Positions 1 to 37,551 of a stretch of 37,551 bases of DNA are shown here, piece after piece. Below the pieces are notes generated by a model. That model did not search any database and had not been told where the DNA came from. It saw only the letters and a program-made list of their open reading frames with translations. The position numbers and the translations under genes were made by a program. Source of the stretch: Petrotoga sp. 9PW.55.5.1 (GTDB lineage Bacteria; Thermotogota; Thermotogae; Petrotogales; Petrotogaceae); contig NZ_AUPM01000032.1 of assembly GCF_003265365.1 (NCBI RefSeq), forward strand, positions 1 to 37,551. Reading direction: 5' to 3'. Position 1 is the stretch's first letter. Every line of letters starts with the position of its first letter.

Positions 1-11
1 TCTCTTTGTTT

Positions 12-116
12 TCATTCTTTGGTATTTATTTGGTTTGATGAAATGGTTTTTAGAAAGTCATAGAATATTTCTTTGTCTTCGAAGAGTTCTTTGAATATTG
101 AGTCTTTGTTCGACAT
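12..116 (-). pseudogene. N-terminal fragment of an Rpn-family (PD-(D/E)XK nuclease/transposase) gene
   Basis: On the minus strand an ATG at 116 opens a 34-codon frame beginning MSNKDSIFKELFEDKEIFYD and ending at a TGA at 12-14. GGAG lies a few bases upstream of the ATG. Charged residues followed by 'FKELFEDKEIFYDFLKT' resemble the start of Rpn-family recombination-promoting nucleases/putative transposases, which are normally about 280-320 residues. The frame closes after 34 residues, so the gene is either frameshifted or cut short; the window edge prevents seeing more. The family call rests on remembered N-terminal style only. Confidence 0.45.
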
Positions 117-196
117 TGTTTTCTCCTTTGTTTGTAGGATTGAAGTTATCTATTTAAATTATACCATAATAGTGATGGTTTTGGTTTTGAAGTAAA

Positions 197-476
197 ATTC
201 CCCTTCCTCGAAGAGGTGGATGCAGCGTTTTATGCTGCAGACGGGGTAGTCATTCTTTAATTTGCTTTTAGCAAATTATATGTACCACACCCTGTCAGAC
301 TTTCAGTCTGACACCCCTCTCAAGAGGGGAATTAAAGCCAATTCCGCTTTTGTGAAGGTAAATCAAAAGCAACTACCCCGTCTGTGACCACACCCCGGCT
401 GCGACGAAGAACGTCGCATCCACCCCTCTCAAGAGGGGAATTCTATTACATTTACCCTTCAAAAAGGGGAATTTAA
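197..476. repeat. Mosaic of nested palindromic repeats (REP/MITE-like)
   Basis: About 280 bp without a gene, filled with inverted repeats. Stems: TGCAGC/GCTGCA (221-226/234-239), AATTTGC/GCAAATT (259-265/271-277), TGTCAGAC/GTCTGACA (293-300/306-313), CCCCTCT/AGAGGGG (314-320/323-329 and again 423-429/432-438), and TGCGACG/CGTCGCA (400-406/412-418). A 13-bp pair CAGACGGGGTAGT/ACTACCCCGTCTG (238-250/372-384) encloses the middle part. The 22 bases at 455-476 recur, inverted, at 18331-18352. The content is GC-rich compared with the flanks. No transposase or long ORF is present. Degraded Rpn-type fragments lie on both sides. Confidence 0.75.
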
Positions 477-529
477 CCTAAATCTTTTGCAAGAGATAAA
501 TTAATACTTATTTAGGAAGTCTTATACTT

Positions 530-793
530 TTATTTCAGAATTTCTTTTAATCCTTCAGTTAATTCATTTCCGAATCTACAACTAAGTATCTTAATTGCAA
601 ACTCCTTTTCTCCTTCCAGCTTACCTTCTCTCTTGCCTTCCAGTTTGCCTTTTTCAATTCCTTCCCTCATTGCTTCTTTTCTATCTCTTTTAGCTATCTT
701 TTCTAACGTGTCAAACATTTTTGGCACCTCTATTTCTTCTATCTCTTTGAATTCTTCCAGGCCCTTTTTGAATAATATGAAGCTTTTTTTTTG
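530..793 (-). pseudogene. C-terminal remnant of an Rpn-family nuclease/transposase gene
   Basis: A minus-strand frame is open from 793 to a stop at 530-532. Its best internal start is a GTG at 727 (65 codons), but the frame stays open about 22 codons further upstream with no good start or ribosome binding site, until a TAA at 794-796. The product is highly charged: a stretch ending in 'MFDTLEKIAKR', then the low-complexity run EGIEKGKLEGKREGKLEGEK, then 'KILSCRFGNELTEGLKEIL'. Repeated (K/R)EGKLEG followed by an RFG-containing helix is typical of the tails of Rpn/DUF4351-type proteins, so the nuclease domain seems to be missing. It is separated by the palindrome mosaic from an N-terminal fragment of the same family at 12-116. 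Confidence 0.5.
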
Positions 794-872
794 TTATTAT
801 TCGTAGTATAATATTGACAAAAGTTAAGTTTACTTATTTACACATCAATATAGCAATAGCCAAAAAATGTTG

Positions 873-881
873 TGGTAAAAT
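873..881 (+). promoter_or_regulatory. Predicted extended -10 promoter for arcA
   Basis: TGGTAAAAT has the TGn extension directly before a -10-like TAAAAT, about 33 bp before the arcA ATG. No good -35 is seen. The same nonamer occurs before the exopolysaccharide regulatory gene at 27902. Confidence 0.45.
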
Positions 882-913
882 TAAATGAATAAGGTAGGTG
901 TTCAAAAGGAATT

Positions 914-2134
914 ATGAATTTATCTGTATATTCTGAGATAGGAAAACTAGAAAAAATATTGCTACATAGACCTGGAAAAGAATTAGAAAATTTAGCTCCT
1001 TATTACCTTTCCGATCTTTTATTTGATGATATCCCATATTTATACAAAGCTCAAGAAGAACATGATTATTTTGCTAATATCTTAAAAAGTAATGGAGTAG
1101 AAATTTTTTATCTTTCTGACTTGTTAAGTGAAACCTTAAAAAATATTGAACTGAAAAAGCTATTCATCGAGGAGTTCTTATCATTTTCTGAAATAAATAA
1201 CTCTTTTATATACAACTTGTTACAAGAATACCTTCTTTCTTTAGAAAGTAAAGAAATGGTTGAAACAATTATTGCTGGAATAAGAACAGATGAATTAGAA
1301 GTGAAAAGAAATATTTTTTCTTTAAGAGTTAGAAGAGCAGATATAGAACTTCCTTTTTTTCTATCTCCAATGCCTAATCTTTATTTTCAAAGGGATCCGG
1401 TAGCTATAATTGGAAAAGGGGCATGCATAAACCATATGAAAACTTTTGCAAGAAGAAGAGAAGTTATGCTGATGGAGTATGTTCTCAAATACCATCAATC
1501 TTTCCAAGATACAGAATTATATTATGAAAAAAATTATCCTTATTCAATAGAAGGCGGAGATATACTTATTCTTAGTAATAAGGTGCTGGCAATCGGAGTG
1601 TCTCAACGTACGTCCCCAGAGGCGATAGAAATTCTAGCAAAAAAATTTTTTAAAGAAGAACGAGATACATTTGAAAAAATTATTGCCTTTATTATTCCAG
1701 ATAATAGAGCATATATGCATTTAGATACTATCTTTACTATGGTTGATTACAATAAATTCTTAGTTCATGCAAATTTAAGGGAAAATATAGATACTTTTAT
1801 AATAACAAAAGAAGAAAAGGCATTCAATTTCTATGAAGAAGAAAAGAGTTTAGAAGATATTTTAAAGGAACATTTAAATTTAGATCACGTAGAACTAATA
1901 AAATGTGGAAATGCTGACGTTATAGCCGCTCACCGAGAACAATGGAACGATGGATCCAACAGTTTGGCTATTGAACCTGGTAAAGTAATAGCTTACGACA
2001 GAAATTATGTAACAAACAAAGAGCTTGAAAAAGCGGGGATAGATGTTTTAACTATACCATCAGGAGAATTGTCAAGAGGGAGGGGGGGGCCTAGGTGTGC
2101 TAGTATGCCACTTAAAAGGAGGGAACTATGTTGA
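914..2134 (+). CDS. arcA: Arginine deiminase
   Basis: Hydrolyses L-arginine to L-citrulline and ammonia in the cytoplasm, the first step of the arginine deiminase pathway. It is 406 residues long, the usual size. The guanidine-modifying fold is recognisable throughout: an N-terminal SEIGKLEKILLHRPGKEL, 'LYFQRDP' with Asp161, 'EGGD' with Glu213, 'HLDT' with His269 and Asp271, and 'GRGGPRCASMPL' with the nucleophilic Cys395. All catalytic positions are therefore present. The ATG is preceded by AAAAGGA, with AAGGTAGGTG a little further up, and by an extended -10 promoter. The stop overlaps the start of the next gene by 7 bases, so the two are translationally coupled. Carbamate kinase and ornithine carbamoyltransferase, the usual partners, are not in this window. 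Confidence 0.96.
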   Translation: MNLSVYSEIGKLEKILLHRPGKELENLAPYYLSDLLFDDIPYLYKAQEEHDYFANILKSNGVEIFYLSDLLSETLKNIELKKLFIEEFLSFSEINNSFIYNLLQEYLLSLESKEMVETIIAGIRTDELEVKRNIFSLRVRRADIELPFFLSPMPNLYFQRDPVAIIGKGACINHMKTFARRREVMLMEYVLKYHQSFQDTELYYEKNYPYSIEGGDILILSNKVLAIGVSQRTSPEAIEILAKKFFKEERDTFEKIIAFIIPDNRAYMHLDTIFTMVDYNKFLVHANLRENIDTFIITKEEKAFNFYEEEKSLEDILKEHLNLDHVELIKCGNADVIAAHREQWNDGSNSLAIEPGKVIAYDRNYVTNKELEKAGIDVLTIPSGELSRGRGGPRCASMPLKRRELC

Positions 2135-3459
2135 AGAAAAAAGTTTTGATAATGGGCGCGGCAGGAAGAGATTTTCATAATTTCAACGTCTATTATCGTA
2201 ATAATACTGATTATCAAGTTGTTTGTTTCACGGCTACTCAGATTCCGGATATTGAAGGTAGAGTATACCCTGAAGAATTAGCAGGTGATTTGTATCCTGG
2301 AGGTATCCCGATAGAACCTGAAGAAAAGCTCCTTCAATTAATTAGAGAAAAAGAGGTCGAAGAAGTAGTCCTATCCTATAGTGATTTACCTTTTCAATAC
2401 GTTATGGAAAAAGCATCTTTAGTTTTAGCTTCTGGAGCAGATTTTAAATTACTTGGACCAAATAACTCAATGGTTCAATCCACAAAACCTCTTATTTCGA
2501 TTTGTGCTGTTAGAACAGGTTCTGGTAAAAGTCAGACATCTAGAAGAGTTCTAGATATTTTAAGAGCTAAGGGATTAAAAGTTATTTCTATTAGGCATCC
2601 TATGCCATACGGTGAGTTAGCCAAACAAAAAGTACAACGTTTCGCCACATATGAAGATCTGGAAAAACACCAATGTACTATCGAAGAAAGGGAAGAATAC
2701 GAACCCCACATAGATAGAAATTCTGTAATATACGCGGGTGTAGATTATGAAGAAATATTAAGAGAAGCAGAAAAAGAAGATCCGGATGTCATTTTATGGG
2801 ATGGTGGAAACAATGACTTTTCTTTTTATAAACCGGATTTATCAATAGTTGTAGCTGATCCACATCGTCCTGGACATGAGGTATCCTATTTCCCTGGAAT
2901 GACAAATCTTTTAATGGCAGATGTTATAGTAATAAACAAAGAAGAAACCGCCTCTTTAGAAAATATCGAAAGAGTTAGAAAAAGTATTGAAAAATGGAAT
3001 CCTAACGCTATCGTAGTTGATGCTGCGTCTCCTTTGTTTGTTGAAAACCCATCAATAATTAGAGGGAAAAAATGTCTTGTTATAGAAGATGGACCAACTT
3101 TGACACATGGAGAAATGACCTATGGCGCCGGATTTATAGCAGCAAAAAAATATGGGGCTTCAGAAATTCTAGATCCACGCCCTTTTGCAGTTGGTTCTAT
3201 AATAGATACCTACAAAAAATATAACCATCTTGATAAGATTCTTCCTGCAATGGGGTATGGTAAAAAACAGATACAAGAGCTCGAAGAAACCATTAATAAA
3301 TCAGATTCAGAGGTTGTTATTATTGGTACCCCAATTGATTTAACCAGAGTTATGAATATCAAAAAAACTGCAGTTAGAGTTACTTATGAATTACAAGAAA
3401 TTGGAAAACCAAATCTTGAAGATATTTTAGATGAATTTATTTCAAAAAATGTTCACTAA
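2128..3459 (+). CDS. P-loop protein of the cyclic 2,3-diphosphoglycerate synthetase-like family (COG2403 type)
   Basis: A 443-residue cytoplasmic protein. The N-terminal part (1-120) reads like a dinucleotide-binding/Rossmann-type segment (VLIMGAAGRDFHNFNVYYR). It is followed by a P-loop AVRTGSGKSQTSR at about 127-139, a conserved 'RHPMPYGELAKQ' segment, 'DGGNND' at 225-230 and 'VINKEE' at about 268-273, which resembles a G4-type NKxD motif. This is the family that databases call predicted GTPase or cyclic 2,3-diphosphoglycerate synthase, after the archaeal enzyme that cyclises 2,3-diphosphoglycerate. Whether the bacterial members do that is unknown to me. Overlap with arcA by 7 bases and a shared ribosome binding site (AGGAGGGA at about 2116-2123) argue for a role linked to arginine or carbamoyl-phosphate metabolism. 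Family call fairly sure; substrate not. Confidence 0.8.
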   Translation: MLKKKVLIMGAAGRDFHNFNVYYRNNTDYQVVCFTATQIPDIEGRVYPEELAGDLYPGGIPIEPEEKLLQLIREKEVEEVVLSYSDLPFQYVMEKASLVLASGADFKLLGPNNSMVQSTKPLISICAVRTGSGKSQTSRRVLDILRAKGLKVISIRHPMPYGELAKQKVQRFATYEDLEKHQCTIEEREEYEPHIDRNSVIYAGVDYEEILREAEKEDPDVILWDGGNNDFSFYKPDLSIVVADPHRPGHEVSYFPGMTNLLMADVIVINKEETASLENIERVRKSIEKWNPNAIVVDAASPLFVENPSIIRGKKCLVIEDGPTLTHGEMTYGAGFIAAKKYGASEILDPRPFAVGSIIDTYKKYNHLDKILPAMGYGKKQIQELEETINKSDSEVVIIGTPIDLTRVMNIKKTAVRVTYELQEIGKPNLEDILDEFISKNVH

Positions 3460-3500
3460 AATTAATCTTTTAAATAGAAAATATTAAAGCGATTAATTTT
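3458..3500 (+). terminator. AT-rich inverted repeat after the arcA gene pair, possible terminator
   Basis: AAAATTAATC (3458-3467) pairs with GATTAATTTT (3491-3500), with further partial pairing inside (CTTTTAA/TTAAAG). The first arm overlaps the stop codon of the preceding gene and the second arm ends in TTTT. The stem is AT-only apart from a few pairs, so a terminator role is uncertain. Confidence 0.3.
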
Positions 3501-3568
3501 AAGAACGGGGGATGGGTTAAAAAATAAAATAACGTATTAAAGGAAGTAACCATTCGGAGGTGTAGTTA

Positions 3569-4279
3569 GTGGCAAATGTTTATGTTGGTGGAAAAAGAAA
3601 AAAAAGAGGCAAGATTTGGATCATATTAATCATAGTCATTGCAGCGTTAGTAGCAATCTTTGGCATTATGTTTTATAATTATAATCAAATTGTGAATAGC
3701 CCGATCGTTACTGCTAACAAGTTAACCTATACTGTATCTTACGATGACTCTTTATATTTTATAAGGGTATTAAATGATAGTAGAAAGGTAATGATAGTTA
3801 AAATAGAAGAGGGAACAACGTTCCCCGGAACTTATTACACCTTAAATTCTAACATACTAGAAAAAACCTCAAACGATTTTTTGGATTTATTTGAACTTAA
3901 ATCAGATGCTAATTTTTATTTTTACCTTAATAATTCAGTTGCTCATGAACTTAGCTCGCAATTGAATGGAATCTCCTCTGAAGGCATAGATGGATTAATA
4001 GATTCTTTAAAAAATAGTGAAGTAACTATATGGAATTTTTTTAGGTTGTCAAGTTATTTAGAAATTATCAAAAATTATGATAGATCAACAAATTTGAATG
4101 AAGATGCTCTTTATGCCTTAATAAACGGTTTTTCAAAATTTTCTATAACTAATTACGATAAACTTACTGTTCCTTTGATGACAAAACAACCTTTGCAAAT
4201 AAATATCGGACCTCAAACTGTCGAAAGAAAGTATGCTGATTTAGAAGTCCTTGAAAGGATGAAACAAGTTGTGGAGTGA
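3569..4279 (+). CDS. Membrane-anchored protein of unknown function
   Basis: 236 residues from a GTG start with a good ribosome binding site (GGAGGT at 3556-3561). The N-terminus is strongly basic (GGKRKKRGK), then comes one transmembrane helix at about 14-36 (IWIILIIVIAALVAIFG). The rest, about 200 residues, has no Cys motif and looks like a soluble domain outside the membrane. Two segments are rich in Asn, Ser and aromatic residues (about 85-175). I do not recognise the family. The stop is 7 bases before the LytR-CpsA-Psr gene and the following permease gene overlaps that one, so all three probably form an envelope-related unit. Confidence 0.75.
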   Translation: MANVYVGGKRKKRGKIWIILIIVIAALVAIFGIMFYNYNQIVNSPIVTANKLTYTVSYDDSLYFIRVLNDSRKVMIVKIEEGTTFPGTYYTLNSNILEKTSNDFLDLFELKSDANFYFYLNNSVAHELSSQLNGISSEGIDGLIDSLKNSEVTIWNFFRLSSYLEIIKNYDRSTNLNEDALYALINGFSKFSITNYDKLTVPLMTKQPLQINIGPQTVERKYADLEVLERMKQVVE

Positions 4280-4286
4280 TTAAAAT

Positions 4287-5453
4287 TTGAAGATACTTAT
4301 TTTAAAAATACTTTCATACTTTATTTTATTTATTTTGATAATAAGTTTTATAATACCTTTTTTTAGAATTATTAACTTTGATGAACTTAAAATAGAATTA
4401 CCTTACTATTTTTTAATATTAGGCAAAGATGAAGAATTGGAACATTCTTCTAGAACTGATGTAATAATACTAGCCGGGTTAAATGAAGAAAAACTCTTTT
4501 TACTTCCAATTCCTAGAGATCTTTTATTAAACATAAACGGTACTGAAAGAAGAATAAATTCTATTTATGAAATTTATGGGATAGACACCCTTAAATCAGA
4601 GGTAGAAAAAATAACCGGAGTAAGTATTAAAGACTTTATAGTCTTTGATTATTCAATATTTCAAAAGATTGGTGATTTATTTGCTCCTATAAATATTTAT
4701 ATTGATAGTGACATGAGGTATCAAGATTATCATCAAGACTTAAATATAGAATTTAAAAGAGGATATAAACAATTAAATGGGGAAGAACTTTTGTACTATG
4801 TTAGATACAGAGATTCATCCGGAGATTTGGGTAGAATAGATAGACAAAAAAATGTGATTTTTGCTTTGTTAAAAGAAGTTGAAAACGCAGGTATGCAAAA
4901 ATTGGTTGAAGCTGTAAGCATGGCCATGTCTGAAACTATAAACTCTTTTGAAATTACAAATCTTATATACTTGTATGGATATATGAGAAACGCCCAAATT
5001 GAATTTCTCTCTTTCCCGTACATTATCCAAGATAGTTATGTTATTGTCGATCAGAACAAGATTTTAAATATTCAAAACACTCTAAAAACTTTTGAAAAAT
5101 CAGATTCAAAAGATAGAAATACATTTAGAATTTTAATAACCAAAAACTTCTCAAGCAGATTATATAACTTTTATACTTATATTTTTGACGTTTGGAAAAA
5201 ACCGGGTTACCAAATCAAAGTACTGGATACAACATATGAAAATCTGAGTAATCAATACTCCTATGTTTTTTTTAAAAATTTAACAGAAAAGGAAAAAGAA
5301 ATAGTCCATTTAGACCTAAAAGAAACATTCGGAACAAATTTCGTGGAATTAGATAATAAATACGAGTATTTTGAATTAATAAATTTTATTTCTGAAAATT
5401 TAATCGATCCCACTTCTTACGACGTTTTGGTGGTTCTTAATGATAGATGGTAA
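4287..5453 (+). CDS. LytR-CpsA-Psr (LCP) family envelope protein
   Basis: LCP proteins are phosphotransferases that move lipid-linked glycopolymers onto envelope acceptors. The 388-residue product has an N-terminal membrane helix at about 4-27 and then the LCP domain. Its hallmark residues are SRTD at 55-58, PRD at 76-78, YVRYRD at 171-176 and GRIDRQ at 182-187. These supply the conserved Arg and Asp residues that bind pyrophosphate and metal. The last 110 residues (from TFRILITKNFSSRLYN) look like a LytR_C-type domain. The start is a TTG, chosen because GGAGTG lies 9 bases upstream. The next gene starts inside this one (14-base overlap). In a Thermotogota cell the acceptor is unclear; the exopolysaccharide locus near the end of the window could supply substrate (inference). 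Confidence 0.88.
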   Translation: MKILILKILSYFILFILIISFIIPFFRIINFDELKIELPYYFLILGKDEELEHSSRTDVIILAGLNEEKLFLLPIPRDLLLNINGTERRINSIYEIYGIDTLKSEVEKITGVSIKDFIVFDYSIFQKIGDLFAPINIYIDSDMRYQDYHQDLNIEFKRGYKQLNGEELLYYVRYRDSSGDLGRIDRQKNVIFALLKEVENAGMQKLVEAVSMAMSETINSFEITNLIYLYGYMRNAQIEFLSFPYIIQDSYVIVDQNKILNIQNTLKTFEKSDSKDRNTFRILITKNFSSRLYNFYTYIFDVWKKPGYQIKVLDTTYENLSNQYSYVFFKNLTEKEKEIVHLDLKETFGTNFVELDNKYEYFELINFISENLIDPTSYDVLVVLNDRW

Positions 5454-6528
5454 AAGATTTGGACCAACTAAACTTTTAGTTATTTCATATTTTAAAAGGT
5501 CAAGTAAACACTTTAAATATCCCTTAATATCTATGACAATTGGAGTATGGGGTATAATTGTAGTAACAAGTATAATTAATGGTTTTAGTAGTTTGTTGAT
5601 AGATTCGATAACAAGTTTTTACCCTCACATTATTATTAGAGGAGAATATAATAAAGACCTATCAGAAATAACACAAATTATAAACTTCAGCTTAACAAGT
5701 GGCGCTATTATCAATAATAATCAGATATTTTATTCTCAACTTATGGAGATAGACGATCTAACTTTTTATCAACCTTTTTTTGAAGAAAATATTGAATCTG
5801 AAGCTTTAATACTGGGTAAAAAATTAGCCGAAAAACTCAGAGTAAAAAAAGGGGATTCAATATTAATAGTTCAATCAAAAGGTATTTTACCAATCACAAA
5901 AGAATATACCGTAGGGGGCACCTTTGAATCTGGAGTTAGTTCTTACGACGAAAATTTTATTCTACACCAAAATTCAGATAAAAAAGAATATACAGGTATT
6001 TTTTTACAAGATCCCCATAAAGCTCAAAAATTCAAAAAAAATTATCTCTCAGATTACAACGCACTTACATGGGAAGAATCCAATGAAACACTATATAAAG
6101 CTATTCAAGTTGATAGTTTAATTGCGCTTTTAATTACTATATTTATAATCTTAATCTCTGGTTTTAGTATTTCAAACTCTGTGCTTTTTTCTGTTTTCAC
6201 TAGAAAAAGAGAAATTGCTATTATTAGAGCTTTAGGAGTAAAAAGAAAAGACATACAATTTATTTTAGTAATGGAAACTTTCTTAGTATCTATTTTGGGT
6301 TTTATACTAGGAAGTTTAACTGGAATATTAAATTGTTGGATTTTAAATATTATGAAAATTCCTTTACCCGAAGGACTTTTTTACGTCGAATATTTACCTG
6401 TAAAAGTTTCACCTGGTAACTTTCTTATAGCTTTCCTACTCAACAGCTCTGTAGCTTTTTTATTTAGCTACATTGCCTCTAGACATACTACAAAAATTAA
6501 TATAGTAGAAGCTTTGAAAGAAGAATAA
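5440..6528 (+). CDS. FtsX/LolE-like ABC transporter permease
   Basis: 362 residues in the MacB/LolCE/FtsX topology: one N-terminal membrane helix (about 27-50), a periplasm-side domain of about 170 residues (IRGEYNKDLSEITQIINF onwards, MacB_PCD-like), then three C-terminal helices. Between the first two C-terminal helices is the characteristic cytoplasmic segment FTRKREIAIIRALGVKRKDI. Such permeases release lipoproteins or transmit force rather than move small solutes. The expected ATPase (LolD/MacB type) is not encoded nearby, so it must come from elsewhere or be shared. It starts inside the LCP gene and is followed by ndk after 19 bases. Confidence 0.85.
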   Translation: MIDGKRFGPTKLLVISYFKRSSKHFKYPLISMTIGVWGIIVVTSIINGFSSLLIDSITSFYPHIIIRGEYNKDLSEITQIINFSLTSGAIINNNQIFYSQLMEIDDLTFYQPFFEENIESEALILGKKLAEKLRVKKGDSILIVQSKGILPITKEYTVGGTFESGVSSYDENFILHQNSDKKEYTGIFLQDPHKAQKFKKNYLSDYNALTWEESNETLYKAIQVDSLIALLITIFIILISGFSISNSVLFSVFTRKREIAIIRALGVKRKDIQFILVMETFLVSILGFILGSLTGILNCWILNIMKIPLPEGLFYVEYLPVKVSPGNFLIAFLLNSSVAFLFSYIASRHTTKINIVEALKEE

Positions 6529-6547
6529 TTTAGGGGGTTAGGTATTA

Positions 6548-6991
6548 ATGGAAAGAGAATTTGTGATGATTAAACCCAACGCAGTGAAGAGAGGTTTAAC
6601 TAGTGAAATAATAAAAAATTACGAACAAAAAGGATTAAAAATTGTGGCAATGAAAATGATTAAAATGAAAAAATCTCAGGCAGAAAGATTGTATACTCAA
6701 CATAAAGGAAAAGATTTTTATGAACCATTGTTAGAATTTATTCTTTCCGGCCCTGTAATTGTTATGATCTTAGAAGGTCCTAGAGCCATCGAAACCGTTA
6801 GAAATATAAACGGAGAAACAGATCCATTAAAAGCTTCCCCTGGTAGCATACGTGGAAAATATGGTCTAAGTGTTAGAAAAAATATAGTTCATGCTTCTGA
6901 TTCGAACAAAAATGCAGAAGAAGAATGGAAAATCTTTTTTAAAGAAGAAGAAATCATAGAATACAGAAATGGTTTAGAAAATGAACTATAA
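6548..6991 (+). CDS. ndk: Nucleoside diphosphate kinase
   Basis: Transfers the gamma-phosphate of ATP to nucleoside diphosphates through a phosphohistidine. At 147 residues it is the standard length. Signatures: FVMIKPNAVKRGL at the N-terminus (Lys9, Asn11), SPGSIRGKYG at about 97-106, and the active-site NIVHASDS with His115. The ATG follows a GGGGGTTAGGT ribosome binding site. It sits 18 bases ahead of glgD. NDP kinase could help regenerate ATP for ADP-glucose synthesis, but that link is inferred from position only. Confidence 0.97.
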   Translation: MEREFVMIKPNAVKRGLTSEIIKNYEQKGLKIVAMKMIKMKKSQAERLYTQHKGKDFYEPLLEFILSGPVIVMILEGPRAIETVRNINGETDPLKASPGSIRGKYGLSVRKNIVHASDSNKNAEEEWKIFFKEEEIIEYRNGLENEL

Positions 6992-7009
6992 AAAGAGAGG
7001 TGAAATTTT

Positions 7010-8131
7010 TTGAGAGTTGCGGGCCTTATATTATCTGGTTCAGGTAAAGATAATTTGAATAAATTAACTTTAAAAAGAACAAGCGCTGCTGTACCTGTTT
7101 TTGGAAAGTATAGAGCAATAGATTTTACACTGAGTAATATGGTTAATTCTGGTATTATAAATGTAGGTGTTTTTACTCAATACAACCCACGATCTTTAAT
7201 GGACCATTTAGGGAGCGGTAAAGAATGGAACCTCGATAGGAAAAGAGGCGGATTGTTCATTCTTCAACCCTTTATGAGCCCAGAAAGCCGTAAAATGTAT
7301 TATGAAGGAACTGCGGATGCTTTATATCAAAATTTAACTTATTTAAGAAGATCCTACGAAGATTTCATGTTGATTGGATCAGGTGATCACATTTTTAACA
7401 TGGATTTCCGTCCTTTTTTTAAGTTTCATGTAAAAAATGGAGCGGATATTACTTTACTTACAAAAAAGGTGGGTAAAGGATTTGATTTCTCACAATACGG
7501 ACAAGTTGTTATTGATAAAGATAACAGGGTTACTCAAATCTACGAAAAAAGTACTGAATTTCATTCTGATAACATTTTCTTAGGGGTTTATTTTATAAAC
7601 AAGCCATTTTTAATTGAGCTCCTTTATTCCAGCGTTCCAAACGGAAAATATGACTTTTTGAAAGACATTATAATACCAAATTTATCAAAAATGAGGGTAT
7701 TTTCTTACAATTTTGATGGCTATTGGAAAAACATTAAAAAATCAATATCAGAGTATTATAAAACTAATATGGACATATTAAAAAAAGAAGTTCGCCAAGA
7801 ACTTTTTTACCTTCCCGAAAGAAAAATCTATACTAAGTTAAGAGATTCAGCTCCTCCAAAAATTAATATTAATGCGAAGGTTTTAAATTCTTTTGTATCA
7901 GATGGATGCATAATAAATGGAGTGGTAAAAAATTCAATACTTTCAAGAGATGTATTTGTTGGAGCTGGTTGTGTAATAGAAGACAGCATAGTTTTGCAAG
8001 GAAGTGTTTTAGAAGAAGGAAGTGTGATCAAAAAAAGTATATTAGACAAAAATACAAGAATTAGAACTGGAAAGAAATTAGAAGGAATAGGGAACGAGAT
8101 CAATGTTATAGAAAAGGGAGCTGTTATTTGA
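7010..8131 (+). CDS. glgD: Glucose-1-phosphate adenylyltransferase, regulatory-type subunit GlgD
   Basis: 373 residues, a paralogue of the GlgC encoded next. It keeps the nucleotidyltransferase frame (KYRAIDFTLSNMVNSGI, GTADALYQN, GSGDHIFNMDF) and the C-terminal left-handed beta-helix hexapeptides. The N-terminal nucleotide loop is degenerate: SGSGKDNLNKLT stands where GlgC has GGQGTRLGVLT, so the catalytic Arg is missing. The EKP motif is also replaced by EKS. This is the known pattern of the non-catalytic GlgD partner that modulates GlgC in heterotetramers. Start is TTG, preceded by AGAGAGGTG. The gap to glgC is 16 bases. Confidence 0.92.
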   Translation: MRVAGLILSGSGKDNLNKLTLKRTSAAVPVFGKYRAIDFTLSNMVNSGIINVGVFTQYNPRSLMDHLGSGKEWNLDRKRGGLFILQPFMSPESRKMYYEGTADALYQNLTYLRRSYEDFMLIGSGDHIFNMDFRPFFKFHVKNGADITLLTKKVGKGFDFSQYGQVVIDKDNRVTQIYEKSTEFHSDNIFLGVYFINKPFLIELLYSSVPNGKYDFLKDIIIPNLSKMRVFSYNFDGYWKNIKKSISEYYKTNMDILKKEVRQELFYLPERKIYTKLRDSAPPKININAKVLNSFVSDGCIINGVVKNSILSRDVFVGAGCVIEDSIVLQGSVLEEGSVIKKSILDKNTRIRTGKKLEGIGNEINVIEKGAVI

Positions 8132-8147
8132 ATAGGAGGGTGTTAAT

Positions 8148-9404
8148 ATGCGAGTTATTGGAATGATATTGGCTGGAGGTCAAGGTACGAGACTTGGAGT
8201 ATTAACTAATAATATTGCTAAACCAGCAGTGCCCTTTGGCGGAAAATACCGTATGATAGATTTTACATTAAGCAATTGTGTGAATTCCAATATAAGTACT
8301 GTAGGTGTTGTTACCCAATATATGCCCCATAGATTGGTTGAACATTTAGGAATAGGTAAACCATGGGATTTAGATATAAAAGGCGGAGGTCTGCACGTAT
8401 TGCCACCTTATCTTAGTAGATCCGGAACATCTTGGTATCTAGGTACCGCAGATGCAGTATATCAAAATATAGAATTTATAGATAATTATAACCCTGATTT
8501 TTTATTACTATTATCTGGTGATCACATATATAAAATGGATTATAACGATATTATTGATTATCATATTGAAAAGAATGCTGACTGCACGATAGCATGTCTT
8601 GAAGTTCCTGTAAATGAAGCTCATAGGTTTGGAATAATGGTAACAGATCCTTTCAACAAAATAAGTGAATTTCAGGAAAAACCTAAGGTGCCAAAAGGTA
8701 CTCTTGCATCTTTGGGAATTTACGTGTTCAAATGGGACTTTCTAAAAAAAGCTTTATTAAATGATGCCAAAGACACTACTTCGGAACATGATTTTGGAAA
8801 AAATATTATTCCAAATGGTCTAGAAAAAAACGCTAAATTTTATGCATATAATTTTGAAGGTTATTGGAGAGATGTTGGTACATTAGAATCTTATTTGGAA
8901 TGTAATTTAGAAATTTTATCACCGTTTCCTCCGCTGAATCTTCATGATGAACAGTGGAGAATCTATACTCAATCAGAAGAACTCCCCCCAGCTTTTATAT
9001 CAAAAGACGCAGAAGTTGTTAAAAGCTTTGTTAGCGAAGGTTCAGAAATATATGGGTCGGTTGAAAACTCAGTAATTTTTCAAGGATCTCATGTTTCTGA
9101 AGGATCTATAATCAAAGATTCTGTCATCATGAATAACGTCTTTATAGGCAAAAATGTATATATCGAAAAAAGTGTAATAGCAGAAAACACTGTTATAGGA
9201 AATAATGTTAAGATAGGTGTTGGTAATTTTTCTGAATCAAAGATAGATAAAAAAGTATATACTTCAGACATAACTGTTATAGGTTTTAACGTAATAATAA
9301 AAGACAACATGATTATTGGAAAAAACTGTGCAATCGATAATGAAGTTGATCTTACTAAATCAAATATAAATGAAATAAAAAGTGGAGAAGGAATAATTAA
9401 ATAA
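8148..9404 (+). CDS. glgC: Glucose-1-phosphate adenylyltransferase (ADP-glucose pyrophosphorylase), catalytic subunit
   Basis: Makes ADP-glucose from ATP and glucose-1-phosphate, the committed step of glycogen synthesis. The 418-residue product has the pyrophosphorylase loop GGQGTR at 10-15, KPAVPFGGKYRMIDF, GTADAVYQN at 99-107, SGDHIYKMDY at 123-132 with the catalytic Asp, and FQEKP at 175-179 with the substrate-binding Lys. From about residue 280 on it forms a left-handed beta-helix of hexapeptide repeats, as expected. The ATG follows AGGAGGGTG. Pairing with glgD immediately upstream indicates a heteromeric enzyme. Glycogen synthase and branching enzyme genes are not in the window. Confidence 0.97.
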   Translation: MRVIGMILAGGQGTRLGVLTNNIAKPAVPFGGKYRMIDFTLSNCVNSNISTVGVVTQYMPHRLVEHLGIGKPWDLDIKGGGLHVLPPYLSRSGTSWYLGTADAVYQNIEFIDNYNPDFLLLLSGDHIYKMDYNDIIDYHIEKNADCTIACLEVPVNEAHRFGIMVTDPFNKISEFQEKPKVPKGTLASLGIYVFKWDFLKKALLNDAKDTTSEHDFGKNIIPNGLEKNAKFYAYNFEGYWRDVGTLESYLECNLEILSPFPPLNLHDEQWRIYTQSEELPPAFISKDAEVVKSFVSEGSEIYGSVENSVIFQGSHVSEGSIIKDSVIMNNVFIGKNVYIEKSVIAENTVIGNNVKIGVGNFSESKIDKKVYTSDITVIGFNVIIKDNMIIGKNCAIDNEVDLTKSNINEIKSGEGIIK

Positions 9405-9437
9405 GAATTCTAAATATTTTAAAAAAGGTGAAGAAAA

Positions 9438-10409
9438 TTGGATTTTTACGCGTTAAAATTCATTGCAAATTCAAATTTAACAGGCGAAATTTATGTGGGC
9501 TATATGTTTGGCAAAAAGGGTCAATCTCCCTATTTTAACGTATTATTATTAACAAGAACTCAGCAAAAAGAATTCGAGATTCCTGATATTTCAAAAGATT
9601 ACCTTGATTTCAAATCTGATGTTGATATGCAATATTATAAGCTAGCTAGCAAATATAAAAATGATAACCTACTAATCCAGTTCAAAACATACATGTATAC
9701 TACATTAAAAAAAATGAACAACAATGTTATAGGAACCAAACTGTTTCTAGCTATAGAAGAAAACGATATATATGTTTTAAAATCTATTTTAAGTGATATA
9801 TTAAGTGAATGGGCAGGAGAAACAAAAAGCCGAGTAATAGCTCAAAAATTTGATTACAAAGATCTTACATGGCTAGATGCTGTTAAAGAAAAAGGTGAAG
9901 GTGGCTTAGAAGAATATTTATATAGAGAAGATGTAAAAAATTCTGTTGAAACATATCCTGTCATAGATCCAATTGAGGGTTATCCAGTATCTAAACTTGA
10001 TATAGGCGAACAAATAATAGTTCTACCAATACACAAGGTTAATGATGATGAAAAAAAACCAGGACAAATAGTTGAAGGAAAAATTATTTCTAAAGAATTA
10101 ATTCCTTCAACAGATTACTTATTCCTAAAAATTGATTTAGGTAGCGGTAATATTGGAAAGGCTATAGTCTCTAGGGAATTAAAAGTATCAATAGATCAAA
10201 ATAAGCTTCAGTCTTTGAGAAATTCAGAAGAGTCAGAAATCAAAGAGGAACAAAAAGTTATCGGTGACTTGTACTCTCAAATGAAAAAAAATGGAACAAT
10301 GCCCTCATCTAAACGAATGAGTTATCTAGATATAATTTTAATTAGCGGATTCTCTATGTTGGGGATACTTTTGATAATATTGATAGCAATTTTATTAGGA
10401 GAGTTTTAA
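9438..10409 (+). CDS. Protein of unknown function with a C-terminal membrane anchor
   Basis: 323 residues from a TTG start with AAGGTG upstream. The body (1-290) is soluble and mixed alpha/beta. It includes a segment that looks like a small beta-barrel (about 185-255, with 'GEQIIVLPIHKV', 'GQIVEGKIISKEL' and 'LFLKIDLGSGNIGKAIVS'), followed by a charged linker (EESEIKEEQKV). The last 30 residues form one membrane helix (DIILISGFSMLGILLIILIAIL), so it is a tail-anchored cytoplasmic-face protein if no signal is used. It may belong to a Thermotogota-specific family such as DUF4899; I am not certain. The stop is one base from the start of the next gene. Confidence 0.7.
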   Translation: MDFYALKFIANSNLTGEIYVGYMFGKKGQSPYFNVLLLTRTQQKEFEIPDISKDYLDFKSDVDMQYYKLASKYKNDNLLIQFKTYMYTTLKKMNNNVIGTKLFLAIEENDIYVLKSILSDILSEWAGETKSRVIAQKFDYKDLTWLDAVKEKGEGGLEEYLYREDVKNSVETYPVIDPIEGYPVSKLDIGEQIIVLPIHKVNDDEKKPGQIVEGKIISKELIPSTDYLFLKIDLGSGNIGKAIVSRELKVSIDQNKLQSLRNSEESEIKEEQKVIGDLYSQMKKNGTMPSSKRMSYLDIILISGFSMLGILLIILIAILLGEF

Positions 10410-10410
10410 T

Positions 10411-10692
10411 TTGAAAGTTCTATTGACCTTTGTAATTATGATACCAACTATCCTTTTTTCGATCCTCTCATATCATTATGTTGTAGAAATAGTAAAATAT
10501 AGAAACTTAAAAAATAAAGAAGTATACGAAGCAATAGAGTTAATCAATCAAGTTGAAGAAATCTTATCTTTACCAACACAGGATTTTTTGAATAATTACA
10601 AAATTAAAAGTAGCATACCAACAATTAGTAATGAGGCAACAGTACACATCTTTGAATATCAAGGATATGACTTTGTTTATATTGAAGAATGA
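10411..10692 (+). CDS. Small membrane-anchored protein of unknown function
   Basis: 93 residues with a TTG start one base after the preceding stop (TAATTTG), so the two are translationally coupled. An N-terminal helix (about 2-24, LLTFVIMIPTILFSILSYHYVV) is followed by a short, mostly acidic domain without known motifs. The pair may form a membrane complex. Not recognised. Confidence 0.6.
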   Translation: MKVLLTFVIMIPTILFSILSYHYVVEIVKYRNLKNKEVYEAIELINQVEEILSLPTQDFLNNYKIKSSIPTISNEATVHIFEYQGYDFVYIEE

Positions 10693-10735
10693 ATAAAGTT
10701 TGCGAAGAAGTTTAACTACGGAGGTAATAAAAAAG

Positions 10736-11623
10736 TTGAGAATTTCTTATTCAACCGCTGTTGAAATGGGCTTCAAAAAAGGAAAGATAAAATTCCCGAA
10801 TTATACGGCATATTTAATGGTTGGGGAAAAATGTTTATTTAACTGTTTTTACTGTGCCCAAGCAAGAGAATCTCAAAGTGAAAAAGATCTTTTATCAAGG
10901 GTAAAATGGCCAAAAATATCTTTAGAAGAATTTAAAAATAAATTTGATCCAAATAAATTCAAACGTGTTTGTATTCAAGTTGTATCTTCTCTTGATTATT
11001 GGAAAGAACTAGGTTGTGTTCTGGATTTTTTGAAAGATCAAAACATTGATGTTTCTGTATCTATTAGACCTAAAAATTCAGAAGAAGTTAGAACATTATT
11101 TAAAAAATACAACGTAGATAGAGTCGGCATAGCATTAGATGTTGCTAATAAAAATTTATTTTCAAAAATAAGAGGAAATAGATTTGAATTCTATGAAAAT
11201 ACGATCAAAACTCTTTCTAAAGAATTTCCTGGAAGAATAACAACTCACTTAATAGTGGGTTTAGGAGAAAATGACCAAGACATAATAGAAGTTTTGTTAA
11301 ATATGAAAAAAATGGGAGTTTTGGTAAGTTTATTTGCCTTCACTCCAATAAAAGGTGCAAAATATGAAAATAATCCTTCACCATCTTTATCAAGGTACAG
11401 AAAAATACAAATTGCAAGAGAAATTATCTTTCAAAATGACATTGAAATATCTAGCTTTGATTTCGACTCACAAGGTAATCTAGTAAAAACACCTGATATA
11501 GAAATAGATTTAGAAGAAGCAGAAAAAACTTCTGGTTGTCCTTGGTGTACAAGACCTTTTTACAATGAAAAACCAAGCCAACCACTATATAACGTCCCTA
11601 ACCCTAGAAAACAATCAACTTAA
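10736..11623 (+). CDS. Radical SAM enzyme with a C-terminal CxxC, biotin/lipoyl-synthase-like
   Basis: The start is placed at the TTG at 10736 because GGAGGT lies at 10720-10725. An in-frame TTG at 10700 would add 12 residues but has no ribosome binding site. The 295-residue product has the radical SAM cluster motif CX3CX2C (Cys33, Cys37, Cys40, in EKCLFNCFYC), a TIM-barrel pattern ('VSIRPKNSEEV', 'HLIVGLGENDQD') and a C-terminal SGCPWCTRPFYNEKP with Cys268 and Cys271. That tail could hold an auxiliary cluster. The tail resembles the split lipoyl synthases (LipS1/LipS2) and related biotin-synthase-like proteins, but no partner, H-protein or lipoate gene is near, so the substrate is open. Its end overlaps the convergent phosphodiesterase gene by 9 bases. 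Confidence 0.85.
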   Translation: MRISYSTAVEMGFKKGKIKFPNYTAYLMVGEKCLFNCFYCAQARESQSEKDLLSRVKWPKISLEEFKNKFDPNKFKRVCIQVVSSLDYWKELGCVLDFLKDQNIDVSVSIRPKNSEEVRTLFKKYNVDRVGIALDVANKNLFSKIRGNRFEFYENTIKTLSKEFPGRITTHLIVGLGENDQDIIEVLLNMKKMGVLVSLFAFTPIKGAKYENNPSPSLSRYRKIQIAREIIFQNDIEISSFDFDSQGNLVKTPDIEIDLEEAEKTSGCPWCTRPFYNEKPSQPLYNVPNPRKQST

Positions 11624-12316
11624 TACTCTTTCTCTTTCTTTAACGATAAGTTCAACCTCATCAGTAATTATCCCATCGTAAAAGCCTTTAAATCTATATA
11701 AATCAGTTGGATCGTTAACTGTCCATAAAAAGATTCTTACTCCTTTGCTCTTCCATTTTTTAAGAAAATTTTTAGAGAAATTCATATTATCTTTTAAAGC
11801 GTCTATCCAAAGATTCAACGAATAAAAGCTAAGCTCTTTATGAAGTTGATCAAGATTATTTAATGTCTCGTATTCCAACAAAAAACCAATTTTAACATAT
11901 TTATCTACCTCTCTAATCTTTTTCAATGCATCTACATTGAAAGAGGAAAACAAAGTTCTATCTAATGCATCCATTTTATTAATTATTTCATATGAAGACA
12001 CAGCTGCTTCCGCTTCTTTTATTTCTAAATTAAGATATGCATCCCTATCCAAGGCTTTTATGCTTTCTTCCAATGTAGGAACTGTTTGACCATTTGGAAA
12101 GGTTATTCTTCCTAATTCTTTTAAAGTTAAATCTCTCAATTTCATATTATTTATTGAATCATCGTGAAGAACTACAACGTGTCCATCTTTTGTCAATCTA
12201 GAATCAAATTCAATACCATCTGCCCCGTATTCTCTCGCCTTTTGAAACGCCTCAATAGTGTTTTCTACGAACTTTGCTCTGTAACCTCTATGGCCCAATA
12301 TCAGAAAGTTTTCCAT
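11615..12316 (-). CDS. Glycerophosphodiester phosphodiesterase
   Basis: 233 residues; cleaves glycerophosphodiesters to glycerol-3-phosphate and an alcohol. There is no signal peptide, so it is cytoplasmic (UgpQ-like). GDPD landmarks: GHRGYR (His9, Arg10), ENT at 18-20, GIEFDSRLTKDGHVVVLHDD with Glu36, Asp38 and His51, 'LNLEIKE' at about 95-101, and a C-terminal 'FLWTVNDPTD' with the conserved Trp. AAAGGAG precedes the ATG at good distance. Encoded alone, convergent with the radical SAM gene and divergent from the ribose regulator, with its own extended -10 promoter. Confidence 0.93.
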   Translation of the reverse strand: MENFLILGHRGYRAKFVENTIEAFQKAREYGADGIEFDSRLTKDGHVVVLHDDSINNMKLRDLTLKELGRITFPNGQTVPTLEESIKALDRDAYLNLEIKEAEAAVSSYEIINKMDALDRTLFSSFNVDALKKIREVDKYVKIGFLLEYETLNNLDQLHKELSFYSLNLWIDALKDNMNFSKNFLKKWKSKGVRIFLWTVNDPTDLYRFKGFYDGIITDEVELIVKERERVLS

Positions 12317-12354
12317 ATAATTTCTCCTTTAATTAAATTATCCTAGTTATAAAT

Positions 12355-12363
12355 ATTATATCA
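12355..12363 (-). promoter_or_regulatory. Predicted extended -10 promoter of the phosphodiesterase gene
   Basis: Minus-strand TGATATAAT (plus strand ATTATATCA), a perfect TGn-TATAAT, about 40 bp upstream of the ATG at 12316. No good -35 is visible. Confidence 0.6.
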
Positions 12364-12516
12364 TTCTATATAATTTTTATCTTAAACATTATCAACTAAG
12401 AAAACTTAAGAAATTTTTGCATAAATCTATTTAATCCTTTTTAATCTACGCTATTCCTTCTTAATCAGATTTGCTATATCTTTATTTTTTTTGATAAACT
12501 ATATTTAGAAATATTC

Positions 12517-12528
12517 GAAAACGTTTGC
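12517..12528. promoter_or_regulatory. LacI-type operator O1
   Basis: GAAAACGTTTGC contains the central AAACGTTT palindrome with the CG centre typical of LacI/GalR/PurR-family operators. One half is imperfect. The sequence AAACGTTTGCAGA is shared with the second site, exactly 50 bp downstream (centre to centre). Confidence 0.75.
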
Positions 12529-12565
12529 AGAGAATATGTAACACTATTTATTTTTTAGATTTCTT

Positions 12566-12579
12566 TGCAAACGTTTGCA
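12566..12579. promoter_or_regulatory. LacI-type operator O2
   Basis: TGCAAACGTTTGCA is a perfect 14-bp palindrome, the classical LacI-family half-site arrangement, 34 bp upstream of the regulator's ATG. With O1 five helical turns away, one tetramer or two dimers could bind on the same DNA face. The regulator encoded next is the obvious ligand-controlled repressor of its own operon. Confidence 0.85.
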
Positions 12580-12613
12580 GATAAAACTTAACAAGTTGAT
12601 AAGGTGATTTAAT

Positions 12614-13600
12614 ATGCAAAAGAAAGTTACTATCAAAGATATAGCAAAAGAAGCTGGTGTATCTATATCTACAGTTTCCAGAGTAGTAAATGGTTCACTA
12701 CCTGTGAAAAAAGAAACCAAAGAAAAAGTATTGAAAGCCATTCAAAAATTAAATTACTCACCTGATTCACTCGCTCGAAGTTTAAGGGTAGGATATACAA
12801 AAACTATCGGAATAATTATTCCAAATATCGCTAATCCATTCTTTGCAACAATTGTAAGGGGTGCCGAAGATTATTTAAGATCCAAAGGATTTTCTATCAT
12901 AATTTGTAATTCCGATAATGATGTAAAGGAAGAAGAAAAACTATTCAAAACTCTAACAGAAAAGAAGGTTGACGGGGTTTTGTATTCCGGAATAGGGGAC
13001 CATGTTGAAAATCTAGCTACAAAAAATATAAAAACAGTTTTTATTGACAGGGTCATAAAAGAAAATAACTTCTCTTATGTATGTTCAAATAACTATCAAG
13101 GCATGCAAAATTTACTTGAATATTTATACAAAACAAACCATAGAAAATATGTTTTTATCAGCGGTAAAAAAGAAGTTTTCAGCGCAACAGAAAGATTGAG
13201 AGCCTTTTTAGATTTTGTTGAAAAATACAAATTAAATTACAAAATATACGAGGCAGAGTATACTTATGAATCAGGACTTTCTGTTGCAAAAAAAATAAAA
13301 ACTCTACCTGACGTTATAGTTTGTTCAAACGATTTAATAGCATATGGAGTTATTGAATACCTAAAATCAAAAAATATCAATGTTCCAAAAGATGTCAGCG
13401 TCACAGGCTATGACGATATAACTTTTAGTAAAATGTTTTCTCCAGCACTAACAACGGTAAGTCAGCCTATTTGCGAAATGGGGAAAACCGCAGCAAAATT
13501 AATATTTGAAATTCTTATCAACAAAGATGATTATATCCCCGTTAAATTATTCGAAAACCAACTAATCGTTAGGCAGAGTACAAGAAGGAGGAAATTATAA
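12614..13600 (+). CDS. LacI-family regulator of the ribose operon
   Basis: 328 residues. The N-terminal helix-turn-helix (VTIKDIAKEAGVSISTVSRVVNG, residues 5-27) and hinge helix (YSPDSLARSLR) are followed by a periplasmic-binding-protein-like sugar domain (GIIIPNIANPFFATIVRGAE, 'VCSNDLIAYGVIEYL', 'VTGYDDITFSKMFSPALTTV'). It is an RbsR-type repressor by position, first gene of the ribose operon and directly downstream of two LacI-type operators. Start ATG with AAGGTGA upstream. The stop is 2 bases from the rbsD start, so it is co-transcribed and autoregulated (inference). No carbohydrate phosphotransferase-type features are seen. Confidence 0.93.
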   Translation: MQKKVTIKDIAKEAGVSISTVSRVVNGSLPVKKETKEKVLKAIQKLNYSPDSLARSLRVGYTKTIGIIIPNIANPFFATIVRGAEDYLRSKGFSIIICNSDNDVKEEEKLFKTLTEKKVDGVLYSGIGDHVENLATKNIKTVFIDRVIKENNFSYVCSNNYQGMQNLLEYLYKTNHRKYVFISGKKEVFSATERLRAFLDFVEKYKLNYKIYEAEYTYESGLSVAKKIKTLPDVIVCSNDLIAYGVIEYLKSKNINVPKDVSVTGYDDITFSKMFSPALTTVSQPICEMGKTAAKLIFEILINKDDYIPVKLFENQLIVRQSTRRRKL

Positions 13601-13602
13601 AA

Positions 13603-13998
13603 GTGAAAAAAGAGGGTGTGTTTAATTCTAAATTATCATATTATATTGCTTCAATGGGACATAAAGATATGTTAACCATAGTGGATATGGGTTATCCTAT
13701 TCCAAAAAAAGCTGATTATGTTGATCTCGTACTTGACAAAGGCAAACCTTCTTTTATAGAAATGCTGAAAATAATATTAAAAGAATTAGAGATTGAAAAA
13801 ATAATAATTGCTAAGGAAATGAAAGAAAACAACTCTTCAAATTACAAAAAGACTACAGAACTTTTTTCAAATATCGAAAAAGAACAAATAACTCATGAAG
13901 CTTTTAAAGAATTAGCAAAAGAATCTAAGTTTTTTGTAAGAACAGGTGAATGCACGCCCTATTCAAATATTATTCTGGTTTCGGGGGTGATTTTCTGA
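13603..13998 (+). CDS. rbsD: D-ribose pyranase
   Basis: Interconverts beta-pyranose and beta-furanose forms of ribose so the kinase can use it. 131 residues, normal length. Family signatures are the catalytic region 'SMGHKD' with His20, 'DMGYPIP', and the C-terminal 'RTGECTPYSNIILVSGVIF', which closes the active site of the ring-shaped oligomer. GTG start, with AAGGAGG overlapping the end of the regulator gene. The TGA stop shares bases with the ATG of rbsA (TGATG). Confidence 0.96.
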   Translation: MKKEGVFNSKLSYYIASMGHKDMLTIVDMGYPIPKKADYVDLVLDKGKPSFIEMLKIILKELEIEKIIIAKEMKENNSSNYKKTTELFSNIEKEQITHEAFKELAKESKFFVRTGECTPYSNIILVSGVIF

Positions 13999-15488
13999 TG
14001 TTGCTAGAAATGAAAGAGATTACAAAGTCTTTTCCTGGAGTTTTGGCATTGAATAAAGTGAATTTTTTCTTAGAAAAAAAAGAAATACACGCCCTATTGG
14101 GAGAAAATGGTGCAGGTAAAAGTACGTTAATAAAAATCCTAGGAGGAATTCATCAGGTTGATAGTGGGGAAATTATATTAAATGGAGAAAAAGTAATATT
14201 GAATAATCCTGGGGAAACAAAAAAGAAAGGTATTTCTATAATCCATCAAGAGTTAATGCTAGCAGAAAATTTATCTATCGCTGAAAATATTTTTCTAGGA
14301 AAAGAAAAAGGTAATTCCTTCAATATTAATTTCAAAGAAATGGTCAAAGAATCTAAAATTTATCTTCAAAAGCTGGGATTTGAAATTGATCCGAGAATAA
14401 AAGTTTCTGAATTGAATATTTCAGAAAAACAATTAATAGAAATTGCTAAAGCTCTTGCTTCAGACGCACAAATAATAGTGATGGATGAACCAACAGCTAC
14501 TATTTCTGAACATGAAACAGAAATATTATTTAAAGTTATGAGAGAACTCAAAGAAAAAGGAATTTCTATTATTTTCATAACTCATAAACTAGAAGAAGTA
14601 TATCAAATTGCGGATAGAGTCACTGTATTAAGAGATGGAAAATTAGTAGGAAGCGGGAATTTAGAAGAGTTTACGCAAGATGATTTGATAAAAATGATGG
14701 TAGGAAGAGAAATAAAAGACATGTTCCCAAAATTTAACAAAGTGAAAGAGGATATTATTTTTAAAGTCGAAGAATTTGAAATCCCGGGAAAAGTTTCTTC
14801 AGTTTCATTTGAGGTAAAAAAAGGCGAAATTTTTGGAATAACAGGTTTAGTTGGCTGTGGAAAATCTGAATTAGCCTTGGGACTTTTCGGTGTTTATAAT
14901 TCTACTTTCAAAAGTTTCATTATAGATAACGAAAAAGTTTCAGAACTAAATTCTCCTTCCCAAGCTTTAAAAAACGGTATAATCTTAGTACCTGAAGATA
15001 GGAAAACTCAAGGCTTAGTTCAACTACTAAATGTGGTGGAAAATATAACACTTGCCAATTCTGGAAAGTTCGCTCCTTTTATTAATATTAATTGGAAAGC
15101 AGCAGCAGAAGAAACTCAAAAACAAATTAAAAATTATAATATAAAAACTACTTCAGAAAGACAAAGCGTAGAAACCCTTTCAGGAGGAAATCAACAAAAG
15201 GTTGTTTTAGCAAAATTCCTATTGAGACAGCCAAAAGTAGCCATTTTGGTAGAACCTACTAGAGGCATTGATGTGGGGGCAAAAATAGAAGTTTATAAAT
15301 TAATAAACAATCTTGCAAATGAAGGAATTGGAATAATATTAATCACTTCAGAAATTCCAGAAGTTGTAGGATTATGTGATGAAGTGATGGTTATGCACAG
15401 GGGAAGAATGACAGATTTATTAAATAGAGAAGAAATAAACCCAGAAAACATATTAAAAGCAGCTATGGGGCTGGTTCAAAATGCTTAA
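13998..15488 (+). CDS. rbsA: Ribose ABC transporter, double ATPase subunit
   Basis: Start set at ATG 13998 (GGGGGTGA 7 bases upstream, and TGATG coupling with rbsD); an ATG at 13950 lies inside rbsD and lacks support. 496 residues with two ABC domains. Domain 1: Walker A GENGAGKST (35-43), a degenerate signature NISEKQ, Walker B IIVMDEPT (Asp163, Glu164). Domain 2: GLVGCGKS (283-290), signature LSGGNQQ (394-400), and the segment AILVEPTRGIDVG, where the Walker B aspartate is Val418 while Glu419 is kept. In most RbsA proteins the second Walker A lacks the lysine (GxxGAGRTE) and Walker B is LDEPTRG; here the lysine is present and the Asp is lost. Ends overlapping rbsC by 8 bases. Confidence 0.95.
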   Translation: MLLEMKEITKSFPGVLALNKVNFFLEKKEIHALLGENGAGKSTLIKILGGIHQVDSGEIILNGEKVILNNPGETKKKGISIIHQELMLAENLSIAENIFLGKEKGNSFNINFKEMVKESKIYLQKLGFEIDPRIKVSELNISEKQLIEIAKALASDAQIIVMDEPTATISEHETEILFKVMRELKEKGISIIFITHKLEEVYQIADRVTVLRDGKLVGSGNLEEFTQDDLIKMMVGREIKDMFPKFNKVKEDIIFKVEEFEIPGKVSSVSFEVKKGEIFGITGLVGCGKSELALGLFGVYNSTFKSFIIDNEKVSELNSPSQALKNGIILVPEDRKTQGLVQLLNVVENITLANSGKFAPFININWKAAAEETQKQIKNYNIKTTSERQSVETLSGGNQQKVVLAKFLLRQPKVAILVEPTRGIDVGAKIEVYKLINNLANEGIGIILITSEIPEVVGLCDEVMVMHRGRMTDLLNREEINPENILKAAMGLVQNA

Positions 15489-16404
15489 TAAAACTCTAAA
15501 ATTCATGAGAAAAAATCCTGCACTAGTTGGTTTCATTGCTTTATTCATAATTTTATCCATTTTTACTGACTCTTTTTTTAACGTATATAACATAGTAAAT
15601 GTAATTCGCCAAGTTTCAATAATGGCGATTATAGGATTTGGAATGACTCTCGTTATTATCTCCGGTGGAATCGATTTATCTGTAGGATCCACTTTCGCTT
15701 TAAGTGCGGTATTAATGGCTTCTTTAGTAAAAGAAGGAAATATATTAATAGGAATATTTGTAGGAATATTAGTAGGAGCAGCAATGGGAGCTTTTAATGG
15801 TGTTGTTATATCAAAAGGAAAGATACAACCCTTCATCGTAACGTTAGCTACTATGGCAATTGGAAGAAGTTTGACCTTAGCTTACACAGAAGGTATACCA
15901 ATATCACTTTTTCCCGATCAATTTAGATTTTTAGGCCGAGGAGATATACTTGGAATACCGGTACCAATTTTGATTATGTTTGGAATATTTTTTCTTTCCT
16001 TATATATATTGAAAAAAACAAAATTAGGATTATATATCTATGCAATAGGAGGCAATGAAGAGGCAACAAAATTAAGTGGAGTAAATGTGGATAGGTATAA
16101 GATTGTTATTTATATGTTGAGTGGAATTTTTAGTGCTGTAAGTGCAATAATTTTAACAGCTAGATTAAACAGTGCACAAGCAACTTTTGGACAGGGTTAC
16201 GAATTAGATGCTATCGCAACAGTTGTACTAGGAGGAGCAAGCTTATCTGGTGGAAAGGGCGGAGTTTTAGGAACAATTTTTGGGGCTCTTTTACTCGGAA
16301 CAATAAACAATGGAATGAATTTAATGAATATTTCTCCTTTTTATCAAGATTTAGTAAAAGGAGCGATAATACTTCTAGCAGTTCTCTTAGAAAAAGGGGA
16401 TTAA
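15481..16404 (+). CDS. rbsC: Ribose ABC transporter, permease subunit
   Basis: 307 residues, strongly hydrophobic with eight or more membrane helices. Contains the BPD_transp_2 signatures IGFGMTLVIISGGIDLSVGS and 'TVVLGGASLSGGKGGVLGTIFGALLLGTINNGMNL', the latter including the coupling region to the ATPase. It lies in the inner membrane and pairs with RbsA and RbsB. Start overlaps the end of rbsA (8 bases). The C-terminus is short (AVLLEKGD), slightly shorter than usual for the family, but there is no sign of a frameshift. Confidence 0.95.
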   Translation: MLNKTLKFMRKNPALVGFIALFIILSIFTDSFFNVYNIVNVIRQVSIMAIIGFGMTLVIISGGIDLSVGSTFALSAVLMASLVKEGNILIGIFVGILVGAAMGAFNGVVISKGKIQPFIVTLATMAIGRSLTLAYTEGIPISLFPDQFRFLGRGDILGIPVPILIMFGIFFLSLYILKKTKLGLYIYAIGGNEEATKLSGVNVDRYKIVIYMLSGIFSAVSAIILTARLNSAQATFGQGYELDAIATVVLGGASLSGGKGGVLGTIFGALLLGTINNGMNLMNISPFYQDLVKGAIILLAVLLEKGD

Positions 16405-16463
16405 ACTGGATTTTTTTAACTTCGATTATCATAACCCCAAAAACTTAAAGGAGGTATAGCAAA

Positions 16464-17333
16464 ATGAAAAAAGTATTACTGGTAAGTTTTTTGGTAGTTT
16501 TAATCTCAGTATTCGGTTTTTCAGTAAAAATAGGGCTTTCAGTTTCAACGTTAAACAACCCGTTTTTTGTTGACTTAGTAAATGGAGCTAGAGACAAAGC
16601 AGAAGAATTAGACGTAGAATTCTTGGTGGTTGATGCAAGAGACGATCCAGCGAAACAATTAAATGATGTAGAAGATCTAATAAGACAAAGGGTAGATGTA
16701 ATTTTAATTAATCCTACAGACAGTGATGCAATAGTCTCAGCAGTTGAAGAGGCAAATGATGCTAAGATCCCAGTAATAACAGTTGATAGAAGTGCCAACG
16801 GTGGTGATGTATTACTACACATAGCTTCTGATAATGTATCTGGAGGAAGAATGGCAGGAGCTTTCATAGCGGAAAAATTAGGTGGTCAAGGAAAAGTTAT
16901 CGAACTAGTAGGAGTTCCAGGAACTTCATCCGCTAGAGAAAGAGGTCAGGGTTTCAACCAAGAAATTTCTAAATATTCTGGAATCTCAGTTGTTGCAAGG
17001 CAAACTGCCAATTATAACAGAGCTGAAGGTTTGACAGTTATGGAAAATTTACTACAAGCCTATCCCGATGTTGATGCTGTTTTCGCTCACAATGATGAAA
17101 TGGCTTTAGGTGCTTTGGAAGCAATTAAAGCTGCTGGTAAATTAAAAGATATTATTATAGTAGGCTTTGATGCAACTCCTGATGCAGTAGCTTCTGTAGA
17201 AAATGGAGAACTAAGTGCGACAATTGCCCAGCAACCATATGAAATGGGTTCTATGGCAGTAGAAAAAGCATATGAATACATTAACACAAATACTATTTAT
17301 TTCCCAGTTCCTTTAAGCCTTGTAACAAAATAA
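16464..17333 (+). CDS. rbsB: Ribose ABC transporter, periplasmic binding protein
   Basis: 289 residues with a signal peptide (MKKVLLVSFLVVLISVFGFS) and no lipobox Cys, so a soluble periplasmic protein. Ribose-contact segments match RbsB: NNPFF, 'VDRSANGG', 'SARERGQGF', 'HNDEMALG', 'GFDATPDAV' and 'AQQPYEMG'. A strong AAAGGAGGT ribosome binding site precedes the ATG. It is followed directly by an intrinsic terminator, which would favour higher RbsB output than RbsK. The 59-bp gap after rbsC is the longest inside the operon up to this point and holds no operator. Confidence 0.96.
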   Translation: MKKVLLVSFLVVLISVFGFSVKIGLSVSTLNNPFFVDLVNGARDKAEELDVEFLVVDARDDPAKQLNDVEDLIRQRVDVILINPTDSDAIVSAVEEANDAKIPVITVDRSANGGDVLLHIASDNVSGGRMAGAFIAEKLGGQGKVIELVGVPGTSSARERGQGFNQEISKYSGISVVARQTANYNRAEGLTVMENLLQAYPDVDAVFAHNDEMALGALEAIKAAGKLKDIIIVGFDATPDAVASVENGELSATIAQQPYEMGSMAVEKAYEYINTNTIYFPVPLSLVTK

Positions 17334-17360
17334 AAAAAGGGGGATACATCCCCCTTTTTT
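17332..17360 (+). terminator. Intrinsic terminator between rbsB and rbsK
   Basis: GGGGG (17339-17343) and CCCCC (17350-17354) form a GC stem around ATACAT, flanked by A7 on the left and T6 on the right. This is a textbook hairpin plus U-tract. rbsK lies 30 bp further on without a visible new promoter, so partial read-through is likely. The flanking A and T tracts mean it could also stop antisense transcripts. Confidence 0.9.
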
Positions 17361-17390
17361 ATTAAGAGATTATTAAGGAGTGATAGAAAA

Positions 17391-18317
17391 GTGATTGCAG
17401 TAATTGGTAGTAGCAATATGGACATAGTCTTTAATGTAGATCATTTCACTTTACCTGGCGAAACACAAAAAGCCCTCTCACTAGACTTTTACTATGGAGG
17501 AAAGGGAGCGAACCAAGCAGTAGCAGTTGCTAAACTCTCTGAAGAGCCTGTTTGCTTTTGTAGCTGTTTAGGAAATGATGATTATGGTAAGGAAATCTCT
17601 AAAAACTTTCAAAATTACAAAATAGAGGGATACATTGTTGAAAAAAATGAAAAGACAGGTAGAGCCTATATTGAAGTTGACAAAAGTGGTGAAAATAGAA
17701 TAATTCTTTTTCCTGGTGCCAATGAAAAAGTAGACAAATTAAGAGTAGACAAATTTCTAAATCAGTATGGCAAAAATATAGAAATATGCTTGCTTCAAAA
17801 TGAAATCCCTATGGAAAGTGTTGAATACGCTGTTTCTAGATTGAAAAAAGAAAATATAACCATTGTTTACGATCCAGCTCCTGTAGGGGGCACTGAAATA
17901 GAAATTATTGATGGTATAGATTTTCTAACTCCTAATGAAAAAGAGTTCAAATTTTTATGTGAAAAAACAAAAATTCCTTTTGATGAAAATGATCCGAAAC
18001 AATCGATGTCTACTTTTAAAGATTTAAGCAAAGTAAAAAACTTAATTTTAAAAATGGGGGATAAAGGAGTTTATTATTTAGATGAACAAAATAATTTTGG
18101 AAATATTAGAAAACTAAAAGTAAATGCCATAGATACTACAGGAGCAGGAGACGTTTTTAATGGAGCTTTTGCTGTAGCTTTTGGCAAATCAAAAGATCTA
18201 TTAAAAAGTCTTAACTTTGCCAATGTAGCTGCAGCTCTATCAGTAACAAAAAAGGGAGCTCAATCATCCATACCAAAAAAAGAACAAGTCCTAAGCCATT
18301 TTCAAATCACCTCTTGA
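17391..18317 (+). CDS. rbsK: Ribokinase
   Basis: Phosphorylates ribose to ribose-5-phosphate. 308 residues, PfkB fold: N-terminal GSSNMDIVF, GGKGANQAVAVAKL (36-49), and the ATP/anion-hole motif DTTGAGD (248-254) with catalytic Asp254, then NFANVAAALSVTKKGAQ near the C-terminus. GTG start with AAGGAGTGA upstream. The TGA stop (18315-18317) lies inside the palindrome CCTCTTGAGAGG of a dispersed repeat, so the last few residues (about QITS) are set by the repeat rather than the kinase. Last gene of the ribose operon, after an internal terminator. Confidence 0.96.
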   Translation: MIAVIGSSNMDIVFNVDHFTLPGETQKALSLDFYYGGKGANQAVAVAKLSEEPVCFCSCLGNDDYGKEISKNFQNYKIEGYIVEKNEKTGRAYIEVDKSGENRIILFPGANEKVDKLRVDKFLNQYGKNIEICLLQNEIPMESVEYAVSRLKKENITIVYDPAPVGGTEIEIIDGIDFLTPNEKEFKFLCEKTKIPFDENDPKQSMSTFKDLSKVKNLILKMGDKGVYYLDEQNNFGNIRKLKVNAIDTTGAGDVFNGAFAVAFGKSKDLLKSLNFANVAAALSVTKKGAQSSIPKKEQVLSHFQITS

Positions 18318-18357
18318 GAGGGGTATGGATTTAAATTCCCCTTTTTGAAGGGGAATT
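18310..18357. repeat. Dispersed palindromic repeat / bidirectional terminator
   Basis: Two palindromes in tandem: CCTCT/AGAGG (18310-18314/18317-18321) and AATTCCCCTT/AAGGGGAATT (18334-18343/18348-18357, 4-base loop). The 22 bases at 18331-18352 match, inverted, 455-476 in the mosaic at the start of the window, and the first palindrome matches the CCCCTCTCAAGAGGGG units there. It sits between the convergent rbsK and transporter genes and could stop transcription from both sides. Confidence 0.8.
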
Positions 18358-18371
18358 AGACCCACTGTCTT

Positions 18372-19574
18372 TCATGAATTATTACTGTATAACTTTTGCA
18401 AGATACCGTTCTTTTTTAGCGGTATATAGAGCTTATACATGAATAATAAAGCGATTAAATAAAAAATCGAACTTATTAAAAATAAATAGGTGTAACCATT
18501 TGGAAGCACACTAACAACTCCAAAAACTGTAGCTGCTAAGGATCTTATCAAGAAATTAGCAGAGTTTCTGAGACTGTTTATAGAGGTGACTCTATTTTGA
18601 GGCATGGAACTCAATACAGAAGTAGTTTCTACTGGATTAGTCATATTTGTAAAAGAAAACCTTAAAGCATAAAAAACAACAAATACGAAAGGATTTCGAA
18701 TGAAACCAAGACCTATTATCAAGGGAACAACTAAACCGTTTAAAAAGAATGTATATTTAAAGGGTCCAAATTTTTTAGATAATTTAGGAGATAAAGCAGA
18801 ACCCATGGCAGCTCCAAACTGAGCAATAGATAATGATATACCTATTAAAGCTGGAGACATGTCAAATAGATCCTTGTATATCACATTTCCAAAATTGACA
18901 AACAACCCTGCACCAAAGGCTATTGTCATTGTTCTTAATAGATAAAACTTTATTATATATTTCTCTTCTTTATTATACTGAGAAAAATCAAAAACTTTGT
19001 TAAAAGTTAATCCTTTATCACCTAAGCTTTCTGGAACTTTCCTTAAAAAGATTGGCGAAACTGCATAGCAGATTCCTGTAATATAAAGAGTAGTTCTTAA
19101 ACCAATATATTCTCCCATGAATCCACCAATAAAATTACCTAAAATACCACTAGCCATAAAAATTGCGAAGTTATATCCAAAAGCTGCACCTCGGATCGAA
19201 TGATCAGTAACATCTATCAAATAAGAATTAAGAAGTAACTGTCTAGACGCCATAAATCCACCGTTTATAAATCCAAGGACCAATAAAATATATTCGTAAG
19301 GGAAGGAGCTTCTTATTAAAAGTAAAAATCCAAAACCTAGGGAAGAAATTAAAATCATCCTTTTCTTCCCTATTTTATCCCCAAGAACTCCTATAATAAT
19401 ACCTATTATTGCTGCCCCTAACATTTCAAATGATGTCATGCGCCCTATAAACTGATTAGTATAACCAATATCTCTTAAAAATAAATTAAACACGACTTTG
19501 TATATAGCCCAAAACGTACTACTAATAGAGGAAAAAATTAGCAAATTAACTACTTTTCCCGGCAGCTTTACCAC
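18372..19574 (-). CDS. Major facilitator superfamily transporter
   Basis: 400 residues with about 12 hydrophobic segments and a basic loop between helices 2 and 3 (GVLGDKIGKKRMILIS), the MFS A-type motif. A matching region appears in the second half (SPKLSKKFGPFKYTF). Substrate not evident. The GTG start at 19574 overlaps its own GAGG; no better upstream start exists because an in-frame TAA lies 6 codons up, so the true start may be a few codons inside. A 25-bp inverted repeat and an extended -10 lie immediately upstream. Follows the gamma-glutamyltransferase gene in the same direction. Confidence 0.85.
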   Translation of the reverse strand: MVKLPGKVVNLLIFSSISSTFWAIYKVVFNLFLRDIGYTNQFIGRMTSFEMLGAAIIGIIIGVLGDKIGKKRMILISSLGFGFLLLIRSSFPYEYILLVLGFINGGFMASRQLLLNSYLIDVTDHSIRGAAFGYNFAIFMASGILGNFIGGFMGEYIGLRTTLYITGICYAVSPIFLRKVPESLGDKGLTFNKVFDFSQYNKEEKYIIKFYLLRTMTIAFGAGLFVNFGNVIYKDLFDMSPALIGISLSIAQFGAAMGSALSPKLSKKFGPFKYTFFLNGLVVPLIIGLGFIRNPFVFVVFYALRFSFTNMTNPVETTSVLSSMPQNRVTSINSLRNSANFLIRSLAATVFGVVSVLPNGYTYLFLISSIFYLIALLFMYKLYIPLKKNGILQKLYSNNS

Positions 19575-19578
19575 CTCA

Positions 19579-19603
19579 ATATAGTTAGCTTATCTAACTA
19601 TAT
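19579..19603. promoter_or_regulatory. Operator-like inverted repeat upstream of the MFS gene
   Basis: ATATAGTTAG and CTAACTAT AT form perfect 10-bp arms around CTTAT (19579-19588/19594-19603). It lies directly downstream of a predicted extended -10, so it would cover the transcription start. TAGTTAG-n-CTAACTA layouts are seen for MarR-type repressors; no MarR gene is in the window. Confidence 0.6.
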
Positions 19604-19610
19604 CATACCA
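19602..19610 (-). promoter_or_regulatory. Predicted extended -10 promoter of the MFS gene
   Basis: Minus-strand TGGTATGAT (plus ATCATACCA) immediately before the inverted repeat. No clear -35. It would allow transcription of the transporter independent of the upstream gamma-glutamyltransferase gene. Confidence 0.4.
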
Positions 19611-19651
19611 CCGTTATTTATATTATTTTAAATAATTTCATTAACTTTATT

Positions 19652-21256
19652 TTAAAAGCAAGCGATATTACTATCTGCTCTCGGTTCAGTACCTCCTACG
19701 AGTACTCCATTACCTGTTTTGTATATAAATTGACCCCTTCCAAATATAGAAGGATTAAGAGAAACTTTTATCTGATGACCTTTATCTTCTAAAGATTGAA
19801 GTATATGAGTAGAAAATTCTTTTTCCACTAATATCTCTTTTCCTCCTGTCCATTGCCAACGAGGTGCATCCAAAGCTGCTTGGGGATTAAAATTAAAATC
19901 TATAAAATTTGTTAGAAACTGCAAATGGCCTTGTGGTTGCATATATCCTCCCATAACTCCAAAAGGGCCAATAGCTTTTCCATTTTTCGTTATAAAGCCG
20001 GGTATGATAGTATGATAAGGCCTTTTTAAAGGCTTTAGACAGTTGTGATCTTTTTCATCCAAAGAAAAACTTACTCCTCGATTTTGTAAACTTATCCCCG
20101 TTTCTGGAACAACTATCCCCGAACCAAAACCCATGTAGTTACTTTGAATATACGAAACCATGTTCCCATATTTATCAGCGGTACAAAAATAAACGGTACC
20201 TCCTGAAAAAGGATCTCCCGGTTCAGGCATAATAGCTTCATCAGAAATTAATTTTCTTCTTTCTTTTGCATAATTTTCTGATAACAGCTCATCAACTGAA
20301 ACTTTCATATCTTTTATATCAGTTATATACTTTAACCCGTCACTAAAAGCTAATTTCAGAGATTCTATCTGTCTATGATAATTTTCTACATCTTCTTTAC
20401 ATTTTAATTCAAACCCTTTTAAAATGTTAAGAGCTATCAGTACTATCATTCCTTGCCCGTTGGGGGGTAACTCCCAAACATCGTAACCCCTGTAATTAAC
20501 CTTGAGTGGTTTCACCCACAATGGTTCATAATTTTCCAAATCTTCTTGCGATATGTATCCTCCCGTATCTTTTGAAAACTTCACAATTTTATCCGCTAGC
20601 TCTCCTGAATAAAAACTTTCTGATTTTGATCTTGCTATCGATTCTAAGGTTTTAGCATGAAGTTGCGATTTCCATATATCGCCTATATTTGGTGAAGTTC
20701 CATCAGGAGCAAATACCTCAAACCAGTTTTTAAAAACTTCTCCTTTTAATACCTTTTTATAACTTTTATGCGCCCTCTGCCAAGCATTAGCTGTAACAGG
20801 AGAGACAGGAAAACCTTCATACGCATATTTGATAGCAGGTAATAAAAGATCTTCAAACGTTAATTCACCAAATTTTTCTGATAAAGCTATCCATGCAGCT
20901 GGAGCGCCAGGAACGGTAACAGACTCCCAACCAAACGATGGTATCTTTTGAAATCCATTTGATTTTAATTTTTTTATGGTTAAATCTTTTGGGGCATATC
21001 CGCTAGAATTTAGACCATAAATTTCACCATCTTTGTAAACAATAGCGAAAGCATCACCGCCTATTCCATTTGAAGTGGGTTCTAAAACCGTTAAACTTGC
21101 TGCCACTGCGACTGCTGCATCTACTGCGTTACCACCTTTTTTTAAAATTTCTACTCCTATTTCAGAAGCCAAAGGGTTTGAAGTGGCAACCATACCGTTT
21201 CTAGCATAAATAGGAATTCTTTTTGACGCATAAGGAAATTTTAGTGGATCAAACAT
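19652..21256 (-). CDS. Gamma-glutamyltransferase family protein (cytoplasmic, YwrD-like)
   Basis: 534 residues of the N-terminal nucleophile hydrolase type, which cleave themselves to expose a Thr that attacks gamma-glutamyl amides. Landmarks: GGNAVDAAVAVAASLTVLEPTSNGIGGDAF (41-70), 'ESVTVPGAPAAW', 'LPPNGQGM', and the cleavage site SGGTVYF with Thr354 as nucleophile followed by 'DKYGNMVSYIQS'. No signal peptide is visible, unlike periplasmic Ggt, so it is a cytoplasmic YwrD-like member. ATG with AAAGGGG upstream and its own extended -10 promoter. It probably leads a two-gene unit with the transporter, which may import a related amide or peptide (inference). Confidence 0.93.
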   Translation of the reverse strand: MFDPLKFPYASKRIPIYARNGMVATSNPLASEIGVEILKKGGNAVDAAVAVAASLTVLEPTSNGIGGDAFAIVYKDGEIYGLNSSGYAPKDLTIKKLKSNGFQKIPSFGWESVTVPGAPAAWIALSEKFGELTFEDLLLPAIKYAYEGFPVSPVTANAWQRAHKSYKKVLKGEVFKNWFEVFAPDGTSPNIGDIWKSQLHAKTLESIARSKSESFYSGELADKIVKFSKDTGGYISQEDLENYEPLWVKPLKVNYRGYDVWELPPNGQGMIVLIALNILKGFELKCKEDVENYHRQIESLKLAFSDGLKYITDIKDMKVSVDELLSENYAKERRKLISDEAIMPEPGDPFSGGTVYFCTADKYGNMVSYIQSNYMGFGSGIVVPETGISLQNRGVSFSLDEKDHNCLKPLKRPYHTIIPGFITKNGKAIGPFGVMGGYMQPQGHLQFLTNFIDFNFNPQAALDAPRWQWTGGKEILVEKEFSTHILQSLEDKGHQIKVSLNPSIFGRGQFIYKTGNGVLVGGTEPRADSNIACF

Positions 21257-21300
21257 TTTTTATCCCCTTTCTTTTAATGTTATTTTAAGGTACATCAGTT

Positions 21301-21309
21301 ATTATAGCA
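21301..21309 (-). promoter_or_regulatory. Predicted extended -10 promoter of the gamma-glutamyltransferase gene
   Basis: Minus-strand TGCTATAAT (plus ATTATAGCA), a perfect TGn-TATAAT, about 45 bp upstream of the ATG. No strong -35. Confidence 0.6.
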
Positions 21310-21385
21310 TTGAAATTGAATTTAATTAGGTAATATTTTTTGTTGGTTAAAATTTTTTTCAAGGGTAATTTCAGGAGGTGACATT

Positions 21386-21907
21386 ATGATGAAAAATAAG
21401 ATTTCAACGATTTTTTTGATATTTCTTTTGTTTATATTCACAGCTTTTTCAAATAATACAGAATATCAGAACTTATCAACTATTAATTTTGTGTCTTCTA
21501 CCTACAATGAAAATCTTTATTTTATTGACTTAATTATTGAAATGGAAATGGAAGAAGATAATCCATCTAGATTGCTTTTAGGAGTCTATGATTTGGCTTC
21601 AACTGATAACTATACAGTAAAATCAAAAGAAATAAACGATATAAACTACAATCTGGATTATAGCTCAGCTTTTAAATCAAGTAAAAATAAAATTTATAAC
21701 CTTTCTAAAAGTTTTGATAATAATTCATCTAAGGTTGATCCAAACGTTAAAAATAGAAATTATAAAAATGATTTTTCCTATAATAACAAAATCAACAATA
21801 AGATAAAATGGAAAAGCAAATCTTTAGATTTAATTACCTATGATTTTTTTAACACAGATAATTTACATATAATAGAAATTCAAAAAAATGTATTCATATT
21901 TTCTTGA
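21386..21907 (+). CDS. Secreted Asn-rich protein of unknown function
   Basis: 173 residues beginning with a clear signal peptide (KISTIFLIFLLFIFTAFS); strong AGGAGGTG before the ATG. The mature part is rich in Asn, Ser, Lys and Tyr (for example the stretch NYKNDFSYNNKINNKIKWK) and has no Cys. No domain recognised. It lies 80 bp upstream of a small outer-membrane-like protein gene, and the promoter of that gene overlaps its stop codon, so the neighbours can be expressed separately. Probably an envelope or periplasmic protein limited to close relatives. Confidence 0.65.
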   Translation: MMKNKISTIFLIFLLFIFTAFSNNTEYQNLSTINFVSSTYNENLYFIDLIIEMEMEEDNPSRLLLGVYDLASTDNYTVKSKEINDINYNLDYSSAFKSSKNKIYNLSKSFDNNSSKVDPNVKNRNYKNDFSYNNKINNKIKWKSKSLDLITYDFFNTDNLHIIEIQKNVFIFS

Positions 21908-21932
21908 TTTAACAGAATAAAGCTGGTATAAT
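21904..21932 (+). promoter_or_regulatory. Strong sigma-70-type promoter of the outer-membrane-like protein gene
   Basis: TTGATT (21904-21909), 17-bp spacer, TATAAT (21927-21932) with an extended TGG directly before it. The best -35/-10 pair in the window. The -35 overlaps the stop codon of the preceding gene. Consistent with a highly expressed envelope protein. Confidence 0.85.
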
Positions 21933-21952
21933 ATTAAACAGGTTTAATATTA
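21929..21952. promoter_or_regulatory. Perfect inverted repeat over the transcription start of the outer-membrane-like gene
   Basis: TAATATTAAAC (21929-21939) and GTTTAATATTA (21942-21952) are 11-bp perfect arms with a 2-base centre. The left arm overlaps the -10 box and the repeat spans the predicted start point (about 21938-21940), as an operator would. The arms are too AT-rich for a stable RNA hairpin and too early in the transcript for a terminator. Confidence 0.65.
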
Positions 21953-21987
21953 CTAAAAATCATAAATTTGAAAGAGGAGGGAAAAAC

Positions 21988-22551
21988 ATGAAAAAGGTTT
22001 TAGCAACATTGTTAGTAGGTATGTTGGCAGTGTTCAGCTTTGCCGCATTTGAAGTTACAGTAGGATATGCCAATACTTCTTTATCTGCAAGTGACACTAC
22101 AGCAGCATCTGATGTTACACTACATGGCTTGAGTGTTGGAGCAAACTATCTCTACGATGGTTTGGGAATTGAAGGTGGTTCTTTGTTAGTAGGAGGTACG
22201 TTTGATTATTACTTCCCAACAGATTTCGTTAATAATGACACCGTTACTGCTACAGATGTTTCTAATATGCTTATTGGAATTAACGCAGGTTATAGACACA
22301 GTTTCGACGCCTTCTTCGTTCAAGGGTTATTTAACTATTCCTTTGGATTAGGAGACGGAAAGGTTTTTAACAGTGTTTTAAGTTTTGGTGGAGGAGTAGG
22401 AGCAACCTTTGCAGTTCAAAATCTAGATATGAACGTTGGAGCAGACGTGTTGTTTGAAATGCCCACTTTATCAGATGATTACAAAGAAATTTACTCTGAT
22501 GAATTAAAATTAAGACCTGCATTTAAAGTTCACGCTGGTGTTCAATTCTAA
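21988..22551 (+). CDS. Small outer-membrane (toga) beta-barrel-like protein
   Basis: 187 residues: a signal peptide (MKKVLATLLVGMLAVFSFA) then alternating hydrophobic/polar strands rich in Gly and aromatic residues (FEVTVGYANTSL, LHGLSVGANYLYDGLGI, LIGINAGYRHSFDAFFVQGLF, LSFGGGVGATFAVQNLDMN). It ends in Phe (KVHAGVQF), the usual terminal residue for barrel insertion by BamA. About eight strands can be drawn, so an OmpA-like or OmpX-like small barrel. GAGGAGGG precedes the ATG. Own strong promoter and own terminator: a monocistronic, probably abundant protein of the outer sheath. Confidence 0.8.
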   Translation: MKKVLATLLVGMLAVFSFAAFEVTVGYANTSLSASDTTAASDVTLHGLSVGANYLYDGLGIEGGSLLVGGTFDYYFPTDFVNNDTVTATDVSNMLIGINAGYRHSFDAFFVQGLFNYSFGLGDGKVFNSVLSFGGGVGATFAVQNLDMNVGADVLFEMPTLSDDYKEIYSDELKLRPAFKVHAGVQF

Positions 22552-22564
22552 AAAACAACCTAAT

Positions 22565-22588
22565 AAACCTCCCAAAATTGGGAGGTTT
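22565..22588. terminator. Bidirectional intrinsic terminator
   Basis: AAACCTCCCAA (22565-22575) pairs with TTGGGAGGTTT (22578-22588) around a 2-base centre. A T-rich run follows on the plus strand, and the mirrored A/T tract serves the minus strand. It lies between the convergent outer-membrane-like and acetyltransferase genes and touches the stop of the latter. Confidence 0.88.
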
Positions 22589-23163
22589 TATTTTAGTTTT
22601 TTCTTCATTTCTATAGCAACAACTTGATAACCTAATTTTTGAAGTAAAGTTTGTAAAAATTTTAAATATTTAGGTAAGGTTATAACCTTTTGTTTTTGGA
22701 ATCCTTTCATTAAACTAATATATTTTTCTTGGAAGCCTAAACTTTTATACAAATTATATGCAACTTTGTTATTACCAAACACATTGAGACCTAGAGTTTT
22801 TATATTTTCTTGCTTCAATTTGTCTTCTAATTCTATTATCGCATTTTTCGCATAACCCTTGTTTTGGTACTTTGAAAATATTCTTATGTCATAAATAAAG
22901 GCATTCTTACGTTTATAATCAACAAAAACCCACATTCTTCCAGCAAAATTATCATTAACCGTTATATTGTATCCCTGATTTTTTTTATTACTTGATTCTT
23001 CTTTAAGTATCTCTTCTATTTGGTTTTCAGATCTTTCAAGTGCATCATGGAAGGGAATTAATAAATTTTCAGCCAAAACTTTTGCATATTCTTCATATAA
23101 ATTATTTTTGTATAGTTCAAACTCTTCTTTTAACATCGTTTTAAGTTCCGTTTTAAAAAACAC
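22588..23163 (-). CDS. GNAT-family N-acetyltransferase
   Basis: 191 residues. The N-terminal third is a charged helical segment (EFELYKNNLYEEYAKVLAENL). The GNAT core covers about 65-155: strand 'AGRMWVFVDYKRKNAFIYDIRIF', acetyl-CoA loop 'KYQNKGYAKNAI' (Q/RxxGxG/A) and 'LNVFGNNKVAYNLYKSLGF'. The last 35 residues are basic and possibly amphipathic. The annotated GTG at 23163 overlaps its own GGAGGTG, so the real start is unsure; an in-frame ATG nine codons later (23136) is too far from that site. Last gene of the minus-strand polysaccharide arm, 17 bp behind the PHP phosphatase. It may acetylate sugar or protein; unknown. Confidence 0.82.
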   Translation of the reverse strand: MFFKTELKTMLKEEFELYKNNLYEEYAKVLAENLLIPFHDALERSENQIEEILKEESSNKKNQGYNITVNDNFAGRMWVFVDYKRKNAFIYDIRIFSKYQNKGYAKNAIIELEDKLKQENIKTLGLNVFGNNKVAYNLYKSLGFQEKYISLMKGFQKQKVITLPKYLKFLQTLLQKLGYQVVAIEMKKKLK

Positions 23164-23180
23164 CTCCGAGCGTTGAAAAA

Positions 23181-23813
23181 TTATATTCTTAATAGATCAA
23201 AAGCTTTGGAAGTTATATAACTATATTTTTCAAAAAGAGACAGATCCACACTTTTTCTGTTGGAGATACCGTGATTATCCGTTGCTAAAAAATCTACTAG
23301 ATGATTATCTAAATAATATTTTCCTTCTTCCGTTTTTATCCCTTCAAAGTTAACCTGGAAAAAAACCCCCATTTCTTTTAGACGTTGAATAATATCTCGA
23401 TTCTCATACAACCATTTATACCTTTCTACGTGTACCAGAATAACATCATAACCATCCAATTGTAGATTGAAAATACTATCTAGCGCATAAGTTGGGAAAG
23501 GTTGTGTTGGAAATTCAACAAGAACAAAAGAATTAAAAGGTATAAATCCTTTATATTTCGGTGTTAAGTACAATTCGCTAGCAAGGTATGTCTTTACATT
23601 AACACTATTTTCTATAGTCTCTTTTACTTCATTATATGTTTTCTTTATTTTATCTATACTTGTGTTCACAGATGGATTATTAATATGAGGAGTAAATATT
23701 ACATGATCTATGTTATTTTCCTCATATCTTTTCAACTCATTAATTGTTTCTTCTAAACTTTCCACACCATCATCAACATCTGGCAAAAGGTGACAATGAA
23801 TGTCGATATACAT
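23181..23813 (-). CDS. PHP-domain protein-tyrosine phosphatase (CpsB/YwqE type)
   Basis: Manganese-dependent phosphatases of this family remove phosphate from the tyrosine cluster of BY-kinases in capsule/exopolysaccharide systems. 210 residues, slightly shorter than the typical 240-250. Metal-binding motifs: IDIHCHLLPDVDDG (residues 3-16), 'FTPHINNP' at about 40-47, 'LASELYL', 'LVHVERY' and the C-terminal 'ATDNHGISNR'. It is encoded 21 bp downstream of the BY-kinase gene, the usual partner order, so the two are translated from one message. Confidence 0.92.
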   Translation of the reverse strand: MYIDIHCHLLPDVDDGVESLEETINELKRYEENNIDHVIFTPHINNPSVNTSIDKIKKTYNEVKETIENSVNVKTYLASELYLTPKYKGFIPFNSFVLVEFPTQPFPTYALDSIFNLQLDGYDVILVHVERYKWLYENRDIIQRLKEMGVFFQVNFEGIKTEEGKYYLDNHLVDFLATDNHGISNRKSVDLSLFEKYSYITSKAFDLLRI

Positions 23814-23834
23814 GTCTATCCCCCTTATTTTATT

Positions 23835-25994
23835 CTACGGGTTCTTGCTTTTCTTTTCCTTCTTTTTACTCTCATCACTATTTTCTGAATAATAATAGTA
23901 GTAGTAGTAGTAATAATAATTTGAAGATTTTTCATCTACATCATTTATAACAGTACCAATAATATTTGTCCCAGAAGTTAAAATATTTTCATAGGCTGAT
24001 TTCAAAGTAGGACGCATTGTTTGGCCATACCTAGTTACAAGCACCAACCCATCGGTATATCTTGAGGCAATAACCGCATCAGGAGCAACCATTATTGGGG
24101 GTAAATCAATTACTATTTTTTCATAATATTCTTTTAATCTGTCTAACAAATCTTTAAATTCGTTAGATGTTAAGATTGTTGTTGGATTTGGAGGTAACAC
24201 CCCAACTGGTAAAACACTAAAATTCTCAAGTTCTTCAATTGGTTTCTGTATAACTTGCTCAATAGGCATATGGCGCAATAAATGGTTAACTAAACCGTCT
24301 TTTGTTTTTATACCCAAGATTTTTTCGACTCTTGGCCTTCTCATATCCGCATCCATTAATAATGTCTTTTTACCGCTTTGAGCATATGATATAGCAACAT
24401 TAGTTGCAGTAATCGTTTTCCCCTCAGCAGGCCCAGAACTAGAAAAACTAATTACGTTTGGTTCTTTTGTGTCAGAAAAGTTTATGTTGGTAGCGAGCAT
24501 TTTGTAAGCTTCAGAAATAGGTGAAACCGGATCACGTAATACTATCAACTCATTCATCAAGCCCTTTTCTATTCGAAAATGTGGTATTCTTCCAAGAATG
24601 GGTTTATCCTTAACAACTGATTTTAACTCTTTTTCATCCTTAATCTTTTTATCCATATATTCTACTAAAAATATTACAAGAATCCCTAGAAATATACCTA
24701 AAACCCCACCTATCGCTGCAGTTAGCGTTTTATTAGGCTTAACAGGGTTTGGTGAAACAAAGGCAGAATCTATTATATTTGCAGTTCCAATTACACCTGC
24801 TTCAGCTATTTTAGCTTCTTCGAGTTTTTCAAGAAGAAGAACATAAAGATTTTCTTTGACCTTTACTTCTCTTTCAAAATCCATAAGCCTTTGCTCTAAA
24901 GCTGGTAGCTGATTTAATTGATTTTGATAATTATTTCTTATAGTGGTTATTGATTGTATAGTGCCTTGAAGTACCTGGCGTTTAGCCTCTTCTTGAATTA
25001 GTTGAGAATATAGACTTGTATACTGAGGATTAGAAGTTTTCACTTGTGAAGTTACAATTGTTGTGATTTCATTTCTTAACATTTCTTGAGCTTGATTTAA
25101 TTCTTCTTTGAGTCTTAAAACATCTGGATCATTAGATGATCTTGTCCCTTCAAGTCCAGCTAGTTGAACCTGAATATTGACCATCTGATTCCTTAAATTA
25201 CTTACTACTGGATTTATAGATATAGTTTCAGAAGAAATTATCTCTTGATCCATATTTTCTAGCATACTGTTTAATGTTTGAATTCTAACATTAGCTTCTT
25301 GTAGCTGTACTTGATAGGTGTTTATTTGTTGGTCATAAGATACCAAAAATTGCAAGATTGCCTTCGCTTCTTCATCCAACAAGAAAATACTGTTTTCTTC
25401 CTTAAATTTTCTGAGATTATCTTGTGCTACATTTAAGTCTTTTTCTGCTATGGGAATTTGCTCTTCTATAAATCTTCTTCTTGCTGTATACTCGTTTTGC
25501 GATAAACTCTTTAGAAGATCGTTGTATACTAAAGCCAGGTTATTAGCAATTTCACTAGCCAATTGCTGATCTTCGCTTTGAACGGATATCTTAACAACAT
25601 TGGTATCGCTAACAGGAGATACAGTAATCATTTCACTAAGAGTGCGTATTACACTATTTTTTGTAACTTCTTCAGGATTTTCAGATTTAGCTTTAAAATA
25701 TTCCATAAGATTTAAATTTTCAATAACTTGTTCCAAATTTCTTCTACTTTTAATCAATTCAATTTCAGTTGATATCTTAGATGAACTACCTCCCATTTGA
25801 ACTCCAAAAATATCAGCGACAGAACTTTGCTGTACAGGATCAATTTTTAGCGTACTTGTAGCTTCATATATTGGAGTAGCGTTTAACAAATATAATAAAG
25901 TAATTGTAACCGTTACTACTACTGTAAGGAAAAACCACCAAAACCTCTTTTTAAAAATATTTAAAATATCCTCAAATGTCAATTCGTTTTCCAT
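23835..25994 (-). CDS. Polysaccharide co-polymerase fused to BY-type tyrosine kinase (Wzc-like)
   Basis: 719 residues. An N-terminal Wzz domain follows a basic start (FKKRFWWFFLTVVVTVTITLLYLL, first membrane helix about 17-38). The long central part (about 170-410) is a coiled-coil/GNVR region, then the second helix (about 426-448, LTAAIGGVLGIFLGILVIFLVEY), then a cytoplasmic kinase. Kinase motifs: Walker A SSGPAEGKT with Lys526, Walker A' LLMDADMRRP with Asp548/Asp550, and Walker B 'KIVIDLPPI'. The tail has ten consecutive tyrosines (693-702) before a Lys/Ser-rich end. Such kinases autophosphorylate the tyrosine cluster and control chain length and export. GGAGGTTAAAAT precedes the ATG. The Wzz-type paralogue is upstream and the matching PHP phosphatase downstream. 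Confidence 0.95.
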   Translation of the reverse strand: MENELTFEDILNIFKKRFWWFFLTVVVTVTITLLYLLNATPIYEATSTLKIDPVQQSSVADIFGVQMGGSSSKISTEIELIKSRRNLEQVIENLNLMEYFKAKSENPEEVTKNSVIRTLSEMITVSPVSDTNVVKISVQSEDQQLASEIANNLALVYNDLLKSLSQNEYTARRRFIEEQIPIAEKDLNVAQDNLRKFKEENSIFLLDEEAKAILQFLVSYDQQINTYQVQLQEANVRIQTLNSMLENMDQEIISSETISINPVVSNLRNQMVNIQVQLAGLEGTRSSNDPDVLRLKEELNQAQEMLRNEITTIVTSQVKTSNPQYTSLYSQLIQEEAKRQVLQGTIQSITTIRNNYQNQLNQLPALEQRLMDFEREVKVKENLYVLLLEKLEEAKIAEAGVIGTANIIDSAFVSPNPVKPNKTLTAAIGGVLGIFLGILVIFLVEYMDKKIKDEKELKSVVKDKPILGRIPHFRIEKGLMNELIVLRDPVSPISEAYKMLATNINFSDTKEPNVISFSSSGPAEGKTITATNVAISYAQSGKKTLLMDADMRRPRVEKILGIKTKDGLVNHLLRHMPIEQVIQKPIEELENFSVLPVGVLPPNPTTILTSNEFKDLLDRLKEYYEKIVIDLPPIMVAPDAVIASRYTDGLVLVTRYGQTMRPTLKSAYENILTSGTNIIGTVINDVDEKSSNYYYYYYYYYYSENSDESKKKEKKSKNP
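23889..23918 (-). repeat. In-frame (TAT/TAC)10 triplet tract encoding ten tyrosines
   Basis: The minus strand reads TAT-TAT, then five TAC, then three TAT, an uninterrupted run of ten Tyr codons near the C-terminus of the BY-kinase. The block structure (TAT2 TAC5 TAT3) is typical of a microsatellite that grows or shrinks by slippage without changing frame. Confidence 0.95.
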
Positions 25995-26024
25995 ATTTTA
26001 ACCTCCGTAAAAATATAAAAAATA

Positions 26025-27902
26025 TTATTTCTTTATATAAACTATGATTGGATCTTCCTGTCTTTTTAAAATTTCTTCTATGTCTTCTAACCTTGACACT
26101 TTTTCTTCAACAAAAATTAATATTTTTTCTAATTCATCTCTGTACAATATATAATCGCTACTATTATAATCTTCAAAAACAATAAAAGCTTCTTCCATAT
26201 TTTTAAACCTTTCAAATCGTTTCAATTTTTCTTGAAAGTCTTCGTCTTCTTTAGAAACAAAGAGTTCCATACTTGATGATTTTAAGGAACTTAAAAATAA
26301 ATGAATCTTCTTTGAAATGTTTCCTGCTAACTTAGAATCACCTAAAAACAATAGTCCAAATTTTTTGTATTTTTTTTGATAGATATAATTGAAAATCTTC
26401 TCTGTGTCATTAGAACTCCTCAAAACAACATCAGGCAATCCAAATAAACTTTGAAATTCATAGTAATCTTTGATACTTTTATCATTTACTTCTCTTATAA
26501 AGACTCCAAATATTCCAAAGACTATTCCTATTACTAATCCACCAAGCAAAATTAATATAGTATTTGGAGAAACCGGACTTTCCGGAATATAAGATGAGGT
26601 AATTACTGTGAACTTGTCATCGTATAGAGAGGCTTTCATTCTTTCCTGCTCTAATGCAGCTAACAGAGTTGTATAACGGGTCTCAAGGATGGCTTGTTCT
26701 TTTCTTAAAAGAAAATATTGATACATTATAGGTGAACGCTTAGCTATTTCTTCATCTATTACTTGAAGCATATTTTCATGTACTTGTTTTGTAACATCGA
26801 ATAGCTCAAGTTGAGTTACAATGTTAGTATATTCATTGAAAGTTACCATATCGATTGAGGCTAAAAAATTTAAATTATTTGAGAAAATTGCTTCAAGGTT
26901 GTTTTGCAATTCTTTTTCTAGAACAGATATTTCTGCTTCCAATCCTCCTATCCTTGGGGAACTTGGAGAATTTATCTTGAGCGTTTCTAATTCTATTCTA
27001 TCGTTTACCAATTTAGCTTTTATATCTTTAACCGGCGTGTCTTTTTCTGTATTTGTTAGTATGAATTCTTTCATTTCAGAATCCATATTAAACATATTAT
27101 TTTCTATGGCTTGTTTTTGAATTTCTAATTGATTTTTTTCAGATTCTAATTTCACCATACTCATGTACGTTTCAGAATAGTAGTTTATTAGTGGATCTAC
27201 CATTTGAGCACTTCCTGAAGTACCTTGCAAAGAAACTCCTGTTAATTTATTTTTAGTTTGAAAGTCTAAAACGTCCATATTTATTTTATCATAGTCTTTA
27301 GAAACATCTGCAAATACTTGTTCTACTTGTTTCAAATAAGATTGTGAGTTTTCAAAATAAAGATTCCTTGCATATTCAGTATAATAAGAATAAATGAGAG
27401 AAACCACAGAAGAAGCTAAGGATGGATCTGAACTTTGATAAGTTATCTCAATTATATTAGTATCTTGAATATTTTGGATATTTATATTTTCTTTCATGGA
27501 ATCTATAAGATTCCTTTCTGTTATTTTTACTCCTCTCAATTTTTGCAAAAAACTTTTGTTTTCATTTGCCTTTTCTACCAGTTTCAGGTCTTTAACAACG
27601 TTTGATAATACCCAATCTGATTTCATCTTTTCTATTTCTGTTGTAAGTCCTGAGTCAGTTGGAGAACTTATACCTAATAGATTGGCAGCACCAGACATAG
27701 ATCCTAAAGATACGCTTGGTTGAGAAGAAGTAGATTTGTATTCTATAACCTGTTTTGCTTCATATTTAGGGGTAGCGATAAAAAAAAGATAAATCACTGT
27801 AAAAAAAATCGTTAAAAGAAAAATTATTATAAAAGTCCATTTCCTTCTTTTAAAAATTCTGATTATGTCTGAGAATGTTAATTCTCTTTCTTCTTCCTGC
27901 AT
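26025..27902 (-). CDS. Wzz/GNVR chain-length protein with a degenerate kinase-like tail
   Basis: 625 residues, a paralogue of the downstream BY-kinase. It opens with a charged stretch and FKRRKWTFIIIFLLTIFFTVIYLFF (first membrane helix about 23-42), has a long coiled-coil periplasmic part and a second helix at about 451-474 (ILILLGGLVIGIVFGIFGVFI). The roughly 150-residue cytoplasmic tail follows the kinase fold order but lacks a usable Walker A: GLLFLGDSKLAGNISKK stands where GxxGxGK[ST] should be, and AFIVFEDYNS replaces Walker B. No tyrosine cluster. So it is probably a co-polymerase or an inactive regulator of the true kinase. Strong GGAGG before the ATG. 30 bp separate it from the kinase gene. 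Confidence 0.85.
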   Translation of the reverse strand: MQEEERELTFSDIIRIFKRRKWTFIIIFLLTIFFTVIYLFFIATPKYEAKQVIEYKSTSSQPSVSLGSMSGAANLLGISSPTDSGLTTEIEKMKSDWVLSNVVKDLKLVEKANENKSFLQKLRGVKITERNLIDSMKENINIQNIQDTNIIEITYQSSDPSLASSVVSLIYSYYTEYARNLYFENSQSYLKQVEQVFADVSKDYDKINMDVLDFQTKNKLTGVSLQGTSGSAQMVDPLINYYSETYMSMVKLESEKNQLEIQKQAIENNMFNMDSEMKEFILTNTEKDTPVKDIKAKLVNDRIELETLKINSPSSPRIGGLEAEISVLEKELQNNLEAIFSNNLNFLASIDMVTFNEYTNIVTQLELFDVTKQVHENMLQVIDEEIAKRSPIMYQYFLLRKEQAILETRYTTLLAALEQERMKASLYDDKFTVITSSYIPESPVSPNTILILLGGLVIGIVFGIFGVFIREVNDKSIKDYYEFQSLFGLPDVVLRSSNDTEKIFNYIYQKKYKKFGLLFLGDSKLAGNISKKIHLFLSSLKSSSMELFVSKEDEDFQEKLKRFERFKNMEEAFIVFEDYNSSDYILYRDELEKILIFVEEKVSRLEDIEEILKRQEDPIIVYIKK

Positions 27903-28007
27903 TTAAATCCTCCAAGTTTAATATACTGTCTTTAATACATTAGAATATTAAGATTTCAAACAGTGTAACATTAACGAATTCTTCTTCAAAATTTTTATAC
28001 GCAAATT

Positions 28008-28016
28008 ATTTTACCA
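28008..28016 (-). promoter_or_regulatory. Predicted extended -10 promoter of the chain-length/kinase/phosphatase operon
   Basis: Minus-strand TGGTAAAAT (plus ATTTTACCA) about 106 bp before the ATG at 27902, within the 146-bp gap behind the AddB-like gene. Same nonamer as the arcA promoter. Alternative AT-rich -10 boxes lie nearer the gene. Confidence 0.35.
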
Positions 28017-28048
28017 TATTATTTTGAGAAATAAAAGATTTTTTAGGA

Positions 28049-31000
28049 TTAGGCTTTATATTTTTGTGAAGGGAGGACAAACCTTTCTTTATACTGTAGT
28101 AATTCACATAAACTCCTAAATTGACAAAAAGAACAGTCATAATATTTTTCTTGAGATTTCATACTTTCGTATTTATCATGCATTTCTTCAAAAAATCTTT
28201 GTATCTTTCTTTCTCTGAACGCTATAGGAGTAAAATCAGAATCGTTTATACTTTCAAAAATTTTCCCCAACCACTTGTAAAATTCATCTATATCAAAAGA
28301 AACGTATTTATTACGCTTTCCGTGTTTTTTGTAGATAATTTTATCTTTTTGTATTTTAATAAATTTATTATTATTTTTTTCTGAAATAACTTCAAATTTT
28401 AAATAGGTGTCGTTATTTTTGAGTTTGTTTTTCCACTCTTTTGAGTTTATAATTGCCAAGTAATACAATAATAATTGTTCACTTTGAAAACTCGACGAAT
28501 TTTTATAATCTATTATTGCATAACTTTCAGGTAATAACTGATCCTCAAAATTATCAAGAATATACCTGTAATTGCCATTTAAAAGATCTATCCTGTCTAT
28601 TCTGGCGTTTAAATATAAATCTTTAAATACCCCAACATCTATTTTTGAATTAACCTCCAACTCTGTATCTATTACCTGAGAATAAGTTAATACCATGTTT
28701 TTCCCTATTTTAAAATAATCATGAATTATGGAACCTATAGCAAAAAAAATATCTTCTGATATTTTTTCGCTTTCCACTTCTTTTACAGCTTTATATGTCT
28801 TAAGAAGATCGTCTGTATACTCTTGCCACACATCTAAAACTATCGATTTTATTTCTTCTTTTAACTCTTCTTCATTTTGATACTTTTGAGACATTTCTTC
28901 ATAAAACTTGTATTTAGAAAACAATTCTTTCATAACCCGATGTTTTATTAAACCCTCGAAAAACTTTTCGAAATCTTTATCCCCTTTTAAACTACTTTCA
29001 CGTTCCAAATAATATTTAAAAGGACAATCAACATAGACAGTAATTTTAGTATGACTTAACTTGCCGATATTAGTTTTTTTAGATAACGTCCACTCGGAAT
29101 CTTTTATCTGCTTTTTCATTCTTCCTATATCAATGGTTTTTTGATCATTTAACTGCTTATTTTTACCGTTCAAAATATAATATATTTTCGATTCATTCAA
29201 AGAAAAAATATTTTCTGGATCTTTTGGTAAAATCTCCCTTTTTGAAACAAATTTTTCTGAATAATTTATATTTTGAAAATTTTTTCTAAATTCCTTCTCA
29301 TATGGAGAGGGCAAAATAGGTTCTCCGGTTACTTTAGATTTGGGATAAGAAAAAATAACATTTTCCGTAAATATAACTGAAATAAATAAATTTCTTCTAC
29401 TAATTTCCTCAGATAATTTAGTTATAGAAATTCCTTCATTGCTCATGGAAGAAAGAAATGGATTTATACGAATAGAAGGGTAATTATCCTCAGTAAAGCC
29501 TATAAAATACTTAAATTTTTTCTTTAAGAACCTTGAATCTTCCAAAGTAGAAATTTCCACTGTGTTATCAAAGCTTTCTGATTCTCTGAAGGTTTCTATC
29601 TGAATTAAAGAAGATATTATTTTGTAAAATTTCTCTATTCCTAAACTGTTTTCCTTTATTAAGATTTTTTCTAAAGTTCTTTCAATATTCATAATAATAT
29701 TTTCAAAAGTTTTTAATGCGTTTAATTCTCTTTCTATCAACGTTACACTTTTATACTTATCCAGGATACCCTCTTTAAAGAGATACTTTTCATTCCATTC
29801 TTTTATCATATTTTTAAAATCAGAAATGGTGAATTCTTTTTTCTTGTTTTTTCTTTCATTTATTTTTGATAATATTGAAAAAACATTTTCAAATGCTTTC
29901 TTCATCTCTATTAAATCTTTGAGTTCTTCTTCGATTCTTTCTATTTCATCAGTATTTTTCAATTGAGAATTTCTTTTTTGTATCTCATTATCGATCACAT
30001 TTATCCATTTCTCTTTTCTGTTTTTTAACGAAGATTTCTGAATTTCATAAAACAAATTTAAACTTCTTAAATAGTTTTCTATTTGTTCGATAGAAAGTCC
30101 CATCTTCCCACCATAACCGCTTTCAATCATAGCCAAAAGATCCTCAACCTGACAACCATTTACAAGAGTTTTTATTGGTTGAAGAAGTATCAAAACAATT
30201 TGGCTTTCTGAAAGACGAATATCATTTTTAAACCTAAAAGGAATCTTTGCCTCTGCTAAATAGTCGGAAAGAAGTTTTGCAGTAGAATTATTAGGAACGA
30301 TTATTGCCAAATCATCAGGAGTAATTTTTTCATACAATAATTTTCTTTTGACTTCTTTTGTAACAATTTCTATCTCATTAAGCTCATCTTTAATAGGATA
30401 TACACTGATATTTTTCCCTTCAAACAATGATTTCAAAGTTGTCTTTCTTGGTTTAAAGATAAAGTCTTCATCTTTCAAAAAATCATAAATTTTACTTATG
30501 GAATTAAAACTTCTATCTTCAACGTTGATCCATGTTAAAAAATGCACTTCCTCAAAAAGATTAAAAATACTTTTCAAAGTTTTATGAATGGCGGGAGATA
30601 TATCAAAAAAACCTGATATCACTACCCTCTTCCCTATATATTTTTTGTTTTCATTTTTTAATCTCTCGGGGAAAACCTGATAAAACCATTTGTAAACACT
30701 AACAGGATCATAGTTTCTTTGATATTTAATAGAAGTGTCAAATTTAGTGTTTAAAATATCTTCAAGCCTTTTTTCTAACTTCTTATATAGTTTGTATAAG
30801 TTAGAATTGTAATCTATGGAAGTATCTAATAATTTATATTCTTCCGAGGATTCCAGAGCTTTTTCATCTTGCACCCTTGTAATTTCCCACTTTTTTTCAA
30901 AAATATCTAATATATATTCAACAGACTTTTGAGATTTAGAAATTATATTCAAATATTCAGAAAATTCCGTATCCTTTTTCTCCAATTCAATCAAATCTAA

Positions 31001-31288
31001 AATTTCGTTTTCTATGTATATTTTTAAAAAGTCTCTATTCAAAATTAAAGCTTCCGGCTCATAATTTTTCAGCGTTTCAGTAACATATTGATTAATAACC
31101 AAAAAAGCATCTCTGTTTATAGTTCTTTTAGTTTTAAAAGCTAAATGATCGGCTACTTGTTTAACATAAAAACCTGATGGACCAATGAACAAAAAGTTCA
31201 TGGGATCTTGGTTATAAAAAGGAAGTATTAAATTACTCACATCTTCAAAATGATTTTTATTTAAATCCAGTAAATAGGCTTTCTTCAT
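28049..31288 (-). CDS. AddB/RexB-like protein: degenerate helicase plus PD-(D/E)XK nuclease with Fe-S cluster
   Basis: 1079 residues. The N-terminus aligns in style with AddB but its Walker A is broken (FIGPSGFYVKQ; no GKT/GKS), so the helicase part is inactive. Helicase-like pieces remain ('RVVISGFFDISPAIHKTL', 'LAIIVPNNSTAKLLSDYLAEAKIPF', 'KYFIGFTEDNYPSIRINPFL'). The C-terminus is an intact RecB-type nuclease: Asp898 in RIDRID, Asp927 and Lys929 in IIDYKNS. The Fe-S staple is Cys755 (VDCPFKYYLE) with Cys1052, Cys1055 and Cys1061 (CSFCQFRSLC), the AddB arrangement. AddB normally works with AddA in double-strand-break repair; AddA is not in the window. It starts 4 bases after a membrane glycan-binding-like gene and lies in a polysaccharide locus. 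Confidence 0.85.
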   Translation of the reverse strand: MKKAYLLDLNKNHFEDVSNLILPFYNQDPMNFLFIGPSGFYVKQVADHLAFKTKRTINRDAFLVINQYVTETLKNYEPEALILNRDFLKIYIENEILDLIELEKKDTEFSEYLNIISKSQKSVEYILDIFEKKWEITRVQDEKALESSEEYKLLDTSIDYNSNLYKLYKKLEKRLEDILNTKFDTSIKYQRNYDPVSVYKWFYQVFPERLKNENKKYIGKRVVISGFFDISPAIHKTLKSIFNLFEEVHFLTWINVEDRSFNSISKIYDFLKDEDFIFKPRKTTLKSLFEGKNISVYPIKDELNEIEIVTKEVKRKLLYEKITPDDLAIIVPNNSTAKLLSDYLAEAKIPFRFKNDIRLSESQIVLILLQPIKTLVNGCQVEDLLAMIESGYGGKMGLSIEQIENYLRSLNLFYEIQKSSLKNRKEKWINVIDNEIQKRNSQLKNTDEIERIEEELKDLIEMKKAFENVFSILSKINERKNKKKEFTISDFKNMIKEWNEKYLFKEGILDKYKSVTLIERELNALKTFENIIMNIERTLEKILIKENSLGIEKFYKIISSLIQIETFRESESFDNTVEISTLEDSRFLKKKFKYFIGFTEDNYPSIRINPFLSSMSNEGISITKLSEEISRRNLFISVIFTENVIFSYPKSKVTGEPILPSPYEKEFRKNFQNINYSEKFVSKREILPKDPENIFSLNESKIYYILNGKNKQLNDQKTIDIGRMKKQIKDSEWTLSKKTNIGKLSHTKITVYVDCPFKYYLERESSLKGDKDFEKFFEGLIKHRVMKELFSKYKFYEEMSQKYQNEEELKEEIKSIVLDVWQEYTDDLLKTYKAVKEVESEKISEDIFFAIGSIIHDYFKIGKNMVLTYSQVIDTELEVNSKIDVGVFKDLYLNARIDRIDLLNGNYRYILDNFEDQLLPESYAIIDYKNSSSFQSEQLLLYYLAIINSKEWKNKLKNNDTYLKFEVISEKNNNKFIKIQKDKIIYKKHGKRNKYVSFDIDEFYKWLGKIFESINDSDFTPIAFRERKIQRFFEEMHDKYESMKSQEKYYDCSFCQFRSLCELLQYKERFVLPSQKYKA

Positions 31289-31292
31289 TTAT

Positions 31293-31751
31293 CTACCAAC
31301 TTTCTATCTCGTCTCTTATTACATCTCTGTTGTAATCAAATCTATAACTTCTGTTTCCCCTTTCATTACCAAAAAAGTCTTTTTCAATATTATCATAATT
31401 TCCCAAGTTATATTTATATTCTATATAAGTATTAGCTGGCATCTTCAAAGTATACTGGTAAGTCCCATCTTCCATCTTTTCAAATCTGTAATTTTCATCA
31501 CCAGGAAGCCAATTATTAAAATTACCCATAATATAAATTGAAGCGCTAGAAGAAGTGTTTTCTGGTACAGAAGATACAATAAAAGTAACTTCATATAAAT
31601 TCTCATCATCCTCTGAAAATTCAGGAATTTCAGGTATATTATCAGGAGAAACTTGAACACTTTCAATAGATTTTTGAGCTGAAAATCCAACTAATATTAC
31701 AATTAAAGCAAAGGGCAAAAATATTTCAAGTAAACCTTTCAATTTTTTCAT
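31293..31751 (-). CDS. Membrane-anchored protein with a CBM20/CBM48-like glycan-binding domain
   Basis: 152 residues. One N-terminal membrane helix or signal anchor (LLEIFLPFALIVILVGFSA, about 7-25), an acidic linker (30-52), then an immunoglobulin-like domain at about 53-140. Key features are 'ASIYIMGNFNNWLPGD' (compare the VxGxFNxW of AMPK/isoamylase-type modules), 'GTYQYTLKMPANTYIEYKYNLG' and 'NIEKDFFGNERGNRSYRFDY', which resembles the end of CBM20 modules. The conserved Trp and the YKY strand are present. It probably faces the periplasm and binds alpha-glucan or exopolysaccharide. Its message continues into the AddB-like gene 4 bases later. Confidence 0.75.
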   Translation of the reverse strand: MKKLKGLLEIFLPFALIVILVGFSAQKSIESVQVSPDNIPEIPEFSEDDENLYEVTFIVSSVPENTSSSASIYIMGNFNNWLPGDENYRFEKMEDGTYQYTLKMPANTYIEYKYNLGNYDNIEKDFFGNERGNRSYRFDYNRDVIRDEIESW

Positions 31752-31784
31752 CCTTTCATTTTAAAAATTAAAAATATATAATAT

Positions 31785-31793
31785 ATTATAGCA
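31785..31793 (-). promoter_or_regulatory. Predicted extended -10 promoter of the CBM/AddB-like gene pair
   Basis: Minus-strand TGCTATAAT (plus ATTATAGCA), identical to the gamma-glutamyltransferase promoter nonamer, 34 bp before the ATG at 31751. No strong -35. Confidence 0.6.
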
Positions 31794-31816
31794 TAAAAAG
31801 ACAATTCTTTCCTTAA

Positions 31817-31846
31817 AATAAAAGTGGTCTTTCGATCACTTTTATT
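31817..31846. promoter_or_regulatory. Long inverted repeat between divergent promoters
   Basis: AATAAAAGTGGTC (31817-31829) pairs with GATCACTTTTATT (31834-31846) around TTTC: 13 pairs with a single G-T. It lies upstream of both the minus-strand promoter (31785-31793) and the plus-strand promoter (31907-31915). It is therefore outside both predicted transcripts: a DNA-level site, or a relic terminator of a lost gene or a small RNA. The remainder of the 272-bp gap holds a short GC-richer block (31862-31885) and the promoters. Confidence 0.55.
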
Positions 31847-31906
31847 CTCCAATAACATAAGGTGAGGCCGGATCTAACGCGAAACTTATACTTTTATTTG
31901 ATTTTT

Positions 31907-31915
31907 TGATATAAT
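31907..31915 (+). promoter_or_regulatory. Predicted promoter P1 of the exopolysaccharide synthesis operon
   Basis: TGATATAAT, a perfect extended -10, about 117 bp upstream of the first gene. No convincing -35. Confidence 0.55.
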
Positions 31916-31971
31916 TTTTTAAAATGTTTATATATTTAAAAATTAATTTCTGACAATTTTAATCTTTCTTA

Positions 31972-31980
31972 TGATATAAT
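31972..31980 (+). promoter_or_regulatory. Predicted promoter P2 of the exopolysaccharide synthesis operon
   Basis: A second TGATATAAT 65 bp after P1, with CTGACA at 31950-31955 (19-bp spacer) as a possible -35. It leaves a leader of about 37 bases before the GTG at 32024. Confidence 0.65.
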
Positions 31981-32023
31981 CCTCTATTGGAATTAGACAA
32001 ATGATTGGAGGAAACGATTTTAC

Positions 32024-33304
32024 GTGAAGAGGTTATTGATTCATATCATTGATATAGTGCTAATTTTCTCGATAAATTCATTAGTTTTACAACTACCAAT
32101 ATTTATATCTTTAATTTCTTCTATTATCATATATTTGGGGCTGTATTCTTTCAGATTATACGATCTAGAACCAATGGGGAATTATACAGAGTCTGTTATA
32201 AAAACGGCAGTGGGGACACTAGTAAGTTATATCGTAATACTCATTATTTATTTCTTTCTTACAAACTACTTCAATAGATTGTTCTTCGTCACAAACTTGT
32301 TATCAACAATTCTTATAATTCCAGTTTTACACAAGATTGAGTACGTAATATATAAAAAACACATCCCCGTTAAGAATTACCTTGTTATAGGAAGAAAGGC
32401 AGAGATCGGTCATATCATGGATGAGATTTCTCATAAATCCTTAAACAAACTAAAATTCACTCAGTATATTAACCCTAGCCCAACAACTTTGGAAAAATTA
32501 ATAAAACAAAGTACAAGCAAATATTCAATTCAACCAATAGACGCCATTGTCATAACAGATCCCCAGTTAGAAAAAAGAGTTAAACCACAAATAGAAAATT
32601 TCAAAGAGGAAGGACTTAAAATCGAATACTTACCTAACATGGTAGAAAAATACCTAAATCGTATACCAATAGAAGTAGCTGAGAAATTTAAGGAGTATTA
32701 TGAAGTAATATTCCAAGAAACTCAACCTGATCCTGTACAAAAAATTCTTGATAAACTATTAGGATCTTTACTTTTATTGATTTTTTCTCCTTTTATGCTT
32801 ATAATAAGTCTAGCTATTTTGATTGAAGATGGAAGACCAATAATTTACAAACAAAAAAGAATGGGAAAGAACGAAAAAATATTCATAATGAACAAATTCA
32901 GATCATTAAAAGAAACTGAAATAAACGAAAATAATCCTAACGAAGATATAGAAAAAAGGGTTTTGAAAACTGGAAAAATAACCAGAAAACTAAGACTTGA
33001 CGAACTCCCCCAATTTTGGAATATAATAAAAGGAGATATGTCAATTGTAGGACCAAGACCAGAGATGCTTAAGTTCCATAATATTATGTCAAGCCAAATC
33101 CCTTTTTATAACTTCAGACTCAAAATAAATCCGGGAATAACAGGCTGGGCTCAAATATATTACAAACATACATCTACTCTTGAAGATTATATCATTAAAA
33201 CAGAATATGACTTATACTACATAAAAAACAGAAACACTTTTTTAGACCTTCAAATAATGCTTAAAACACTCGAAACTATCTTAGGAATGAGGGGGGCAAG
33301 GTGA
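32024..33304 (+). CDS. Undecaprenyl-phosphate sugar-1-phosphate transferase (WbaP/WcaJ-like)
   Basis: Starts the lipid-linked repeat unit by moving sugar-1-phosphate from a nucleotide sugar to undecaprenyl phosphate. 426 residues: four N-terminal membrane helices (1-110), a nucleotide-binding-like middle part ('KNYLVIGRKAEIGHIMDEI'), then the catalytic Bac_transf domain from about 240. Its signatures are 'LDKLLGSLLLLIFSPFMLIISLAI', 'PIIYKQKRMGKNEKIFIMNKFRSL', 'RKLRLDELPQFWNIIKGDMSIVGPRPE' and 'NPGITGWAQIYYKHT'. Start GTG, with GGAGG at 32007-32011. First gene of the plus-strand operon; its TGA overlaps the next start (GTGA). Confidence 0.95.
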   Translation: MKRLLIHIIDIVLIFSINSLVLQLPIFISLISSIIIYLGLYSFRLYDLEPMGNYTESVIKTAVGTLVSYIVILIIYFFLTNYFNRLFFVTNLLSTILIIPVLHKIEYVIYKKHIPVKNYLVIGRKAEIGHIMDEISHKSLNKLKFTQYINPSPTTLEKLIKQSTSKYSIQPIDAIVITDPQLEKRVKPQIENFKEEGLKIEYLPNMVEKYLNRIPIEVAEKFKEYYEVIFQETQPDPVQKILDKLLGSLLLLIFSPFMLIISLAILIEDGRPIIYKQKRMGKNEKIFIMNKFRSLKETEINENNPNEDIEKRVLKTGKITRKLRLDELPQFWNIIKGDMSIVGPRPEMLKFHNIMSSQIPFYNFRLKINPGITGWAQIYYKHTSTLEDYIIKTEYDLYYIKNRNTFLDLQIMLKTLETILGMRGAR

Positions 33305-34317
33305 GTTCCTCAATAGCTGTGTCAGTAATTATTCCTACGTATAACTCTGAAAAATATGTGAAAAAATGTCTCAATTCTGTAATTATACAAACTTTAAATA
33401 ATATTGAAATAATAATAATAGACAATATTTCAATTGATAATACTGTCAGAGTAGCAAAAGATATACTTTCGAATAGCAAAAAAAATTTTGAAATAATAAA
33501 AAACCCAAAATTAGGGGTTAGTTTTTCTAGGAATATTGGAATAGAAGCCTCAAAAGGTGAATATATATATTTTCTGGATTCAGATGATTATCTTTTAGAA
33601 AAAGAAGCTTTGGAAAACGCATACAAACTTGCTAAAGTTAACGATTTAGATATAGTACATTTTGGATTCAATAGAGTAGATGAAGAAGGTAAAATAAAAG
33701 TTCCATATAATAGATTTTATAAATATATAACTTCAATTGAAAGTGGTAATCAGGTACTCGAAAAATATTTAAAAGGTAAAGTTTGGCTATGCACTGGTAA
33801 TTGCATATATAAAATGAATACCATAAAAAATAATTCTTTATTCTACACTGAAAATTGTAGAGTAGGGGAAGATCAGGAGTTTATCATAAAAACGCTTGTA
33901 AATTCTAAAAGAATTTTATCAGTAAACAAAGTTTATATAAATTATCTTTCAAGAAAAGAATCTTTATCAAAAAACTCTTTAATACTTCTTGAAGCAGTTG
34001 AGACCTTTGAGAGAATTAAAAGTTATTTGAAATCTCGGGATCAAAACTACGAAAAATTAATTTCGATTATTGATACTCATAAGATCCCTTATTTAATCGT
34101 CAGGGCTATTATTAAAGCTTCACTTATTGAAGGTGATTCTTCCATTGTAGAAAAATCATTAAATGAAAATAATAAGTATAAGACTTATTTAAAAAAAACA
34201 AAGTTCGGTTTTATTCCTTATTATTTTGGAACTTATATGGCCGCTAAGAGTTTTCTATTTTTTCCAAAATTTTTTTATAAAGCTATTCATTTGTTTTCGA
34301 AAATTTTAAGCTATTGA
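33301..34317 (+). CDS. Family 2 glycosyltransferase
   Basis: 338 residues. GT-A fold: VSVIIPTYNSEKYVKKCLNS at the start, 'IEIIIIDNISIDNTVRV', 'SFSRNIGIEASKGEYIYFLDSDDYLL' with the DxD metal site, and 'VGEDQEFIIKTL' further on, which supplies the catalytic acidic residue. A C-terminal hydrophobic patch (FGFIPYYFGTYMAAKSFLFFPKFF) may bring it to the membrane. GTG start overlapping the previous stop by four bases, with GAGGGGGG upstream. Adds one sugar to the lipid-linked unit; donor unknown. Confidence 0.93.
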   Translation: MSSSIAVSVIIPTYNSEKYVKKCLNSVIIQTLNNIEIIIIDNISIDNTVRVAKDILSNSKKNFEIIKNPKLGVSFSRNIGIEASKGEYIYFLDSDDYLLEKEALENAYKLAKVNDLDIVHFGFNRVDEEGKIKVPYNRFYKYITSIESGNQVLEKYLKGKVWLCTGNCIYKMNTIKNNSLFYTENCRVGEDQEFIIKTLVNSKRILSVNKVYINYLSRKESLSKNSLILLEAVETFERIKSYLKSRDQNYEKLISIIDTHKIPYLIVRAIIKASLIEGDSSIVEKSLNENNKYKTYLKKTKFGFIPYYFGTYMAAKSFLFFPKFFYKAIHLFSKILSY

Positions 34318-34377
34318 TTAATAACAAATAATATTAGAATTAATTGAATAATATTTTTATAACTTGCGGGTGAAAAT

Positions 34378-35418
34378 ATGATTTTGGCTTTTTTATATTC
34401 TCTACAACATATTGTTTTTTTGTTAATCCACGACAAGAGATATAAACATTTTTTCATATTTTTTTCTTTAATTGTTTTTATATTAATTTATATTTTAAAA
34501 CCGGACACGTACGATATACCTGCCTACGTTGCTTCGGTTGATTACCCGTATTTTGAACCTTTGTTTTCACTTTTAATCATAATATTGAGACCTTTTCTAA
34601 GCAACAGAAATGTTATCCTAGTAATCCAATTTTTAATAGGGGTATTAACATTTTTTGTTATAAATATTTATACAAAAGATTATAAAAACAGAGTTGATAA
34701 AAAAGTATCTTATATTCTAGCTTTTTTTTCCGTTGCTTTTACACTAGGTGTGAATAATGGTTTAAGACAATACATGGCAAGTTTAATAGTCTTCATATCT
34801 ATTTGGTTTTTTTTAAATAATAAAATTATTTTATCTTTATTAGTTTTTTGTTTTGCACCTATGATCCATTTAAGTTCTTCAATGTTTTATTTTCTAGTTA
34901 TAACTATAATATATGTTTCTAAAAAGCGGTTTTTTTCAAAAATAAGAAGAACATTATCTATTTTAAGCTTCAATCTTCATATAAATCTTTTAAAAACTTT
35001 AATTTTTATTTCCAGTATTATCTTAATAATTCTACTACCTGTAATAGTAAGTTATACTCCGTATGCTAGTTACCTTAATCGAAATATTGTAGAAGGTAGA
35101 GTAGATTTTACCATAAAATATTTTCCTATTCTATTAAGTTTTGTTATTAGTGAATATTTTTTTGGAAAGATTAAGAAAGAAGATTATATTTTTTCACAAC
35201 TTAGAATCATACGTACGTTTTTTATAGTTTTTATGTTTTTCTTTATTTTCTTTAATTCTTTGAACGAATTAGCTTCTCGAGTTCTAAGTTTTTATTTCAG
35301 TTTAGAAATGATTGTTTTGTCTTTATCTTATGTAAAAGGATATAAAACCGGGGCTATAGTAATCAATTTGAGTTATGCTTTTGCTATCAACGCTATTAAT
35401 GTTATCGGAAGGATATGA
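34378..35418 (+). CDS. EpsG-like polysaccharide polymerase
   Basis: 346 residues, about ten membrane helices. After the second helix comes 'KPDTYDIPAYVASVDYPYFEPLFSLL', the Asp/Tyr-rich first loop followed by E-P-x-F that marks EpsG/Wzy-type polymerases, and 'GVNNGLRQYMASLIVFIS' at the third to fourth helices, where family members carry a conserved Arg-Gln. Its role would be to link repeat units on the outer face of the membrane. ATG with GCGGGTGA upstream; a 60-bp AT-rich gap separates it from the GT2 gene. Sequence conservation in this family is low, so the call rests on topology and context. Confidence 0.75.
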   Translation: MILAFLYSLQHIVFLLIHDKRYKHFFIFFSLIVFILIYILKPDTYDIPAYVASVDYPYFEPLFSLLIIILRPFLSNRNVILVIQFLIGVLTFFVINIYTKDYKNRVDKKVSYILAFFSVAFTLGVNNGLRQYMASLIVFISIWFFLNNKIILSLLVFCFAPMIHLSSSMFYFLVITIIYVSKKRFFSKIRRTLSILSFNLHINLLKTLIFISSIILIILLPVIVSYTPYASYLNRNIVEGRVDFTIKYFPILLSFVISEYFFGKIKKEDYIFSQLRIIRTFFIVFMFFFIFFNSLNELASRVLSFYFSLEMIVLSLSYVKGYKTGAIVINLSYAFAINAINVIGRI

Positions 35419-35459
35419 ATTTATACTATTCCTAAAATTATGAGAAAAAAGGAGTAATA

Positions 35460-36734
35460 ATGAACAATAAAAAAGTATTATTGATTTCTGGTATAGTCGG
35501 ACCATTAAAATCTAGTAATAACTCTTTCACGAATACCGTAAAGGGATATTTAAACAATGGATTCAAAGTTTATCATTTCGCTTTCTATAATAAAAGAAAC
35601 ACAAAATATGAACTATTTGAATTGCTGGAAAATAAAAATTATAAGTTTTTTGGTATACCATATTTTGTATCTTACTTTTTGAACGGTAAAAGGAGAAATA
35701 AGAAAAGAGGAAAAAATGATTATATTATAGAGAGTATTCATCCAAACGAAGTAATTAAACCAAATTCTGAAATTTCTAAAACTCAATATTTTTTTAATTT
35801 ATTTTATAGTATATTTGAAAGTATTAGATTATTATTATTTTCTCCTTTTATCCGTCCAGACATTATTTATGCATATGAGATATTTGGAGTAAATCCTGGT
35901 TATTTCATAGCCAAAATACTTAATAAACCACTAATTAAAAGATTTCAAGGTACTTTTATTGATAAAGATAATATAAATTCAAAAAAAACACTATTTCACA
36001 AAAAGGCATATGAGAAAGATTGTACTTTAAATATTATGACCAATGATGGAACCAAAGGAGATGAAGTATTAAGAAAATTAGGTTTTAGTGAAGAAAAAAT
36101 ACTTTTCTTGATTAATGGTTTGGATGAAAGAATCAGAAAAAGTATTCGCGAAAAGGATTTGGAAAAATTTAAATTAAAATTGGATTTAGGTGATAAAGAC
36201 TTAGTTCTTGGTATATTTAATAGATTTTATCCGTTCAAAAGGATTGACCGTGCTGTTTATCTCTTGAAGGAATTAAAGGAAGAGTTAGATAATCCATATT
36301 TGCTTATTGGGGGAATGGGGGGACCAACAGAATCAACTATCAGAAAAATGGTGAAAAATTTTCACCTTGAAGATAACGTGAAATTTCTCGGAGAAATACA
36401 ATATGATGATATGTTTTTATATTATAAGGTTTGTGATGTGATATTACTTTTAAATGATTATGCCAACACAGGGAACCAACTTTTAGAAGCTGCGTATTTA
36501 GGCAAGCAAACTATTGCAGTTGATGATGAAAATAACTCAAAAATTTTTAAATTTGAAAATATTCATTATGTAAATCCATACAATTTTTTAGAAGAATCAG
36601 TAAAACTTTCTATGGAGATTTATAAAAATAAAAATAATATTGAAGAAAGGATAAATAATAAAATTCTGTCGTGGGAACAAAGAATGGATATAGAAATCAA
36701 GAAAGTAGAAGAAATACTAGGAAAGAATTGTTGA
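35460..36734 (+). CDS. Family 4 glycosyltransferase
   Basis: 424 residues with the GT-B layout. N-terminal 'KKVLLISGIVGPLKSSNNSFTNTVKGYLNNGFKVYHF', middle 'PDIIYAYEIFGVNPGYFIAKILNKPLIKRFQGTF', and the C-terminal nucleotide-sugar domain with 'LVLGIFNRFYPFKRIDRAVYLLKEL', 'NPYLLIGGMGGPTES', 'NVKFLGEIQYDDMFLYYKVCDVILLLNDYANTGNQLLEAAYLGKQTIAVDD'. The last holds an N-x-L-L-E-A site in place of the usual EGFGLPxLEA, a mild departure. ATG with GGAGTAAT upstream. Donor and acceptor unknown. Confidence 0.87.
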   Translation: MNNKKVLLISGIVGPLKSSNNSFTNTVKGYLNNGFKVYHFAFYNKRNTKYELFELLENKNYKFFGIPYFVSYFLNGKRRNKKRGKNDYIIESIHPNEVIKPNSEISKTQYFFNLFYSIFESIRLLLFSPFIRPDIIYAYEIFGVNPGYFIAKILNKPLIKRFQGTFIDKDNINSKKTLFHKKAYEKDCTLNIMTNDGTKGDEVLRKLGFSEEKILFLINGLDERIRKSIREKDLEKFKLKLDLGDKDLVLGIFNRFYPFKRIDRAVYLLKELKEELDNPYLLIGGMGGPTESTIRKMVKNFHLEDNVKFLGEIQYDDMFLYYKVCDVILLLNDYANTGNQLLEAAYLGKQTIAVDDENNSKIFKFENIHYVNPYNFLEESVKLSMEIYKNKNNIEERINNKILSWEQRMDIEIKKVEEILGKNC

Positions 36735-36912
36735 AGAAATCCAATTCAAGAGAGGAAGGCCTTAATTTCTTTATTATTTTATGAATTGACAGTTTTATAA
36801 GGCGTGATCAAAAGAAAATCCATAAAAATTACTAAGTTAATTAGCCTTATAGGCAATTTATGATTTGTTTTTCAAAAAAACAAAATCTTATATAGAGGGA
36901 AGGGAGAAAAAT

Positions 36913-37485
36913 TTGAAACTAATCAGTCTAATAGGCGCTCGTCCACAAATAATTAAAGAAGCAATTTTAAATCAAGAATTAGAAAAAGAAGGAATAGAAG
37001 AAATCCTGGTTCATTCTGGACAACATTATGACTTTAACATGTCTGATGTATTTTTCAAAGTTTTAAATATAAAAAAAGCTAATTACAATTTAGGAATAGG
37101 TTCAGGAACACATGCAGAAATGACTGGCAAAACAATGATAGAATTTGAAAAGGTAGTACTAAAAGAACGCCCTGATATTATACTAGTATATGGAGACACA
37201 AACACCACCTTAGCTGGAGCATTAGTTGGCTCAAAGTTAAAAATCCCAGTTGCACATGTAGAAGCAGGTATAAGGCAAGAACCAAAGGATATGCCAGAAG
37301 AGATAAATAGAGTACTAACAGACCATGTATCTAAGTACTTATTCTGTCCTTCTAAATTAGCTATGAATAACCTAAAAAAAGAAAACATAAAAGAAGGAGT
37401 ATATTTTACAGGAGATATAATGTATGATCTTTTTTTAAAGATGAAACCATACTTTGATGAAAGTATTATCAACAAATTAGTTTAG
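36913..37485 (+). CDS. wecB: UDP-N-acetylglucosamine 2-epimerase, N-terminal half, interrupted by an amber codon
   Basis: WecB-type epimerases convert UDP-GlcNAc to UDP-ManNAc and are about 360-380 residues. The start is set at TTG 36913 (AGGGAAGGGAG just upstream); an in-frame ATG at 36865 would add 16 unrelated residues. The 190-residue product shows KLISLIGARPQIIKEA, 'LVHSGQHYDFNMSDVFF', 'LVYGDTNTTLAGAL', 'VAHVEAGIRQEPKDMPEEINRVLTDHVS' and 'GVYFTGDIMYD'. The frame stops at TAG 37483-37485, but the same frame then continues with recognisable WecB sequence to the window edge. The 178-bp gap in front holds only AT-rich sequence, small inverted repeats and no clear promoter. Truncated protein or pseudogene. 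Confidence 0.85.
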   Translation: MKLISLIGARPQIIKEAILNQELEKEGIEEILVHSGQHYDFNMSDVFFKVLNIKKANYNLGIGSGTHAEMTGKTMIEFEKVVLKERPDIILVYGDTNTTLAGALVGSKLKIPVAHVEAGIRQEPKDMPEEINRVLTDHVSKYLFCPSKLAMNNLKKENIKEGVYFTGDIMYDLFLKMKPYFDESIINKLV

Positions 37486-37551
37486 AAGAAAATAAATATA
37501 GTAGTAACCACAATACACAGAGACTTCAACACAGATAACAAATCAAATTTA
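37486..37551 (+). pseudogene. wecB: Continuation of wecB after the amber codon, cut by the window end
   Basis: In the same frame as 36913-37485 the bases read KKINIVVTTIHRDFNTDNKS and onward with no further stop. The motif TTIHRDFNTDN matches the WecB T-x-HRxxNxDN segment that normally follows soon after the first Rossmann domain. The downstream half of the enzyme is therefore present but separated by one stop codon. Confidence 0.75.

Follow-up and report, generated by a model that had tools for sequence, protein, structure and literature searches.

An in-frame TAG in a WecB-family epimerase gene of Petrotoga sp. 9PW.55.5.1 is a probable assembly error close to the end of a contig

The reading frame of a WecB-family epimerase gene in the draft genome of Petrotoga sp. 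9PW.55.5.1 is interrupted by a TAG triplet, followed by further N's and frame disruptions towards the nearby end of the contig. We conclude, with a probability of about 0.93, that this triplet is a consensus artefact arising from two near-identical copies of the gene that were merged at the contig end. The feature is real as letters but most likely represents an assembly error, not a real biological feature, and there is no evidence of gene loss by the bacterium.

The window, that is, the whole stretch of DNA analyzed (37,551 nucleotides), comprises nearly the entire contig C32 (37,856 bases). The contig continues for just 305 bases beyond the window, the last base of which sits one base ahead of an N at 37552. 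A preliminary description, made from the sequence of the window, had reported a single in-frame amber codon splitting an otherwise normal wecB gene. The presence of the TAG and the resumption of the frame behind it are confirmed, but neither “single” nor “otherwise normal” stands, because the triplet is flanked by a one-base deficit and a one-base surplus, and additional N's and surplus bases follow.

The epimerase gene, its family and its locus

From its opening at 36913, the frame runs through the codons for 190 residues of a WecB-family protein before reaching the TAG and, in the same phase, picks up again after it (VVTTIHRDFNTDN / KKINIVVTTIHRDFNTDN). Profile searches with the part of the frame that precedes the TAG yielded matches to Pfam Epimerase_2 (1.8e-54) and to TIGR00236, the wecB model (2.9e-55); what precedes the TAG is the first, N-terminal half of a protein of the WecB/Epimerase_2 type. 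On their own, these 190 residues score 187.9 bits against TIGR00236, under the cut-off of 210.15, because they represent half a protein. The intact gene of the relative G013, which is 95% identical to that in the window, scores 303.6 bits against the same cut-off, placing it within the family. The gene is preceded by those for a glycosylphosphotransferase, two glycosyltransferases and an EpsG-family protein and is, therefore, part of a surface-polysaccharide locus (Table 1).

Table 1. Features of the epimerase gene and its surroundings in the window
Feature	Position	Strand	Remarks
Surface-polysaccharide genes: polyprenyl glycosylphosphotransferase, family-2 glycosyltransferase, EpsG-family protein, group-1 glycosyltransferase	32024..36734	+	upstream of the epimerase gene
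5' part of the WecB-family epimerase gene (TTG start)	36913..37172	+	separately readable in both copies (C32; end of C21), 97% identical
Middle of the gene, present once in the genome; apparently a merged consensus of both copies	37173..37551	+	goes on to 37678, past the window
One-base deficit	37478..37479	+	relative to all eight relatives' copies; column variable among them
Apparent amber codon	37483..37485	+	conserved Leu-Glu-Glu codons read out of phase, between deficit and surplus
One-base surplus, phase restored	37500..37501	+	A or G in relatives, AG in the contig

The gene falls in the WbpI-like branch of the WecB/non-hydrolysing UDP-GlcNAc 2-epimerase family (TIGR00236, Pfam Epimerase_2). 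Among proteins of known structure, the intact relative is closer to UDP-2,3-diacetamido-2,3-dideoxy-glucuronate 2-epimerases (8SXV, 3e-100; others ~1e-100) than to the solved WecB enzymes (4NEQ, 8e-84), which makes plain UDP-GlcNAc an unlikely substrate. Three divergent WecB-family paralogues, all above the TIGR00236 cut-off, are encoded elsewhere in the genome, on contigs C54, C61 and C41. With the wecB model, the C54 paralogue (2225-3322) reaches 504 bits and the intact G013 gene 304, and the former appears to be a better wecB candidate than the gene in the window. With these enzymes as the nearest structures and three other WecB-family genes present, the earlier proposal that the TAG stops the supply of a ManNAc-type sugar and alters the exopolysaccharide is unsupported.

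Two sets of gene ends and a single middle

A second copy of the gene is distributed over other contigs. Its first ~259 bases, 97% identical to those in the window, are the final bases of contig C21, and two 3' parts are found at the start of C54 and at the end of C39 (reverse strand), both from bases matching 37679 and both open up to stops at the expected place. The middle of the gene, 37173-37678, occurs once in the whole genome, on C32. There are, thus, two sets of ends (5' on C32 and C21; 3' on C54 and C39) but only one middle, indicating that the copies were separated at their ends and merged in between. The copies are ~97-99% identical wherever both can be read, and every defect that we detected, with the exception of an N at 37680, falls within the single middle.

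Along its tail, C32 carries the allele of one copy at some sites and that of the other elsewhere. C54 and C39 differ at four sites within their overlap with C32: at 37680 (A in C54, G in C39), C32 carries the N; at 37694 and 37787, it carries the C39 allele, and at 37731, that of C54. C32 terminates precisely where C54 and C39 begin to diverge again.

The start codon at 36913-36915 is TTG in C32 and ATG in the C21 copy as well as in the copies of relatives. The C21 copy (C21 10863-16428) is located downstream of polysaccharide flippase and pyruvyl transferase genes. On C54 (2-3322), the 3' part of the epimerase gene is followed by a glycosyltransferase gene, a full wecB and a flippase gene, and on C39 (5002-9184), by aromatic amino acid genes. 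The epimerase is, accordingly, present in at least two polysaccharide contexts.

We deduce from the contigs that the two copies were merged. Under this scenario, the assembler would have kept the 5' parts (C32, C21) and the 3' parts (C54, C39) apart while fusing reads of both copies over 37173-37678, and the merged consensus would extend as far as 37856, the point at which the copies diverge again. At positions where the copies differ, such a consensus could contain an N, both bases or neither, a surplus being the expected outcome when the two alleles are both retained in succession. Flow-based sequencing, which averages signals, would, if it was used here, yield surpluses and deficits alike.

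The TAG triplet, the indels and competing explanations

We aligned C32 with the intact G013 gene and with the copies in UBA5837, JAGPKI, G001, G002 (two), G003 and G004. Compared with all eight copies, C32 is one base short at ~37478 and one base over at ~37500, leaving some 22 bases out of phase between the two sites, and the TAG appears in this shifted phase. The bases of the triplet equal those of the relatives read in another phase, with no substitution to a stop. The preliminary description had listed among its possible explanations a local pair of compensating indels, around an L-x-LEE-x-K segment, and a sequence error. Both proved right and describe the same single event, in the merged middle at the contig end. 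One deficit followed by one surplus in a merged consensus would account for the out-of-phase stretch and hence for the TAG.

Additional irregularities are found in the 305 bases past the window, namely N's at 37552 and 37680 and extra single bases at ~37563 and ~37598. Each surplus has a recognizable form: at ~37500, relatives have TATA-TAG or TATG-TAG whereas the contig has TATAGTAG; at ~37563, TTAAAAG or TTGAAAG contrasts with TTGAAAAG; and at ~37598, AAAAG or AAAGG contrasts with AAAAGG. All four sites in question (the surpluses and the N at 37552) are columns at which relatives alternate between A and G. Such columns make up ~14% of those in the gene, so that the chance of four out of four would be ~0.0004, a rough value given that the sites were picked post hoc. 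Presumably the deficit at 37478 shares its cause with the surpluses, in keeping with the variability of the column there.

N runs were surveyed across 1.27 million bases of the assembly, made up of both ends of all contigs and a large share of the interior. With 14 short all-N contigs set aside, 43 of the 51 runs lie no farther than 400 bases from a contig end, and there is no run at a distance of 2-5 kb. Frameshift-aware alignment against about 0.8 Mb of G002 (same genus, one contig) detected frame breaks at 5 of 40 contig ends, C32 among them, compared with 6 of 200 interior pieces. Contig ends, thus, carry frame breaks in modest excess over the interior, and C32 is extreme among the ends, its 400 bases having yielded three breaks. 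A plain tblastn test for frame breaks gave 0 of 51 ends versus 4 of 546 interior pieces and also missed the known case in C32.

A dispersed repeat of ~60 bases was observed in the course of this analysis. It consists of two hairpins (CCCCTTC...GAAGGGG; GCAGC...GCTGC), occurs at window 195-251, C41:3333-3524 and C2:49269-49372 among other places, often in tandem, and was seen in 96 copies on 45 contigs. The repeat is present within 700 bases of 49 of the 130 contig ends and seems to be a main reason for assembly breaks.

The clustering of N's at contig ends, together with the frame breaks at some of the other ends, could suggest that the indels stem from read ends of low quality at the edge of the contig, independently of any second copy. 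We consider this improbable: C54 and C39 are known to differ (A/G) at the very position of the N at 37680, the tail combines alleles from these two contigs, and the surpluses are all located at A/G-variable columns, none of which would be expected under random error. Should this explanation be correct, the TAG would still be an artefact and the biological verdict would not change. It is similarly doubtful that one paralogue is a recent pseudogene, truly frameshifted four times within ~121 bases, with the other copy intact. Such a loss would be tolerable given the second copy, and broken copies exist in relatives (an in-frame TAG in a contig interior in G001, remnants in G007). However, the gene's first 565 bases are free of indels when aligned with the relatives' copies, and so is the 176-base overlap of C32 with C54 and C39; the surpluses sit at A/G-variable columns with N's alongside; and the assembly lacks a second middle. 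Furthermore, substitutions in the damaged half retain the third-position bias (6 of 11 relative to G013, 10 of 13 relative to UBA5837, and 38 of 59 relative to G002a), which, along with the open 3' parts, is not the look expected of a decaying gene. If one copy were indeed frameshifted and its epimerase inactive, one of two surface-polysaccharide loci would be impaired in this strain.

A true nonsense mutation, the option elaborated most in the preliminary description, or programmed amber read-through, which it had also mentioned, can be practically dismissed. As deposited, the TAG shares its frame with the sequence on either side; yet its bases match those of the relatives in the other phase, no substitution accounts for it, and the site belongs to the stretch over which the two paralogues were apparently merged. 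Read-through would not give an intact protein because the frame is broken again at ~37563 and ~37598. The TAG is the product of a phase shift, not of a stop-forming substitution in an unshifted frame as in a nonsense-mutation pseudogene. Returning to the merging of two copies, we infer that both physical copies of the gene are intact. Two of the checks proposed in the preliminary description, alignment with relatives beyond the window and a search for a second wecB, which recovered the second copy in parts along with the three paralogues, both point to an artefact.

Relatives' genes and collapsed repeats

Disrupted versions of the epimerase gene were encountered in two relatives. In G001, from the same genus, the gene (L052 from 9659; G001:C8:23658 onwards) contains an in-frame TAG at codon 69, which is Gln or Glu in relatives; there is no indel, the frame is otherwise open to codon 355, and the closest contig end is ~20 kb away. 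Here the TAG appears to be a genuine nonsense codon, such as the preliminary description had envisaged for the window. The complete genome of G007, from the same family, contains two remnants of the gene ~6 kb apart (L057, G007:C1, around 8347-8703 and 14239-14711), so the epimerase gene is broken there too.

The case of C32 calls for caution in the interpretation of apparent nonsense codons that lie a few hundred bases from a contig end, beside N's: a merged paralogue should be checked for first. Surface-polysaccharide genes, which are duplicated in this genome, are a place where such merging is to be expected. The observations on C32 match those for a collapsed-repeat (paralogue) consensus error at the end of a draft contig, with which C32 shares the near-identical copies, the merged middle and the mosaic tail, as well as the N's at allele differences and the contig break at the point where the copies diverge.
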